From Peribacillus kribbensis DSM 17871 (GTDB lineage Bacteria > Bacillota > Bacilli > Bacillales > DSM-1321): DNA of 64,000 bases. How positions within the stretch are numbered: the first letter of the stretch is position 1; each line of letters starts with the position of its first letter. The notes beneath the pieces were generated by a model. The model worked only from the letters and a program-made list of their open reading frames with translations, was not told the origin of the DNA and did not search any database. The translations under genes were made by a program, and so were the position numbers. The stretch is from assembly GCF_000430765.1 (NCBI RefSeq), contig NZ_KE387239.1:179372-243371 (forward strand), given 5' to 3'. Of this stretch, positions 1 to 64,000 are shown one piece after another.

Positions 1-30
1 GTGAATGAAAAAGAAAAACAGCACAGTTAA
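1..30 (+). CDS. 3' end of an upstream gene (partial)
   Basis: The window opens in an open frame (last residues NEKEKQHS) closed by TAA at 28-30 and followed at once by a terminator hairpin. In related Bacillus the gene ahead of yvlABCD is uvrA, so this may be the UvrA tail, but nine visible codons are too few to identify it. Confidence 0.4.
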   Translation: MNEKEKQHS

Positions 31-36
31 GACAGA

Positions 37-66
37 AGCAGGCCTTATCAGGGCCTGCTTTCTTTC
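37..66 (+). terminator. intrinsic terminator of the upstream gene
   Basis: GCAGGCC (38-44) pairs with GGCCTGC (52-58) around a short loop, followed by a T-rich run. It lies directly after the stop codon of the partial upstream frame. Confidence 0.75.
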
Positions 67-151
67 TGCTTACCTGCATAAATCGACAGATCCAGAGTAT
101 TTCCGGGGAAATCCTGTGCGGTTGTATAGCTGGCACAGCTTCGTGAATTTA

Positions 152-177
152 TGAAACTTTCTGGCGGCCGAAGCGTA
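152..177 (+). promoter_or_regulatory. sigma-W-type promoter for yvlABCD
   Basis: TGAAAC (152-157) and CGTA (174-177) are separated by exactly 16 bases, which matches the extracytoplasmic sigma factor W consensus. The B. subtilis yvlABCD operon is a known SigW regulon member, so position, spacing and downstream genes agree. It predicts induction of yvlA-D by cell-envelope stress. Confidence 0.8.
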
Positions 178-248
178 AACATGGTAGGGATTCTAGAATC
201 ATCAGGAATTCGGGGTTACCCGCGAAAAAAGAAAGGGAGAACTCTATC

Positions 249-554
249 ATGAATAAAGATAAAATTCTTGCTTCGCTGAGTTATTTCAGTATTTTCTTTG
301 CACCATTTTTGCTGCCGCTTATTATCTATTTTGTCAGTGACAATTTTTATGTGAAAGGACATGCAAAAAAAGCCCTGCTTTCGCATTTAGTTCCCTTTTT
401 GGGAATAATTATGATTATTACCGGGATCATTGGAGATTTTGCCAATGGAGGATTACCTGTCTTTTTCATTATAGGCATCATTGTCTATGGTCTGTTAAGT
501 TTTATTGTGCTGATCTGGAATATCGTGAAAGGAATCAGGCTGTTGATGAATTAA
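249..554 (+). CDS. yvlA: YvlA-like DUF4870 membrane protein
   Basis: A 101-residue integral membrane protein with about three hydrophobic segments (roughly residues 7-30, 43-63 and 67-95) and the DUF4870 look, with a conserved VKGHAKKAL turn between segments. The ATG is preceded by AAGGGAGA. It is the first gene of a four-gene run (yvlA-B-PspC-yvlD) behind a sigma-W-type promoter, so it is probably an envelope-stress protein. The biochemical role of YvlA is unknown. The gene name rests on synteny and length. Confidence 0.75.
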   Translation: MNKDKILASLSYFSIFFAPFLLPLIIYFVSDNFYVKGHAKKALLSHLVPFLGIIMIITGIIGDFANGGLPVFFIIGIIVYGLLSFIVLIWNIVKGIRLLMN

Positions 555-570
555 GGGGAGGAATCTTCGC

Positions 571-1707
571 ATGCAGACAGAAAAGAAACGGATTTTGGAG
601 ATGGTTGAGGGAGGAAAGCTGACTGCGTCTGAAGCGCTTATTCTTTTGGAACAGCTGGATGAAACATCGAAAAAGGAGGAGGAAAAGCAGAACAGTTTTC
701 TTTTTGAACTGGAAGAGGAACCGGCTGGCAATCATAAGAAAAAGTCCTTTACGGAAAAGCTTTCAAAGGATGAATCGTTCAATCAAAAGGTAATGGTGGC
801 AAAGGATAAGATCTTCGGTTTTGTGGATACGGCATTAAATAAAATCAAAGACTTTGACCTGGATTTAAATTTCGGCTCCTATTTCGAAGTGGCGCATGTT
901 TACCAGACGAACGATCTTGATTTTACCGAAATTTCTGCCGAAGTGAGCAATGGTACCATAGAAATCATCCCATGGGCAACAAAGGAAGTCAGGGTCGAGT
1001 GCGAGGCAAGGATATACAGGGCAAAAGATGAGCTTGAAGCAAGGAGTTTATTTCAGGCTGAGACATCATTTGGCATCAAGGATGGAAGCATGGCTTTTTT
1101 GAATCGGCAAAAATCAATGAAGATCGCAGCGAGAATCCTGATTCCGGATCATACCTATGAACAGATTGCGATTCGAATATTCAATGGTTCTGCACAGGGT
1201 GAGAATCTTAAGGCACGGTCCATAAAAGCTAAAACAGCCAATGGAAAAATCCATCTTGTGAATATTAGCGGTGAAGAAGCGGAAATCGATACAGCCAATG
1301 GAGGGATCATTCTGGATCAGGCCAGCTTCCAGAAGCTTGCTGCCGAAACCATCAATGGTCCTATTTCGGTCAGCGGAGCCTTTCATTCAATTGATGTGAA
1401 CTCTTTTAATGGAGAAGTGAAATGCCTGGTGGAAAATGAAACGTGTGAGCGGGTGAGGGCAAAGGCGGTAACGGGCAGCATAGACCTTGTCCTTCCTGAC
1501 GGGGCTGGCATAGATGCCGATTTGAGGACAAATCTCGGCGGTTTCAATGTGAATCTTGGGGGAATTGATGTTATCGAAGAAAAAAAGGATGTTGCCAAAA
1601 AAGCTCTTCGTTTTAAAGCGGATGGCCAAAAGGGTGAAAGGGTGTATATCCTGGCTGAAACGATGTCCGGTTCCATATCCGTGCTTAGAAATACTCATTC
1701 TGAGTAA
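571..1707 (+). CDS. yvlB: YvlB-like DUF4097 protein
   Basis: A 378-residue protein starting 16 bases after yvlA with a GGGGAGG ribosome site. The first ~30 residues form a short helical N-terminal domain typical of this family. Residues ~30-75 are charged. From ~105 to the end it shows the repetitive beta-strand pattern of DUF4097 putative adhesin-like domains, with recurring NG(T/S/P)I turns. It has no signal peptide or membrane span, so it is probably cytoplasmic or membrane-associated through partners. The family accompanies PspC/LiaF-type envelope-stress proteins. The exact function is not established. Confidence 0.8.
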   Translation: MQTEKKRILEMVEGGKLTASEALILLEQLDETSKKEEEKQNSFLFELEEEPAGNHKKKSFTEKLSKDESFNQKVMVAKDKIFGFVDTALNKIKDFDLDLNFGSYFEVAHVYQTNDLDFTEISAEVSNGTIEIIPWATKEVRVECEARIYRAKDELEARSLFQAETSFGIKDGSMAFLNRQKSMKIAARILIPDHTYEQIAIRIFNGSAQGENLKARSIKAKTANGKIHLVNISGEEAEIDTANGGIILDQASFQKLAAETINGPISVSGAFHSIDVNSFNGEVKCLVENETCERVRAKAVTGSIDLVLPDGAGIDADLRTNLGGFNVNLGGIDVIEEKKDVAKKALRFKADGQKGERVYILAETMSGSISVLRNTHSE

Positions 1708-1759
1708 ATAGAGTTTATTAGACGGCCTGCCGTCATCTTGAAAAAAGGAGTAAATGGGT

Positions 1760-1963
1760 TTGAAAAAGAAGCTGGTAAGATCGAGAACAAACCGAAAATT
1801 GGCGGGGATCCTTGGCGGCATTTCTCAATACTTTGGAATCAATGCGGCGCTGCTTAGGATTCTGTTTGCAATAGCTGTAGTGTTTACTAGCTTTACACTT
1901 GGCTTGGTGTATGTGCTATTAATCTTTATTTTACCCAATGAAGGGGATGGAATGATACGTTGA
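1760..1963 (+). CDS. yvlC: PspC-domain membrane protein (YvlC)
   Basis: A 67-residue PspC-domain protein. The N-terminal part carries the RSRTNRKLAGILGGIS signature (phage-shock protein C: L-x-G-V/I-x-G-G-I). A long hydrophobic helix follows (about residues 30-58), and the protein ends with LPNEGDGMIR. An upstream in-frame ATG at 1754 is only 3 bases from AAAGGAG, whereas TTG at 1760 has 9-base spacing, so TTG is preferred. It overlaps yvlD by four bases. It likely senses or stabilises membrane stress with its neighbours. Confidence 0.85.
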   Translation: MKKKLVRSRTNRKLAGILGGISQYFGINAALLRILFAIAVVFTSFTLGLVYVLLIFILPNEGDGMIR

Positions 1964-2310
1964 AATGGATTGTGAAGCTGCTCCTTAATGCCTGTATCTT
2001 TATGTTATTGGCAGTTTATTTAAATGGCATTTATGTTTCAAGCTTTGGGGCAGCAATAGGAGCAAGCATTATACTATCGATACTTAACATGGTGGTCAGG
2101 CCGATTCTGATCTTTTTTACTCTGCCGGTCACGATTCTTACATTGGGGCTTTTCATCCTTGTGATTAATGCGATTACGCTTATGATTACGGATGGACTGA
2201 TGGGAGCTTCTTTCGAAATCGAAGGATTTGGAACAGCCTTTGTGGCGGCCCTGATCATGGCGCTGCTGAATATCGTCATCAATAAGATTGTCTACAGAGA
2301 AGATAAATAA
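1960..2310 (+). CDS. yvlD: YvlD-like phage-holin-superfamily membrane protein
   Basis: A 116-residue protein with four hydrophobic helices (about 5-25, 30-50, 55-78 and 88-110), matching the YvlD/phage holin 4 superfamily. The TTG start sits in the TTGA overlap with the yvlC stop, and AAGGGG lies about 12 bases upstream. It is the last gene of the yvlABCD operon, followed by a strong hairpin. In B. subtilis it is in the SigW regulon. The holin label is structural; a lytic role is not implied. Confidence 0.8.
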   Translation: MKWIVKLLLNACIFMLLAVYLNGIYVSSFGAAIGASIILSILNMVVRPILIFFTLPVTILTLGLFILVINAITLMITDGLMGASFEIEGFGTAFVAALIMALLNIVINKIVYREDK

Positions 2311-2346
2311 GACCAGGAGGCCGATTCGATGAATCAGCCTCTGGTC
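2311..2346. terminator. bidirectional terminator between yvlD and the amidase gene
   Basis: GACCAG-aggccgattc pairs with gaatcagcct-CTGGTC with a single bulged base. The hairpin lies between the convergent yvlD and amidase genes and has T-rich sequence on the minus-strand exit side. Confidence 0.75.
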
Positions 2347-2898
2347 TTAGAATTGATACGTTTGACGCAGTGCTTTGATGATTGCGCTGCTGCAGGCAGA
2401 TTTAAAATGATCCGAGCGCAGCTCGATGATATCTTTTCTGCTCGTCATAAAGCCGCACTCGACCAGGATGGCGGTCATTTTTGTTTCACGGAGCACATGG
2501 AAATCTGCCGTCTTCACGCCGCGGTTTTTCAGCTTGGTGGCAGAGATTAAATTTTTCTGGACTGATTCTGCCAGCCGAAGTGCCTCTTTCGGCCGGGAAA
2601 GATAGACATACGTTTCGATGCCTTCAGCTTCCACCCACTCCTTCCCGTTTCCTGCTGCGTTCGCATGTATGGAAATGAAAACGTCTGCATGTATCGAATT
2701 GGCAAAATCGGTCCGCTGTTTTAGAGCGGCATCGTATAAATCTGAATGAGTCTCATAAACGCTTACAGAACGAAAATTGGAAAGGCTCTCCTTCATACAG
2801 CGGGCAACTGCTGAATTGAATTCATACTCCCTTAATCCACAGGGGCTTCTTTTACCCGGCGTTTGGAAGCCGTGCCCTGCATCCAGTACAATCTTCAC
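2347..2898 (-). CDS. N-acetylmuramoyl-L-alanine amidase (Amidase_3)
   Basis: A 183-residue catalytic domain only. It shows the Amidase_3 zinc site: His9 (DAGHG), Glu24 (LREYEFN), His78 (SIHAN), and the catalytic Glu147 in VECGF. The family cleaves the amide bond between MurNAc and L-Ala of peptidoglycan. There is no signal peptide and no SPOR, SH3 or LysM wall-binding domain, so it resembles the catalytic part of CwlC/phage endolysins, which act from the inside (mother-cell lysis or phage release). Whether it is a sporulation amidase or a phage-derived endolysin cannot be told from sequence. Confidence 0.88.
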   Translation of the reverse strand: MKIVLDAGHGFQTPGKRSPCGLREYEFNSAVARCMKESLSNFRSVSVYETHSDLYDAALKQRTDFANSIHADVFISIHANAAGNGKEWVEAEGIETYVYLSRPKEALRLAESVQKNLISATKLKNRGVKTADFHVLRETKMTAILVECGFMTSRKDIIELRSDHFKSACSSAIIKALRQTYQF

Positions 2899-3009
2899 GA
2901 TTATCCCTCCTTATGGCTTTATCATTATTTATATAAAGTGTTTTGGGAAAAAAGAGGTGCTCAAACAAGTAAAAAGTTAGTTTCCTGATAAAAGATAGTT
3001 ATAAAATAA

Positions 3010-3032
3010 GACCGCAGGCTATGCCTGCGGTC
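3010..3032 (-). terminator. terminator of nagA-nagB
   Basis: GACCGCAGGC pairs with GCCTGCGGTC around TAT, a perfect 10-bp stem, just past the nagB stop. The minus-strand continuation is T-rich. Confidence 0.85.
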
Positions 3033-3041
3033 CTGGAAACG

Positions 3042-3785
3042 TTATAGACGGACGAGCTGCAGCGCATCCTGATCCGCTATCAATGTGACTTTTTGATGGT
3101 TTTTTAATGCTGAGGCAGGGAAGTCTTCGGATACGGATCCTTCCAGCAGCTCTTTAATTGCCTGCGCTTTTGTGTGGCCGGAAGCGAGAAGCAGAATTTC
3201 CCTGCTCTTCAGAATGCTTGCGATGCCCATGGTCAGGGCTTTTTCTGGAACTTCATCCATGCTCGGGAAATATCTCGCATTTGCTTCCCTTGTGTTCTGT
3301 GATAATTCGACAATATGGACATGAGAGCTGAAGGATGTACCAGGCTCATTAAAGCCGATATGGCCGTTCCGTCCGATTCCCAAAACCTGGAGGTCAGCAC
3401 CATTAAAGCTTTCGATGAGCGCATCATATCTTTTGCATTCATCTTCCAGGTTTTCGGCGCTTCCATTCGGGATATTCGTATTTTCTGGTTTTATATTTAT
3501 ATGACTAAAGAGATTTTCCTTCATAAAGGATGCATAGCTATTGGAATTCTCTGCTGTCATGCCCACATATTCATCGAGGTTAATCGTGTGTATGCCCTCA
3601 TAGCTTGTACCGTTTGCGCGGAAATCTTCTATTAATTCCCTGTAAAGTCCAATAGGTGTGCCTCCTGTCGCAAGCCCGAGTACAGCATCAGGCTTTGCCT
3701 TCACAAGCTGAATGACCTGTGCGGCAGCCAGCCTGCTCATTTCTTCATAATGATCTGCTTGGATTATTTTGATTTCCAGCTTCAT
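3042..3785 (-). CDS. nagB: glucosamine-6-phosphate deaminase
   Basis: Converts glucosamine-6-phosphate to fructose-6-phosphate and ammonia, the last step of amino-sugar catabolism. It has the phosphate-binding loop LGLATGGTP, the catalytic stretch NLDEYVG, and GIGRNGHIGFNEPG with the ring-opening His. The length of ~247 residues fits the short Bacillus NagB type without the allosteric extension. The start is uncertain: ATG at 3785 is used; in-frame GTG (3788) and TTG (3794) lie just upstream, and the only nearby Shine-Dalgarno-like GAGGG is very close to all of them. It lies ~47 bases downstream of nagA in one operon. Confidence 0.93.
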   Translation of the reverse strand: MKLEIKIIQADHYEEMSRLAAAQVIQLVKAKPDAVLGLATGGTPIGLYRELIEDFRANGTSYEGIHTINLDEYVGMTAENSNSYASFMKENLFSHINIKPENTNIPNGSAENLEDECKRYDALIESFNGADLQVLGIGRNGHIGFNEPGTSFSSHVHIVELSQNTREANARYFPSMDEVPEKALTMGIASILKSREILLLASGHTKAQAIKELLEGSVSEDFPASALKNHQKVTLIADQDALQLVRL

Positions 3786-3832
3786 CACCCTCAATCCATG
3801 GAATTAGTACGATAGTATTCCCTTTTTTCTCC

Positions 3833-5026
3833 TTATTTAACTGCGGAGCTGGAATCGTATGCGAGAGTCCCGCGGCAGAATGTCCTGAGAATCTGTAAAT
3901 CGGATGTAACCAGGACAAAATCGGCATCCTTGCCCGGAGCTATGCTGCCTTTACGGTCAAATATTCCCAGCTGTTTTGCTGGATTGACAGAGGCAAGGTG
4001 GATAACATCCTCAAGGTTCATTGTTGTAAAATGGATCATGTTCCTGACGGAATCAGCCATCTTTAGTATGCTTCCGGCCAATGTTCCATCCTCCAGGAGG
4101 GCCTGCCCATTTTCAACCTTCACTTCCTGGCCACCAAGATCGTAGGTTCCAGGTTTTATGCACTTTGCCCGCATAGAATCCGTTATTAGAATCATACCCT
4201 CTCTGCCTTTGGAATTAACCGCAAGCTGGATCATTTCCGGCCTTACATGGATGCCGTCCGCAATAATTTCCGCCTTCAGTTCCTTGAATAATAGAGCGGC
4301 GCCGGCTGTTCCCGGTTCCCGGTGATGCAGGCCCCTCATGCCATTGAACAAATGGGTCACCTGCCTGGCGCCGGCAAGAACAGCCTTTTCCATCTGTTCG
4401 TATGTGGCATCTGTATGGCCCATGGAAGCTACTACGCCATTTTCGGCCAGGTATTGAATAAATTCATAGCCATTCGGCTGCTCTGGTGCCACGGTGACTA
4501 ATTTGATGCAGTTTCCGGAGTCTTCCTGCCATTTCTTGAATTGTTCAATGTCAGGTTCAAGAATATGCTGCTCTGGCTGAGCCCCCTTCTTTGAGGGATT
4601 GATAAACGGACCCTCCAGGTGGATGCCGAGTATTTCAGCCCTTCCAGGTTGTGCAGGCTGAATTCTATATTGTTTGACATTCCGGACGGCCCTGTCAATC
4701 TGGCTTACAGATTGGGTGATGGTGGTTGCCAGAAAGCTGGTGGTTCCCTCTTCTGGAAGGATGGATGCCATGGCGGCCAGTGCTTCCTGAGTGGCGTCCA
4801 TCGTATCAGCACCGGCTGCCCCGTGGATATGGACATCAATAAAGCCTGGGATGATTTTGGAGCCTGGTTCGGCTTCTATCACCTGAACACCGGAGGGGAG
4901 CTCAGCTGGTGATCCTTCCCCAATTTCGGTAAAGACTCCGTTCTCAACGAAAATATATCCATGAGACAGAATGGCTTTCTCTGTATAAATCTTGGCACCT
5001 TTTATGATAAATCGGCTGGACGGCAT
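3833..5026 (-). CDS. nagA: N-acetylglucosamine-6-phosphate deacetylase
   Basis: Removes acetate from GlcNAc-6-phosphate to give NagB its substrate. Amidohydrolase features are visible: DVHIHG near residue 58, the GHTDAT metal-binding His, THLFNGM, and the catalytic Asp in LITDSM. The chosen ATG (MPSSRF) follows AGGAGG with correct spacing; a longer frame to 5053 lacks a ribosome site. The protein is 397 residues, normal for the family. First gene of a nagA-nagB operon. The GntR-type regulator that follows these genes in B. subtilis is not here. Confidence 0.94.
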   Translation of the reverse strand: MPSSRFIIKGAKIYTEKAILSHGYIFVENGVFTEIGEGSPAELPSGVQVIEAEPGSKIIPGFIDVHIHGAAGADTMDATQEALAAMASILPEEGTTSFLATTITQSVSQIDRAVRNVKQYRIQPAQPGRAEILGIHLEGPFINPSKKGAQPEQHILEPDIEQFKKWQEDSGNCIKLVTVAPEQPNGYEFIQYLAENGVVASMGHTDATYEQMEKAVLAGARQVTHLFNGMRGLHHREPGTAGAALLFKELKAEIIADGIHVRPEMIQLAVNSKGREGMILITDSMRAKCIKPGTYDLGGQEVKVENGQALLEDGTLAGSILKMADSVRNMIHFTTMNLEDVIHLASVNPAKQLGIFDRKGSIAPGKDADFVLVTSDLQILRTFCRGTLAYDSSSAVK

Positions 5027-5235
5027 ATAGTAACCTCCTAAACGCTTTTCCATTATTGTACATGAAAGAGGTCCCTGCAGGAAAACACGGCTCTGTAGTC
5101 TATCCGCTTATTTCGTACAAGAAATCTGGAGTTTACATTCAATCCCACGCAGTTTGATTCACACATAGGTTTTCAAAAGAAAAAATGCTACAATATAGTA
5201 CAGTATTAAATTGTCTCCAAAAGGGAGGAATCATA

Positions 5236-6174
5236 TTGGCAAAAGTGCGTACAAAAGACATCATAGAGAAATTCAATTTAGAGCTTATCAGCGGAGAAGA
5301 AGGCGTAAACAGACCGATTGTGACGAGTGATTTGTCCAGGCCGGGATTAGAGATGGCCGGTTTTTTTGATTACTATCCTGCAGAGCGGGTCCAGCTTCTT
5401 GGAATGACCGAAATGGACTTTTATAATAAGCTGAGCAGTGCCGAGCAGAGGCTGCGGATGGAGGCGTTATGCAGCGATCTTACTCCCTGCATCATCATTA
5501 CAAGGGGCGAGGAAGTTCCGGTATACTTAATCGAGGCGTCTGAACGGGAGTCTGTGCCGGTTCTGCGGTCAGGTTCCAAGACTACCCGCCTTTTCAGCAG
5601 ACTGACGAATTACCTGGAATTCAAGCTTGCTCCCACTACAGCTGTTCATGGAGTGCTTGTAGACATTTACGGAGTCGGCGTTCTCATTACCGGCAGCAGC
5701 GGAGTTGGTAAGAGTGAAACCGCACTGGAACTAGTGAAGCGCGGACACCGGCTTGTGGCGGATGACTGCGTGGAAATCCGCCAGGAAGACGAAGAGACGC
5801 TGGTGGGGAATTCACCTGAACTGCTGCAGAATTTATTAGAAATCCGCGGTCTTGGCATTATTAATGTTATGACTCTGTTTGGGGCAGGAGCTGTAAGGAA
5901 CTATAAGCGGATCTCCCTGGTCATCAATCTGGAGACCTGGGAAAAGACCAAGCAGTATGACCGTCTGGGCCTTGACGAAGAAAAAATCAGAATATTGGAT
6001 ACAAATATCACAAAGCTTATTGTGCCTGTCCGTCCGGGACGTAACCTGGCCGTCATCATTGAGGTTGCTGCGATGAACTTCAGATTGAAAAAAATGGGAT
6101 ATAATGCTGCCCAGTCCTTCACAAGCAAATTGGCTGAAGTGATCATGGAAGGCGACCACAGCGACGAGGTATAA
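5236..6174 (+). CDS. hprK: HPr kinase/phosphorylase
   Basis: A 312-residue bifunctional enzyme that phosphorylates HPr and Crh on Ser46 and can reverse the reaction with phosphate, producing pyrophosphate. It is the sensor of glycolytic flux in Gram-positive carbon catabolite repression. Visible features: catalytic His138, Walker A GSSGVGKS at 153-160, ADD at 175-177, and the family signature with [10 protein letters not shown] at ~201-210. The TTG start follows AAGGGAGGA with proper spacing and gives MAKVRTKD as in B. subtilis. It heads hprK-lgt-yvoD-ppaX-yvoF, and its substrate Crh lies 16 kb downstream. Confidence 0.96.
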
Positions 6175-6237
6175 GACTGGAAACGAGGGTCTCTTCAGGG
6201 ACCCTAAAGAGAGTTAGAAAAGAGAGGGAAATTGAGA

Positions 6238-7050
6238 ATGGAGAATTCAATAGAGCCAATCAGCAAAGTGGCCTTTCATCTTGGCCCGATTGCGGTCCAC
6301 TGGTATGGGATCATCATCGGGACCGGGCTTTTATTAGGTTTATTGATTGCAATGAGAGAGTCTGAGAAGCGCGGGCTTTCCAAGGACACGTTTCTCGATA
6401 TGATTCTGTTTGCGGTTCCGGTGGCCATCATCTGTGCCCGCATCTATTATGTCCTTTTTGAATGGGGCTATTATTCCAAGCATCCCAATGAAATCATTCA
6501 AGTGTGGCAGGGTGGAATTGCGATACATGGAGCCCTCATCGGGTCCATTTTGACTGCCTATATTTTTACAAAGGTCAAAGGAATTTCGTTCTGGAAAATC
6601 TGTGACATCGCCGCTCCAAGCCTGATACTCGGCCAGGCGATCGGCCGGTGGGGAAACTTTATCAACCAGGAGGCGCACGGACGCGAAGTGGGCCGGAGCT
6701 TCCTGGAATCCCTGCATCTGCCTGATTTTATTGTGAATCAGATGTACATCAACGGTGCGTATTATCATCCTACTTTTTTATATGAATCTTTATGGGACTT
6801 TGTGGGCTTCATCATCCTGCTCTCTCTGAGAAGAGCAAATCTGCGGCGCGGGGAGCTGTTCCTGACCTATGTGATCTGGTATTCCATCGGACGTTACTTT
6901 ATTGAAGGAATGCGGACCGACAGCCTGATGCTCACCCACAGTCTGCGGATGGCCCAGGTGCTGTCCCTTTCGCTGATTGTGATTGCCCTTGCCATCATTC
7001 TTTACAGACGCTTTACCAAGCAATCCGTCAAACGGTATTTAGACGCATAA
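6238..7050 (+). CDS. lgt: prolipoprotein diacylglyceryl transferase
   Basis: A membrane enzyme that attaches diacylglycerol from phosphatidylglycerol to the lipobox cysteine of prelipoproteins. About seven hydrophobic segments are seen, with the Lgt signature [13 protein letters not shown] (around residue 137) and an IHGAL motif upstream. ATG at 6238 is 9 bases from GAGGG; the TTG at 6232 is too close. The 270 residues match the family. Second gene of the hprK operon, an arrangement conserved in Bacillus with no obvious functional link to HprK. A candidate client in this window is the lipoprotein at 33895. Confidence 0.95.
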
Positions 7051-7079
7051 ATAAATTCGAACCTGGGGAGGAGAAGGAT

Positions 7080-8033
7080 TTGTTTTTCGGTATGATCAAA
7101 AGGGGGCTGCTGTCAGGGCTTGGTACAGTTTGGACACTGGGGAAAGTTATTTTCCCTGTGACCTTGATCGTCTCCATTCTGCAGTATACTCCTGTACTTA
7201 ACTGGATTGTTAAAGGAATTTCTCCTGCCATGAAAGTCCTTGGTCTTCCGGGAGAGGCGGCCATTCCGCTGGTTCTGGGAAACTTCCTCAATCTATATGC
7301 CGCCATCGGAGGGGTCCTGACGCTGCATTTGACTGTGAAAGAGGTCTTGATTTTAGCAGTGATGCTAAGCTTCTGCCATAATCTTTTAATCGAAACGAGT
7401 GTTGCTTTAAAAGTGGGCGTGAAGCTCTGGGTCATCCTGACCGTCCGGATCAGCCTGGCGCTGATCTCTGCAATTGTCATCAACCTCGTCTGGCATGGAG
7501 GAGGACAGTACGCCCAGTATGGGTCCTTCGATGGAAAGGATGGAGAAATTTCCGGTGCTGCCTCCATTGTTCTTCATGGGATTGAAAATGCCCTCCACGG
7601 AATCTGGAAGCTGGCCATTATCGTAATCCCGCTGATGGTCGTTATCCAAATCATGAAGGAATTAAAATGGATGGATAAGATCTCTTCAGGACTTGCTCCG
7701 TTAATGAAGATTCTGGGCATGCAGAAGAATGCCTCTATGACGATGGCAACAGGTCTTGTGCTTGGCCTTGCCTACGGTGCGGGGGTGATGATCCAGGCAG
7801 TCCAGGAGGATGGAGTGAGCAAAAAGGATGCGACTCTTGCCTTCATTTTTCTTGTGGCCTGTCATGCGGTCGTAGAGGATACTCTCATTTTTGTGCCGCT
7901 GGGAGTTCCGGTCTGGGCACTCTTTTTGATCCGTATTATCACAGCCTTTATTTTAACGATGGCAGTCTCATATTTTTGGAAGAGGGCTGAAACAGCAAAG
8001 CTGAGAAAGGAAACTATATATGAACACATCTAA
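7080..8033 (+). CDS. yvoD: nucleoside recognition domain membrane protein (YvoD)
   Basis: A 317-residue polytopic membrane protein with about eight hydrophobic helices arranged as two similar halves, each resembling a Gate (nucleoside recognition) domain. The first half is at ~1-150 and the second at ~165-300 ([18 protein letters not shown]). The TTG start is preceded by GGGGAGGAG. The position between lgt and ppaX, and the 14-base overlap with ppaX, are as in B. subtilis yvoD. Substrate unknown. The Gate family is shared with the SpmA/SpmB and NupC-related proteins, so a transport role is only inference. Confidence 0.82.
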
Positions 8034-8685
8034 GATTACTACCGTCCTGTTTGATTTGGATGGTACCCTGATTAATACCAATCATTTAATCATAGAATCT
8101 TTCATTCATACGCTTAATCTGTATTTTCCTGATAAGTATGGAAGGGAGGAAGTGCTCCCGTTTATGGGGCCGCCTCTCTACGACTCTTTCTATTCAGTCG
8201 ACCCGGAAAGGGCATCTGAAATGGTCTCTGCATATAGAACATATAATATTGCGAACCATGACCGCCTGGTAGAGGAATTTGAAGGAGTTTATGAAGCGGT
8301 TGAGTCTTTACATGAAGCTGGCTATAAGCTCGCGATCGTTTCCACCAAGCTGCATGATACGATTTTGATGGGCTTGAAGCTTGCGAGGCTTGAGAAGTTT
8401 TTTGATGTAGTTATCGGCCTGGATGATGTAGAAAGAGCCAAGCCAGATCCAGAGCCTCTCAATAAGGCGCTTGGAATTCTGGGATCAAAGCCTGAAGAGG
8501 CGATTATGGTAGGCGATAACCACCATGATATCCTGGGAGGGAAAAATGCCGGTACCCTGACTGCTGGAGTGGCATGGACAGCAAAAGGAAGGGATCATCT
8601 AGTGCAGTATGAGCCTGATGTTATTCTCGAGCATATGGATGATCTATTGGAGATTTTAAAGGTACAGAAAAAGGAGAAGCAATGA
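8020..8685 (+). CDS. ppaX: pyrophosphatase PpaX
   Basis: A HAD-superfamily hydrolase of 221 residues that splits pyrophosphate made when HprK dephosphorylates P-Ser-HPr. Motif I FDLDGTL at ~10-16, motif II in VSTK, motif III Lys in AKPDPEP, and motif [11 protein letters not shown] are all present. It overlaps yvoD and shares ATGA with yvoF, indicating tight translational coupling in the hprK operon. The functional pairing HprK-PpaX is established in B. subtilis. General phosphatase activity of a HAD enzyme is the alternative. Confidence 0.93.
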
Positions 8686-9200
8686 GGCGCACCACCCGTT
8701 ATCCCGTACAGGGGGCCAATTCTTTATGGCATGTTTACAAAACCGTGCCTTTTTGGAAGGTAGTGAAAAACTTCGTTGTGATCCAGACAGCCAGATATAC
8801 ACCTTTTTTAGCCATAAAGAACTGGCTGTATCGTGTATTTTTGCGGATGGATATCGGCGAACAGACTTCGTTTGCGCTGATGGTCATGCTCGATGTGATG
8901 TTCCCAGAGAAAATCTCGGTAGGACGCAATACGGTGATCGGCTATAATACCACTATCCTGGCCCATGAGTATCTCATTAAGGAATACCGCCTTGGGAAGG
9001 TTGAAATCGGAAGTGAAGTCATGATCGGAGCCAATACGACGATACTTCCGGGAGTCCGGATCGGGGACGGAGCCATCGTTTCTGCCGGCACCCTGGTCAA
9101 TAAAGACGTGCCGGAGGGCTGTTTTGCCGGAGGAAATCCCGTGCGTATCATTTATACAAAGGAAGAGCTTCAAAAACGTATGCAAGCAGACGATCTATAA
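8682..9200 (+). CDS. yvoF: hexapeptide-repeat acyltransferase (YvoF)
   Basis: A 172-residue protein whose C-terminal ~100 residues show left-handed beta-helix hexapeptide repeats ([30 protein letters not shown]). It ends in GGNPVRII, typical of xenobiotic/O-acetyltransferases of the LbH family. The N-terminal ~60 residues contain aromatic and basic stretches that could contact the membrane. It overlaps ppaX by four bases and is followed by a terminator, so it closes the operon. Acceptor substrate unknown. Confidence 0.85.
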
Positions 9201-9238
9201 GGGACCTTCGGCAGGACTTCTGCCGGGTCCTTTTTTTA
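9201..9238 (+). terminator. terminator of the hprK operon
   Basis: GACCTTCGGCAG pairs with CTGCCGGGTC around a short loop and is followed by seven T residues, directly after the yvoF stop. Confidence 0.88.
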
Positions 9239-9388
9239 TTTTGTTACTGCCTGCTTGCCCATAAGCGCGGCCAAATCCCCCTCAAGCCTCTTCATCATCT
9301 CCTGAAGAGTCATCTCCTCACTTGCTGAATCCTCATAAACATTTTTCAAAATAGAAGCAAAGTGCTCCTGCATCTGTTCAATACTCAT
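9236..9388 (-). CDS. small acidic protein, 50 residues, unknown
   Basis: A minus-strand frame of 50 residues beginning MSIEQMQEHFAS and ending GKQAVTK. ATG at 9388 is preceded by GGAG with 9-base spacing. The composition is that of a real soluble helical protein (heptad-like EEMTLQEMMKRLEGDL), not of random translation. It lies alone between the convergent yvoF terminator and the his operon promoter region, and its last codons run into the T-tract of that terminator. I do not recognise the family. It may be missed by gene finders because of its length. Confidence 0.6.
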   Translation of the reverse strand: MSIEQMQEHFASILKNVYEDSASEEMTLQEMMKRLEGDLAALMGKQAVTK

Positions 9389-9471
9389 TATCCAAATCTC
9401 CATAAAAATTTTTTTATACCCATTAGACGCCTAATACCCACAAAAAGTTACATATAAACCTGGGGAATTTT

Positions 9472-9501
9472 CGGGGAAAGTGGAATGACCCCATTTCCCC
9501 G
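9472..9501. repeat. palindromic element 1 (his operon leader)
   Basis: CGGGGAAA (9472-9479) pairs with TTTCCCCG (9494-9501). The reverse complement contains GGAAATGGGGTCA, sharing the GGAAATGGGG core with the elements at 12745-12812 and 16190-16220. It lies ~125 bases upstream of hisZ and could be a REP-like mobile palindrome or part of the leader. Confidence 0.6.
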
Positions 9502-9625
9502 GATAATAATCCTTGACTGTACCCCATGCTAAGAGTAAACTACATATAACTTTAATTTATTAGCACATTAGCATACTAAAGTATTTTGAAAATTTCTAAT
9601 GTGTTTACAAGAGGATGTGTAAAGG

Positions 9626-10813
9626 TTGCAAAAGCTGTTCATGTTTGAAAAGCCTGTAGGGATGAGGGATACCCTCCCGTTATTATATGAACGAAAGAAA
9701 AGTGTCCGGAACCGCATTTCCGAGGAGTTTGAGGCATGGGGATATCAGTTTTTGGAAACCCCGGCACTGGAATACTTCGATACGATTGGAGAGGCGTCAT
9801 CGATCCAAAATCAGCAGATGTTTAAACTGCTGGATCAGCAGGGACATACAGCGGTATTGAGGCCGGATATGACGGCACCGATTGCCAGGGTGGCAGCTTC
9901 ACAATTGCTGAAGCAGCAGATGCCTGTCAGGATCGCCTATTCAGCCAGTGTCTACCGCGCCCAGCAGAAGGAGGGCGGCCGGGCGGCTGAATTCGAACAG
10001 ATCGGGGTCGAATTGATCGGTGACTCTACCATCAGCGCGGATTCTGAATTGATCGCTCTGTTAATTTCTTCGCTGCAAAAAGCAGGTTTTCAAGAGTTCC
10101 AGATTGCCATCGGACATATCGGCTTTATTCAAACATTGATGCTGGATATTCTCGGCAGGGAGGAGCGGGTCCATGCGCTGCTTCGTTTCCTGAATGAACG
10201 GAATTATGTGGGATATATTGAACATGTGAATTCTTTGCAGCTTGCCAATATGGACAAGAAGCGGCTGCTTGATATTCTGGAGCTGAAAGGATCAGGAGAG
10301 GTTCTGGAAAAAGCCGCAGGGCTTTTGGAGAATGATCAGGGAACGGAAAAACTGAATGAGCTGGATGAACTGCTGCAGCAGTTAGCGGAATATGGCTCTG
10401 ATCAATATGTGAGTCTCGATTTAACGTTAATGAATGATCTAAGCTATTATTCAGGGCTGTTATTTGAGGTCTACACTGCCGGGATCAACTTCCCTGTAGG
10501 AAATGGCGGCAGATACAATTCGCTTTTGAAAAAGTTCGGCAGCGACTCTCCTGCCACCGGGTTTGCTCTCAGACTCGACCGGCTGATCGAGGCGATGGGA
10601 CCGGTACAGGAAAAGCTGCAGCTGGAATGCGCGCTCTTCACCCCGGAACGGAAGCAGGAGGCACTGGAATTTGTAAGAAACCGCCGGGCTGGCGGCAGAC
10701 GGATTGCACTTCAGGACATCACTGGAGTTTCGGGTCTGGATGCGTATACGAAAAATTATACAGAAGTTCATTATTTTATTGGTGCTTCCGGAAAGGATGG
10801 AGGCCATGAATGA
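9626..10813 (+). CDS. hisZ: ATP phosphoribosyltransferase regulatory subunit
   Basis: A 395-residue paralogue of histidyl-tRNA synthetase that forms the octameric/hetero-oligomeric ATP phosphoribosyltransferase with the short HisG. Class II motifs are recognisable but altered ([18 protein letters not shown] for motif 2; [11 protein letters not shown] in the C-terminal part), consistent with a non-aminoacylating regulator. TTG at 9626 with GAGGATG upstream is taken as start; ATG at 9641 lacks a well-spaced site. First gene of the his operon, overlapping hisG by eight bases. No T-box motif is seen in the leader. Confidence 0.93.
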
Positions 10814-11441
10814 TTTTTTAACGATGGCGATGCCGAAGGGAAGAATTTTTGAAGAAGCGCTGGAGCTGCTGCGAATGGCAGGATATTCGCTGCCTTCAGA
10901 GTTTGAAGAATCCAGAAAGCTGATCATTGACCTCGAGGAAGAGAAACTTCGCTTTATTTTGGCTAAGCCTATGGATGTGGCTGTATATGTAGAGCAGGGC
11001 GTTGCGGATATAGGGATCGCGGGCAAGGATGTGCTGCTTGAAGAAGAGCCGGATGTGTATGAGCTTCTGGACTTGAGGATCAGCCGCTGCCATCTTGCTG
11101 TCGCAGGGCTGCCTAATACGTCTGTTAATGAAGCTGCCCCAAAAATTGCATCGAAATATCCGACCGTCGCTTCCCATTATTTCAGGGAACAGGGCGAGCA
11201 GGTGGAAATTATCAAGCTGAACGGGTCGATCGAGCTGGCTCCGCTGATCGGACTGGCAGAACGGATTGTCGATATTGTATCGACAGGACAGACTCTCCAT
11301 GAAAATGGGCTTGTAGAATATGAACGCATTTCGGAAATTACGTCAAGGCTGATTGCCAACCGCGCAAGCTATCGACTAAAGGAAGGCCGCATCACAGAGA
11401 TGGTCCGCAGGCTCGCCTCGGTCATTCCGGCGCAGGCGTAG
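10806..11441 (+). CDS. hisG: ATP phosphoribosyltransferase catalytic subunit (short form)
   Basis: Catalyses the first step of histidine synthesis, joining ATP and PRPP. The 211-residue length, lacking the C-terminal histidine-binding domain, marks the short HisG type that needs His[14 protein letters not shown] at the N-terminus and the PRPP loop [14 protein letters not shown] near residue 160 are visible. The ATG lies inside the hisZ end and is preceded by GGAGG; a longer frame beginning at 10704 has no support. Confidence 0.95.
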
Positions 11442-11475
11442 TCTCTAGATCATACATTTGGCAGGGGGGTACACA

Positions 11476-12744
11476 GTGAGAATTGAACGCTTAACAAAAG
11501 GCCTGTCTCTTAAACGTTCCGTAGACAGCGGTACAGACGAACAGAGGCAGATTGTAAAAGAGATCATTGCTGCTGTCAAAAGAGAGGGCGATTCCAAGCT
11601 GTTTGAGCTTACCAAAAAGTTTGACGGCGCCGGACTCAAGCAGTTGAAGGTAACGGAAGATGAGATAGAAGAGGCGATGAATTCTGTAACGCCCGAGCTG
11701 ATTGATATTATAAGAGAAGCCGCAGCAAACATCCGGGATTTTCACAGCCGTCAGTTAAGGAATTCCTGGATGACAGTCGATGGTTCAGGAAGCATGCTGG
11801 GGCAGAAAGTCACTGCGCTGGATTCTGTCGGAGTCTATGTGCCGGGCGGTAAAGCTGCCTATCCATCATCAGTTCTCATGAACGTGATTCCTGCCGCGGT
11901 GGCTGGCGTCTCCCGCATCGTAATGGTTTCTCCTCCAGACAGGAGTGGAAAGCTTCCGGATGGCGTACTGGCAGCTGCAAAAATTGCAGGAGTCAGCGAG
12001 ATTTATAAGGTCGGCGGCGCGCAGGCCGTGGCGGCTCTTGCCTATGGAACCGAAACGATCCAGGGAGTCGATAAGATCACGGGACCGGGGAATATCTTCG
12101 TCGCGCTGGCAAAGCGGGAAGTGTTCGGGGATGTGGATATCGATATGATTGCGGGGCCGAGCGAGATAGCGGTCCTCGCTGATCATACCGCCAGTGCGGA
12201 AGAAGTGGCTGCAGACCTGCTGTCACAGGCAGAGCATGACGAGCGGGCAAGCAGCGTGCTGATCACGACCTCGGGAGAACTTGCTGAGGACACTGCCCGG
12301 GAAGTAGAGCTTCAGCTTAAAGGCCTCCCGAAAGAAGCGATCGCAAGGGCTTCTGTCAGTGAATATGGGCGGATCTATGTGGCCGATACGTTAGAAGAGG
12401 CGATACAGGCAGTGAATGAAATCGCTCCTGAGCATCTTGAGATTATGACAGAGAATCCTATGGAGCTTCTTGGGAAGATCCGCCATGCAGGAGCGATCTT
12501 CCTTGGGCGCTGCAGCTCAGAGCCTGTGGGTGATTATTTTGCCGGGCCGAATCATGTGCTTCCTACCAATGGAACAGCAAGATTCTCAAGCCCGCTTAAC
12601 GTAGAGGACTTTCAAAAAAAATCAAGCATCATCATGTACAGCCGTGAAGCCATAGAGAAAAATGGAGCTAAAATTGCTGCTTTTGCAAGGCTCGAGGGTC
12701 TCGAAGCCCACGCGAGAGCCGTGGAGACAAGGCTCGGGAAATAG
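11476..12744 (+). CDS. hisD: histidinol dehydrogenase
   Basis: Zinc enzyme that oxidises L-histidinol in two NAD-dependent steps to histidine. Its 422 residues include the conserved VYVPGGKAAYPSS, GPGNIFV, AGPSEIAV, SQAEHDERA and the EHLEIM / GPNHVLPT blocks with catalytic Glu/His and zinc ligands. The GTG start at 11476 follows AGGGGGGT; the upstream TTG at 11458 would place this ribosome site inside the gene. Unlike the rest of the operon it is not coupled to the next gene: an 87-base gap holding palindromic element 2 separates it from hisB. Confidence 0.95.
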   Translation: MRIERLTKGLSLKRSVDSGTDEQRQIVKEIIAAVKREGDSKLFELTKKFDGAGLKQLKVTEDEIEEAMNSVTPELIDIIREAAANIRDFHSRQLRNSWMTVDGSGSMLGQKVTALDSVGVYVPGGKAAYPSSVLMNVIPAAVAGVSRIVMVSPPDRSGKLPDGVLAAAKIAGVSEIYKVGGAQAVAALAYGTETIQGVDKITGPGNIFVALAKREVFGDVDIDMIAGPSEIAVLADHTASAEEVAADLLSQAEHDERASSVLITTSGELAEDTAREVELQLKGLPKEAIARASVSEYGRIYVADTLEEAIQAVNEIAPEHLEIMTENPMELLGKIRHAGAIFLGRCSSEPVGDYFAGPNHVLPTNGTARFSSPLNVEDFQKKSSIIMYSREAIEKNGAKIAAFARLEGLEAHARAVETRLGK

Positions 12745-12812
12745 GGGGCTGACTCCGCACGAACCCGCGCTGTAACTGCATTTCAATTTCAGGAAATGGG
12801 GTTAGACCCCGT
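12745..12812. repeat. palindromic element 2 (hisD-hisB gap)
   Basis: GGGGCTGACTCC at 12745-12756 and GGAAATGGGGTTAGACCCC at ~12792-12810 form two small imperfect palindromes filling the only sizeable gap inside the his operon. The second shares the GGAAATGGGG core with the elements upstream and downstream of the operon. Such GGGGTnAGACCCC motifs resemble REP-like repeats seen scattered in Bacillus genomes. Confidence 0.55.
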
Positions 12813-12831
12813 AGAATAGGAGGTTTTTTAA

Positions 12832-13425
12832 ATGGATAGAGAGCGTTCTGCACGTATTGAGCGGAAGACGGGTGAGACGGATATTAAGCTGGAGTTCGGT
12901 ATGGATGGGGAGGGGCTTTCGTCGCTTGAGACGGGAGTTCCGTTTCTGACTCATATGCTGGATCTGTTTACGAAGCACGGGCAGTTTAATCTGATTGTGG
13001 ATGCTAAGGGTGATATTGAAGTGGATGATCACCATACGACAGAGGATATCGCGATCTGTCTTGGACAGGCCATCGTGGAGGCACTTGGCGATAAGAAGGG
13101 AATCAAGCGCTATGGAAATGCGTTTGTGCCGATGGATGATGCGCTGGCCCAGGTGGTCATAGATTTAAGCAACCGCCCTCACCTTGAGCTGCGTGCAGAG
13201 CTTCCTTCCCAGAAGGTGGGCACATTCGATACAGAGCTCGTCCATGAATTTTTATGGAAGCTTGCACTTGAAACAAGAATGAATCTGCACGTGATTGTGC
13301 ACTACGGGCAGAATACCCACCATATCATCGAAGCGATTTTCAAAGCTCTTGCACGGGCCCTGGATGAAGCGACTACTATTGACCCGAGAATCAAGGGTGT
13401 GCCTTCCACGAAAGGGATGTTATAA
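12832..13425 (+). CDS. hisB: imidazoleglycerol-phosphate dehydratase
   Basis: Manganese enzyme dehydrating imidazole glycerol phosphate to imidazole acetol phosphate. The 197-residue monofunctional form carries the paired metal motifs DDHHTTED (near residue 63) and HHIIEAIFKA (near 163), plus GVPFLTHML. The ATG follows TAGGAGG. No N-terminal histidinol-phosphatase domain is present, so that activity must come from another gene outside this window. Confidence 0.96.
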   Translation: MDRERSARIERKTGETDIKLEFGMDGEGLSSLETGVPFLTHMLDLFTKHGQFNLIVDAKGDIEVDDHHTTEDIAICLGQAIVEALGDKKGIKRYGNAFVPMDDALAQVVIDLSNRPHLELRAELPSQKVGTFDTELVHEFLWKLALETRMNLHVIVHYGQNTHHIIEAIFKALARALDEATTIDPRIKGVPSTKGML

Positions 13426-13426
13426 C

Positions 13427-14059
13427 ATGATCGGCATCGTCGACTATGGGATGGGCAATTTATTCAGTGTCAGCAAGGCCTTTGAAAGGCTCGGCGCTGA
13501 ATACTTTATTTCCTCGGATCCTAAAAGGCTCGGAGAAGCAGCAGGGATCATCCTTCCGGGAGTCGGGGCGTTCAAGGATGCGATGGCCCAATTGAATGAG
13601 CTGGAGCTTACGGATTTTCTCAGTGCATACGCAGTAAGCGGCAAGCCGCTGCTCGGCATCTGCCTCGGCATGCAGCTTCTCTTTGAAGACAGCGAGGAAT
13701 TTGGCCTGACAGAGGGATTGTCCTTGCTGCCGGGCTGCATCAGGAGATTCCCCGGAACAGACAGTGAAGGTGTTTCGTATAAAGTGCCTCATATGGGCTG
13801 GAATAAGCTGAATTATAATGTTCCTTCTCCACTTCTTGAAGGCATTGAGGAAAGCTATGTTTATTTTGTTCATTCTTTCTATGCAAAGACCCCAGTGGAA
13901 GTGGTCAATGCCTCCGCCAGCTACGGGGAAGAAGTGCCAGCTGTCGTTTCACGGAATAATATCATGGGCATGCAGTTCCACCCGGAAAAAAGCGGGGAGA
14001 CGGGCATGGCCCTGCTGCAGAATTTCATTAAAATTACAGAAAGCAGGGTGTCAGTATGA
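13427..14059 (+). CDS. hisH: imidazole glycerol phosphate synthase, glutaminase subunit
   Basis: Class I glutamine amidotransferase that feeds ammonia to HisF. The nucleophile Cys in [11 protein letters not shown] (~residue 80), VGAFKDAM, and the His-Glu pair in MQFHPEKSG (~185) are present. 210 residues. The ATG starts one base after the hisB stop with AAAGGGA upstream; the longer frame from 13295 overlaps hisB and is not supported. It overlaps hisA by four bases. Confidence 0.96.
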
Positions 14060-14790
14060 ACGGATTTACCATTTACCCGGCAATCGATATCCGCGGCGGA
14101 AAATGTGTGAGACTCCTACAGGGAGATTATGATAAAGAAACCGTGTACGGCGATTCACCGGCCGATATGGCAGAAAGCTTTGCCAGCCAAGGAGCTTCAT
14201 GGATTCATATGGTCGATCTGGATGGAGCAAAGGCAGGCAGCCCTGTAAATGATTCTCTCGTTATTAAGGCCGCTTCCTCGCTTTCTGCCAATATCCAGGT
14301 GGGCGGCGGAATCCGTTCCGAACGGGATATTGTGTATTATCTTGAAAAAGGGATCAAGCGCGTCATCTTGGGGAGCATTGCCGTTTCAGATCCAGCTTTT
14401 ACGAAGGAAATGCTAAAAAAATACGCAGCTTCCATCGCCATCGGAATCGATGCCAAGGACGGCATGGCGGCCACGCATGGCTGGCTGGAGACCTCACAGG
14501 TTAAAGCGGTTGAACTTGGGAAGGCACTTGCTGACGCCGGGGCAGAAACGTTCATTTTCACCGATATTGCAACAGACGGCATGCTTTCCGGTCCGAATGT
14601 AGACGCGGTTTCCGCCATGGCAGAAGAAACAGGGAAGAGCGTGATTGCTTCAGGAGGCATCAGCAGCCTGGAGGACCTGGTACAGCTTTCAAAGCTGTCA
14701 GGTCTTGGCGTAGCCGGAGCGATTGTGGGCAAGGCGATTTATACGGGGAGATTCTCCGTAAGGGATGCGCTGAATGAGGTGGATTCATGA
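14056..14790 (+). CDS. hisA: ProFAR isomerase
   Basis: A TIM-barrel enzyme that opens the ribose ring of ProFAR to PRFAR. The 244 residues show the HisA/HisF half-barrel duplication with phosphate-binding glycine motifs ([10 protein letters not shown] and [11 protein letters not shown]), the catalytic Asp in [12 protein letters not shown] and the second Asp in [14 protein letters not shown] overlaps on both sides show translational coupling to hisH and hisF. Confidence 0.96.
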
Positions 14791-15545
14791 TTACCAAACG
14801 GATTATTCCCTGCCTGGATGTCAAAGAAGGCAGAGTGGTAAAGGGAATCCAGTTCCTGGGCTTAAGAGATGCCGGGGACCCGGTCGAGCTTGCCGCATTC
14901 TATGACCGTGAGGGAGCGGACGAACTGGTATTCCTTGATATTTCTGCGTCCCATGAAGGAAGAAAGACCATGGTGGAGGTTGTCAAAAGTGTGGCGGCCT
15001 CGCTTGCGATCCCTTTTACAGTCGGGGGAGGGATTAATTCTCTCGAGGACATGAAGAGAATTCTCCGCGCAGGAGCCGATAAGGTCTCCTTGAATACGGC
15101 AGCCGTCCTCCGCCCGGAGCTGATTGCTGAAGGCTCCCGCTTTTTTGGCGCCCAGTGTATCGTGGTGGCGATCGATGCACGGTATGATGAAGAGCAGGGA
15201 ACCTGGATGGTCTACACACATGGAGGCAGAAAGCGCACAGACAAAACCGCCGTGGACTGGGCAATGGAAGCGGTGAGCCTCGGTGCTGGGGAAATCCTTT
15301 TGACAAGCATGGACAGCGATGGCGAGAAGAACGGCTTCAATCTTGAGCTGACGTCCGCTGTCAGTGAAGCGGTAAGTGTTCCTGTCATTGCCTCTGGTGG
15401 AGCGGGGAATGCAGAGCATTTTTATGAAGCGTTTGAAGAAGGAAAGGCAGATGCAGCTCTGGCCGCTTCTATTTTCCACTATAAAGAAACGTCTGTTACA
15501 GAAGTAAAAAGTTTTCTAAAAAGCCGGGGAGTGAATATTCGATGA
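14787..15545 (+). CDS. hisF: imidazole glycerol phosphate synthase, cyclase subunit
   Basis: Uses ammonia from HisH to convert PRFAR to imidazole glycerol phosphate and AICAR. The 252 residues contain the catalytic Asp in [12 protein letters not shown], phosphate sites [10 protein letters not shown] and [10 protein letters not shown], and the second catalytic Asp in [12 protein letters not shown]. It is a TIM barrel homologous to the HisA encoded next to it. It overlaps hisA and hisIE by four bases each. Confidence 0.96.
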
Positions 15546-16189
15546 ACCTACAAAAGATAAAATTCGACAGCCAGGGATTGATTCCGGCCATCGTTCAGGA
15601 TGCCAACACAAAAGAGGTTCTGACTCTTGCTTATATGAACGAGGAATCTCTCGAGCTATCATTAGAGAGCAAAGAAACCTGGTTCTTCAGCCGCTCAAGG
15701 GAAAAGCTGTGGCATAAAGGGGAAACGAGCGGGAACACCCAGACCATCGTCGATATCAAATTCGACTGTGATCAAGATGCCCTTGTCGTCCTGGTGGAGC
15801 CCAAGGGTCCGGCCTGCCATACCGGCTCAGTCAGCTGCTTCACAGAAAGCCTTCTGTCAGGCGGGGAGGAAAAAGCGGAAGCTGCTGTGACAGCCGATTT
15901 CCTGTATGAATTGGAAAATCTGATTGCAGAACGAGAAAGACTCCGTCCGGAAGGCTCTTATTCAACGTATCTATTTGAAAAAGGCGTGGACAAGATTCTT
16001 AAAAAAGTCGGCGAAGAATCCGCGGAGGTTATTATAGCCGCGAAAAACCGCGATAAAGAAGAACTCAAATGGGAAACCGCGGACCTCTTCTACCACGTCT
16101 TCATCCTGCTGAGAGAACAGGGACTTCCATTCAAGGAAGTACTGAATGTTTTAAAACAAAGACACACGGAAAAAGAGTCTGGGAAATAA
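15542..16189 (+). CDS. hisI: bifunctional PR-AMP cyclohydrolase / PR-ATP pyrophosphatase
   Basis: A fused HisI-HisE enzyme of 215 residues for steps two and three of histidine synthesis. The N-terminal cyclohydrolase (1-~110) has [20 protein letters not shown], the metal motif DCDQDA, and [12 protein letters not shown]. The C-terminal MazG-like pyrophosphatase (~115-215) has [15 protein letters not shown] and the helical Glu motifs. It is the last his gene, and its stop codon is immediately followed by palindromic element 3. Confidence 0.95.
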
Positions 16190-16220
16190 TTGGGAAATGG
16201 GGACTGTCCCCATTTCCCAA
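16190..16220. repeat. palindromic element 3 / his operon terminator
   Basis: A perfect 15-bp inverted repeat (TTGGGAAATGGGGAC, then T, then its exact reverse complement) starts right after the hisIE stop and is followed by TTTT. It can terminate the his operon, but the GGAAATGGGG core links it to elements 1 and 2, so it also looks like a dispersed repeat used as terminator. Confidence 0.75.
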
Positions 16221-16267
16221 TTTTGTGTTATAATTCATTAGTTAATTACTTACTAATGGAGGATTCC

Positions 16268-17776
16268 ATGTCAAAAGATTCAAAGGCAAGGCGCAAGGCG
16301 CAGGTTTTTTCGTTTTTTCCCACTGGGGAGTATTATTTCGCGAGAGGTTTGAGATATTTTAACCGCCGTGATTTACATAAGGCGAAAAAATATATTGAAC
16401 GTGCACATGAGCTGGAAGCAGGCGAGCCGATGATTGTCTGCCAGCTGGCTATTATTTATACAGAACTTGGGGATTACGAGTACTCGAATGAACTGCTTCA
16501 GTCCATTCTTGGCGGTTTGGATCCATATATGACAGAATGCCATTATTTCATGGCTAATAACTATGCTCATCTTGGCATGTTTAAGGAAGCTTATCTGCAT
16601 GCCGGCATGTATCTGGATAAAGAGGAAGACGGTGAATTCAGCGAGGATGCTGAGGAACTGATAGATTTAATTGAGCTTGAGATGGATGAATTGGGAGAAA
16701 CGCTCGATCTTCTGGAGGATGAGGACGGTCTGTTATCCAGGCAGGAAAAGGCCCGCGAACAGCTGGAAACAGGGAACTTCGCCCAGGCCATTATTTCCTT
16801 GAACGAGATTGTGGAGGAATACCCTGATTCCTGGTCCACTTATAATAATCTGGCACTGGCTCATTTCTATCTAGGAAAAACCGACGAAGCTTTCAAGGTC
16901 CTGGATGAGCTTCTCGCCAAAAATCCAGGCAATATGCATGCCCTTTGCAATATGCTGGTATTCCATTTCTATCAGCGTGATGCTAAAAAGGTTGCCGAGT
17001 ACACAAGCATCCTTGAAAAAATCCAGCCCATGGCCCATGAGCACCGCTTTAAGCTTGCGGCGACTTTTGCCATGACCGGACAGTATGAGCTGGCATACAA
17101 AGGACTCAGGCTTTTACAGAAAAAAGGCTTCGAGCCGGACAGCACCTTCTATTATTGGCTGGCGGACAGCGCCTATCATCTCGGATATGACGAGATCGCC
17201 AGGCAGGCTTGGAAGAAGCTGATTGCTTTTAATCCGGAAAAAGAAGGAATGGAGCCCTGGAATGATAAAAAAGAAATTTCTGGGTTTGAAGACCACTTTC
17301 CATCTATTATTAAAAGGCTTAAAAGCGATCTTCCTGAAGAGAGGTTATTCGGGATTTTTCTTACCATGCAATCCAAGCATAAAAAGAAGATTCTGTCCCA
17401 TGACTCATTTAAAAAGATTGGAAGTTTTTCAGAAATGGATGGCAGCTATGCGGCATGGGCGGAAGCACCGAAGAAGAACCAGCCTGCTGAAAATATCCTT
17501 TTTACGCACAAGGTTGCTGACCTCCTTTTCCGCCAATACCGGCCGATCAACTTAACAGAAGCCGGACTGTTCCTTCTATGGTTCTCGGTATCTTTGGAGG
17601 CAGCCAAAAGCGGTGCTGTCATGAAAAATCCTGAAGCCATGGCGGCTTCCATTTCCTACACCTGGCATAAGCTGAGGAACGAGGAAGTCACTCAAAAGGA
17701 AACGGCAGAAAAATACGGCGTGTCTGCGGCAACACTGAGGAAATATCTCGGGATCATGGACGAATGGCTGAGCTGA
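16268..17776 (+). CDS. yvcD: tetratricopeptide repeat protein (YvcD-like)
   Basis: A 502-residue protein with TPR helical repeats from about residue 15 to 330 (for example ARGLRYFNRRDLHKAKKYIE, and a strongly acidic linker near 115-150 rich in DELGE). The C-terminal ~30 residues (QKETAEKYGVSAATLRKYL) read like a helix-turn-helix. The ATG follows ATGGAGG; upstream in-frame codons run into the palindrome. It lies between his and trxB as yvcD does in related genomes. TPR proteins are scaffolds; partners are unknown. Confidence 0.8.
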   Translation: MSKDSKARRKAQVFSFFPTGEYYFARGLRYFNRRDLHKAKKYIERAHELEAGEPMIVCQLAIIYTELGDYEYSNELLQSILGGLDPYMTECHYFMANNYAHLGMFKEAYLHAGMYLDKEEDGEFSEDAEELIDLIELEMDELGETLDLLEDEDGLLSRQEKAREQLETGNFAQAIISLNEIVEEYPDSWSTYNNLALAHFYLGKTDEAFKVLDELLAKNPGNMHALCNMLVFHFYQRDAKKVAEYTSILEKIQPMAHEHRFKLAATFAMTGQYELAYKGLRLLQKKGFEPDSTFYYWLADSAYHLGYDEIARQAWKKLIAFNPEKEGMEPWNDKKEISGFEDHFPSIIKRLKSDLPEERLFGIFLTMQSKHKKKILSHDSFKKIGSFSEMDGSYAAWAEAPKKNQPAENILFTHKVADLLFRQYRPINLTEAGLFLLWFSVSLEAAKSGAVMKNPEAMAASISYTWHKLRNEEVTQKETAEKYGVSAATLRKYLGIMDEWLS

Positions 17777-17891
17777 ATCCGCAAATGAGCAGATTCTTGG
17801 ACTGTTTTATTTAACTTATATACGATAAGGTTTAGGCTATACTAGAAGTATCTAAGCACGCCTTTCGGATGCCTATTTTTATGAGGGGTGA

Positions 17892-18845
<954 letters not shown>

Positions 18846-19153
18846 TTCTTGGTAATATTTACAAAGCGTCATACTGTTTTAATTCTGCTGTAACAGAAAT
18901 GAAATATAAAATGGGTATCATTAAAGTAGAAATTGACCCCCTTTTATACAAATTTATTTTGTAATAGCACAGGCAGATGCCTGTGCTAATTTTTTTGGCA
19001 TACCTTCCTTACAAAAGGGGACTAAAAAAGACACATTGCGTTCATTGTAGTGAGTTTTTAAAAATAGTATAATGGAATGAAATATATTTTTTATTTAAAC
19101 ATGCCCAGGCGGCAATTCATATAAGAAGGTCTTTTAGGTTATGAGGTGATAGT
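18846..19153. other. trxB-nudix intergenic region (308 bases)
   Basis: No gene is seen. The region holds the trxB terminator at 18965-18996, then an AT-rich stretch (TTTTTAAAAATAGTATAATGG at about 19055-19075) whose TATAAT-like hexamer could be the promoter for the nudix-rapZ-yvcK-whiA-crh set. Confidence 0.5.
18965..18996 (+). terminator. trxB terminator
   Basis: TAGCACAGGCA pairs with TGCCTGTGCTA (11 bp) around a tiny loop, followed by a T run. Confidence 0.9.
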
Positions 19154-19612
19154 GTGCAGCGTGTAACAAATTGTGTACTGATTAACAATGATCAAGCCTT
19201 ACTGCTCAAAAAACCGCGCAGGGGCTGGTATGTTGCCCCCGGAGGGAAAATGGAACCTGGCGAGTCCATCAGGGATGCGTGCATACGGGAATATCGTGAA
19301 GAAACGGGTATCTTCCTGCGCAACCCATCTATAAAGGGGATTTTTACCTTTATCATTAAAGATGGAGACAAGGTATTATCTGAGTGGATGATGTTTACGT
19401 TCTTTGCCACAGAGTTCGACGGAGTCAATGTAGAGGAATGCGAAGAGGGGGAGCTGTCATGGCAGCCTCTTGAGAACATCAGCAGTCTTCCGATGGCGCC
19501 TGGAGATCATCATATTCTCGAATATATGGTCCATGGAAATAACATTATATACGGGACGTTTACCTATACGCAGGACTTTGAACTAATTTCATATCGTCTG
19601 GATCCAGGCTGA
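19154..19612 (+). CDS. yvcI: Nudix hydrolase (YvcI, 8-oxo-dGTP diphosphatase-like)
   Basis: A 152-residue MutT-type hydrolase. The Nudix box is complete: [13 protein letters not shown] then REYREETG at about residues 35-57. The GTG start follows GAGGTGAT. It precedes rapZ by 28 bases in the order conserved across Bacillus (yvcI-yvcJ-yvcK-whiA-crh). It probably hydrolyses a nucleoside diphosphate derivative; substrate choice (oxidised dGTP or others) cannot be read from sequence. Confidence 0.9.
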
Positions 19613-19640
19613 ATATGGGAAGGAAACAGGGGGAATTCAA

Positions 19641-20540
19641 ATGAGTACGGGAGCTGCAAATGATATCCAGCTGGTAATCATTACAGGAATGTCAGGGGCG
19701 GGGAAAACCGTAGCTATACAAAGCTTTGAGGATCTAGGCTTCTTTTGCGTGGACAATCTGCCCCCGACTCTTCTTCCTAAATTCCTGGAGCTGATGAAGG
19801 AATCGGGAAGCAAGATGAATAAAGTGGCGCTGGGAATGGACCTTCGCGGAAGGGAGTTTTTCGAGCATCTGTTCCGCGCATTGGATGAAATGAGTGAAAG
19901 CTCCTGGATCACACCGCAGATTTTATTTCTTGATGCGGAAGATTCTGTCCTTGTTAGAAGGTATAAAGAGACCAGGAGAACCCATCCTCTTGCTCCTTTC
20001 GGCCTTCCTATGGAGGGGATCCAGCTTGAAAGAAGCATGCTTGAGGAATTAAAGGGAAGGGCAAGGCTCATTTATAATACCTCGGAACTAAAACCCCGCG
20101 AGCTGCGTGAAAAAATCCTCAGCGAGTTTTCAACAAATAAGCTCAGCACCTTCACGGTCAATGTCATGTCTTTTGGTTTTAAGCATGGGCTTCCTATCGA
20201 TGCGGATCTGGTTTTCGATGTGCGTTTCCTGCCGAATCCTTTTTATATTGAAGCCATGCGGCCGCAGACTGGCCTTGATGAAGATGTAAACAAGTATGTA
20301 ATGAAATGGACTGAAACCCAGAAGTTCCTTGAGAAGGTCACTGATCTGCTTACCTTCATGCTGCCCCATTATAAACGAGAGGGCAAGGCCCAGCTCGTCA
20401 TCGCGATTGGCTGTACCGGAGGCCAGCATCGGTCTGTTGCTCTGGCAGAGTATATTGGCCATTATTTTAAGAAGGAATACTTTACCCAGATCACACACCG
20501 GGATATTGACAAAAGAAAGGATCATCCTCATGCCAAATAA
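19641..20540 (+). CDS. rapZ: RNase adapter / nucleotide-binding protein RapZ (YvcJ)
   Basis: A 299-residue P-loop protein. Walker A GMSGAGKT is at 16-23, and the C-terminal part has the conserved [14 protein letters not shown] block. In B. subtilis YvcJ hydrolyses ATP/GTP and affects competence; in E. coli RapZ senses glucosamine-6-phosphate and guides RNase E to GlmZ. It overlaps yvcK by 11 bases. The nearby nagAB and the UDP-GlcNAc-binding YvcK suggest a shared amino-sugar theme, but the genes are in separate operons. Confidence 0.94.
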
Positions 20541-21516
20541 TCACAGGCTCCCCAGAATTGTCGTCATAGGCGGCGGGACAGGTCTTCCCGTCCTCATCAG
20601 GGGGCTGAAAAGCTATCCAATCGACATCAGTGCCATAGTTACCGTCGCAGATGATGGGGGAAGTTCAGGACGTCTGAGGGATGATATGGATATACCGCCT
20701 CCAGGTGATGTGAGGAATGTCCTGGCTGCCCTTTCGGATGTGGAGCCTCTGGTCGAGCAGATGTTCCAGCACCGATTCAGCCATTCTGTTGAACTGACAG
20801 GCCATTCACTTGGCAATCTGATCATCGCAGCCATGACATCCATAACCGGAGATTTCGTCCATGCCATCCAGGAAATGGCCAAAGTCCTGAATGTACGGGG
20901 AAAAGTTCTCCCTGCCGCCAACCAGAGTGTGATTCTGCATGCGGAAATGGAAGACGGGACCATTGTGACCGGAGAATCCAAGATTCCCGAATATGGCAAG
21001 AAAATCAAACGGGTCTTTCTGACGCCGGAGGATGTTAAACCGCTTTCAGAAACACTTGATGCTATCCAAAGTGCAGATCTAATCGTCATTGGTCCGGGAA
21101 GTCTGTATACCAGCATCCTCCCTAATCTGCTTGTTCCGGAACTCGGACGTGCAGTATGCGAGGCACCGGCAAAAAAAATCTATATCTGCAATTTGATGAC
21201 CCAGGCAGGGGAAACCCTCAATTTTACGGCGAGCGACCATGTAGAAGCGATTTACAATCATATGAACTGCTCCTTTATGGATTATATCCTTGTAAACAAT
21301 GAGGAGATTTCCCAAACCGCCAGACTTAAATATAAAGAAGAATACGCGAAGCCCGTCGTCTATGATTTTGACAGGCTGAGTGAATTTGGAATCACCGTGC
21401 TTCAGGAGCCGATTGTCAGCTATGATGGCAACGTTGTCCGCCATAATACGAAAAAGGTTGCTGAAATTTTATATAAACTTCTTCTAGAAGAATCGAAACT
21501 GCCGAAACGGCCGTAA
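20530..21516 (+). CDS. yvcK: gluconeogenesis/cell-wall regulator YvcK (GlmR/MgfK)
   Basis: A 328-residue CofD/UPF0052-like protein with [16 protein letters not shown] at the N-terminus, [27 protein letters not shown] and [10 protein letters not shown]. In B. subtilis it binds UDP-GlcNAc and stimulates GlmS, and is needed for growth on gluconeogenic carbon. The ATG at 20530 lies within the rapZ end; the much longer frame from 20329 is an overlap artefact. Thirty-seven bases separate it from whiA. Confidence 0.93.
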
Positions 21517-21553
21517 TAATGCCAATGCGGCCCAGACAGGAGGTGAGAAGGAA

Positions 21554-22498
21554 TTGTCCTTCGCATCTGAAACAAAAAAAGAATTAACAACACTTGAGAT
21601 TAAAGACTGCTGTGCCGAAGCGGAGCTTTCTGCCCTTATTCGAATGAACGGCTCGCTATCCTTTTCCAACCGCAAGCTCGTAGTGGATGTGCAGACAGAA
21701 AACGCGGCTATTGCAAGAAGAATTTATACATTGTTGAAAAAAAGCTTTGATGTCCAGGTGGAGCTTCTCGTCAGGAAAAAAATGAAGCTTAAGAAAAATA
21801 ATGTGTACATAGTAAGGCTTTCGGAAAAAGCCAAGGAAATTCTTGCGTCCTTGAAAATCATAGGAGATGGTTTCAGCATCCATCATGATATATCAAAGGA
21901 ATTGATTGCCAAGAAATGCTGTAAGCGTTCGTATCTTAGGGGGGCTTTCCTGGCAGGGGGTTCGGTAAATAACCCGGAAACGTCCTCGTATCATTTGGAA
22001 ATCTTTTCTCTTTATAAAGAGCATAATGATGAGCTGTGCGAGCTGATGAACATCTTTGATCTGAAAGCGAAGACCCTGGAAAGGAAAAAGGGGTATATCA
22101 CCTATTTAAAAGAAGCTGAAAAGATTGCTGAATTCTTGAATATCATCGGAGCCCATACAGCCCTGTTGAAATTTGAGGATGTCAGGATCGTCCGGGACAT
22201 GCGCAATTCAGTGAACCGCCTGGTTAACTGCGAAACCGCCAATCTGAACAAAACCATCGGAGCTTCATTGAGACAGGTCGAAAATATTAAATTGATTGAG
22301 CAGACTGTTGGGCTCAGTATCCTGCCGGACAAGCTGAGGGAAATTGCAGAGCTCAGGGTTGCCTATCAGGATGTGACACTTAAAGAACTGGGAGAAATGG
22401 TCTCCGGCAGCAACATCAGCAAATCAGGCATTAACCATAGACTCAGAAAGATTGATGAGATTGCCGAAAAGCTTCGTTCTGGAGAACCGATTTCATAA
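21554..22498 (+). CDS. whiA: DNA-binding protein WhiA
   Basis: A 314-residue WhiA protein with an N-terminal LAGLIDADG-like homing-endonuclease fold ([14 protein letters not shown] around residue 135) that lacks nuclease residues, and a C-terminal helix-turn-helix ([20 protein letters not shown]). The TTG start follows AGGAGGTGAG. In Bacillus it influences cell division and chromosome segregation; in Streptomyces it is a sporulation regulator. It is conserved next to yvcK and crh. Confidence 0.95.
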
Positions 22499-22635
22499 GC
22501 ATTCTGTTAGGATTCCCCTGATTACAACATTAGATTGTGCAAACGGGTTTCAAACAGGTTGGTAAATGGATAAATAAGTATAATACTCAAAGATTAAAAA
22601 CATACATTATAAAAAGGGAATGGGGAGGTAAGGTA

Positions 22636-22893
22636 ATGGTAGTAAAAGTTGTCCAGGTCCAGCTGAAAACGGGCCTGCAGGCAAGGCCCGCAGCACTTTT
22701 CGTCCAGGAGGCAAACCGTTTCACAGCGGATGTCTTCCTTGAGAAGGATGGCAAAAAAGTGAACGCGAAAAGCATCATGGGCTTAATGAGCCTGGCTGTA
22801 AGCTCAGGTTCTGAGGTAAAGCTCGTTGCTGAGGGAAAAGACGAAGACGAGGCGATTGAAGCCCTGGAAGCGTTTGTCCAAAACCAGGAATAA
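22636..22893 (+). CDS. crh: catabolite repression HPr-like protein Crh
   Basis: An 85-residue HPr paralogue. Gln15 replaces the catalytic His of HPr (GLQARPAA), so it cannot accept phosphate from enzyme I. Ser46 (NAKSIMG), the HprK target, is kept. P-Ser-Crh is a CcpA co-effector. ATG at 22636 follows GGGGAGGTAAGG; an upstream longer frame from 22537 is not supported. It ends the yvcI-crh cluster at a terminator shared with clpP. Confidence 0.97.
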   Translation: MVVKVVQVQLKTGLQARPAALFVQEANRFTADVFLEKDGKKVNAKSIMGLMSLAVSSGSEVKLVAEGKDEDEAIEALEAFVQNQE

Positions 22894-22900
22894 ACCAAAA

Positions 22901-22930
22901 AAAAAGAGGCTGAGCAATCAGCCTCTTTTA
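22901..22930. terminator. bidirectional terminator of crh and clpP
   Basis: AAAGAGGCTGA pairs with TCAGCCTCTTT around GCAA with A- and T-runs on both sides, placed between convergent crh and clpP. Confidence 0.9.
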
Positions 22931-22936
22931 TGCATT

Positions 22937-23536
22937 TTATTTATTGTTTTCAAGATCGTTGCGGCTCATAAGCTTATCAACCAATCCATATTCCACAGCT
23001 CTTTCAGCTGTCATGAAGTTGTCACGCTCTGTGTCGCGTTCAATCACTTCAAGCGGCTGGCCGGTCCGCTCAGAAAGAACCTTGTTCAAGCGGTCGCGGA
23101 GGAAGAGGATGCGTTTCGCTGCAATTTCAATTTCAGTAGCCTGACCTTGAGCTCCGCCAAGCGGCTGATGGATCATAACCTCTGAGTTTGGAAGAACATA
23201 GCGCATCCCTTTTTCACCAGCAGCAAGAAGGAATGCACCCATGGAAGCCGCCATCCCGATACAGATGGTTGAAACCTTCGGCTTGATGAACTGCATGGTG
23301 TCATAGATGGCCATACCAGCTGTAATGCTGCCGCCAGGGCTGTTAATGTAAATATGGATATCCTTCTCAGGATTTTCCGCTTCAAGGAAAAGAAGCTGTG
23401 CTACAATGGAGTTCGCAACATTATCATCAATGGCACTTCCGAGCATAATGATGCGGTCCTTCAATAGGCGTGAATAGATATCATACGCACGCTCACCGCG
23501 GTTTGTCTGTTCAATGACTGTAGGAATTAAATTCAT
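22937..23536 (-). CDS. clpP: ATP-dependent Clp protease proteolytic subunit
   Basis: A 199-residue serine protease forming tetradecameric barrels with ClpC/ClpX/ClpE. The catalytic triad Ser98 (GMAASMGAF), His123 (MIHQPLGG) and Asp172 (ERDTERD) is complete. ATG at 23536 follows AGGAGGAG; the longer frame to 23593 is unsupported. It is transcribed alone from a promoter overlapped by a CtsR box. It can degrade SsrA-tagged proteins made by the smpB/ssrA pair located 17 kb away. Confidence 0.97.
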
Positions 23537-23680
23537 ACATTTCTCCTCCTTTAAAAAAGACGCTGTTATACCTTCAATTAATTTGTATTTCACGGCAGCT
23601 TTTCACAAATACTATGTATACAGGCTGTGCGAAAAGTGCTTAAGAAATAAAACGGATGGATGTTTATTCCTCATGATGTT

Positions 23681-23711
23681 ATCATACACCGATTGGTCAA
23701 TTTAGGTCAAA
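23681..23711 (-). promoter_or_regulatory. clpP promoter with CtsR operator
   Basis: On the minus strand TTGACC (-35, complement of 23705-23710) and TATGAT (-10, complement of 23681-23686) are 18 bases apart. GGTCAAT-N3-GGTCAAA at 23695-23711 matches the CtsR heptad direct repeat (consensus RGTCAAA-N3-RGTCAAA) and covers the -35. This predicts heat-inducible clpP repression by CtsR, as in B. subtilis. Confidence 0.88.
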
Positions 23712-23931
23712 CAAAAGACATTGGTCAGCGAAAAAAATCATTCGACAATCTCATTCATTATGTATAAAATAGACCTTGTGTTTGACTATATGTTTTGAAG
23801 GCCGTTTTTAAAGAGTTTGTTGCTTTTAAGATAAAGAATCAAAAAACAACATTACTTTAAAACAATGCCTTAATAAATATGTGACTTTATCCATGATACC
23901 CAATGTTGTTCAATTTAAACATAATTTGGCC
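23712..23931. other. clpP-tRNA intergenic region
   Basis: About 220 bases of AT-rich sequence between the divergent clpP and tRNA-Arg promoters. One more GGTCA half-site occurs at ~23722. I see no gene here. Confidence 0.4.
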
Positions 23932-23960
23932 TTGCAAAACGAAGTAAATTATATTATAAT
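23932..23960 (+). promoter_or_regulatory. tRNA-Arg promoter
   Basis: TTGCAA (23932-23937) and TATAAT (23955-23960) are 17 bases apart, 35 bases before the tRNA. Confidence 0.85.
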
Positions 23961-23995
23961 AGTTTTCTGAGCGAGTTAATCGCCGTTTATATTCT

Positions 23996-24067
23996 GCCCT
24001 CGTGGTGCAACGGATAGCACGTGAGATTCCGGTTCTTAAGATGTGGGTTCGATTCCTGCCGAGGGCG
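23996..24067 (+). tRNA. tRNA-Arg (CCG)
   Basis: A full cloverleaf: acceptor GCCCTCG/CGAGGGC with discriminator G, D-stem GTGC/GCAC, anticodon stem TGAGA/TCTTA with loop TTCCGGT (anticodon CCG, reads CGG), and T-arm with GGGTTCGATTCC. The CCA end is not encoded. It stands alone with its own promoter and terminator. Confidence 0.93.
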
Positions 24068-24075
24068 TCATAAAA

Positions 24076-24122
24076 AAAGTTCCTATTCCTGTATGATTTT
24101 ATACGAGCATAGGAGCTTTTTT
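24076..24122 (+). terminator. terminator after tRNA-Arg
   Basis: AGTTCCTAT...ATAGGAGCT with an inner GTATGA/ATAC pairing, followed by TTTTTT, 9 bases after the tRNA. Confidence 0.8.
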
Positions 24123-24278
24123 GTTTTCCGTCAGTCTACTCTTGGCATGTTCGCATGGCTGTTGCCAGACCTGTTCTATATTAATATATTGAATTATAGG
24201 ATGTATTTGTTGGAAACGGTTACATCATGCTTTTTCATATTCCTATTTTGTATTAAAATAAAAGCAGGAGGGATATGT

Positions 24279-25598
24279 ATGCAATTAAGAAACGGTCAGT
24301 TTCAACAGCAGACTTTGAAGGCTGCCATGACTCAGGAGCTGAGCCAGGCGATCGCTCTGCTTCAGTATACATCCCAGGAGCTGTCTGCATTTCTGGAGGC
24401 CCGGGCTGTAGAAAACCCCTTGGTGGTCCTGGAATCGGAGGACAGGGGTGCGGTCTTGGATCTTTATAAAGGGATAAGAAGCCGCAGGGTCCAGCGGGAA
24501 AATGCAGCAGAGAATTGGCTTGAACAAATCGGGGACCGGACAGTGACCCTTGACCGCTATCTTCAAATTCAATTATCTATATACAAGTTTACAGAGAAAG
24601 AAAGGCGGGTTTTAAATTATTTGAGCATGAGCCTGGATTCCAATGGCTATTTCCGCTCCTCCATTGATGAGGCTGCCAGAATCACCGGGGCGGATCCCGA
24701 ACTGGTTGAATCCTGTTTTCAAACGCTTCAAAAGCTGGAGCCTGCCGGTGTGGGTGCGAGAAACCTCCAGGAGTGTCTGCTCCTCCAGATTGAGCGGGAA
24801 GGGCAAGATGCTCTTTCGGCAAAAATCGTAAAGGATGAGTTCCTGCTGTTTGCCGAGAAAAAGTGGAAGGAGCTGTCCCGGAGGCTGAATGTTCCTTTGA
24901 AGAAAATCCAGGAGGTACAGGATTATATCCAAACATTAAATCCCCGTCCCGGTGCATCCTTTCATAGTGAGCTGCCTGCCTATGCAGTACCCGATGTAAT
25001 CGTGGATGAAGAACTGAGAGTGAGCCTGGCCCACAATCATTCGTCCAGCTGGAGGCTGAATGAGCCCTATTATTCCAGCCTAAAAGGATACGGCGACCGC
25101 AGTTTGGACCATTATATTAAGGAGAAATGGCAGGAATTCCAATGGATCTCCCGCAGCCTTAAACAGAGAAGGGAAACCATCCTGAAGGTGACGGAACTGA
25201 TTGTGGAAAAGCAGCCTCAATGCTTCAGGAAAGGGCTTGCCTCCTTAAAGCCGATGACCATGAAAGAGGTCAGCGAGGAATTGGGTATCCATGAATCGAC
25301 AGTCAGCAGGACGGTAAGGGATAAGTATGTGCAGGCTCCTTTCGGGACAATCGAGCTGAGGGCGTTCTTTACATCGAATCTTCAATCCGAAACGAGTGAA
25401 GAAGTTTCCGCTGCGGCAGTAAAAAAAGAAATTCAAATGCTGGTCCAAAAAGAAGATAAGACAAAGCCTTTATCGGATCAGGAAATTTCTGATATATTAA
25501 AAATGGAAAGCGGGATCATACTGTCCAGGAGGACCGTAGCCAAGTACCGGGACCAGCTGGACATCCCATCTTCTTCGAAAAGGAAACGATATATCTAG
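24279..25598 (+). CDS. rpoN: RNA polymerase sigma-54 factor (SigL)
   Basis: A 439-residue sigma-54. The N-terminal Gln/Leu-rich activator-interacting region (LRNGQFQQQTLKAAMTQEL) covers ~1-50, the core-binding domain follows, an HTH (MKEVSEELGIHESTVSRTV) lies near 345, and the C-terminal RpoN box is intact (LSRRTVAKYRDQL). ATG at 24279 follows GGAGGG; the long frame from 24021 reads through the tRNA and is rejected. It needs AAA+ enhancer-binding activators, none of which are in this window. Confidence 0.95.
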   Translation: MQLRNGQFQQQTLKAAMTQELSQAIALLQYTSQELSAFLEARAVENPLVVLESEDRGAVLDLYKGIRSRRVQRENAAENWLEQIGDRTVTLDRYLQIQLSIYKFTEKERRVLNYLSMSLDSNGYFRSSIDEAARITGADPELVESCFQTLQKLEPAGVGARNLQECLLLQIEREGQDALSAKIVKDEFLLFAEKKWKELSRRLNVPLKKIQEVQDYIQTLNPRPGASFHSELPAYAVPDVIVDEELRVSLAHNHSSSWRLNEPYYSSLKGYGDRSLDHYIKEKWQEFQWISRSLKQRRETILKVTELIVEKQPQCFRKGLASLKPMTMKEVSEELGIHESTVSRTVRDKYVQAPFGTIELRAFFTSNLQSETSEEVSAAAVKKEIQMLVQKEDKTKPLSDQEISDILKMESGIILSRRTVAKYRDQLDIPSSSKRKRYI

Positions 25599-25615
25599 CG
25601 GCGGGGAGTATGGAA

Positions 25616-25858
25616 ATGACAGTTATCCAGTTTTATACAAGAGAAAAATGCCCGCTCTGTGTCAAGGCAAAGGGCATATTAAACGATCTTCAGCCCGAAC
25701 TGGGCTTTGAAATTGATGAAATTGATATTTATTCAGATGATGGGCTTATTGAACGATTTGGACTGATGATTCCGGTCATCGAGCATGATGGAAAAATCGT
25801 TCAATATGGCCAGGTAAATAAAGAGGAAATTAGGAAACGGTTTCAGAAAAAAAGCTGA
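25616..25858 (+). CDS. glutaredoxin-family protein
   Basis: An 80-residue thioredoxin-fold protein with a CPLC motif near residue 12 (TREKCPLCVKAKGIL) and the cis-Pro in LMIPVIEHDGK. It belongs to the glutaredoxin-like DUF836 group. ATG at 25616 has correct spacing from GGGGAG; ATG at 25610 is too close. It is 17 bases after rpoN and just upstream of the cggR promoter, probably co-transcribed with rpoN. A thiol-disulfide role is likely, partner unknown. Confidence 0.85.
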   Translation: MTVIQFYTREKCPLCVKAKGILNDLQPELGFEIDEIDIYSDDGLIERFGLMIPVIEHDGKIVQYGQVNKEEIRKRFQKKS

Positions 25859-25867
25859 ACATATTGG

Positions 25868-25896
25868 TTGAAGTCTGCATATACTCCTGTTAGAAT
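25868..25896 (+). promoter_or_regulatory. cggR-gapA operon promoter
   Basis: TTGAAG (25868-25873) and TAGAAT (25891-25896) with exactly 17 bases between them, ~35 bases upstream of the CggR operator. Confidence 0.85.
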
Positions 25897-25931
25897 GAAA
25901 ATTGAAATAGGGGTATTTTTTTTGGAGTGTG

Positions 25932-25969
25932 CGGGACATAATATGTCTCAGCGGGACTAAAAACGACCA
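25932..25969 (+). promoter_or_regulatory. CggR operator
   Basis: CGGGAC-N6-TGTC-N4-CGGGAC-N8 followed by ACCA. This matches the known B. subtilis operator layout CGGGAC-N6-TGTC-N4-CGGGAC-N8-TGTC except for the last half-site. It sits between promoter and cggR, so bound CggR would block elongation until fructose-1,6-bisphosphate accumulates. Confidence 0.9.
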
Positions 25970-25994
25970 TCCTAATTCACAGAAGGAGTTACAC

Positions 25995-27011
25995 ATGCGC
26001 TCATTAATCGAGGTCCAGAGAAAATTATTGCCTGATTTAATGGATGTTATGCAAAAGCGCTACCAGATTCTCCGCTACATAAAATTTATGCAGCCTGTTG
26101 GCAGAAGAAATCTAAGCACGAGTTTGAACCTCACGGAAAGAACGCTGAGGGGAGAGGTGGAGTTTCTTAAGGCGCAGAACCTGATCGATATTTTCCCTTC
26201 CGGCATGCATATCTCGAGCACGGGCGAGGAAGTATTGGAGAAATTAGAGGGTGTAATGCGTGAACTAACGGGTATAGACACAATGGAAGAACTGTTAGCC
26301 AGGCAATACTCTGTTAAAGAAGTGATCATTGTGAGCGGCAACAGTGATACATCTCCCTGGGTCAAAAACGAACTGGGAAAAGAGTGTGCAGCTTGCATAA
26401 AAAGGAATCTCTCAGGGGAAAATATCATCGCTGTCACAGGCGGTTCAACACTGGCTGCAGTGGCTGATATGCTGACCCCCGATTCACGTAAAACTCTTTT
26501 TGTTCCAGCGAGGGGCGGCCTTGGCGAGGATGTGCACAACCAGGCTAATACGATTGCAGCGAATATGGCTGCCAGCATGGAGTCAGACTGCCGTGTTCTG
26601 TATGTCCCGGAGCAAGTGAGCAGGGAAGCGTATCGCTCCTTTATGAAAGAGCCGGGGATAAAAGACGTGATTTCTTTAATCAACAAAGCGAACATCGTGG
26701 TGCATGGCATCGGGGATGCGCTTGCCATGGCTGAAAGAAGGAAATCACCGCCTGAGATAATGGAGAAGATCAAAAAGGGAAATGCTGTTGGAGAAGCCTT
26801 TGGTTATTATTTTGATGAAAAGCCGGAAATTATCCACAAGGTCCACACAATAGGCATCCAGAAGGAAGATCTTGAACATTCGGACCATGTAATTGCAGTA
26901 GCGGGGGGCATTTCGAAGGCGAAGGCCATAAGGGCTTACCTGAAAATGGCGCCGGCCACTACGATACTGATTACAGATGAAGCGGTAGCAAATGAGTTAT
27001 TAAAGGGCTAG
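25995..27011 (+). CDS. cggR: central glycolytic genes regulator
   Basis: A 338-residue SorC/DeoR-type repressor with an N-terminal winged HTH (GRRNLSTSLNLTERTLRGEV, ~residue 33) and a C-terminal sugar-phosphate-binding domain resembling isomerases (VTGGSTLAAVADML; VVHGIGDALAMAERR). It represses the gapA operon and is relieved by fructose-1,6-bisphosphate. ATG at 25995 follows AGAAGGAGT; the frame from 25929 begins inside the operator. It is related in design to DeoR at 46872 in this window. Confidence 0.95.
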   Translation: MRSLIEVQRKLLPDLMDVMQKRYQILRYIKFMQPVGRRNLSTSLNLTERTLRGEVEFLKAQNLIDIFPSGMHISSTGEEVLEKLEGVMRELTGIDTMEELLARQYSVKEVIIVSGNSDTSPWVKNELGKECAACIKRNLSGENIIAVTGGSTLAAVADMLTPDSRKTLFVPARGGLGEDVHNQANTIAANMAASMESDCRVLYVPEQVSREAYRSFMKEPGIKDVISLINKANIVVHGIGDALAMAERRKSPPEIMEKIKKGNAVGEAFGYYFDEKPEIIHKVHTIGIQKEDLEHSDHVIAVAGGISKAKAIRAYLKMAPATTILITDEAVANELLKG

Positions 27012-28079
<1,068 letters not shown>

Positions 28080-28147
28080 TTCATAAACCTCGTCCACTGC
28101 TTGTTTTTGGCTTTCGCGGCTAAATACAGCTATAATAGTAAATAAAT

Positions 28148-28187
28148 AAAGGGGAGCGGGGATGTATGCCCTTCTTCCCCTTTTTTT
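28148..28187 (+). terminator. gapA terminator/attenuating hairpin
   Basis: AAAGGGGA pairs with TCCCCTTT and is followed by T7. Partial read-through would deliver gapA-promoter transcripts into pgk, giving higher gapA than pgk output. Confidence 0.75.
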
Positions 28188-28208
28188 GGGTAAGCTCTAA
28201 GAAGCTGG

Positions 28209-28262
28209 CTGAAGCTTATGTACGATGCCGCTTTTCACCTATAAGAGCTTCAGGTACATAAG
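28209..28262 (+). promoter_or_regulatory. interleaved inverted repeats in the pgk leader
   Basis: CTGAAGCT (28209-28216) is complementary to AGCTTCAG (28246-28253), and CTTATGTAC (28215-28223) to GTACATAAG (28254-28262). The order A-B-A'-B' means the two stems cannot nest: they form either a pseudoknot or two alternative folds. Located 44 bases before pgk. Confidence 0.6.
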
Positions 28263-28305
28263 GTTAGGCCGGGCTTCATTTTTATAAGGAGGTCTACGGG
28301 ATTAT

Positions 28306-33139
<4,834 letters not shown>

Positions 33140-33160
33140 TCATATCAGCAAAAAATACGC

Positions 33161-33235
33161 CTGAATTTAGTCGTACAAACCAATTCAAGGACGCTTGAAT
33201 TGTGGAGTACACCGTACTGAATTTAGCCGTACAAA
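33161..33235. repeat. direct repeats flanking an inverted repeat after eno
   Basis: CTGAATTTAG[T/C]CGTACAAA occurs at 33161-33179 and 33217-33235 (18 of 19 identical). Between them CAATTCAAG (33181-33189) and CTTGAATTG (33194-33202) form a perfect inverted repeat with 4-base spacer, and AGTAC-ACC-GTACT follows at 33206-33218. The block lies between the eno stop and the eno terminator, 60 bases from a truncated integrase. Confidence 0.7.
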
Positions 33236-33246
33236 TGTTATCAATT

Positions 33247-33292
33247 AAACCTTCCGTTTATGTGTGTAATAACACTGACGGGAGGTTTTTTT
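33247..33292 (+). terminator. eno operon terminator
   Basis: AACCTTCCGT...GTGT pairs with ACAC...ACGGGAGGTT, followed by T7. The 3' arm (GGGAGG) also stands at Shine-Dalgarno distance from the next reading frame's GTG. Confidence 0.85.
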
Positions 33293-33574
33293 GTGCTTAT
33301 ATCGGACTTATTGAAAGAATTTACTTTCGACCTGAAAATTAAGAATTACGCTGAACGCGCGACTGAAACTTATAACTACAACACCAACCAGCTTATTTAC
33401 TATCTGGGGCAGTTCCACGAGATAACCGACATTGAAGATGTTTCAGGAGTGCATATAAAGAAATTCGTTCAGCACCAATTGGATTCAGGTAAAAAACCAA
33501 CTTACATTAATACGCTCATTAAATCCTTAAGAGCTTTGTATCTATATAGTGAAATTCAAAAGGGGATTATATAA
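33293..33574 (+). pseudogene. truncated tyrosine recombinase (N-terminal SAM-like domain)
   Basis: A 93-residue frame matching only the N-terminal core-binding domain of phage-type integrases (LISDLLKEFTFDLKIKNYAE at the start, then IKKFVQHQLDSGKKPTYINT and SLRALYLYSEIQKG). The catalytic domain with its Arg/His/Arg/Tyr residues is absent after the TAA. GTG at 33293 uses GGAGG from the eno terminator as ribosome site. Most likely a remnant of an integrated element. Confidence 0.7.
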
Positions 33575-33690
33575 TGTACGGAATCATTAAAAGACGGAAA
33601 ACTGCCGACTATGCCCAAATATGGTATACGACAATCCTATGCAGGATGTTGGAGAAGTGCTGTCGCTTAAAGAAGACCGACTGGGCATAG
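33574..33690 (+). CDS. possible 38-residue coupled ORF, uncertain
   Basis: ATG overlaps the preceding stop (TAATG) and AAGGGGAT lies 8 bases upstream. It reads MYGIIKRRKTADYAQ and ends at TAG. Another frame in the same stretch reads DNPMQDVGEVLSLKEDR, which could instead be shifted integrase sequence. Low confidence that it is made. Confidence 0.25.
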   Translation: MYGIIKRRKTADYAQIWYTTILCRMLEKCCRLKKTDWA

Positions 33691-33894
33691 CAAAGTGAGG
33701 TTCCGTCAGATTATGAAAGCGCATTAATTTAATACTTCGTTTCCCGGGAGGCCAGACAGACGGATTGACAGCCTGTCCGGTTTTTTTTTATGTACATCAG
33801 CAGCCGCATCGCTTCATCAGGTTTGGATTAAAAAACGCCGGGAATATATTCATTAATCAGCATTGGCAAAAAGGGGAGGTGCAAGCGGACAGCA
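33691..33894 (+). other. non-coding gap before the lipoprotein gene
   Basis: Holds a terminator hairpin at 33751-33790 and otherwise no recognisable gene. GGGGAGGTG at 33874-33882 is the ribosome-site candidate of the next gene. Confidence 0.5.
33751..33790 (+). terminator. intrinsic terminator
   Basis: GCCAGACAG pairs with CTGTCCGG (one mismatch) and is followed by nine T residues. Confidence 0.75.
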
Positions 33895-34431
33895 ATGAAA
33901 AGTATATATGGTGCAGTAATCGCAGCCGTCCTGCTTACAGGATGCCAGGGTGCACAAGAGACCGGGAATAAGGCAGAAGAAGCAGGCAATAAGGTGAAGG
34001 AAGAATCTAAAAAAGCGGTGGATGAACTTGATAAAAAAACACAGCCCGCTCAGGATAAAGTGAAAAAAGAAGTTGAAAATGCCAACTTGGGCGAGAAAAG
34101 CAAAAAGGCAGTCGATTCTGTCAAAACGACAATGAATGACACCAAGAAAAAGGCCGAGAAAAAAATATTGGAAAAGGGCGAAAAGGCAACGGTCGACCAG
34201 GACGCTTTCCTTGCGTTATCTGAGGGAGAATACGACAAGCTTTATCAGTTCATTAAAATCAATGATTATGATGGAGTGTCTGATCAAATCAACAAGAATA
34301 AAGTAGTTGAATTGAAAAAAGGCAGTGAGGTAACCGTGCTCAGCAGAATGGCAGTCAGAATAGAGGTAGTGGATGAAAGCAGCAAGAAGAAAGGATATAT
34401 TCCCTCCACGTTGCTTACACCAAAGAAGTAA
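33895..34431 (+). CDS. lipoprotein with LEA-like charged helices
   Basis: A 178-residue predicted lipoprotein. The signal peptide is short with lipobox LLTGC, Cys17 being the acylation site. Residues ~22-95 are an Ala/Lys/Glu-rich helical stretch (EEAGNKVKEESKKAVDELDK) resembling apolipoprotein/LEA-type repeats. The C-terminal ~60 residues (GSEVTVLSRMAVRIEVVD, then KKGYIPSTLLTP) look like an SH3-type fold. It would be processed by Lgt, encoded at 6238. Function unknown; stress or envelope protection is a guess from composition. Confidence 0.75.
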   Translation: MKSIYGAVIAAVLLTGCQGAQETGNKAEEAGNKVKEESKKAVDELDKKTQPAQDKVKKEVENANLGEKSKKAVDSVKTTMNDTKKKAEKKILEKGEKATVDQDAFLALSEGEYDKLYQFIKINDYDGVSDQINKNKVVELKKGSEVTVLSRMAVRIEVVDESSKKKGYIPSTLLTPKK

Positions 34432-34458
34432 CCACAACATGATTCAGGAGGAAACAGA

Positions 34459-34551
34459 ATGCGGGAACTTCTATTGACTCTCTGTATTGGTGGAATTATT
34501 GGCTGGATTGCCCAGCTTGCTATTGGAAGAGAAGTGCGGGCAGGGACATGA
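34459..34551 (+). pseudogene. truncated GlsB/YeaQ/YmgE-family membrane protein
   Basis: A 30-residue frame behind AGGAGG reading GGIIGWIAQLAIGREV, the first helix of GlsB/YeaQ-type (transglycosylase-associated) proteins, which normally have ~80 residues and three helices. The frame stops at TGA right after the first conserved block, and decayed sequence follows. Probably a broken stress protein gene. Confidence 0.6.
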
Positions 34552-34554
34552 TAG

Positions 34555-34874
34555 CGTTCCTTTGAACCTGGAAAGCTGTTCAAAAAAATTGAAGAAGCTT
34601 GTAAGAAAGCCGAATTAAATTATATTCGTGACTTTATAACATATTTGATGATGAATTTAAACCTCATCCATTATCCAGAAAAGAATATGAAGAAAAGCCA
34701 TACAAGACTTTACTATATAAAAGAAAGTTTTTTGAATTTCAGAAGGAGTATCGTGTTGTAATTAAGAAGCCATGTTCTAATGATTTGATTTTACATCTAG
34801 GTAGAGATATAGGATATATTTGGGCACCATTGAAAAAGGAAGCTTACCGCTGGATATTCAATATAATACTGTAG
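34555..34874 (+). pseudogene. frameshifted gene of unknown family
   Basis: Two overlapping frames read as one protein. The first gives FEPGKLFKKIEEACKKAELN and YIRDFI; about 34640 the sense continues in another frame as FDDEFKPHPLSRKEYEEK, KRKFFEFQKEYRVVIKK and LILHLGRDIGYIW, ending at TAG 34872-34874. No start codon with ribosome site is seen. The composition is that of genuine protein, so this is a gene broken by a frameshift and lacking its 5' end. Family not recognised. Confidence 0.6.
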
Positions 34875-34901
34875 AAAAAACCAAAGAATAATCACAGCAA
34901 A

Positions 34902-34930
34902 AAGAGCTTACCTAATCGGTAGGCTCTTCT
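34902..34930. terminator. bidirectional terminator
   Basis: AAGAGCTTACC pairs with GGTAGGCTCTT (one mismatch at the loop side), with A-rich and T-rich flanks, between the decayed gene and the convergent DUF5659-like gene. Confidence 0.75.
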
Positions 34931-35106
34931 TTTATGTATGTATATCCTGTTAGCTCCGCAAGATCACGTTCAAGCTCCTCAGTGTGTCTAAAAACATAAA
35001 CAACATATTGAGGATTTCTTTCATTTGGCTTAGTTCGCAAGAATCTGTGTCCACGAGCAACCAACTTCTGAAACAAGCTGTATTTATAAATATTAACTTT
35101 GCTCAT
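34912..35106 (-). CDS. DUF5659-like small protein
   Basis: A 64-residue basic protein (MSKVNIYKYSLFQKLVARGH, then RNPQYVVYVFRHTEELERDL). This pattern of a short N-terminal strand, a Leu/Val-rich helix, 'NPKYxVYVF' and a final helix is that of DUF5659 proteins of phages and mobile elements. The start at 35106 has AGGGA upstream; the longer frame is unsupported. Its last codons enter the terminator. Function unknown. Confidence 0.6.
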   Translation of the reverse strand: MSKVNIYKYSLFQKLVARGHRFLRTKPNERNPQYVVYVFRHTEELERDLAELTGYTYIKEEPTD

Positions 35107-35153
35107 CAGACATTCCCTGAGGTCCGTATTCTTCCTTAACAGCACTATACGAA

Positions 35154-35366
35154 TTGGACGCTTTGGAGCGTTTTGCGTTAAAACTAGCAAACAACACTGG
35201 GAAAGCATTTAACGGGAGACTCGAGAAAAATGATTTTTCTAAAGTAGATGAAGATCATAATGCTATCTGGAGACTGCAGGATAGCAGTGTGGGGGAAGCC
35301 ACCGACATCATGTCACCGGAACAAGAAAAAGCGTTCATCGAGGAGCATTATGAAATTGAAGAATAA
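35154..35366 (+). CDS. hypothetical acidic protein, 70 residues (possible fragment)
   Basis: Frame from TTG at 35154: LERFALKLANNTGKAFNG, a middle acidic part, and IMSPEQEKAFIEEHYEIEE at the end. The composition is protein-like, but no Shine-Dalgarno precedes the TTG, and the region is full of gene remnants. It could be the C-terminal part of a larger lost gene. Family not recognised. Confidence 0.4.
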   Translation: MDALERFALKLANNTGKAFNGRLEKNDFSKVDEDHNAIWRLQDSSVGEATDIMSPEQEKAFIEEHYEIEE

Positions 35367-35465
35367 GCATCCTAACCTGCAAGGTTAAGGCTATTTATCC
35401 GTTTATTTTTCAGATGGGGTACTTAACCGATAAGGATCCTGGAAAAGAGAAATGAATAAAGAAAA

Positions 35466-35487
35466 GACGTATGCCTATTCATACGTC
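35466..35487 (-). terminator. terminator of the 35510 membrane-protein gene
   Basis: GACGTATG pairs with CATACGTC around CCTATT. On the minus strand it is followed by a T-rich run. Confidence 0.7.
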
Positions 35488-35509
35488 CGTTCTAGTGTCT
35501 ACATCCAGC

Positions 35510-36058
35510 TTATTTATTTGCCAGATAATCCAGCACCATCGCCTTTTGGAATTTTTCAAGATAGATGCCGATAAAAATGACAGCGATGAGGACTGGATAA
35601 AATTGATGGATGGTATCTGACATCTGTGCGCCGGTCCAATAGTTAGAAAGAAAAGATCCAGGGCTGCTAAGCAAGGCTTCAGCTGCTGCCAGCAGGTACA
35701 AGACCAGCCAAATGAATGTCAATGTGCTGGTGCCAAACAGAAAGGCTGCCGCAATCAGTCCAATTAAAAGGGCAATCCCAAGCACACACAAAGGCTGGTA
35801 AGGCAGACTCCTGACATGGATGGTTTCCAGAAGCAGCGGGGAAGTCAAAAGGCTTGCCAGGTACCAGGAGCTGATAAAATAAGCAAGGAATAATAGGGTC
35901 CTGCGGTTATCGTACTTTGTCTTCCATAGAAGTGCGGCAGATAGGATAATTGCGATGCTGTCGATCCAAATGCTGTGAAAGGCAATCAATAGAACGGCAG
36001 TCAACAGGCCAAAAAAGATATTCACTGAGTCCAGTATCCGTAATAGTTTTAAGAACAA
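35510..36058 (-). CDS. polytopic membrane protein, unknown
   Basis: A 182-residue protein with about six hydrophobic helices filling most of its length (for example FFGLLTAVLLIAFHSIW, LGIALLIGLIAAAFLFG, LIAVIFIGIYL). TTG at 36058 follows GGGAGG with 7-base spacing; the longer frame beginning at 36076 would contain this ribosome site. Single gene with its own terminator, transcribed against its neighbours. Family and function not recognised. Confidence 0.7.
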   Translation of the reverse strand: MFLKLLRILDSVNIFFGLLTAVLLIAFHSIWIDSIAIILSAALLWKTKYDNRRTLLFLAYFISSWYLASLLTSPLLLETIHVRSLPYQPLCVLGIALLIGLIAAAFLFGTSTLTFIWLVLYLLAAAEALLSSPGSFLSNYWTGAQMSDTIHQFYPVLIAVIFIGIYLEKFQKAMVLDYLANK

Positions 36059-36303
36059 GCTCGCTCCTCCCTTCAAGGCGGAAATCCTCTACTTAAAAAT
36101 TATCCTATTTCGTGCGGATGTAACCACATATTGAAAAAAATATCCTAAAGGGTCACTAGGAACAAAAAACATAATTGCGTCTTTTCATAAAGTAATTGAA
36201 AATTTCGCTTAAGAATTCCTGCTTGCCCTAATGGATACCATTGTGATGTTGACATTTTTATGGTACATTTAAAATATTGTTATTGTACTCAGGAGGGGAA
36301 CTT
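36059..36303. other. intergenic region upstream of secG
   Basis: Divergent promoter space between the minus-strand membrane-protein gene and secG. TTGACA at 36249-36254 with an AT-rich TAAAATAT region ~15-17 bases later is the likely secG promoter. No gene seen. Confidence 0.5.
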
Positions 36304-36537
36304 GTGCACACGTTATTGGTTACTCTATTGGTTATTGTTAGTATTGCACTTATTATCGTTGTCCTGCTTCAATCCGGTAAAAGCGCGGGGCTTTCAGGTG
36401 CGATCTCTGGCGGGGCTGAGCAGCTGTTCGGCAAGCAGAAGGCTAGAGGGATGGACTTGATTCTTCAGCGTATCACAATCGTACTGGCTGTATTATTCTT
36501 TGTACTTGCGATTTTGGTAAGTTACGTTGAGATTTAA
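36304..36537 (+). CDS. secG: preprotein translocase subunit SecG
   Basis: A 77-residue SecG with two membrane helices (residues ~2-22 and ~53-74) and the conserved cytoplasmic loop [20 protein letters not shown]. Part of the SecYEG channel. GTG at 36304 follows AGGAGGGG. The order secG-est-rnr-smpB-ssrA is the standard Bacillus arrangement, but a terminator separates secG from est. Confidence 0.96.
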
Positions 36538-36555
36538 TTGAATCCGTTTATGATA

Positions 36556-36578
36556 ACCCGGCATAACGCCGGGTTTTT
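36556..36578 (+). terminator. secG terminator
   Basis: ACCCGGC pairs with GCCGGGT around ATAAC, followed by TTTTT. Confidence 0.88.
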
Positions 36579-36742
36579 GCGTTGATAGGAATATCCGCCG
36601 GTCAATTCTTTGAAACAGATTTGAGCGTCCAAATCCATTATAATGGTGAGGAGCACAGCCTGGTTCAGGGGCTAAGCGGATTCATGATTCTTCACATTCA
36701 TGAAACAATAACATTGATGTCAGCAAAGAAGGAGTCGTATCT

Positions 36743-37489
36743 ATGAGAATAAAGATGCCGCAGCCTTTCACCTTTGAAGGAGGAAAGAGGGCTGTCCTGC
36801 TTTTACACGGTTTTACAGGGAATTCAGCGGATGTAAGAATGCTGGGGAGGTACCTTGAGAAGAGGGGCTATACCTGCCATGCTCCTCAATATAAAGGACA
36901 TGGTGTGCCGCCTGAGGAATTGGTCCATACAGGTCCCAGGGACTGGTGGAAGGATGTCCTGATGGCCTATGATTATTTGAAAAATAAAGGACATGAAGAA
37001 ATAGCAGTTGTTGGTTTATCTCTTGGCGGGGTATTTTCTCTGAAATTAGGTTACACTGTACCTATAAAGGGTATCGTACCAATGTGTGCACCCATGTATA
37101 TAAAAAGTGAAGATGTCATGTACAAGGGCGTCCTGGAGTATGCCAGAGAGTTTAAACGGAGAGAAGGAAAACCTGCTGAAGAAGTGGAAAAAGAAATGGA
37201 AGCGTTCAGCAGGACTCCGATGGATACTTTACAAGCGCTTCAGGAGCTGATTGGGGATGTCCGCAATCATGTGGATATGATCTATGCGCCTCTGTTCGTA
37301 GTGCAGGCCCGCCATGATCATATGATCAATACAGACAGTGCGAATATCATCTATAATGAAGCGGAATCTACTGATAAACGAATAAAGTGGTATGAAGAAT
37401 CCGGGCATGTGATTACGCTGGATAAAGAAAAGGAACAGCTGCACGAGGATGTTCTGTCCTTTTTGGAAAGCCTGGATTGGAATGACTAA
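36743..37489 (+). CDS. est: carboxylesterase
   Basis: A 248-residue alpha/beta hydrolase of the Geobacillus Est30/B. subtilis YvaK type. Oxyanion LLHGFTGN, nucleophile elbow GLSLGG with Ser93, Asp192 (QARHDHM) and His222 (ESGHVI) form the triad. The family hydrolyses short-chain esters; the cellular substrate is unknown. It precedes rnr by 27 bases and is probably co-transcribed. Confidence 0.93.
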
Positions 37490-37516
37490 ACGTTACCCGG
37501 CATAGGAGGGGTTTTA

Positions 37517-39886
37517 ATGGACGAAAATATCCAGCAGCACGTAGACCGGCTGCTAGAATATATGAAAGAGAGCAGCTATAAGCCGCTGACCGTCCAAGAG
37601 CTTGAAGAGGCTTTTGGCATTCATGATTCTTCGGAATTCAAGGACTTTGTAAAAGCTCTGGTTCACATGGAGGAAAAGGGCCTGGTGGTCAGGACCCGCA
37701 ATAATCGGTACGGCCTGCCGGAGAAAATGAATCTTGTGCGCGGGAAATTGACCGGTCATGCAAAGGGATTCGCCTTTGTGGTGCCGGATGAGCCGGGCAT
37801 GGATGATATCTTTATTCCCCCAAGCGAAACGAAGAACGCTATGCACGGGGATATTGTACTTGCCCGTGTTTCAGAGGAAAAGTCAGGAGCGCGCCGGGAA
37901 GGCACAATTGAAAAGATTATTGAACGCGGAATTCACCATACGGTGGGTACATATACGGAGAGTAAAAATTTTGGGTTTGTCATTGCGGATGATAAGAAGA
38001 TCGCAAATGATATTTTTATTCCAAAAGGTGCTTCAAAGGGTGCGGTGGAAGGCCATAAGGTAGTGGTCAAGCTTACATCCTATCCTGAAGGAGGAATGAG
38101 CGCCGAAGGAGAAGTCATTGAAATTCTCGGTCATAAAAATGACCCGGGTGTGGATATTTTATCTGTCATCCATAAGCATGGAATCATTGTTCCGTTCCCT
38201 GAAGAGGTCATCCAGCAGGCCAACGCTGTACCGGACGAAATCGATGAAAGTGAAATCAGCGGCCGCCGGGATCTCCGCGGCGAGATGATCGTCACAATCG
38301 ATGGCGCGGATGCAAAGGATCTGGATGATGCGGTTACAGTTACCAAGTTGGAAAACGGCAACTACAAGCTGGGCGTCCATATTGCGGATGTTAGCCACTA
38401 TGTAAAGGAAGGCTCCCCAATTGATGTGGAAGCGGCTGACCGAGCGACGAGCGTATATCTCGTGGACCGGGTTATTCCGATGATTCCACATAGACTCTCA
38501 AACGGCATCTGCTCACTGAATCCGAAGGTCAACCGCTTTACACTTTCCTGTGATATGGAGATCAATGAGAACGGGGAAGTCGTGAAGCATGAAATTTTTC
38601 AGAGCGTGATTAAGACGACTGAACGAATGACTTATTCAGATGTTAACAAAATCCTTGTGGATAAGGATGAGGAGCTTCGTTCCCGGTATGAGCCGCTCGT
38701 TCCTATGTTTGAAAACATGGAGGACCTGGCCCAGATTCTCCGTACAAAACGAATGACGCGCGGAGCCATCGACTTTGATTTTAAAGAAGCGAAGGTTTTG
38801 GTGGATGAAGAAGGCCAGCCGACCGAAGTGGTGCTGCGAGAACGGTCCGTCGCTGAAAAGCTGATTGAAGAATTCATGCTTGCGGCCAATGAAACAGTCG
38901 CCGAGCATTTTCACTGGATGGATGTACCTTTTATCTACCGGATCCACGAAGATCCTAAAGAAGACAAGCTGAGAAGATTCTTTGATTTTATCACCAATTT
39001 TGGCTATATCGTTAAGGGAAGCGCCAACTCCGTCCATCCACGCGCTCTGCAGGAGATCATTGAGGCAGTGGAAGGCAAGCCGGAGGAAATGGTTATATCC
39101 ACGGTGATGCTGAGATCCATGCAGCAGGCCAAGTACGATCCGGAAAGCCTTGGACACTTTGGGTTATCTACAGAGTTTTATACACATTTCACTTCTCCAA
39201 TCCGCCGATATCCAGACTTAATTGTCCACAGATTGATCAGGACGTATTTGATCGAAGGAAAATTAGATGGAGAAACCAGGGCGAAATGGGGAGCCCTTCT
39301 GCCGGATATTGCAAAGCATTCTTCTGAGCGGGAGCGGCGCGCGGTTGACGCTGAGCGCGAAACGGATGATCTTAAAAAGGCAGAGTATATGCTTGATAAG
39401 ATTGGCGAGGAATACGACGGGATCATCAGTTCGGTTACAAGCTTCGGAATGTTTGTTGAGCTTTCGAATACCATTGAAGGACTTGTTCATGTCAGCGTGA
39501 TGAACGATGATTATTACCGCTACGATGAAAGGCATCTTGCCATGATCGGGGAACGTACAGGCAAGGTCTTCAGAATCGGGGATGAAATCACCATAAAGGT
39601 CTCCAATGTGAATAAAGATGAGCGGGCGATCGATTTCGAAATCGTCGGGATGAAAAATAACCGCCAGAATGAATCAGGGGAAAAAAGAGTATTCAAAACC
39701 GGCGGAGGCCGCGGCGGTAGGAATGGTTCTGTCTCAGAGGGCAGGGGACAGTCAAGAGCAAGGAGAGGCGGAAGCAGCAGCTCTGGCAATGCCAGCTCAG
39801 GAACCTCTGAGCGGAAACCGCGCCGCAAGAAGAAGTTTTTTGAAAATGCACCTGCCAACAAGAGGAAAAAGAAGAAGCGGAGATAA
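37517..39886 (+). CDS. rnr: ribonuclease R
   Basis: A 789-residue processive 3'-5' exoribonuclease. Order: N-terminal helix-turn-helix (~1-75), two cold-shock OB domains (~80-230), the RNB catalytic domain with metal-binding Asp cluster [12 protein letters not shown] (~267), [23 protein letters not shown] (two parts) near 555, an S1 domain (~635-715), and a Gly/Arg/Lys-rich tail. It degrades structured RNA and helps turn over tmRNA-associated mRNA; smpB and ssrA follow directly. Confidence 0.97.
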
Positions 39887-39895
39887 TCCAAAACC

Positions 39896-39927
39896 GGAAA
39901 AAGAGCCTCCACACAGGCTCTTTTTCC
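39896..39927 (+). terminator. rnr terminator
   Basis: GGAAAAAGAGCCT pairs with AGGCTCTTTTTCC around a short loop. Confidence 0.9.
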
Positions 39928-40015
39928 TTCCTGCCCTCCATTTGAACTAGGACAGGTATTTTGGTACAATATTTGGACAGTTAGAGAGAATGTTTTACAG
40001 AGGAGAGCGGAAACT

Positions 40016-40483
40016 ATGCCTAAGGGATCTGGAAAAGTCATCACCAATAATAAAAAGGCGTATCATGATTTTTTTATAGAAGAGACGTATGAATCGGGCA
40101 TTGTCCTGCAGGGAACAGAAATCAAAGCAATCAGGGCCGGCAGGGTCAATCTTAAGGATTCCTATGCGAGGATCCAAAACGGGGAAATGTACTTATACAG
40201 TATGCATATCAGCCCCTATGAACAGGGAAACCGGTACAATCATGACCCGGAGCGTCCGCGGAAGCTTCTTCTTCATAAAAAGGAAATCAATAAACTGATC
40301 GGCGACACAAAAGAACAGGGCTATACCCTCGTGCCATTGAAGGTCTATTTGAAGAATGGATATGCCAAGGTTTTAATTGGACTCGGCAAGGGTAAAAAGA
40401 ATTATGACAAGCGCGAGGACCTTAAAAAGAAAGAAGCTAAGCGTGAAATCGAGCGTGCATTCCGCGAACGCCAAAAGATGTAA
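40016..40483 (+). CDS. smpB: SsrA-binding protein
   Basis: A 155-residue OB-fold protein that delivers tmRNA to stalled ribosomes. [19 protein letters not shown] at the N-terminus, [20 protein letters not shown] [15 protein letters not shown], and the basic C-terminal tail ([14 protein letters not shown]) are typical. The ATG follows GAGGAGAG. Its RNA partner ssrA begins 113 bases downstream. Confidence 0.97.
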
Positions 40484-40546
40484 GGGGCGGGAAGGTAGCA
40501 TCTTTATCGCAAGTATGCTATAATCTATATGTAGCTTGAATAACAA

Positions 40547-40575
40547 TTGAATAAGCAATGAAGCTTAATTATTCT
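40547..40575 (+). promoter_or_regulatory. candidate ssrA promoter
   Basis: TTGAAT (40547-40552) and TATTCT (40570-40575) spaced 17 bases. Transcription would begin near 40582 and give a short 5' leader removed by RNase P at 40597. Confidence 0.55.
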
Positions 40576-40596
40576 CGTACGTCATCTTCTTATAAT

Positions 40597-40958
40597 GGGG
40601 ACGCTACGGATTCGACAGGGGTAGTTTGAGCTTAAGTTGCGAGTCGAGGGGATCGGCCTCGTTAAAACGTCAAAGCCTATAACTGGCAAACAACAAAACT
40701 CTTTCGCTTTAGCTGCTTAATAACAGTTTAGAGCGGTTCGCCCCTCCATCGCCTGTGTGGTAGGACAGCGGACTCAACTTTAGCAGGCTACGCCGGATTC
40801 CACCGTCTGAGGATGAAGGAAGAGAACAACCAGACTAGCTGCCCGGACGCGTGTCGATACGCATAAGGAGCAGCGAAACGCTAATATGTCGACTACACTC
40901 GTAGATGCTTAAGTGGCGATATCTTTGGACGTGGGTTCGACTCCCACCGTCTCCACCA
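40597..40958 (+). ncRNA. ssrA: transfer-messenger RNA
   Basis: 362 bases with the tRNA-like ends GGGGACG... and ...CCGTCTCCACCA (CCA encoded), D-loop-like CTACGGATTCGACAGG, and TTCGACTCCCACC T-arm. The tag frame at 40685-40720 reads GKQQNSFALAA and stop, after the resume site. This is shorter than the B. subtilis tag GKTNSFNQNVALAA but keeps the ALAA degron for ClpXP. Confidence 0.97.
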
Positions 40959-40997
40959 TACATATTGTAGGGTGGATTTTTTAATTTCATAACACGT

Positions 40998-41032
40998 AAA
41001 GCATAAATTTTCCGTTGATTTATGCTTTTTTA
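40998..41032 (+). terminator. ssrA terminator
   Basis: AAAGCATAAAT pairs with ATTTATGCTTT around TTTCCGTTG, followed by T residues. Confidence 0.88.
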
Positions 41033-41173
41033 TTTTTAAATTCCAAAGTAAGAGGCGGCGAAAATAAGGGTTCTTACCCAACGCAGCCGGAATCCCTCCT
41101 TCAATATCACGTTAATAATATACATAAAAAAGACACATACTAGTTGTATTAAATACTGGTAGAGGTGCTTGTA

Positions 41174-41992
41174 TTGCTGCGAATCGTTTATCAGATGCTC
41201 CTTGTTGTCCTCTGTTCTGCGCTGTTTGGTTTCTCCAATAACAATTTTTTGATTCCGCATCAGCTGGCATCCGGCGGTGTCACCGGAATAGCATTTATCA
41301 TCCACCACCTTTTGCAGGTGAACACTGGATTGATTGTTTTGCTTATTAATATCCCGCTGTTTGTGCTGGGCATTGTCTATATCGGAAAAAGATTCATTCT
41401 TTTTACTATCATATCGGTTGTCGTTTTATCTTATAGTCTTAAAGTAATCCCCATTCATGCCGTAAGCGATGATCTTCTTCTTTCATCCATAATCGGCGGT
41501 GCCCTTAACGGCATAGCGATCGGGCTGGTCATCCGGACTGGAGGATCGACAGGGGGAGTGGATATCATCAGTTTGATTCTGTCCCAAAAGAGAAATATGC
41601 AGGTAGGATTTTTGGGAGGGGTGATAAATTTAATCATAGTCGGGACTTCTGGATTTATATTTGGCTGGAATATTACTTTGTATACAGTGATCGCCATTTA
41701 TGTATCAGGCCGTGCGGTTGATATGGTATACACAACTCAAAATAAGCTCACACTGAGAATAGTCTCAGATAAAGGGGATGAATTAATCAAAGCCCTCATT
41801 CTGCTTCATTCTAGGGGGATTACCGTCCATGATGCCGAAGGGGCTTACGAGCATAAACCGAAAAAAGTCCTTACGACAGTCATTACTAGATTTGAGCTGA
41901 ATGAAACAAAGCATGCCATCCGGAAGACGGATCCGCATGCCTTCGTGAATATCACACAGACCCTTGAAGTGATGGGAAGGTTTCGAAAATGA
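41174..41992 (+). CDS. YitT family membrane protein (DUF161/DUF2179)
   Basis: A 272-residue protein with about five to six membrane helices in the first ~190 residues (GFSNNNFLIPHQLASGGVTG, and GLVIRTGGSTGGVDIISLI near 130) and a soluble C-terminal DUF2179 domain (~195-272, VLTTVITRFELNETKHAI). TTG at 41174 is chosen by spacing from GAGGTG. The family is widespread and multi-copy in Bacillus; function unknown, transport suspected. It stands alone behind the ssrA terminator. Confidence 0.85.
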   Translation: MLRIVYQMLLVVLCSALFGFSNNNFLIPHQLASGGVTGIAFIIHHLLQVNTGLIVLLINIPLFVLGIVYIGKRFILFTIISVVVLSYSLKVIPIHAVSDDLLLSSIIGGALNGIAIGLVIRTGGSTGGVDIISLILSQKRNMQVGFLGGVINLIIVGTSGFIFGWNITLYTVIAIYVSGRAVDMVYTTQNKLTLRIVSDKGDELIKALILLHSRGITVHDAEGAYEHKPKKVLTTVITRFELNETKHAIRKTDPHAFVNITQTLEVMGRFRK

Positions 41993-42060
41993 AAAAAATT
42001 GGGGTTTTTTAAGTTTTACATAAGGAAACATCCGGGTAATTAGTTGGTGAAGCAATTAAT

Positions 42061-42091
42061 TTGACAGACTATGCCATGATTTTTATATAAT
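42061..42091 (+). promoter_or_regulatory. promoter of the MFS transporter gene
   Basis: TTGACA at 42061-42066 and TATATAAT at 42084-42091 (17 to 19 bases apart depending on the hexamer). About 150 bases of leader follow before the gene, without an obvious riboswitch. Confidence 0.6.
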
Positions 42092-42238
42092 AGGAAGAAT
42101 TGAAAAAAACAGGGTTTCAGAGTTATTTCTAGTTTAGTTTTTGTACCTGCGTAATGATCCTGATTATAAAGGAACCATCTAGTAAGGTTTACTATTGCTA
42201 CAAATAATCATCAAGACCTGGTACAGGAGGGAAATCGT

Positions 42239-43732
42239 TTGAATACAGCAGCTGGTTCAACACAGAAGACCGGCGTCATCTTTGCAGTTTTGCTTGCAGG
42301 GGCGTTCATAGCATTTCTGAATCAAACTGTCATAAATATTGCGCTGCCAAAGATCATGGATACATTCCAGATCACAGCCGTAACAGCCAACTGGCTGAGT
42401 ACAATTTTTATGCTGACTAACGGGATCGTCATCCCGATTACAGCATTTTTAATGGAGAGGTATTCGACCAGGCAGCTTTTCCTATTCTCCATGGCCGTTT
42501 TCGCCATCGGAACGTTTATTTGTGCCTGGGCACCTTCCTTTTCCGTCATCCTGGTCGGCAGGGTCGTGCAGGCCATAGGTGCCGGTATACTTTTCCCGCT
42601 GATCACCAACGTAATTTTTACGATTTTCCCGCGTGAACGGCGCGGTTTTGCCATGGGAATCTTCGGTGTAGCGATGAACTTCGCTCCAGCTGTCGGACCA
42701 ACTTGGGCCGGCTGGGTGATTGAGTCCCATTCCTGGCACACGATTTTTTATATTATCGGACCGATTGCTCTTATTGATTTGATTCTGGCTATTTTCCTCG
42801 TGAAAAATGTTACAGAGACCAGCAGGCCGAAGCTGGATGTACTGGGTGTTATTTTATCTACGATTGGATTTGGAGGCATCCTTTACGCATTTTCCACTGG
42901 CGGGACCAAAGGATGGACGGATGCAGAGGTCATCACCCTGTTTGTCGTCGGCGGCATCAGCTTAATTCTGTTTGTATGGCGCCAGCTGACAGTGGGGCAT
43001 CCTCTGCTTGAATTCCGGATCTTTAAGTACCGAATGTTTACACTGACGACCATCATCAATGTCATTGTCACTATGGCGATGTTCTCCGGAATGATTCTCA
43101 TGCCGATTTACATGCAGAACGTAAGGGGATTTACTCCTCTTGAGGCAGGATTTATGCTTCTCCCGGGCGGCATAGTAATGGGGATCATGTCTCCGATTAC
43201 TGGAAAACTGTTTGACAAATTTGGGGCCAAGTGGCTTGCTGTCGTAGGTTTAGCGATTACAATCCTGACCTCCTATGCGCTGACCAATCTGCATACAAAT
43301 ACGCCATTTTCATATGTGCTTTGGGTTTATACAGCGAGGATGTTCGGAATGTCCATTCTTATGATGCCGATCTTCACAGCAGGATTGAATGATTTAGGAC
43401 TCAGCCTGAACCGATACGGAACCGCTATGGTCAACACATTTAGAATGGTTGCCGGAGCTGTGGGAATGGCATTCTTTGTCTCCATCATGAACTCCCAGGG
43501 GAAAGCTCATGTGAAAGATATCATCATCCATCAGCATATCCTGCCGACGGATAAAGCCCATATGGCGCTTGCCATCAATCAGGGTACCGTAATGGGGATT
43601 AATGATGCCTTTATGATTGCAACTTATCTATCGGCCGCAGCCTTTGTTTTAGCCTTTTTCATTAGAAATAAACCACGCAAGGAAGAAACCGCTCCATCAC
43701 CTCAGAGAAAAGCGGAAACTGCAGCGGAATAA
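42239..43732 (+). CDS. DHA2-type MFS multidrug exporter
   Basis: A 497-residue transporter with 14 predicted helices. Motif C-like GPTWAGWVIESHSWHTIF, FLNQTVINIALPKIMDTF at helix 1, and loop 2-3 LMERYSTRQLF mark the EmrB/QacA (DHA2) family. It probably exports toxic compounds using the proton gradient. The TTG start follows AGGAGGG. It is monocistronic with its own promoter and terminator. No adjacent TetR/MarR regulator is present. Confidence 0.9.
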   Translation: MNTAAGSTQKTGVIFAVLLAGAFIAFLNQTVINIALPKIMDTFQITAVTANWLSTIFMLTNGIVIPITAFLMERYSTRQLFLFSMAVFAIGTFICAWAPSFSVILVGRVVQAIGAGILFPLITNVIFTIFPRERRGFAMGIFGVAMNFAPAVGPTWAGWVIESHSWHTIFYIIGPIALIDLILAIFLVKNVTETSRPKLDVLGVILSTIGFGGILYAFSTGGTKGWTDAEVITLFVVGGISLILFVWRQLTVGHPLLEFRIFKYRMFTLTTIINVIVTMAMFSGMILMPIYMQNVRGFTPLEAGFMLLPGGIVMGIMSPITGKLFDKFGAKWLAVVGLAITILTSYALTNLHTNTPFSYVLWVYTARMFGMSILMMPIFTAGLNDLGLSLNRYGTAMVNTFRMVAGAVGMAFFVSIMNSQGKAHVKDIIIHQHILPTDKAHMALAINQGTVMGINDAFMIATYLSAAAFVLAFFIRNKPRKEETAPSPQRKAETAAE

Positions 43733-43744
43733 GATATTTATCGG

Positions 43745-43777
43745 AAAACCAAGTCTGGAAAAGGGCTTGGTTTTTTG
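43745..43777 (+). terminator. MFS gene terminator
   Basis: AAAACCAAG pairs with CTTGGTTTT, followed by T residues. Confidence 0.88.
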
Positions 43778-43854
43778 TTTAACTACATTTTTCACACAAA
43801 AGGATTTTCAAACGGGATTCTAGAATATGTTAGATAAATTCAAGGAGGGATCAA

Positions 43855-44229
43855 ATGAAATATTTATGTTTAGGTTATTTCAGCCCAGGCAGGATGAACT
43901 CACGTCCAAAGGAAGAGATTGAGGTTATTATGGGCATGTGCCAGAGACTGCTTGATCCATTTTATAAGAGCGGCCAGGTATTGATGGATGCAGGACTTGA
44001 AGCAGGTTCTAAAATCCTTAAGAGGATGGAGGGGAACGTAATCGCAGCTGACGGCCCCGCTGAAACCGGTGAGATCATCGGGAGTGCCTTCCTTATCGAG
44101 GCAGAGAATATGGACGAAGCGGTCCGGACGGCCTCCCTTCATCCTTCTGTGCAGGTGGACGAAGGCAGTGAACTGGGCTGGAGAATTGAAATCCGTCCTA
44201 TTCACTATTTTAAGAGTGGATTATCGTAA
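43855..44229 (+). CDS. YCII/DGPF-domain protein
   Basis: A 124-residue ferredoxin-like alpha/beta protein of the YCII-related (DGPF) group: MKYLCLGYFSPG at the start, the ADGPAETGE block near 65 (DGP motif), and SAFLIEAENMDEAV with HPSVQ. Related proteins include YciI and dimeric barrel enzymes, but no substrate can be assigned. The ATG follows AAGGAGG. Monocistronic. Confidence 0.75.
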   Translation: MKYLCLGYFSPGRMNSRPKEEIEVIMGMCQRLLDPFYKSGQVLMDAGLEAGSKILKRMEGNVIAADGPAETGEIIGSAFLIEAENMDEAVRTASLHPSVQVDEGSELGWRIEIRPIHYFKSGLS

Positions 44230-44248
44230 AGAGGAATGTTGGAGGAGG

Positions 44249-44329
44249 ATGGTTAATAAGGATATAGAGAGCCGAATGAGGTCTTTATTTCCCTTCTCAC
44301 CAATGAATAATTTTAGCTGGCTGCCATGA
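44249..44329 (+). CDS. possible 26-residue ORF, uncertain
   Basis: ATG directly behind GGAGGAGG; reads MVNKDIESRMRSLFPFSP and ends in NNFSWLP with the stop inside the following terminator hairpin. Spacing to the Shine-Dalgarno is short. Could be a genuine micro-protein or chance. Confidence 0.3.
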   Translation: MVNKDIESRMRSLFPFSPMNNFSWLP

Positions 44330-44341
44330 TAGGATGGCAGC
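44320..44341 (+). terminator. intrinsic terminator
   Basis: GCTGCCAT pairs with ATGGCAGC around GATAGG and is followed by a T/C-rich run. Confidence 0.75.
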
Positions 44342-44474
44342 TTTCTTTTTTCCTTTTTTTCTATAGCGTATTAATAAAAATTAATGAATTCCAGATAAAT
44401 AAGAGATACCGCATTTTTACCAAATTCAGTGGAAACGGTGCACAAATTAATTAACATAGAGGAAGTATGTTTGA

Positions 44475-44767
44475 ATGAGCAAGCTCAGCAGTAAAATAGC
44501 CTTGTTATTATCACTAAGTATGATTATTGTATTAGCAGGCGCTACGGGAATGGAATGATTTATTGGAGCACCAAACAGTCAGTGGCATATTCTTTGGTCT
44601 TAGAAGAACATACAGGCTTATCGAAAGAGTCTGCTGCTATTTCCGAAGAAGCTGAGGCAACTGCTGAAGGGCAGGAATCTGTCATGAAAAGTATAGAAGA
44701 GTTAACAGCGTCTCTTCATGAACTTTCACAAAAGCTGGGGAAAGCTGTGAAATCGTTTGAAATATAG
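44475..44767 (+). pseudogene. methyl-accepting chemotaxis protein remnant
   Basis: The first 27 codons (MSKLSSKIALLLSLSMIIVL) are the start and first membrane helix of a chemoreceptor, closed by TGA at 44556. The second piece, in another frame, reads SAAISEEAEATAEGQESV and ELTASLHELSQKLG, typical of the extreme C-terminal end of the signalling domain. The sensor, HAMP and hairpin tip (~400 or more residues) are missing, so a large internal deletion has left only the ends. Confidence 0.7.
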
Positions 44768-45075
44768 CTCTTGGAAACTGCAGGAGGCTTCTGCTTGACG
44801 GGGTGTCTATTTCAAAAAAGGGGAGATTGACTGGTGTTTCTTGTATATTGATAAGGAAGATAAGTACATTTAAAATAAGAGGTGTCTCTTAAGAAAAGCG
44901 CTTCGTGAAATACATCCCGGACAGTAAACAGGAATTCCCCGACCCCGCTATAAGGCCGATTCGTTTCGTGAATACAGAAGAAAGTTGTAAAAAATTGCTG
45001 AAGAAGAAGGAATTTGCTTTTGTGTACAGAATATAACACTCTGTAATTTACTAGATTAAGAGAGGAGCATTCGCG
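44768..45075. other. intergenic region (308 bases)
   Basis: Between the chemoreceptor remnant and the RsbR-like gene. AT-rich, short open stretches without ribosome sites; no gene, hairpin terminator or recognised sigma-B promoter is seen. GAGAGGAG at 45060-45067 is the ribosome site of the next gene. Confidence 0.45.
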
Positions 45076-45924
45076 ATGAATTACATTCACCAGCCAGAGA
45101 AGATTACAGCGTTTATTGGGGAAAACAGAGAGAACTTTGAAGGAATGCTGCTAAAAGAGGCTGTAAATGTAGCGGAAAAAATAAGAGATATCCTGGATAA
45201 GGGAAATATCGACCTTCTAAAAAATGCAGGTGAGCTTGTCATATACATTGTAGAAGAGCAGGAAGAAAATCTGGTTGCTTTCGCCAAAAAGGAAGGAATC
45301 GCCTGGGCAGAGCACTCCCTGACCCTCGCCTTCAAATTGGAATGGGTGCAGGCGATCAGACGGACTCTGTGGAAATTCTTGGAGAAATTCAATGCTCTCT
45401 CTAATGACGGTGAGCTGACAACTGAAGACTTTTTTAAGCTGGAAAAAAAGATTAACGATCAAATTGACCAATTTTTAAATACCTTTGTCATCAGTTATTC
45501 CAATTACAAGGATGAATTGATTCAATCACAAAGAAAGCTGGTGGAGCACCTGTCCGTCCCAATCATTCCTGTAAGCGGTTCTGTTGCAGTACTCCCCTTG
45601 ATTGGAATGATGGATTCCTACCGGATGCATACAATTGAAGAAAAGGTATTTAACGAGATTTCGAAGATAAAAATACAAACATTGATCATGGATTTATCGG
45701 GAATAGCTAATATGGACTTTGAGGTGATCGTGCATTATCAGAAGATATTGAATGGAATCTCAATGATGGGATGCAAGGCTGTCATAACAGGGCTGCGGGC
45801 AGAACTGGTAAGGAAAATGATCCATGCCGGCATTTCGTTTGAAAATATGGCAGAGACAAAAGGTACCTTGCAGCACACATTACGGGAACATCTTGCCCTG
45901 GCAAGTCCTTCAGAACATCAATAA
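45076..45924 (+). CDS. RsbR-family STAS-domain protein
   Basis: A 282-residue RsbR paralogue. The N-terminal ~155 residues are helical and variable (non-haem globin-like sensor region in this family). The C-terminal STAS domain (~160-275) starts at SVPIIPVSGSVAVLPLIGMMD and contains DLSG (Ser208) and VITGL (Thr238), which correspond to phosphorylation regions of RsbR/RsbS proteins. Such proteins form stressosomes controlling sigma-B. No rsbS, rsbT or sigB lies nearby, so it is an orphan paralogue like YkoB/YojH/YqhA. Confidence 0.85.
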   Translation: MNYIHQPEKITAFIGENRENFEGMLLKEAVNVAEKIRDILDKGNIDLLKNAGELVIYIVEEQEENLVAFAKKEGIAWAEHSLTLAFKLEWVQAIRRTLWKFLEKFNALSNDGELTTEDFFKLEKKINDQIDQFLNTFVISYSNYKDELIQSQRKLVEHLSVPIIPVSGSVAVLPLIGMMDSYRMHTIEEKVFNEISKIKIQTLIMDLSGIANMDFEVIVHYQKILNGISMMGCKAVITGLRAELVRKMIHAGISFENMAETKGTLQHTLREHLALASPSEHQ

Positions 45925-45928
45925 GGTA

Positions 45929-45977
45929 AAAAGAGCAGGAGACCTTTCGAAGCTTGAAAGGTCTCCTGCTCTTTTCT
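45929..45977 (+). terminator. very strong intrinsic terminator
   Basis: A perfect 20-bp stem beginning AAAAGAGCAGG (45929-45948) with its exact complement at 45956-45975 and a 7-base loop GAAGCTT. Confidence 0.92.
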
Positions 45978-46060
45978 CGTTATTTGGTTCATTAAAATCC
46001 TAAAATAGGAAAAAGTAAGGGGGGATCCTGTTTCAATTGGGGTAAAGAAGGAGAAAAAGC

Positions 46061-46741
46061 ATGGACTATTCAGAAGCATCCCTACGCGTCATCTGCTCTT
46101 TTACGGCGTTATTGATCCTAACGAAATTTATGGGAAAGAAAGTCATCAGCCAAATGAATGTTTTTACCTTTGTAACTGCGATTACCATTGGAAACATTGC
46201 TGCCTCCCTTTCGACAAATATTCATCTTGGGCTGGATAAAGGCATATTTATACTGGCAGGATGGGCGGTCCTGACTGTCTTTTCCGGCTATCTAAGTCTG
46301 AAATTTCCGGGGGCGAGAAGGGTTATGGGAGGAGAATCAACCATTGTCATCCAGCAGGGAAAAATATTGGAGGGAGCTCTTAAACAAAATGGCTTGGATA
46401 TAGAAAGCTTAAAAGGCATGCTTCGGGAGCAGAATATTTTTTCTCTCAAAGATGTAGAGTTTGCCATTTTTGAGATAAGCGGCAATCTTTCCGTTTTAAA
46501 AAAGAGCGATCCTTATTCGAGGAAGAGGACTATACAAAAGGTACTCTTATTTCCTACCTCTGCGGGAGTTATTTCAAACGGAGAAATAAACCACAAGAAG
46601 CTTTCCGATTTGAATCTCAGTGCAGAATGGCTGCGGGAAAGGCTTAAGGAGGCAGGTGTTCCCTACATAAAAGATGTATTTTATGGGGAAATACAGCCGG
46701 ATGGCACCTTATATATTGATTTTAAGGATGACCTATTATAA
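46061..46741 (+). CDS. DUF421 membrane protein (YetF-like)
   Basis: A 226-residue protein with three N-terminal membrane helices (~10-80; LLILTKFMGKKVISQMNVF and FVTAITIGNIAASLS) and a cytoplasmic DUF421 domain (GESTIVIQQGKILEGALK; LREQNIFSLKDVEFAIFE). The family includes B. subtilis YetF/YrbG/YdfS, spore- and envelope-associated. Function unknown. Preceded by AAAGAAGGAG and not linked to the genes around it. Confidence 0.85.
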   Translation: MDYSEASLRVICSFTALLILTKFMGKKVISQMNVFTFVTAITIGNIAASLSTNIHLGLDKGIFILAGWAVLTVFSGYLSLKFPGARRVMGGESTIVIQQGKILEGALKQNGLDIESLKGMLREQNIFSLKDVEFAIFEISGNLSVLKKSDPYSRKRTIQKVLLFPTSAGVISNGEINHKKLSDLNLSAEWLRERLKEAGVPYIKDVFYGEIQPDGTLYIDFKDDLL

Positions 46742-46871
46742 AAGAAAGATGGTATAGAAAGTGGTAATTGAAGATCTATTTGAAAAATTCTGTATTGAAA
46801 TTTTGTTCATTTCCTTATAAACTCTGTTAAAATAGAAACATATATACAGAAGAAGAGAGGGGGAACATCGG

Positions 46872-47816
46872 TTGGAAAATGAAAAGATCGGCAAGATCAT
46901 TGAAGCAGCAAAGCTCTATTATCTCTTAGATTATAATCAGAGTGATATTGCGAAAAAACTGGGAGTTTCAAGGCCGACCGTTTCCAGGCTCCTGCAGAAT
47001 GCGAAGGAAAAGGGAATTGTCCAGATCAAAATCGTAGATTCAACCCTCGATTGTGAAAAAATGTCAGATCAACTTAAACAAAAGTACAATCTCAAAAAAG
47101 CCATCGTTGTATCTGTCCCCCAGTACGAAAATCATATCATTAAAAATTATCTCGGAGAGGCTGCCGCAGCCTATCTGGATGAAATAGTCTCTGACGGTGA
47201 TATCGTGGGCGTGACCTGGGGAACGACTCTTTATCATGTGGGGATGGAGCTGAGGCAGAAGCCTGTAAAGGATGTAAAAGTAGTCCAGTTAAAGGGCGGT
47301 GTAAGCCATTCGGAGACGAATACCTATGCGTCTGAAATTTTATACTTATTTGGAAAGGCTTTCAACACTCCCCCGCTGCATCTCCCTCTCCCTGCCATCG
47401 TCGACCATGTAGTAGTCAAAAGGGCAATGGAAGCAGACAGGCATATAAAAAAAATATTGGATATAGGAAAAACAGCCAATATAGCTGTATTTACAAATGG
47501 AGGAATAAAGCCGGAATCACTGCTGTTTCAGCTGGATTACTTTTCGAAGGAGGAGTATGAAAGAATCCGTGAGCGGGCAGCCGGGGATATATGCTCGCGT
47601 TTTTATGACAGCAGCGGCTGTATTTGCGATGAAGCCCTGAATGAACGGACACTTGGCATCGATCTTGACGAGCTTAAAAGGAAGGAATATTCCATCCTGG
47701 TTTCTGGCGGCTCACACAAAATCGATGGGATTTTTGGCGCCCTAAAAGGACAGTTTGCTAATGTTCTTGTCACAGACCAGATAACCGCTCAATTCCTGCT
47801 GGATAAGCAGAATTGA
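46872..47816 (+). CDS. deoR: deoxyribonucleoside regulator
   Basis: A 314-residue SorC-family repressor: N-terminal HTH (YNQSDIAKKLGVSRPTVSRL, ~residue 18-40) and a C-terminal phosphosugar-binding domain (GVTWGTTLYHVG; VSGGSHKIDGIFGALKG). By homology to B. subtilis DeoR it represses the deoxynucleoside operon until deoxyribose-5-phosphate is present. TTG start behind GAGAGGGGG. Located directly upstream of its likely target deoC-cdd-nupC. Confidence 0.92.
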   Translation: MENEKIGKIIEAAKLYYLLDYNQSDIAKKLGVSRPTVSRLLQNAKEKGIVQIKIVDSTLDCEKMSDQLKQKYNLKKAIVVSVPQYENHIIKNYLGEAAAAYLDEIVSDGDIVGVTWGTTLYHVGMELRQKPVKDVKVVQLKGGVSHSETNTYASEILYLFGKAFNTPPLHLPLPAIVDHVVVKRAMEADRHIKKILDIGKTANIAVFTNGGIKPESLLFQLDYFSKEEYERIRERAAGDICSRFYDSSGCICDEALNERTLGIDLDELKRKEYSILVSGGSHKIDGIFGALKGQFANVLVTDQITAQFLLDKQN

Positions 47817-47838
47817 AGAACGTGCATCTGCAATATGC

Positions 47839-47869
47839 CGTCTCCAGACCATCTGGGGACGTTTTTTTT
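47839..47869 (+). terminator. deoR terminator
   Basis: CGTCTCCAGA pairs with TCTGGGGACG (one G-T pair), followed by nine T residues. Confidence 0.88.
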
Positions 47870-47881
47870 TGGAAAATTAAA

Positions 47882-47928
47882 CATTTGTTCATTACTGTAT
47901 TTACAAATGTTCAATTCTCCTTTATAGT
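47882..47928 (+). promoter_or_regulatory. deoC promoter with probable DeoR operator
   Basis: TTTACA (47900-47905), 17-base spacer, TATAGT (47923-47928). CATTTGT (47882-47888) and ACAAATG (47903-47909) form an inverted repeat overlapping the -35, and TTGTTCA/TGTTCAA half-sites recur; similar TTTTGTTCATT occurs before deoR. This fits the known TTGTTCAA-type DeoR target. Confidence 0.75.
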
Positions 47929-47943
47929 ATTCATGTAAGTTAG

Positions 47944-47957
47944 TGAAAGCGTTTTAT
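47944..47957 (+). promoter_or_regulatory. cre site (CcpA operator)
   Basis: TGAAAGCGTTTTAT matches the catabolite-responsive element consensus TGWAANCGNTNWCA in the core (TGAAAGCG) with deviations at the last bases. It lies about 10-20 bases after the predicted transcription start of deoC, a position typical for repression. Confidence 0.7.
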
Positions 47958-47999
47958 GATACCTTTGAAAAAGATTGTTGGAAAGGGAGAATAAACAAA

Positions 48000-48668
48000 G
48001 TGAAAATTACTAGTTTAATAGATCATACTCTTTTAAAAGCCAATGCGACTGAAGCGGAAATCGTGAAGCTTGCTGAGGAAGCAAAGGAATACAAGTTTGC
48101 TTCTGTATGTGTGAACCCGGTTTGGGTGAAAAAAGCGGCAGAACTGCTAAAGGAAGCTGAAGAAGTAAAGGTTTGCACGGTTATCGGATTTCCTCTTGGA
48201 GCCACTACATCAGAGGTGAAGGCGTTTGAAACAACAAACGCGATTGAAAACGGCGCTGATGAAGTAGATATGGTCATCAATATTGCTGCATTAAAAGACA
48301 AGCAATACGACCTTGTTCAAAAAGATATTGAAGCGGTAGTAAATGCAGCAAAGGGAAAAGCCCTTGTAAAAGTCATTATTGAAACGGCTCTTCTGACAGA
48401 TGAAGAAAAAACAAAAGCATGTGAGCTTGCTGTAGCAGCAGGGACTGACTTTGTGAAGACTTCAACTGGATTTTCAACAGGCGGAGCAACTGCTGAAGAT
48501 ATCGCCTTGATGAGAGCGGCTGTCGGCCCTGAAATCGGTGTAAAAGCATCCGGCGGTGTCAGAGGACCCGAGGATGCAGCGAAAATGGTAGAAGCAGGAG
48601 CGACAAGAATCGGAGCAAGTTCTGGTGTTTCCATTGCGAAGGGTCAAACTGGAAGCTCGAGCTACTAA
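48000..48668 (+). CDS. deoC: deoxyribose-phosphate aldolase
   Basis: A 222-residue class I aldolase splitting deoxyribose-5-phosphate to acetaldehyde and glyceraldehyde-3-phosphate. Schiff-base Lys153 in DFVKTSTGF, Lys182 in GVKASGGVR, and the Asp in EVDMVINI are present. GTG at 48000 follows GGGAGAAT; the longer frame from 47943 starts inside the cre and is rejected. First gene of deoC-cdd-nupC. Confidence 0.96.
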
Positions 48669-48749
48669 GAATTGATCCGGGATGCCTCATGAGGAGCAGG
48701 CTGCTCCTTATGAGGATCTCATTTAACTATCTTTTCGGGAGGCAGGACC

Positions 48750-49148
48750 ATGGAAAACAAACAGCTGGTTAATCATGCCATAGAGGCAAGGACACGGGCA
48801 TATGTAAAATATTCAGGCTTTCAGGTAGGAGCTGCTATTCTTACAAGCACTGGTAAAGTTTACTCGGGGTGCAACATTGAAAACGCTTCCTACGGCCTGG
48901 CGAATTGCGCTGAAAGAACAGCCGTATTTAAAGCAGTTTCTGAAGGGGAGACAAGCTTTGAAGCAGTGGCAATCGCCGGGGATACTGATGGGCCGATTTC
49001 ACCGTGCGGAGCCTGCAGGCAGGTTTTGGCGGAGTTCTGCAGTGAAAACACTCAGATTATCCTTGCTAATCTTAAAGGGGATTATACAGTCACAAACATC
49101 CAGGAATTGCTGCCAGGTTTCTTCTCGGCCAGCGATATGGAGAAATAA
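48750..49148 (+). CDS. cdd: cytidine deaminase
   Basis: A 132-residue tetrameric-type zinc enzyme converting (deoxy)cytidine to (deoxy)uridine. Zinc ligands Cys53, Cys86 and Cys89 and catalytic Glu55 are seen in NCAERTA and PCGACRQ. In B. subtilis cdd is elsewhere; here it replaces the usual order between deoC and nupC, making a compact deoxynucleoside salvage operon. Confidence 0.95.
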   Translation: MENKQLVNHAIEARTRAYVKYSGFQVGAAILTSTGKVYSGCNIENASYGLANCAERTAVFKAVSEGETSFEAVAIAGDTDGPISPCGACRQVLAEFCSENTQIILANLKGDYTVTNIQELLPGFFSASDMEK

Positions 49149-49175
49149 TTGATTAACAGCTAAGGAGGCAGCAAC

Positions 49176-50354
49176 ATGAAATATCTTGTGGCGATTTTGG
49201 GTCTGCTTGTTGTATTCGGACTGGCTTTTGCAGCGAGCAACAACAAAAAGCAGATTAAATATAAACCTATAGCAATCATGGTTGTTATACAGCTGGCACT
49301 ATCTGCCCTGCTGCTTAACACAAAGTTCGGCTTTTATGTGATTAAAGGAATTGCAGATGTTTTTGAGAAACTTCTGGCTTATGCCGGCGAAGGAATTTCC
49401 TTCGTATTCGGAGGAATTGCGAATGACGGACAGAGTCCATTCTTCTTGGGCGTCCTTCTTCCAATCGTCTTTATCTCTGTTCTGATCGGAATTTTCCAGC
49501 ACTTTGGCGTACTTCAGTTTATGATGAAGTGGATCGGCTTCTTGCTCAGTAAAGTCAATGGAATGGGAAAACTGGAATCCTACAATGCGGTTGCTTCTGC
49601 CATAGTTGGGCAATCAGAAGTCTTTATCACAGTAAAGAAGCAGCTTCATAAGCTGCCTGCGAACAGATTGTACACTCTTTGTGCATCTGCCATGTCCACT
49701 GTTTCCATGTCGATCGTAGGTGCATATATGACCATGATCGAGCCGAAATATGTGGTGACTGCCATTGTCATTAACTTATTCGGCGGATTTATTATCTCTT
49801 CCATCATCAACCCTTATACGGTTGATGAAAACGAAGATATCCTTGAAGTTGTAGAAGAAAAGCAATCCTTCTTTGAAATGCTTGGCGAGTATATCATGGA
49901 CGGCTTCAAAGTAGCCATCATTGTCGGTGCCATGCTGATCGGCTTCGTAGCCTTAATGGCAGCCATCAATAGTGTGTTTGATATGATCTTCGGAATCTCG
50001 TTCCAGCAAATCATCGGCTATGTGTTTGCACCGTTCGCCATCCTGATGGGTGTTCCTTTTTCTGAATCTGTTTCGGCCGGCGGAATCATGGCAACCAAGC
50101 TGGTAACAAACGAATTTGTTGCCATGATGGACTTAGCCAAGGCAGCCCCTCACTTCAGTGAGAGAACACTTGGAATTGTTTCGGTATTCCTTGTATCCTT
50201 CGCTAACTTCTCTTCTATCGGTATCGTTGCGGGAGCCGTGAAGGGACTTCATGAAAAACAGGGGAATGCTGTAGCACGCTTTGGACTAAAATTACTTTAC
50301 GGAGCGACACTTGTCAGCGTCCTGTCTGCGATTATCGTAAGTGTGATCATATAA
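49176..50354 (+). CDS. nupC: NupC-type nucleoside transporter
   Basis: A 392-residue concentrative nucleoside transporter of the CNT family with about ten helices. Conserved blocks [32 protein letters not shown] and [26 protein letters not shown] are visible. It imports pyrimidine (deoxy)nucleosides with protons. Last gene of the deo operon; pdp (pyrimidine nucleoside phosphorylase) is not present downstream. Confidence 0.94.
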
Positions 50355-50458
50355 GGAGGAGAGGCTGCGAAGGACAAAAACATTGCTGTAAAGCTGGGGA
50401 ATGTCCTTCATAGCCTGCCTTGAAAACATATTAGGCCGCTACAGATCGGCCATAATGA

Positions 50459-50497
50459 AAAAGCTTCTCTTTTTAAAAGGGATTGCTTTTTTATTTT
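50459..50497 (+). terminator. probable nupC terminator
   Basis: AAAAAGC-TTCTCTTTT pairs with AAAAGGGATT-GCTTTTT, imperfect but followed by T-rich sequence. Confidence 0.55.
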
Positions 50498-50537
50498 TTT
50501 CATCGAAAAACAAACTGTTAGGAGGAAAGGAAACGAT

Positions 50538-51164
50538 ATGTTAAGTGTAGGTTTACTTCTTTCAGGGGCAGCACTGTTTCTCAATGCTTTAATGCTTCTT
50601 GGAAAGGCGGAAGAAAAGAGTGCAGGAGTGTTTAATTTATTTGTCGGGGTGTTTCAGGTTGCAGCCCCTTTTTATACCATCATGATTTCCGATCAGAGCA
50701 GCTGGTCTGTCTTCCAGAATGGTGCGGTATTTTTATTCGGGTTAACTTATTTGTATGTAGGAGTAACAGTCCTTAAAGGGATGAACGGAACAGGCCTTGG
50801 ATATTTCTCTTTATGGGTGTCCATCATCTGCCTAGTGTATACCGGGGCTTCGGTGGTCCATTTCCATGATTATCTTAACGCCGTCACTTGGCTTTCATGG
50901 GCCATCCTCTGGTTCTTGTTCTTCCTGCTGAATGCATTAAACAAGAAAGCTGAAGCGTATGTAGGAAAGGTGGCCATGATCCAGTCCTGGACGACCCTAA
51001 CCATTCCGGCGTTAATGACCATGATGGATGGATGGGGAGGAAAAATCATTACCTCCGTATGGACGGCTGTGCTGATCGTCTCTATCCTTTATTTTATCCT
51101 ATCGGGGTATAAGATGCTTCATTCAAATGAACCGTCACTTGAGAGTGCTTCTCCAGAAATATAA
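50538..51164 (+). CDS. AmiS/UreI family urea/amide channel
   Basis: A 208-residue protein with six hydrophobic helices, starting LSVGLLLSGAALFLNALMLL and containing GVFNLFVGVFQVAAPFYTI and GLTYLYVGVT, characteristic of AmiS_UreI channels. Helicobacter UreI is an acid-gated urea channel; AmiS accompanies amidases. Here no urease or amidase gene is adjacent and the gene has its own terminator, so it is an orphan. It could supply urea or short amides to enzymes encoded elsewhere. Confidence 0.88.
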   Translation: MLSVGLLLSGAALFLNALMLLGKAEEKSAGVFNLFVGVFQVAAPFYTIMISDQSSWSVFQNGAVFLFGLTYLYVGVTVLKGMNGTGLGYFSLWVSIICLVYTGASVVHFHDYLNAVTWLSWAILWFLFFLLNALNKKAEAYVGKVAMIQSWTTLTIPALMTMMDGWGGKIITSVWTAVLIVSILYFILSGYKMLHSNEPSLESASPEI

Positions 51165-51171
51165 GCACATT

Positions 51172-51207
51172 AGAAGGGGACTGGGATTTTTATTCCGGCC
51201 CCTTTTG
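51172..51207 (+). terminator. terminator of the AmiS/UreI gene
   Basis: AGAAGGGG pairs with CCCCTTTT across a 20-base inner stem-loop containing GGGATT/ATTCC. Confidence 0.7.
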
Positions 51208-51282
51208 GTTTTTAATGAAATGCCGGCACAATCCTTAAAAGGCTTATTGAAACGATCTAGAAGGGAAAGGGGATTAACTGGA

Positions 51283-51364
51283 TGAACGGATCATTTCGGC
51301 CGTAGTACGGTCCATTACCGGTTTGAACGGACCATATCGGCAGAAGTACGATCATTACCCGGTT
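51283..51364. repeat. two tandem 41-bp repeats
   Basis: Units at 51283-51323 and 51324-51364 both begin TGAACGGA[T/C]CAT[T/A]TCGGC and end ATTACC[G/C]GGTT-like, differing at about seven positions. A third degenerate unit (AACGGTTTCAGTAGTGTTCG then AATCATTCC) follows to ~51400. Intergenic, upstream of a ligase-like fragment. Confidence 0.7.
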
Positions 51365-51448
51365 CAAGGGAACGGTTTCAGTAGTGTTCGAATCATTCCT
51401 CCTAACACGAGATCATTTTTAATACAGCCATTTTTCCATAAAAGCTGT

Positions 51449-51673
51449 TTAGGATCATTAATTGTGCGTATTAAAGCAGTTATGGTGCCTGAAGCCAGAA
51501 AGAAGTTTTATGCCATGTACCGGCATTATATCCAGGAAGAGAATGAGAAGTTCATCTATCTGGACCCGAAAATAAAGTGTCGTGTTAAATTCAGAAACTA
51601 TACAAAGGCTGGGCACTTACGGATCCCATCATTTGTTGAATATATATCTCTAAATGATCATCCTTTGAGGTGA
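51449..51673 (+). pseudogene. fragment of a LigD-type ATP-dependent DNA ligase C-terminus
   Basis: About 75 codons resembling the C-terminal OB domain of bacterial NHEJ-type ligases: PEARKKFYAMYRHYIQ, then IYLDPKIKCRVKFRNYTKAG and HLRIPSFVEYI (the 'R-N-W/Y-T-K-x-G-x-L-R-x-P' block). The adenylation domain with the KxDG motif is absent, and sequence upstream is tandem repeat. Assignment is from motif resemblance only. A translated frame extends upstream to 51323 but is not convincing. Confidence 0.5.
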
Positions 51674-51755
51674 ATTTGTTTTCATGCAGCAAGTAGCATC
51701 GATATCTCTTAAAGGACTCATACTTTCTACCGATATAAAAAGGTGGAGGGGTTAC

Positions 51756-51965
51756 ATGAATCAAATTTATTTCTCGCTATTAAGGAATACAATGGATCAC
51801 ATGGCATTTCAATTAGCCATAATATTGATTGTTTCGTTAATGGTTGGTTTATTAGTAAAATTTGTTTTAAGGAGTTTAAGAGTACCATTTGCAATATCTA
51901 ACTTTATTTCTGTTTTGGTCCTACTACTTTCCTTTTACAAAAGTATATTAATTGTTTCAGGTTAA
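51756..51965 (+). CDS. small membrane protein, 69 residues
   Basis: ATG at 51756 follows GTGGAGGGG. Two hydrophobic helices are evident (FQLAIILIVSLMVGLLVKFV and ISVLVLLLSFYKSILIV) with a short basic linker LRSLRVPF. Own terminator downstream. AT-richer than the core genes. Not recognised; it lies between a ligase fragment and prophage remnants. Confidence 0.6.
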   Translation: MNQIYFSLLRNTMDHMAFQLAIILIVSLMVGLLVKFVLRSLRVPFAISNFISVLVLLLSFYKSILIVSG

Positions 51966-51990
51966 GCATCCAGCAATGGGTGCTTTTTAT
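51966..51990 (+). terminator. intrinsic terminator
   Basis: AAGCATCC pairs with GGGTGCTT around AGCAAT, followed by TTT. Confidence 0.75.
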
Positions 51991-52013
51991 TATGCCCAAA
52001 AGAGGTGATTGAG

Positions 52014-52247
52014 GTGAAGATCAGTGATCGTATAACAGCTAATGACAAGCAGAAGCTGCAGCAGATGACAGGCCAGGTGAAGAAGAGGAATGGTAAGCGT
52101 AAGCATAGGGCCAAGAAGAAACCAGATATTGTTGACTACATTCCAAAGGAAAAGAAGGAGAAGCCAGAGCGTATGGATTGGATCGATATCATGGGGATGA
52201 ATCGTGATGCCTATAAACGCGTGAATGGGGCTATAAGAAAAAAGTAA
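52014..52247 (+). CDS. phage-type basic protein, 77 residues
   Basis: Very basic N-terminal half (KKRNGKRKHRAKKKPDIVDY) and a C-terminal block RMDWIDIMGMNRDAYKRVNG that I associate with small proteins found upstream of terminase genes in Siphoviridae-like prophages. GTG at 52014 follows AGAGGTGAT. It is followed by HNH and terminase remnants, so it belongs to a decayed prophage. Function unknown. Confidence 0.65.
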   Translation: MKISDRITANDKQKLQQMTGQVKKRNGKRKHRAKKKPDIVDYIPKEKKEKPERMDWIDIMGMNRDAYKRVNGAIRKK

Positions 52248-52364
52248 TCCTAGAAATACTCAATCATAAATACAGAAAGTCTTTGCAAAACTTCAATTAT
52301 ACAAAAACAAGCCGATAAATCACTTGTAGTATGTTTCTTGTAGCTAGTTAAAAGGGGAATAAGT

Positions 52365-52736
52365 ATGAATTTAGAAGAACTTACAAATAGGATTAACGAA
52401 AGTATAGACGAAATGGATTTAGTGACTACCAGGAAGTATATTGAGCAAAATCTAGATATTTTAAAAGAGAATAAAAGATATCTGAAAAAGAATGCAAGAG
52501 AGTTATTAGAATTTATAATTTCTAGATTAGAAGAAGGAATCAAGCCTCTTTCTCGCCATGAGTTGGCAGCCATTAAAGCAATAAATTTATATGCTTCAAA
52601 TTTTGATATTAGAGGATTAAAGTTAACAATCAAAGATAAAACACAATTATTGATAAGAGAGGATGTCTTAACTTATTTAAATTCAGATGCCAAAATTCTG
52701 TTAAAAGATATGGGGGCAATATCCGCAATTTCGTAA
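52365..52736 (+). CDS. hypothetical helical protein, 123 residues
   Basis: ATG with AAAGGGGAATAAGT upstream. Almost entirely helical and charged: MNLEELTNRINESIDEMDLV at the start, then ENKRYLKKNARELLEFI. AT-rich codon use unlike the flanking chromosomal genes suggests transfer. It lies inside the prophage-like stretch. Family not recognised; not interrupted. Confidence 0.65.
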   Translation: MNLEELTNRINESIDEMDLVTTRKYIEQNLDILKENKRYLKKNARELLEFIISRLEEGIKPLSRHELAAIKAINLYASNFDIRGLKLTIKDKTQLLIREDVLTYLNSDAKILLKDMGAISAIS

Positions 52737-52814
52737 GGTTAAGAAATATTCTTTTGAGTTCAAACAGTAGTCACTCTTCATTGAGTGGCTTTTTTATTTG
52801 GAGGTGGTGATAAT

Positions 52815-53149
52815 GTGATGACTGAATACAAGACCAAGCAGCAGAAGCGCAAGTTTATGACAGTCCAGCCTGGAAGGAACTGCGTGAGCTGATCAAGCAG
52901 CGTAACCACTATGAATGCCAGGAGTGTAAACGTCAGGGCAGAGTGTCCATCGATACCAATGAATACAGTGAGAGCGCCAAGCGTAAGAAGATCCAGCTGG
53001 TTGTCCATCACATCAAGGAGCTCGAGCGGCATCCACACTTAGCACTCGATGTGGATAACCTGGAGACTATCTGTGTGGACTGCCATAACAAGGAGCACGG
53101 CAGGGACTTTGGTAAGAAGGAAAAGAGATGGGATGATGAGAGGTGGTAA
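52815..53149 (+). pseudogene. HNH endonuclease with frameshift
   Basis: After GGAGGTGG, the start (MTEYKTKQQKRKF) runs to about 52853, where one T is missing. The sense continues in the next frame as YDSPAWKELRELIKQRNHYE, CQECKRQGRVS, LVVHHIKELERHP and LETICVDCHNKEHG. The HNH core (Cys pairs, VHH, N...H) is intact, but the single-base deletion breaks the gene. HNH nucleases sit next to terS in many phages and aid DNA packaging. Confidence 0.8.
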
Positions 53150-53181
53150 AGTTACAATAAGGGGTAGTGTTATATAACTTT

Positions 53182-53367
53182 TTATTCTGTTATATTATCT
53201 AAAATCTTTAGATATAAGGATTGTATCTCTTCCGTATCATTTGGAATATTGAAGGAACGTTTGATTTCACGTAGCAGTGCCCGTAACTTAAGAGCTTTTA
53301 CTCTTGGAGACATGTTCGAGTTTATTATCTTGTGAAATACCGCATTGATTTGTCTGGGTGTCCTCAT
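53182..53367 (-). CDS. hypothetical protein, 61 residues
   Basis: ATG at 53367 follows GGGAGTGAT. Basic helical protein: MRTPRQINAVFHKIINSN, then RVKALKLRALLREIKRSF. Transcribed against the prophage genes, AT-rich. Possibly a small phage regulator or cargo gene; no recognised family. Confidence 0.5.
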   Translation of the reverse strand: MRTPRQINAVFHKIINSNMSPRVKALKLRALLREIKRSFNIPNDTEEIQSLYLKILDNITE

Positions 53368-53532
53368 CGTGCTATCACTCCCAAAAGATAATATATATAT
53401 ATGCATACAATCTTTTTATACCCGAGAACTCAATATGTACTCAAGAAGATATAAATGATAAAAAAGTTAAAACATTTTCTTGACTTTAAAATATGATTGC
53501 AGTTTAACAAAGCTTTATATTAATCTCCCCCC

Positions 53533-53558
53533 GGTCAAAACTTTTGGCCTTTTTTTTT
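53533..53558 (+). terminator. hairpin with T-run upstream of terS
   Basis: GGTCAAAA-C-TTTTGGCC (one G-T pair) followed by nine T. It lies in the C/G-tract region between HNH and terS typical of phage packaging modules; it may be a terminator. Confidence 0.5.
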
Positions 53559-53635
53559 CGTTCGGGGCACCGGGGAGGGGGGTCGATTTTTCAGATTTAT
53601 AACCAAATTTTTTTTCACGTAAGGGGGGTGGGTGC

Positions 53636-53959
53636 ATGGCAGTCAACATTACGGACCTAAAAAAGCAGTTAATGACAAGGATTGATACTTCCGATTTTGT
53701 CCAGGTGGATTAAGTGGATCGCTATATTGATTTGGTCAAGTCGTTTAGATGGATCAGTAAGATCATTAGTAAAGAAGGCGAAACCATAGTTACTGAAAAT
53801 GGAAAACAAAAATTTTTGAAAGCCCATCCCCTTATCGGGGAACGCAATAAAATTAACGCCTCTTTATTGAGTATTGAGAAATCATTTGGCCAGAAATTGG
53901 GCGATGATGACCCGGATGATAAGAGAAAAACCAAATATAATGCCAGTGATCTTATATGA
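53636..53959 (+). pseudogene. P27-family small terminase subunit with in-frame stop
   Basis: ATG at 53636 after GGGGGGTGGG. Reads MAVNITDLKKQLMTRIDTSD, then FVQVD, TAA at 53711-53713, and continues in the same frame with VDRYIDLVKSFRWISKIIS and KAHPLIGERNKINASLLSIE to TGA 53957-53959. The stop stands where a Glu codon (GAA) would fit, a single nonsense change. The phage terS product recognises DNA for packaging. Confidence 0.75.
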
Positions 53960-54078
53960 TATCTCAGCAGTATGTGGAAGAATATATAGCCTTATATGAA
54001 TCTGGAAAAATCAAACTCAATAAAGAGCGCGTTAATTTAATTCGATTTTTAAAGGTGCATGTACTAAGGGGGTGGTAA
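53956..54078 (+). pseudogene. N-terminal remnant of a large terminase gene
   Basis: ATG overlaps the terS stop. Forty codons: MISQQYVEEYIALYESGKIK then LNKERVNLIRFLKVHVL, matching the first helices of TerL proteins. TAA at 54076-54078 and portal-like sequence directly after mean ~500 residues of ATPase/nuclease are deleted. Confidence 0.6.
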
Positions 54079-54082
54079 TTAT

Positions 54083-54358
54083 TGGGATGGATAGCAGATG
54101 TATTAAGAAAGGAATAGCGAACTAGAATTCATGTTTGATCTGAATTTGATTCAAGACACATCCAGCAGGATTTACATGAAGAAACTTGCTATTGATACAT
54201 ATGTCGCATTCTTGGGGCGAACAATCAGCCAATCCGAATTCAGGGTTCGGAATGGTACAGATTTCATTAAGGATGAACTTTATTACCGTTTAAATGTAAG
54301 GCCAAGTAAAAATATGACCGCAAGTACCTTTTGGCAAACGTTCATCCGAGAGCATTAA
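54083..54358 (+). pseudogene. N-terminal remnant of a phage portal protein
   Basis: TTG at 54083 reads GWIADVLRKE then TAG. From 54131 another frame gives FDLNLIQDTSSRIYMKKLAI, DTYVAFLGRTISQSEFRV and YYRLNVRPSKNMTASTFWQT, the start of HK97-type portal proteins. It ends after ~75 codons; the rest of the head and tail module is absent. Confidence 0.65.
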
Positions 54359-54420
54359 CATGCATGGAAAAAAATGTAAGGCATGCTGGTTACATGAACC
54401 CGCCGCAGGCAGGAAATATT

Positions 54421-54447
54421 ACTCCTTGTAAGTAAAATACAAGGAGT
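54421..54447 (+). promoter_or_regulatory. perfect hairpin covering the CotF-like gene's ribosome site
   Basis: ACTCCTTGTA (54421-54430) and TACAAGGAGT (54438-54447) pair perfectly with loop AGTAAAA. The 3' arm contains AAGGAG, the Shine-Dalgarno 6 bases from the ATG at 54454, so the folded RNA would hide it. Confidence 0.75.
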
Positions 54448-54453
54448 GATTTT

Positions 54454-55200
54454 ATGCCATTTGGTGCTCACGAAACCATGGAAGTCCATGAAATTCTCAT
54501 GGAAAAAGTAAATATGCTGAATCAATTCAATTTTTACCTTCAGATTGCCAAGGAACAGCGGCTGATTGATATAATAATCCGGCATCAGCAGGAGGAAATT
54601 AAATCCTATAATGAGCTGCTTTCTTATACACATGATTACACTACCTTTGCACCGATTGCAGCGAACACTTACATTCAGGGAATGACTCCGCAGCAAATCC
54701 ATTACGGAGTAAATAACCCGCCGCAGATTCAGCCGGAGTCTTCAACCAATCAGCTGCGCGATAAGGAAGCGGCTATGGGAATGCTGCTCTGCCACAAAAA
54801 TGCTGCGAAGAATGGCATGTCTGCAGCACTTGAGACGGCCGATCCGACTCTGCGCAGGATTCTGATGAATAGTGCAGTAAACTGTGCTGATCAGGCCTAT
54901 GAGGTTTTCTTATATCTAAACGGACAGGGAATTTACCAGGTTCCTGAACTTGATCCGAATACAGCAAAATCCTTTCTTCACAGCTATGTACCAACAGGAA
55001 AAGAAATAGAATCCATGTATTTTGGACAATCAAGTCAAGGATCTGCAGACAAACAGGGAAGCTATATGGCTGGCCAGAATCCTGCATTCAACAGACCTCC
55101 TTACCCGAACACCTATGGAACGGGTGCAGGGACGTCATCTTATCAGCAGCAGGGCGGCATAAATCCGAACCAAAGACCTTATGGAACACAAATCCGTTAA
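54454..55200 (+). CDS. CotF-like spore coat protein
   Basis: A 248-residue coat F-domain protein. The N-terminal helical part (FGAHETMEVHEILMEKVNML; IIIRHQQEEIKSYNELL) and a second copy-like part (DKEAAMGMLLCHKNAAKNG; RILMNSAVNCADQAYEVF) resemble the four-helix ferritin-like CotF fold. The last ~50 residues are a low-complexity Gly/Pro/Gln/Tyr tail (PPYPNTYGTG, SSYQQQGG), common in outer-coat proteins. Probably expressed in the mother cell late in sporulation. Confidence 0.85.
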   Translation: MPFGAHETMEVHEILMEKVNMLNQFNFYLQIAKEQRLIDIIIRHQQEEIKSYNELLSYTHDYTTFAPIAANTYIQGMTPQQIHYGVNNPPQIQPESSTNQLRDKEAAMGMLLCHKNAAKNGMSAALETADPTLRRILMNSAVNCADQAYEVFLYLNGQGIYQVPELDPNTAKSFLHSYVPTGKEIESMYFGQSSQGSADKQGSYMAGQNPAFNRPPYPNTYGTGAGTSSYQQQGGINPNQRPYGTQIR

Positions 55201-55331
55201 GGAAGAACGAAACGAAACCACTTGCTGTTATCCGCAGGTGGTTTTTTCCTTTCTGAAATGGCTCTATAGAAGTTCTAACTTCCTTCTTTTTGGGTAAACA
55301 GAAGGAAAAGAGTAGAAGGGAGAGGTTCTTT

Positions 55332-55640
55332 ATGAAAATCATCCTTAAGCCTGAAGCGCTGGAGAAGCTGAAGAGGTATTCTTTTAAGGAAAACGAGGGT
55401 GTACGGGTGGAAGCTGCCTATATCGCAAGCTGCTCCTTATATATTGAATATAGCCTGAAGGTAGAGGAAAAAGGAGAACATGATGATCTGTTTATGATAG
55501 AAGGAATCCCGGTTGTCGTTTCCAAGGAAAGCCAGAGGCTGCTTGAGGATACCGTCATCCTGGATTATAATGATAACCTAGGATATAAGCTTTCATCCGA
55601 TGAGGAGACGTATCGGTACAATTTGATGCTTGAGACGTAA
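55332..55640 (+). CDS. HesB/IscA-superfamily-like protein
   Basis: A 102-residue protein with the beta-rich Fe-S biosynthesis fold outline (MKIILKPEALEKLKRY; VRVEAAYIASCSLYIEYSLK; GIPVVVSKESQRLLEDTVIL; LGYKLSSDEETY). It resembles YqkB-type proteins that lack the C-x-C iron ligands: only one Cys is visible. ATG at 55332 follows GGGAGAGG. A role in Fe-S metabolism is by fold resemblance only. Confidence 0.6.
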   Translation: MKIILKPEALEKLKRYSFKENEGVRVEAAYIASCSLYIEYSLKVEEKGEHDDLFMIEGIPVVVSKESQRLLEDTVILDYNDNLGYKLSSDEETYRYNLMLET

Positions 55641-55641
55641 A

Positions 55642-55668
55642 GGGAGCCTGTATTCAGGTTCTTTTTTT
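55642..55668 (+). terminator. intrinsic terminator
   Basis: GGGAGCCTG pairs with CAGGTTCTT (with G-T) around TATT, followed by T7. Confidence 0.8.
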
Positions 55669-55893
55669 ATGTATCTGAGGCCCCATGAATAAGGAGTGGC
55701 AGGAGTTTTCGATGAAATGATCTAATTAAGAAGACAGGGATTAAAAGAAGCTTTCATGTATTGGGAATTTTTTGTAAATTATTGGGCTGATGTTCGTATT
55801 AGAATAGGACGGCATGCGGTTGAACCCGGAATTTAGGAGACCGCTGTATAGGAGCTTCAAAAAAGAATACATAATCAGAAAGAAGGGATTTAC

Positions 55894-56844
55894 TTGCCAC
55901 AAACCACACTTGAGGTGAAATCGCTTACTAAGGCCATTCACGGTAAGAAAATAGTGGATGATGTGAGCTTCGGCGTTCAAAAAGGAGAAATATTTGGCCT
56001 TTTAGGACCGAATGGAGCCGGAAAGACGACCATTATCCGGATGATCGTCAGCCTGATCAATAGGACCCAGGGAGAGGTCATCGTTAATGGCAGCAGCCTT
56101 GACGGACAGTATAAAGAAATGATGAGCGAGATCGGGGCGATAGTGGAAAATCCGGAATTCTATAAGTATATGAGCGGTTATAAAAATCTGCTCCATTATG
56201 CGAGAATGTCTGTGAAGAAAATACCAAGAGAACGGATTGATGAAGTAGCAAGGTTGGTCAAACTTGAGGGAGCCATGAACCAAAAGGTGAAAACGTATTC
56301 CCTTGGAATGCGGCAGAGACTCGGTGTTGCGCAGGCTCTTTTGCACAGTCCTTCCCTGTTAATCCTGGATGAACCGACGAATGGACTCGATCCGCAGGGG
56401 ATCAGGGAGCTTAGGGATTATCTGCGCCAGCTGGCAGACGGGGGAGTTTCCGTCCTTGTATCCTCCCACTTATTATCCGAAATGCAGCTCATGTGTGACC
56501 GCTTTGCCATCATTGAAAAAGGAAAGCTGATTCATATCTCTTCCATGAAAGAATCTCTTGCCGAGGAGGATTTGATGAATGTGGCATTTGAAGTCAGCGA
56601 TGCAAAGGCAGCGGCAGAAGTCATTGAATCCAGCCGTCCTGGAACAGAGATGGAAATCCTGGATGACACGCATTTCACCATCCGGATTGAACGTGAGGGA
56701 ATCAATCTGGTAAATAGGCTGCTGATTCAGAATGATATGGACGTATATGGCATCGGAAGGGTAGCTGCTACCCTGGAAGACCGCTTCCTTGAAATTACAA
56801 GCAGGTCAGAGGAGGGAAAGAAGATTGATCTCATTAATCTGTAA
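55894..56844 (+). CDS. ABC transporter ATP-binding protein
   Basis: A 316-residue ATPase: Walker A GPNGAGKTT (~38), Q-loop in VENPEFYKYMSGYKN, signature YSLGMRQRLG, Walker B LLILDEPTNGLDPQG and the H-loop SSHLLSEM. The C-terminal ~80 residues are an accessory domain as in bacitracin/BcrA-like exporters. The TTG start follows AGAAGGG. It overlaps the permease gene by 20 bases; together they likely form an exporter (YhcH/BcrA group). Substrate unknown. Confidence 0.92.
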   Translation: MPQTTLEVKSLTKAIHGKKIVDDVSFGVQKGEIFGLLGPNGAGKTTIIRMIVSLINRTQGEVIVNGSSLDGQYKEMMSEIGAIVENPEFYKYMSGYKNLLHYARMSVKKIPRERIDEVARLVKLEGAMNQKVKTYSLGMRQRLGVAQALLHSPSLLILDEPTNGLDPQGIRELRDYLRQLADGGVSVLVSSHLLSEMQLMCDRFAIIEKGKLIHISSMKESLAEEDLMNVAFEVSDAKAAAEVIESSRPGTEMEILDDTHFTIRIEREGINLVNRLLIQNDMDVYGIGRVAATLEDRFLEITSRSEEGKKIDLINL

Positions 56845-57766
56845 TGAACTCATGAAAATATTCCAAAAAAAATCAAGCTGGATTTATATGATCATCATAG
56901 TCCTGGCGGTCGCTGCCAGTGCCATCATCTATCAGAAGGTGACACCTGACGATAAGAATTGGAAAGAAAACCTTACAGCTGAAAATGCTGGGTTAAAGCA
57001 GGATTTGGAAAACCAAAATGGAAAAACGAAAGAGCTGACTGAAACCCAGATTAAACAAAATGAAATGTACATAAAGGATGATATCAATCCCAATGCTGTC
57101 ACCAACTGGACTTATATGAATACCGTTCTGACGGGAGTACTGGCATTGGTTACCCTGCTATCCGTAATTGTGAGCAGCGCAAGTGTATCTGCAGAATTTT
57201 CGGATGGCACGATTAAGCAGCTCTTGATCAGGCCACATCCAAGATGGGCAGTCCTGTTGTCGAAATACATAGCCCTTTTAATTTATTATGTTCTTCTTCT
57301 GGCTGTATTGATTGCAGCAGGATTCATTATGGGTACCCTTTTATTCGGATATGGAGATTTTGGAGCGAAGATTTTTGACCTAGGACTAAATGGTGTAAAG
57401 GAAACCACAGTTGGAGCCCAGTTCTTCCTGAAAATCCTATATTATATCCCGGGTTTAATTGTCATAACAGCTATCGCTTTCATGCTTTCCACACTGTTTA
57501 AAAGTCAGGCGCTTGCTGTCGGGATCGGCATCTTCGTTCTGTTTTTATCATCTACGCTTGGCGGACTGATTGTCATGCTGGCAGACAAATATGCATGGGC
57601 AAAGTATATCCTTTTCCCGCATCTGGATTTAACGATTTATGCCGTACAGGATAAGATTCTTGGGAATATTACGCTTCCCATCTCGCTGGGTGTTCTTTTA
57701 GTTTACTATCTGATCTTTATGGCCATCACCTTTGTATTTTTCCAAAAAAGAGATATCAGCATCTAA
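56825..57766 (+). CDS. ABC transporter permease (ABC-2 type)
   Basis: A 313-residue permease with six hydrophobic helices: one at ~14-34 after the start, then an extracytoplasmic loop (~35-105, charged), and five more from ~110 to the end. ABC-2 blocks VSAEFSDGTIKQLLIRPHPR and FKSQALAVGIGIFVLFL are visible. TTG at 56825 lies 8 bases after GGAGGG inside the ATPase gene, so translation is coupled. No two-component system is adjacent, unlike BceRS-type modules. Confidence 0.88.
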   Translation: MISLICNELMKIFQKKSSWIYMIIIVLAVAASAIIYQKVTPDDKNWKENLTAENAGLKQDLENQNGKTKELTETQIKQNEMYIKDDINPNAVTNWTYMNTVLTGVLALVTLLSVIVSSASVSAEFSDGTIKQLLIRPHPRWAVLLSKYIALLIYYVLLLAVLIAAGFIMGTLLFGYGDFGAKIFDLGLNGVKETTVGAQFFLKILYYIPGLIVITAIAFMLSTLFKSQALAVGIGIFVLFLSSTLGGLIVMLADKYAWAKYILFPHLDLTIYAVQDKILGNITLPISLGVLLVYYLIFMAITFVFFQKRDISI

Positions 57767-57834
57767 TAAAATTATTTGAAAATCGGGGTTCCTCTTCCTT
57801 AAAATGTGTAAGGCTATGGGTATGACGTATTCAG

Positions 57835-57862
57835 TGGCTGACTTGCCAAGGCAAGTCAGCCA
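57835..57862. repeat. perfect 28-bp palindrome
   Basis: TGGCTGACTTGCC is followed by AA and its exact reverse complement (13-bp arms). No T-run follows, so it is a poor terminator. It lies 26 bases before an extended -10 promoter of the lactonase gene, and could be an operator. Confidence 0.7.
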
Positions 57863-57884
57863 AATATGTAAATAGACTGAGACA

Positions 57885-57893
57885 TGATATAAT
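57885..57893 (+). promoter_or_regulatory. extended -10 promoter of the lactonase gene
   Basis: TGATATAAT: the TG dinucleotide one base before TATAAT compensates for the weak -35. It lies 36 bases upstream of the gene. Confidence 0.65.
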
Positions 57894-57928
57894 AGTCTAA
57901 AATAATATTCAGAAATGGAGTCCTTAAA

Positions 57929-58981
57929 ATGTCACAGACAAAATTTATCGGATATGTTGGAACTTACACCAAGGGAGACAGCAAAGGAATCTACCGCTTT
58001 TCACTTGATACAGAAACAAAACAGCTTTCAGAGCCGGTACTTGCCGCTGAAATTGGAAGCCCTACATACGTGAATCTGAGCAGCGACAATAAGACCCTTT
58101 ATTCTGTAGCAAAAGCAGACAGCCAGGGCGGTGTTGCCGTTTATTCTGTAAACACGGAGACAGGTGAGCTTGAAACAATCGCGACGGACATCACAGACGC
58201 AGGATCTCCCTGCCATGTATCTGTAAATTCTGCTAACACTGCGGTGGTTACTGCTAACTACCATACTGGAGTTATCGCAGCGTATACTGTTGCTGAGGAT
58301 GGTTCCTTAACACTTGCATCCTCCCAGAAGCATGAGGGAACAGGACCACATGAACGCCAGGATAAAGCCCATGCCCATTACTCTGGATTTACACCTGATG
58401 AGAAGTATGTTGTGGCCGTTGATCTAGGCGTTGATAAAGTAGTTTCTTATAAACTGAATGAGCAGAATGAACTGGTGGAAGCTGCAAGCCTGAGTGTGAA
58501 GCCGGGCAGCGGTCCCCGTCATATTGAATTCCATCCAAATGGGAAGACAGCTTATGTGATGACAGAACTCAGCAATGAAGTGATCGTACTAAGCTATAAT
58601 GCTGAAACAGGAGAATTTAAGGATCTGCAGTATCTCAAGGCCATTCCGGAAGATTTCACTGAAAACAGCCAGGGCAGCGCCATCCACGTATCCAAAGACG
58701 GAAAATTTGTCTATGCAGGAAATCGCGGCCATAACAGCATTGCCATTTTCAGGGTGAATGAAGAAAATGATGAATTGACTTTTGTGGAGCATGCATCCAC
58801 GGAAGGAGCATGGCCGAGGGACTTTGAATTTGATCCGACAGGAACATTCATTGTAGGATCCAACGAAGAATCAGGAAATCTTGTTCTTTTCGAGCGGGAT
58901 GAAACTACTGGAAAGCTGACCGTTCTCCAAAGCGATGTTAAGGTTCCATACCCGGTATGTGTTAAATTCATGAATGTATAA
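57929..58981 (+). CDS. lactonase family protein (6-phosphogluconolactonase-like)
   Basis: A 350-residue seven-bladed beta-propeller of the Pgl/YkgB type: FIGYVGTYTKGDSKGIYRF at the start, repeated blades (GSPTYVNLSSDNKTLYSVA, GSGPRHIEFHPNGKTAYVM, GAWPRDFEFDPTGTFIVGS) and the His/Glu-containing HYSGFTPDEKY. Related proteins hydrolyse 6-phosphogluconolactone in the pentose phosphate path. No signal peptide. Monocistronic with its own promoter and terminator. Confidence 0.88.
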   Translation: MSQTKFIGYVGTYTKGDSKGIYRFSLDTETKQLSEPVLAAEIGSPTYVNLSSDNKTLYSVAKADSQGGVAVYSVNTETGELETIATDITDAGSPCHVSVNSANTAVVTANYHTGVIAAYTVAEDGSLTLASSQKHEGTGPHERQDKAHAHYSGFTPDEKYVVAVDLGVDKVVSYKLNEQNELVEAASLSVKPGSGPRHIEFHPNGKTAYVMTELSNEVIVLSYNAETGEFKDLQYLKAIPEDFTENSQGSAIHVSKDGKFVYAGNRGHNSIAIFRVNEENDELTFVEHASTEGAWPRDFEFDPTGTFIVGSNEESGNLVLFERDETTGKLTVLQSDVKVPYPVCVKFMNV

Positions 58982-58987
58982 TACAGA

Positions 58988-59023
58988 GAAAGCGGATCCC
59001 AATTTGGGACCGCTTCTTTTTTT
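58988..59023 (+). terminator. lactonase gene terminator
   Basis: GAAAGCGGATCCC pairs with GGGACCGCTTC around AATTT, followed by T7. Confidence 0.88.
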
Positions 59024-59239
59024 GTTTCCACGAATGCCGTTTGGAAAGTGCTTTTAAAGAGCAAAACTGCGGCGGCTCCTCCGGAAAATGGTTCAGAGAG
59101 GGCTTCTCAAGACCAACTACAAAACCAAGCCCCTTTTTTATTCCCCCTGAAACCATTTTCCCTGCAGCTACATAGTATGTATGGACTAAACAATAACCCA
59201 AACTGGGTTATATGAAAATACACAAGGAGGAATTTCTAT

Positions 59240-59353
59240 ATGTCTGGTGCTGTTGCTGGAGGTTACGGGTTTGGTTCAGGTTTTGCTTTATTGATTGTGT
59301 TGTTTATTCTTTTAATTATTATTGGTGCTAGCTTCTGCGGCGGCTTCTGTTAA
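59240..59353 (+). CDS. YjcZ family sporulation protein
   Basis: A 37-residue protein: [18 protein letters not shown], then one hydrophobic helix ([14 protein letters not shown]), ending CGGFC. This Gly-rich start plus a single helix is the YjcZ/YnzG-type family of tiny spore membrane or coat proteins. The ATG follows AAGGAGG. It is followed by a compact hairpin. Missed by length filters. Confidence 0.88.
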
Positions 59354-59382
59354 TTATTAGAGTTTATTAATGAAAATGGAAA

Positions 59383-59406
59383 GAGGCTGGCCATGTGGCC
59401 AGCCTC
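59383..59406. terminator. hairpin after the YjcZ gene
   Basis: GAGGCTGGCCA pairs perfectly with TGGCCAGCCTC around TG; the following sequence is only moderately T-rich. Confidence 0.65.
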
Positions 59407-59411
59407 TGGCT

Positions 59412-59665
59412 ATTTTCATGAGATGTAACTGCCGGCTGCTCATGGTTTGACGCTTTCCGGCCCGGCCAGAAAGCATATGTTTTGAGTATCGCAGTAATAG
59501 CCGGTACCAGAAACGGTCTAACGATGAAGGTATCCATCAGGACACCCGCAGCCGTAATGATTCCAAAGTTTACAAGCACCTGCAGCGGGAAGGGATGCAA
59601 GCACCGCGAAGGTCGCAGCAAGAATAACCCCAGCAGAGGTGATGACTCCGCTTGTTTCTGTAACT
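59412..59665 (-). pseudogene. C-terminal remnant of an MMPL/RND-type transporter
   Basis: Minus strand reads ETSGVITSAGVILAATFAVL then ASLP in one frame, and from there VLVNFGIITAAGVLMDTFIV, RPFLVPAITAIL and FWPGRKAS in another. This is the last membrane segment of MMPL proteins of the YdfJ type, with a frameshift near 59587. Everything upstream is missing. Confidence 0.65.
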
Positions 59666-59688
59666 CCTTAGCTTTTACTTCCGTAACG

Positions 59689-59787
59689 ATGGTAAGAAAC
59701 CGGAATGAATTTATGAAGAAAATCGGCGGGCCGTATGAGGCTGCGGAGCAGCTGATTGATGTATTCTGGAGCGGAATCAAAAAGTGA
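59689..59787 (+). pseudogene. 32-codon gene fragment
   Basis: Reads MVRNRNEFMKKIGGPYEAAE then QLIDVFWSGIKK and stop. It is protein-like and looks like the C-terminal end of a larger oxidoreductase-type protein, but without ribosome site. Parent family not recognised. Confidence 0.35.
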
Positions 59788-59797
59788 TTCGCGTTAC

Positions 59798-59828
59798 AAA
59801 AGACGGCAGCATCCGGGCTGCCGTCTTT
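59798..59828. terminator. bidirectional terminator (tnrA side)
   Basis: AAAAGACGGCAGC pairs with GCTGCCGTCTTTT around ATCCGG, a 13-bp stem, between the remnant and convergent tnrA. Confidence 0.88.
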
Positions 59829-59860
59829 TGTATAACCGCATGTATGTGTAAATGGAATCA

Positions 59861-60190
59861 TCATTTTTCCTTCCTGATTCCGAATTGGGCATTGATCTGT
59901 CCTCGCAGCATGGTCTGCCGGACTTTTCGATATTCTTCCTTGCGAAGTTCTCTTAAATAATCCTGCCGAATTTCATGTGTCTGGACGCCTTCCTCCCTTT
60001 TAGCGGCAATGTCCATAAGACGTTCAACATCCTCAAAGGAGTATTTCCTGCTTCCCCTTTCGGTTCGGTCTGGAAAAATCAGCTTTCGTTCTTCATAATA
60101 TCTAATTTGTCTGACACTTAAACCTGTCAGTTCACTTACAATTCCAATCGTGATCACTTTTTTTGTTTTATAGGACGATTCGTCTGCCAT
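59861..60190 (-). CDS. tnrA: nitrogen transcription regulator TnrA
   Basis: A 109-residue MerR-family protein: [20 protein letters not shown] with the winged [23 protein letters not shown], and a C-terminal tail ([12 protein letters not shown]) that in B. subtilis TnrA contacts feedback-inhibited glutamine synthetase. GlnR shares the HTH, but this tail and the start [14 protein letters not shown] match TnrA. ATG at 60190 follows GGGAGGAG. A perfect TnrA box lies upstream, so it is autoregulated. It activates nitrogen-scavenging genes when glutamine is low. Confidence 0.92.
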
Positions 60191-60223
60191 TTTCCAACTC
60201 CTCCCGTCATGCCTATAAAGAAC

Positions 60224-60229
60224 ATTATA
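60224..60229 (-). promoter_or_regulatory. tnrA promoter -10
   Basis: TATAAT on the minus strand; the hexamer 17 bases upstream (TGAGAT) is a weak -35, as expected of an activator-dependent promoter. Confidence 0.65.
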
Positions 60230-60258
60230 CGTGCCTATCCCTAAATATCTCATTGTTT

Positions 60259-60275
60259 TGTTAGATTTTCTAACA
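60259..60275. promoter_or_regulatory. TnrA box
   Basis: TGTTA-GATTTTC-TAACA matches TGTNA-N7-TNACA exactly. Its centre is about 50 bases upstream of the predicted tnrA transcription start, the place used for activation in B. subtilis. Confidence 0.9.
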
Positions 60276-60380
60276 TGATAATAAAAAGGCTGTAGAAAAT
60301 CTTACAAATGAAGTGCATGTGATTGGTAAACATCTTATTATCAAATAAAATACAGTTGCTTAATGAAAGGGAGATTGCTG

Positions 60381-60563
60381 ATGCCGTTATTAAGGGATGC
60401 TGTAAAAAAGAAGAGGAAGTTTATTATTCAAAAGCTGATCAAAGCCGGGATTTACAATGATACAGACCCTGAAATTGAAAGTTTACCCCTGGGGCAGCTG
60501 GAAAAGGATTATGACTATTTTATCCTTGGCGCAGGCGCAGCAAAGGATCTATTCAAGAGGTGA
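60381..60563 (+). CDS. FbpA-like Fur-regulated basic protein
   Basis: A 60-residue protein: LLRDAVKKKRKFIIQKLIKA, GIYNDTDPEIESLPL, QLEKDYDYF. The order basic helix, 'GIY', then 'L..LE.DY' fits the Fur-regulated FbpA family, which in B. subtilis works with the FsrA small RNA in iron sparing. ATG at 60381 follows AAAGGGAG. ATTATC-like half-sites upstream (~60333-60339 and 60275-60282) could belong to a Fur box but no full 7-1-7 match is seen. Confidence 0.65.
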   Translation: MPLLRDAVKKKRKFIIQKLIKAGIYNDTDPEIESLPLGQLEKDYDYFILGAGAAKDLFKR

Positions 60564-60568
60564 TGGAA

Positions 60569-60709
60569 TTGGAAAGTGCAGATAAACGAATTTTGCTTGG
60601 GAAGAAATTAATTGAACTGGATCTGTTGAGAGATCAGCTGTGGGAGGAATTTGCTAAACTTGCTGGAGATAAAGCGAATGAGCTGTTCAGGTTTCTGCAG
60701 AATCGTTGA
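60569..60709 (+). CDS. 46-residue protein coupled to the FbpA-like gene
   Basis: TTG at 60569 lies 8 bases after AGAGG and 5 bases after the preceding stop; an ATG at 60563 overlaps the stop (TGATG). It reads MESADKRILLGKKLIELDLL then RDQLWEEFAKLAGDKANELF. A single amphipathic helical hairpin is likely. Some resemblance to short Spo0E- or Fbp-type helical proteins, but without the Spo0E SQELD motif. Function unknown. Confidence 0.6.
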   Translation: MESADKRILLGKKLIELDLLRDQLWEEFAKLAGDKANELFRFLQNR

Positions 60710-60822
60710 GTTGTAAGATTTAAATACTTTGAGTCATGTAATAGGGGAATGATTCTCAGAAGTCTATAAACCTGGTGTGAATTAGATGTGATTCAAAGTT
60801 CGTTTGTATAAATTGGCTGCCT

Positions 60823-60910
60823 GAGTTCCGTTCCAGGTGCTTCGATTTCCGCGGGGCGGGACAGGTGAGCCTCCTCGGCTGCGCCTGCGGGGTATCACCT
60901 GTCCCACTGC
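60823..60910. repeat. GC-rich structured repeat-like element
   Basis: GAGTTCCGTTCCAGGTGCTT then TTTCCGCGGGGCGGGACAGG, CCTCCTCGGC and a perfect 11-bp inverted repeat GGGACAGGTGA (60858-60868)/TCACCTGTCCC (60895-60905). I recall closely similar sequences as abundant intergenic repeats in Bacillus-group genomes. Only one copy occurs here, so the repeat status is from memory. Confidence 0.55.
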
Positions 60911-61021
60911 TTTTTGTTTTCATATAATAAATGATACCATGCAAAACAGCTAACAATTAGCATCAACTCTTATCAAGCGGAAAACGTTCATTCCCTAAAA
61001 TTGAAATGAAAACATTCACAC

Positions 61022-61061
61022 CCAAAAAAGGGCTCCGGATTAACACCGAACCCTTTTTTGG
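61022..61061. terminator. hairpin, bidirectional terminator type
   Basis: CCAAAAAAGGG pairs perfectly with CCCTTTTTTGG around an 18-base loop containing a small inner stem (CCGGATTAACACCG region). Confidence 0.65.
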
Positions 61062-61075
61062 TCGTCAAATTAAAG

Positions 61076-61098
61076 AAAACCCCTGTAAAAGGGGTTTT
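61076..61098. terminator. second hairpin, terminator type
   Basis: AAAACCCCT-GTAA-AAGGGGTTTT followed by GTTTGTTTTTT, 15 bases after the previous hairpin. Confidence 0.75.
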
Positions 61099-61347
61099 GT
61101 TTGTTTTTTAAGGCATATATTAATAAAGATTTATTGAATTGTATGAGTGGAATATGTTATGCTTTCTAGTGGTTTGCTTTATTTTTTAATTTGTTATGTA
61201 TTAATGTTTATAATCCTTATAATAATTGTAAACCAAAACAACCTGTTTTGTCAACGAGGCTGATTAAACTTTTTGGAAAAGTGAGTGGAGTTCTGGCAGG
61301 ACGGGTATATTGGACGGCAAAACATTAAGGAAATGGGAGGAATTTGA

Positions 61348-63666
61348 ATGAGCGATACCCATTTAGATTGGAACAGCGAGCAGGAAAGAATTGACCTTAT
61401 AAAAAAGGAGATTAACAGACAACAGCATGTTCTCAGAGGGAAATCAGGTTCTCTTAAACAGGGCATTATCGGGCTTAGAGAGACCTTTTGGGAAGATGTG
61501 ACTGTTAACTTAGATGAGCCGGATGATATTATTGAGACACAGGCGAGCCTCAAACAGCAGGCTGAATTGTTATCTGAAAGAGAACGGAGCCATGGTGTTA
61601 TTCATGAAACCTTAAAAAAACTGGCAAGGCTTGAGAATACTCCTTACTTCGGCAGAATCGACTTTAAGGAAGAAATTGAACCCCAAACGGATGAAATTTA
61701 TATTGGCATCGCCTCTCTTTTAGACGAAGCAGAGGAGAACTTTCTTATATATGATTGGCGCGCACCTATTTCGAGTATGTATTATGATTATCCACCAGGT
61801 CCAGCCTCTTATGAAACCATGGACGGCAGGATTGAAGGTGAGCTGGAGCTGAAGCGGCAGTTTATCATTCGTCACGGAAAGCTGAAAGGACTTTTTGATA
61901 CCGGTCTGACCATCGGGGACCGCCTGCTGCAGGAAATGCTCGGCAGCCAGGCAAATACCAAAATGAAATCCATTGTTGCGACCATTCAAAAAGAACAAAA
62001 TCAAATTATCCGAAATGAAAAAAGCAAAATATTAGTGGTCCAGGGGGTGGCCGGCAGCGGGAAAACGTCGGCAGCCCTGCAGAGGGTTGCTTATCTGCTC
62101 TACTCCCACAGGGAGACTCTTGATTCAAAAAATATGATTTTGTTTTCCCCAAATCCACTGTTCAATAGTTATATTTCAACGGTGCTTCCCGAGCTTGGCG
62201 AGGAAAATATGCGGCAGACGACGTATAAAGAATTCATGGAATCCTTGGTTGGCCGTGAATTCGATGTTGAGGATCCCTTTATGCAGATGGAAATGTCGCT
62301 TTCCGGCCAAAGCCCGGAAAGGATGAGTACCATCCCTTATAAAACCAGCCTTGAATTTAAGCATCTGATAACTAAGTATACCGATCACCTGGCACAGGAG
62401 GGGCTGATTTTCAGAAGTATATCCTTCAGAGGCAAAACCTTGATCCCTGCAAATCGGATCCACAGCTTTTTTTATACTCTGGAAAACCACATTTCGATTC
62501 CCAACAGGATCAGGCTGACAGCCGAGTGGATCTTAAAAGAGATTGCTTTGTTGGAAAAAGAAGAGCGTGAAGAGGAATGGGTTCTCGAAGAAATACAGCT
62601 TCTTGATAAAGAGGACTACCAGGAAGTGCATCAGGAATTGCAGAAAAGAAACCGGCGCCTGAATGAAACCTTCGGTGGCAGTGACCAGGAAGAGGCATTG
62701 CTGCGGAAAAAACTGGTGAGCAGGTACTTCAAACCAATTCGTAATCGGGTAAAGAAGTTTCGGTTTATAGATTTACCAGCTGTCTATTCGAAACTTTTTA
62801 AGGAACAGCACAGCTTTCTGAGCGGAGAGCTGCCGGAGGAGTGGAAGGCTGTCTGTGAATATTCTCTGAAATCCATGGCGGACAGGACCCTGCTATGGGA
62901 GGATGTGACACCATATCTATATTTCCGTGACCAATTGATCGGACGAAAGTCTTTTTCGGAAATCCGGCACATCTTTATTGATGAATTCCAGGATTATACT
63001 TCCTTCCAGTTCGACTATTTGAAAGAGCTCTTTAAGATGTCAAGCATGACGCTTCTCGGTGATTTTAATCAGGCCATCTACCCTCACTCATCTAAGTCCA
63101 GTACTTTGCTGGAAGAAAAAACAGAAGAGAGTGTGGAAAGAATTACGCTAAATAGAAGCTATCGCTCGACCCGGCAGATTGTTGAGTTTACAAGGGAGCT
63201 TATTGATGGACGGGAAAGTATCATTCCGTTTAACAGGGAAGGGAGTCGTCCTGAAATTATTAGCTGCTCTAAAGACGATCTTTCGGACCGGTTAGAAAAA
63301 GGCATTGAGGAATCACAGGCACAGGGGTATGAAACCATTGCTGTAATCTGTAAAACAGCTGGAGAATGTGATGACGTCTACCAGGCACTTAAAGATTCTG
63401 TTGACATACAAATCATGGATCAGGGAACCACCTCTTACAGCAAGGGGATTGTGGTACTTCCTGCTTATCTTGCAAAAGGCATTGAGTTCGATTCCGTCAT
63501 TATACATGACGCTTCCGAGGAATCTTATCACAGTGATTCGGAGCTGAAGTTATTTTACACGGCCTGCACAAGGGCCATGCACAGACTTATGCTGTTTTCA
63601 CCAGGAGAAGTCAGCCCTTTTATTCAAAAAGTTCCAGAAGATAGATATTCTTTTAAAAAAATGTAA
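61348..63666 (+). CDS. helD: RNA polymerase recycling motor HelD
   Basis: A 772-residue UvrD/Rep-like ATPase, the length of B. subtilis HelD (YvgS). The N-terminal coiled-coil (NSEQERIDLIKKEINRQQHV) inserts into the RNA polymerase secondary channel in that family. Walker A VQGVAGSGKTSAAL is near 235, Walker B IFIDEFQDYTSFQ near 543, the GDFNQAIYP motif near 570, and motif VI FYTACTRAMHRLMLF near the end. It removes stalled polymerase from DNA. The ATG follows ATGGGAGG. Not followed by another gene of the system. Confidence 0.92.
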   Translation: MSDTHLDWNSEQERIDLIKKEINRQQHVLRGKSGSLKQGIIGLRETFWEDVTVNLDEPDDIIETQASLKQQAELLSERERSHGVIHETLKKLARLENTPYFGRIDFKEEIEPQTDEIYIGIASLLDEAEENFLIYDWRAPISSMYYDYPPGPASYETMDGRIEGELELKRQFIIRHGKLKGLFDTGLTIGDRLLQEMLGSQANTKMKSIVATIQKEQNQIIRNEKSKILVVQGVAGSGKTSAALQRVAYLLYSHRETLDSKNMILFSPNPLFNSYISTVLPELGEENMRQTTYKEFMESLVGREFDVEDPFMQMEMSLSGQSPERMSTIPYKTSLEFKHLITKYTDHLAQEGLIFRSISFRGKTLIPANRIHSFFYTLENHISIPNRIRLTAEWILKEIALLEKEEREEEWVLEEIQLLDKEDYQEVHQELQKRNRRLNETFGGSDQEEALLRKKLVSRYFKPIRNRVKKFRFIDLPAVYSKLFKEQHSFLSGELPEEWKAVCEYSLKSMADRTLLWEDVTPYLYFRDQLIGRKSFSEIRHIFIDEFQDYTSFQFDYLKELFKMSSMTLLGDFNQAIYPHSSKSSTLLEEKTEESVERITLNRSYRSTRQIVEFTRELIDGRESIIPFNREGSRPEIISCSKDDLSDRLEKGIEESQAQGYETIAVICKTAGECDDVYQALKDSVDIQIMDQGTTSYSKGIVVLPAYLAKGIEFDSVIIHDASEESYHSDSELKLFYTACTRAMHRLMLFSPGEVSPFIQKVPEDRYSFKKM

Positions 63667-63757
63667 AAAATCTGGATAATGATGTTTACAGTATAAAACT
63701 GGTGGTAAATAAAGAATGTAAGACAAACATTCTCATAAACCAAAGGAGATGATTGAC

Positions 63758-63826
63758 ATGAGTACAATCAAAAACCCATGGAATAAAGAGAATGAAAGAG
63801 CCATTTATAGTCCGGGCGATCATTAA
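63758..63826 (+). CDS. micro-peptide 1 of a tandem pair (22 residues)
   Basis: ATG at 63758 sits 9 bases from AAGGAG. Reads MSTIKNPWNK then ENERAIYSPGDH and stop. Aligned without gaps to the second peptide at 63934 it shares M, T, K, N, W, K-E-N, A and S-P-G-D (13 of 21). No hydrophobic signal peptide, no Cys. The family is not recognised; it might be a precursor or signalling peptide. Confidence 0.7.
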   Translation: MSTIKNPWNKENERAIYSPGDH

Positions 63827-63933
63827 TATCGCCTTATGGACTCATTTCGGAAACAGCTGTCAAGCCAGTATCATTAGCAGGATTCCATTTAAGCACACAT
63901 GCAGCATAAGAAATGCTAGAGGAGCTGAATGAA

Positions 63934-63999
63934 ATGAAGACTCTAAAAAATTTCTGGCTGAAAGAAAATGACGAAGCGGTATTCAGTCCGGGCGATTAA
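63934..63999 (+). CDS. micro-peptide 2 of a tandem pair (21 residues)
   Basis: ATG at 63934 lies 10 bases from AGGAG. Reads MKTLKNFWLK then ENDEAVFSPGD and stop one base before the window ends. Both genes share the exact 12-base stretch AGTCCGGGCGAT at their 3' ends, while elsewhere codons differ with conservative replacements (I/L, E/D, I/V, Y/F), which suggests selection on the peptide. More copies may follow beyond the edge. Confidence 0.7.
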   Translation: MKTLKNFWLKENDEAVFSPGD

Positions 64000-64000
64000 G

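Follow-up and report, generated by a model that had tools for sequence, protein, structure and literature searches.

GsiB is a SigB-controlled, hydrophilic stress protein that is built of repeats, and the hydrophilins in general are recognized by a glycine content above 6% together with high hydrophilicity, and work by bulk. Very short ribosomal peptides, some of them encoded in tandem, include the PqqA-type precursors and the YydF epipeptides; PqqA is a RiPP precursor of 22-24 residues. Ldr and Ibs are type I toxins encoded by tandem micro-ORFs, and their products are hydrophobic membrane peptides. Finally, Prli42 of Listeria is a stressosome-linked miniprotein and a membrane protein.

The array of micro-ORFs described here has something in common with each of these systems. 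Like GsiB, it has a stress promoter and a hydrophilic repeated unit of about 20 residues, but each of its repeats is a gene by itself, with a Shine-Dalgarno (SD) sequence of its own and a strict motif, and they have no Pfam or NCBIfam match. Like PqqA and YydF, the peptides are very short and encoded in tandem; unlike them, they have no maturation gene among the neighbors tested and no leader. The original prediction had noted a loose resemblance to YydF and had rightly set it aside. Tandem very short ORFs are shared with Ldr and Ibs, whereas the array peptides accompany a stress promoter and strong ribosome sites, and the short-ORF sequences are hydrophilic, which separates them from type I toxins, i.e., hydrophobic, membrane-spanning peptides paired with an antisense RNA. 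The likeness to Prli42 lies in the tiny size and the SigB field, and the difference in the lack of a membrane segment. With the SigB general-stress regulon of B. subtilis and its relatives (PMC9847131), the array shares GTTT-N15-GGGTA at the expected place; its products differ in being separate ORFs of 21-23 codons from a family without a described member, known from sequence alone.

The window, i.e., the whole stretch of 64,000 nucleotides that was analyzed, comprises bases 179372-243371 of contig C3 in a genome of 5.05 Mb. Within its final 320 bases lie a promoter, a leader and a pair of short ORFs (Table 1). The coordinates originally given for these consecutive ORFs of 22 and 21 codons are exact, each ORF does have an SD sequence, and their gap-free, end-to-end alignment is borne out, with 13 of 21 residues identical by eye count. 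The two ORFs are the visible start of a larger array that extends past the window. It had been suggested that more copies be sought past base 64000, and indeed a third short ORF and a long form lie beyond a run of N in locus L003, which covers the DNA past the window end (window 63758 is L003 2130). These further copies, the long form and the SigB-type promoter (63684-63708) go beyond what had been predicted. The spacing from the second to the third short ORF is 411 bases, as against 43-107 between neighbors elsewhere; thus, further copies probably lie within the 357-base N run. The contigs of several relatives (L071, L082, L083, L090 and L091) likewise stop inside the array.

Table 1. Features at and beyond the end of the window (window positions, unless prefixed by L003)
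Feature	Position	Strand	Basis or remark
66-codon ORF, presumably resembling Fur-regulated basic proteins (FbpA-like)	60363..60563		
HelD	61348..63666		NF041464, 1155.7 bits; ends 92 bases before first short ORF
SigB-type promoter, -35 element GTTT	63684..63687	+	GTTTACAGTATAAAACTGGTGGTA, 74 bases before first ATG
SigB-type promoter, -10 element TGGTAA	63703..63708	+	sequence inspection, promoter motif scan
Leader inverted repeat AGAATGT-AAGACAA-ACATTCT	63713..63733	+	leader comparison
Leader box (G)TAAGA(CAAA)CATTCTC	63713..63734		precedes first SD
CATTCTC box	63728..63734		right half of leader repeat
SD AAAGGAG, short ORF 1	63742..63748	+	SD survey
Short ORF 1, MSTIKNPWNKENERAIYSPGDH	63758..63826	+	22 codons; profile match E 1.9e-13, own genome
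SD GAGGAG, short ORF 2	63919..63924	+	SD survey
Short ORF 2, MKTLKNFWLKENDEAVFSPGD	63934..63999	+	21 codons; profile match, own genome
N run, 357 bases	L003:2373-2729		starts directly after window base 64000, inside array
Short ORF 3, MSTLRAFWNKENDEAIFSPGDTE	L003:2783-2854		third short copy, past window
Long form, MNTSSNYWHKEEQEALTKIGDKHAFHISQNLLDESALLNADVSKKLEFDVTGTALNIL	L003:2921-3097		58 codons; ends EFDVTGTALNIL
Terminator-like hairpin	3' of long form in L003		strict hairpin rule

The claim that conservation lies in the peptides and not in the DNA was supported. Across 63 copies of the module, which represent 45 distinct DNA sequences, the in-frame pN/pS is 0.198, versus 1.761 and 1.235 for the same sequences in the shifted frames. 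The value is 0.158 for the short forms (31 distinct sequences) and 0.320 for the long forms (14 distinct). It is uneven within groups, reaching 0.535 among the short forms of the P. simplex group (four distinct sequences only) and 0.523 among the long forms of the genus of our strain (three distinct sequences). These values indicate that the codons are under purifying selection in the peptide frame only, which argues that the short peptides are real products. The gap-free identity of the leader and intergenic stretches was spoiled by indels and was left out. Every ORF in the arrays listed has an SD sequence 9-13 bases before the called start codon; the P. simplex group has two adjacent start codons. 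The consensus of the module is W-N-K-E-N-D-E-A-[IV]-x-S-P-G-D. All 22 rows of our short-peptide profile share residues W8, E11, A15, G20 and D21; some of these rows were chosen by a rule that requires the W.

The original prediction had named frame-preserved homologues in related genomes as its touchstone, and the outcome favors the peptides, with 63 copies selected in frame and with profile members in 34 of the 43 genomes of the Peribacillus-containing family (best E about 1e-16 to 1e-11 per genome; four members in our strain). By the same search, array-bearing genomes fall in two of the family's four genera. Named records, from a set of 23 loci, are Peribacillus species or “Bacillus sp.” Outside the family, searches of the order, the class, phages and plasmids found no convincing match. 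Among 397 genomes of the order there were 12 matches in the family and one of 10 residues, and among 398 genomes of the class we found our strain and one 15-residue match (E 6.7e-4, about 0.3 expected by chance), at whose locus a motif scan saw no similar ORF. The long-form profile matched five of 249 genomes of the order, all inside the family. A phage or plasmid origin was also considered and rejected: tblastn with one 23-residue query against 50,697 phage and 72,556 plasmid records returned nothing at E up to 10; with a query of this length, the search has weak power. The short ORF does occur on one viral contig (L092), where it lies in the chromosomal border of a prophage, next to an integrase.

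The arrays vary in their makeup. The number of short ORFs runs from one, in most of the P. simplex group, to seven in L081 (P. deserti), and in most arrays the last ORF is a long form of 49-59 codons, composed of the repeated module, a linker and a tail, [TR]-[PL]-E-[FY]-[DE]-x-x-G-T-x-L-N (alignments A2 and A4). In G009 and in our strain, the long form has kept its tail, but its module has drifted; in five of 12 P. simplex-group loci (L070, L073, L074, L080 and L084), the tail is shortened and the short ORF is intact. Module and tail can thus decay separately. Genome G019 (L035, reverse strand) has one standard short ORF, three copies that read SQNRLRNPEIF(E/K)AIFSPGD and no long form. In these three copies, N-P-E-I-F stands in place of W-N-K-E-N-D, and EAIFSPGD or KAIFSPGD is retained; therefore the W is not universal, and the C-terminal half can stand without it.

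This variation bears on whether the short ORFs act in cis, as leader peptides or stalling uORFs that regulate the translation or stability of the long-form mRNA. Such a role would agree with the shared transcript, the order of short before long, the conserved leader box before the first SD, and the S-P-G-D with which each short ORF ends near its stop codon. However, it is the long form that has decayed in the five shortened loci, the array of G019 has four short ORFs and no long one, and the long form itself bears the same module. We therefore regard a cis role as rather improbable.

The promoter would connect the array to general stress. The motif G(T/A)TT-N14..17-(G/T)GGTA occurs at -67 to -77 before the first ORF in 21 of 23 arrays, compared with 338 of 41744 random 130-base windows (0.8%) from the same loci. 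The other two arrays (L086 and L087) have GTTT-N15-GGGAA, and a looser rule, GTTT-N14..16-(G/T)GG(T/A)A, covers every one of the 23 arrays whose 5' end is readable. The rule was defined once the arrays had been seen, and the 23 promoters represent some six independent clades, with 12 coming from one species group (P. simplex). The count leaves out L036 and L037 (same genomes as L088 and L089), L071 and L082 (5' end outside the contig) and L038 (a degenerate first short ORF that the scanner missed). Among the -10 elements, 19 are GGGTA, two are TGGTA and two are GGGAA, with N15 or N16 after GTTT. As a lineage control, the same motif was found about 840-860 bases before sigB in all 20 sigB loci fetched, which were drawn from the 40 genomes above the SigB cut-off and of which five came from array-free genomes; from the operon order, this is presumably where the rsbV promoter is to be expected. 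On the rsbV side of the sigB operon in our strain (L097), the -10 element is GGGTAA. The array's own TGGTAA is one base off the GGGTAA of relatives and two off the GGGTAT of the published SigB consensus, GTTTAA-N15(+/-2)-GGGTAT; the same source lists promoters that combine GTTT with GG(G)AAT as further candidates (PMC9847131).

SigB (TIGR02941) scores above cut-off in our strain (428.6 bits) and in 40 of the 43 family genomes. The array is present in 34 of the 40 genomes with SigB and in none of the three without (Fisher P 0.0068, relatedness ignored). The genomes lacking both are G006, G007 and G061, two of which belong to the same genus and may be sisters. Six genomes with SigB (G003, G004, G008, G030, G034 and G065) go without the array, which is thus dispensable. 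With such a promoter in a host that has SigB, the array would belong to the SigB regulon, and its induction is predicted.

Between promoter and first SD, the leader box is found in 17 of 17 distinct leaders, small changes aside. Its right half, CATTCTC, occurs in 16 of the 17, with TATTCTC in the other, and the inverted repeat is perfect in our strain and in L089 and imperfect in the others. The leader-box pattern GTAAGACATTCTC has 27 exact matches in 26 of the 43 genomes, 26 of them at arrays; its reversed control matches in 10 genomes, so only the position of the box is telling. For the same reason, use of the box as a regulon mark was set aside. When folded, most leaders have CAUUCUC paired with GAGAUG (-3.8 to -6.5 kcal/mol). 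Box and SD are both fixed and the intervening 4-9 bases vary, an arrangement that would suit a hairpin that hides the SD. Across the leaders we found no compensatory change for such a hairpin; L087 alters both sides, and the pairing is not restored.

The array is best read as a self-contained operon. A strict terminator-like hairpin lies 3' of 13 of 23 arrays, as against 25 of 2345 random windows. (A first, looser rule scored 23 of 23 arrays but also 1487 of 2402 random windows and was dropped for the strict one. The count leaves out L036, L037, L083, L090 and L091, which lack a 3' end or are duplicates, and in L035 the search for the terminator was moved 370 bases downstream, the scanner having left the W-less copies uncalled.) At the other end, homology to L078 in the P. 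simplex group sets in a little upstream of the promoter (-85 from the ATG in 11 of 12 loci, -94 in the other), and beyond this point the neighbors differ. The stretch upstream of the promoter, beside topB, holds different genes from genome to genome (L069-L080, L084 and L092:2990-5072), and in L092 it holds a prophage end with an integrase. The site looks like an integration hotspot; no att-site duplicate of the leader of at least 14 bases was found in the upstream DNA covered at 13 loci of the group.

We annotated 12 distinct neighbors from five genomic settings, in addition to HelD, the RNA polymerase recycling motor; all are housekeeping or accessory genes. In the genus of our strain, helD lies upstream of the array and a methyltransferase gene downstream; HelD is likewise found next to the array in L081 and L083. 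The array adjoins topB in the P. simplex group. An acyl-CoA dehydrogenase, CdaS and Fe-ADH flank it in L085-L088 (CdaS in three of these), IclR and EmrE in L089, and a Mn-pyrophosphatase in L090 and L091. The neighbors tested were topB, ABC-F, an acyltransferase, Fe-ADH, CdaS, acyl-CoA dehydrogenase, the IclR regulator, EmrE, Mn-pyrophosphatase, an AMP-binding enzyme, a nitroreductase and a methyltransferase domain protein (one clade only). None of these is constant across the arrays in the five settings, and none is a peptide maturase, a receptor or a dedicated exporter.

Two proposals of the original prediction turn on these neighbors. The first is that the short ORFs encode precursors of a modified peptide; in its fuller form, this would be a ribosomal peptide akin to PqqA and matured by enzymes encoded elsewhere. 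The size, the tandem copies with small variations and the conserved core would all be in keeping with it, but in at least five settings the tested neighbors include no maturation enzyme (among the five, no radical-SAM, YcaO, lanthipeptide or peptidase gene), and the short ORFs show no division into leader and core. This proposal is thus not supported, and we judge it improbable. The second is that of intracellular signal peptides, of which the intracellular part fits and the signaling part does not, there being no receptor gene among the tested neighbors. A related possibility is that the peptides are exported, cut and re-imported as signals in the manner of Phr, NprX or PapR. Their shortness and conserved C-terminal half (SPGD plus two residues) recall such signals; yet the short ORFs examined have neither a signal peptide nor a hydrophobic stretch, in agreement with the lack of a hydrophobic leader noted originally, and the tested neighbors include no Rap/Rgg-type receptor. 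Both the export signal and the receptor that mark secreted signals (Phr, NprX, PapR and SHP) are thus absent from the ORFs and neighbors tested, and we consider export very improbable. As the sequence lacks an export signal and neither a maturation gene nor a receptor gene accompanies the array, action in the cytosol is what is left.

As had been surmised, the peptides fall in no known family: the short form has no match in Pfam, NCBIfam, PADLOC or PHROGs, and the long forms match these libraries only below any cut-off. Rfam gave no match at gathering score in five loci (67259 bases). Searches of the PDB by sequence yielded chance matches only (best E 3.9), and by fold they yielded nothing (best E 9.6). 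The long-form profile retrieved 40 proteins among 5.8 billion, none of which has a Pfam domain or a functional name; those named at all are “hypothetical” or “uncharacterized.” We found no paper on this micropeptide among the open-licence literature. Within the libraries and literature searched, therefore, both the peptide family and the arrangement, with separate tandem micro-ORFs of which the last has a tail, are new. Gene callers usually apply a length limit that these genes do not reach, which is why a conserved, putative general-stress operon of a soil genus has no name. An AlphaFold2 model of the P. deserti long form is poor and mostly unstructured (mean pLDDT 64.9, pTM 0.27), with a short helix of low confidence at residues 9-16.

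Such a model raises the possibility that the peptides are disordered, hydrophilic stress protectants without a specific partner, comparable to GsiB and the hydrophilins, with tandem copies serving to raise the amount. The SigB-type promoter, the multiplied copies and the hydrophilic sequence are in line with this idea. Nevertheless, the invariance of the five residues named above, in a profile partly selected for W, is too strict for a bulk effect, and most copies have one glycine per 21-23 residues, below the hydrophilin threshold. We regard a protectant role as unlikely. The five invariant residues and the low pN/pS favor a specific contact over bulk chemistry.

Our preferred explanation, held tentatively and with confidence a little short of even, is that the array is a SigB-type operon of tandem genes of 21-23 codons that delivers multiple doses of a stress-induced, soluble micropeptide, predicted to dock on an intracellular partner. 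Under general stress, SigB would switch on the array promoter, and each short ORF would be translated separately, such that one transcript would yield several molecules of one peptide, with the copy number setting the dose. The peptide has no hydrophobic leader and would stay in the cytosol, where it could act in trans by docking on a partner protein. Judging by its conservation, W-N-K-E-N-D-E-A-[IV]-x-S-P-G-D may be a short linear docking motif, perhaps with a helix (weakly predicted) across N-K-E-N-D-E-A-I and, after it, a turn at S-P-G-D. The long form might carry this module, or what is left of it, together with another conserved motif, EFDxxGTxLN, and the short peptides and the long form would then share, or compete for, one partner. 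We opt for a docking peptide, again with confidence a little short of even; the poor long-form model, the empty PDB fold search and the G019 copies without W count against docking. More doubtful still is the fuller proposal of a new kind of stress effector, in which SigB fires doses of a leaderless, 23-residue docking peptide and the ratio of short to long forms, changed by recombination within the array, tunes a single target. If our preferred explanation is correct, stress control in the Bacillaceae would include peptides whose dose depends on gene copy number, and the conserved module with S-P-G-D would provide a ready bait for a target search.

Three database proteins deserve separate mention. 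P0002 and P0003, of 104 residues each, join a short and a long form; compared with the related DNA, this fusion looks like a product of gene calling on short metagenome contigs, with TAG read as Q, and not like a real protein. P0016 is a long form that starts with 12 residues matching its relatives' short ORF, as would be expected from recombination within an array.
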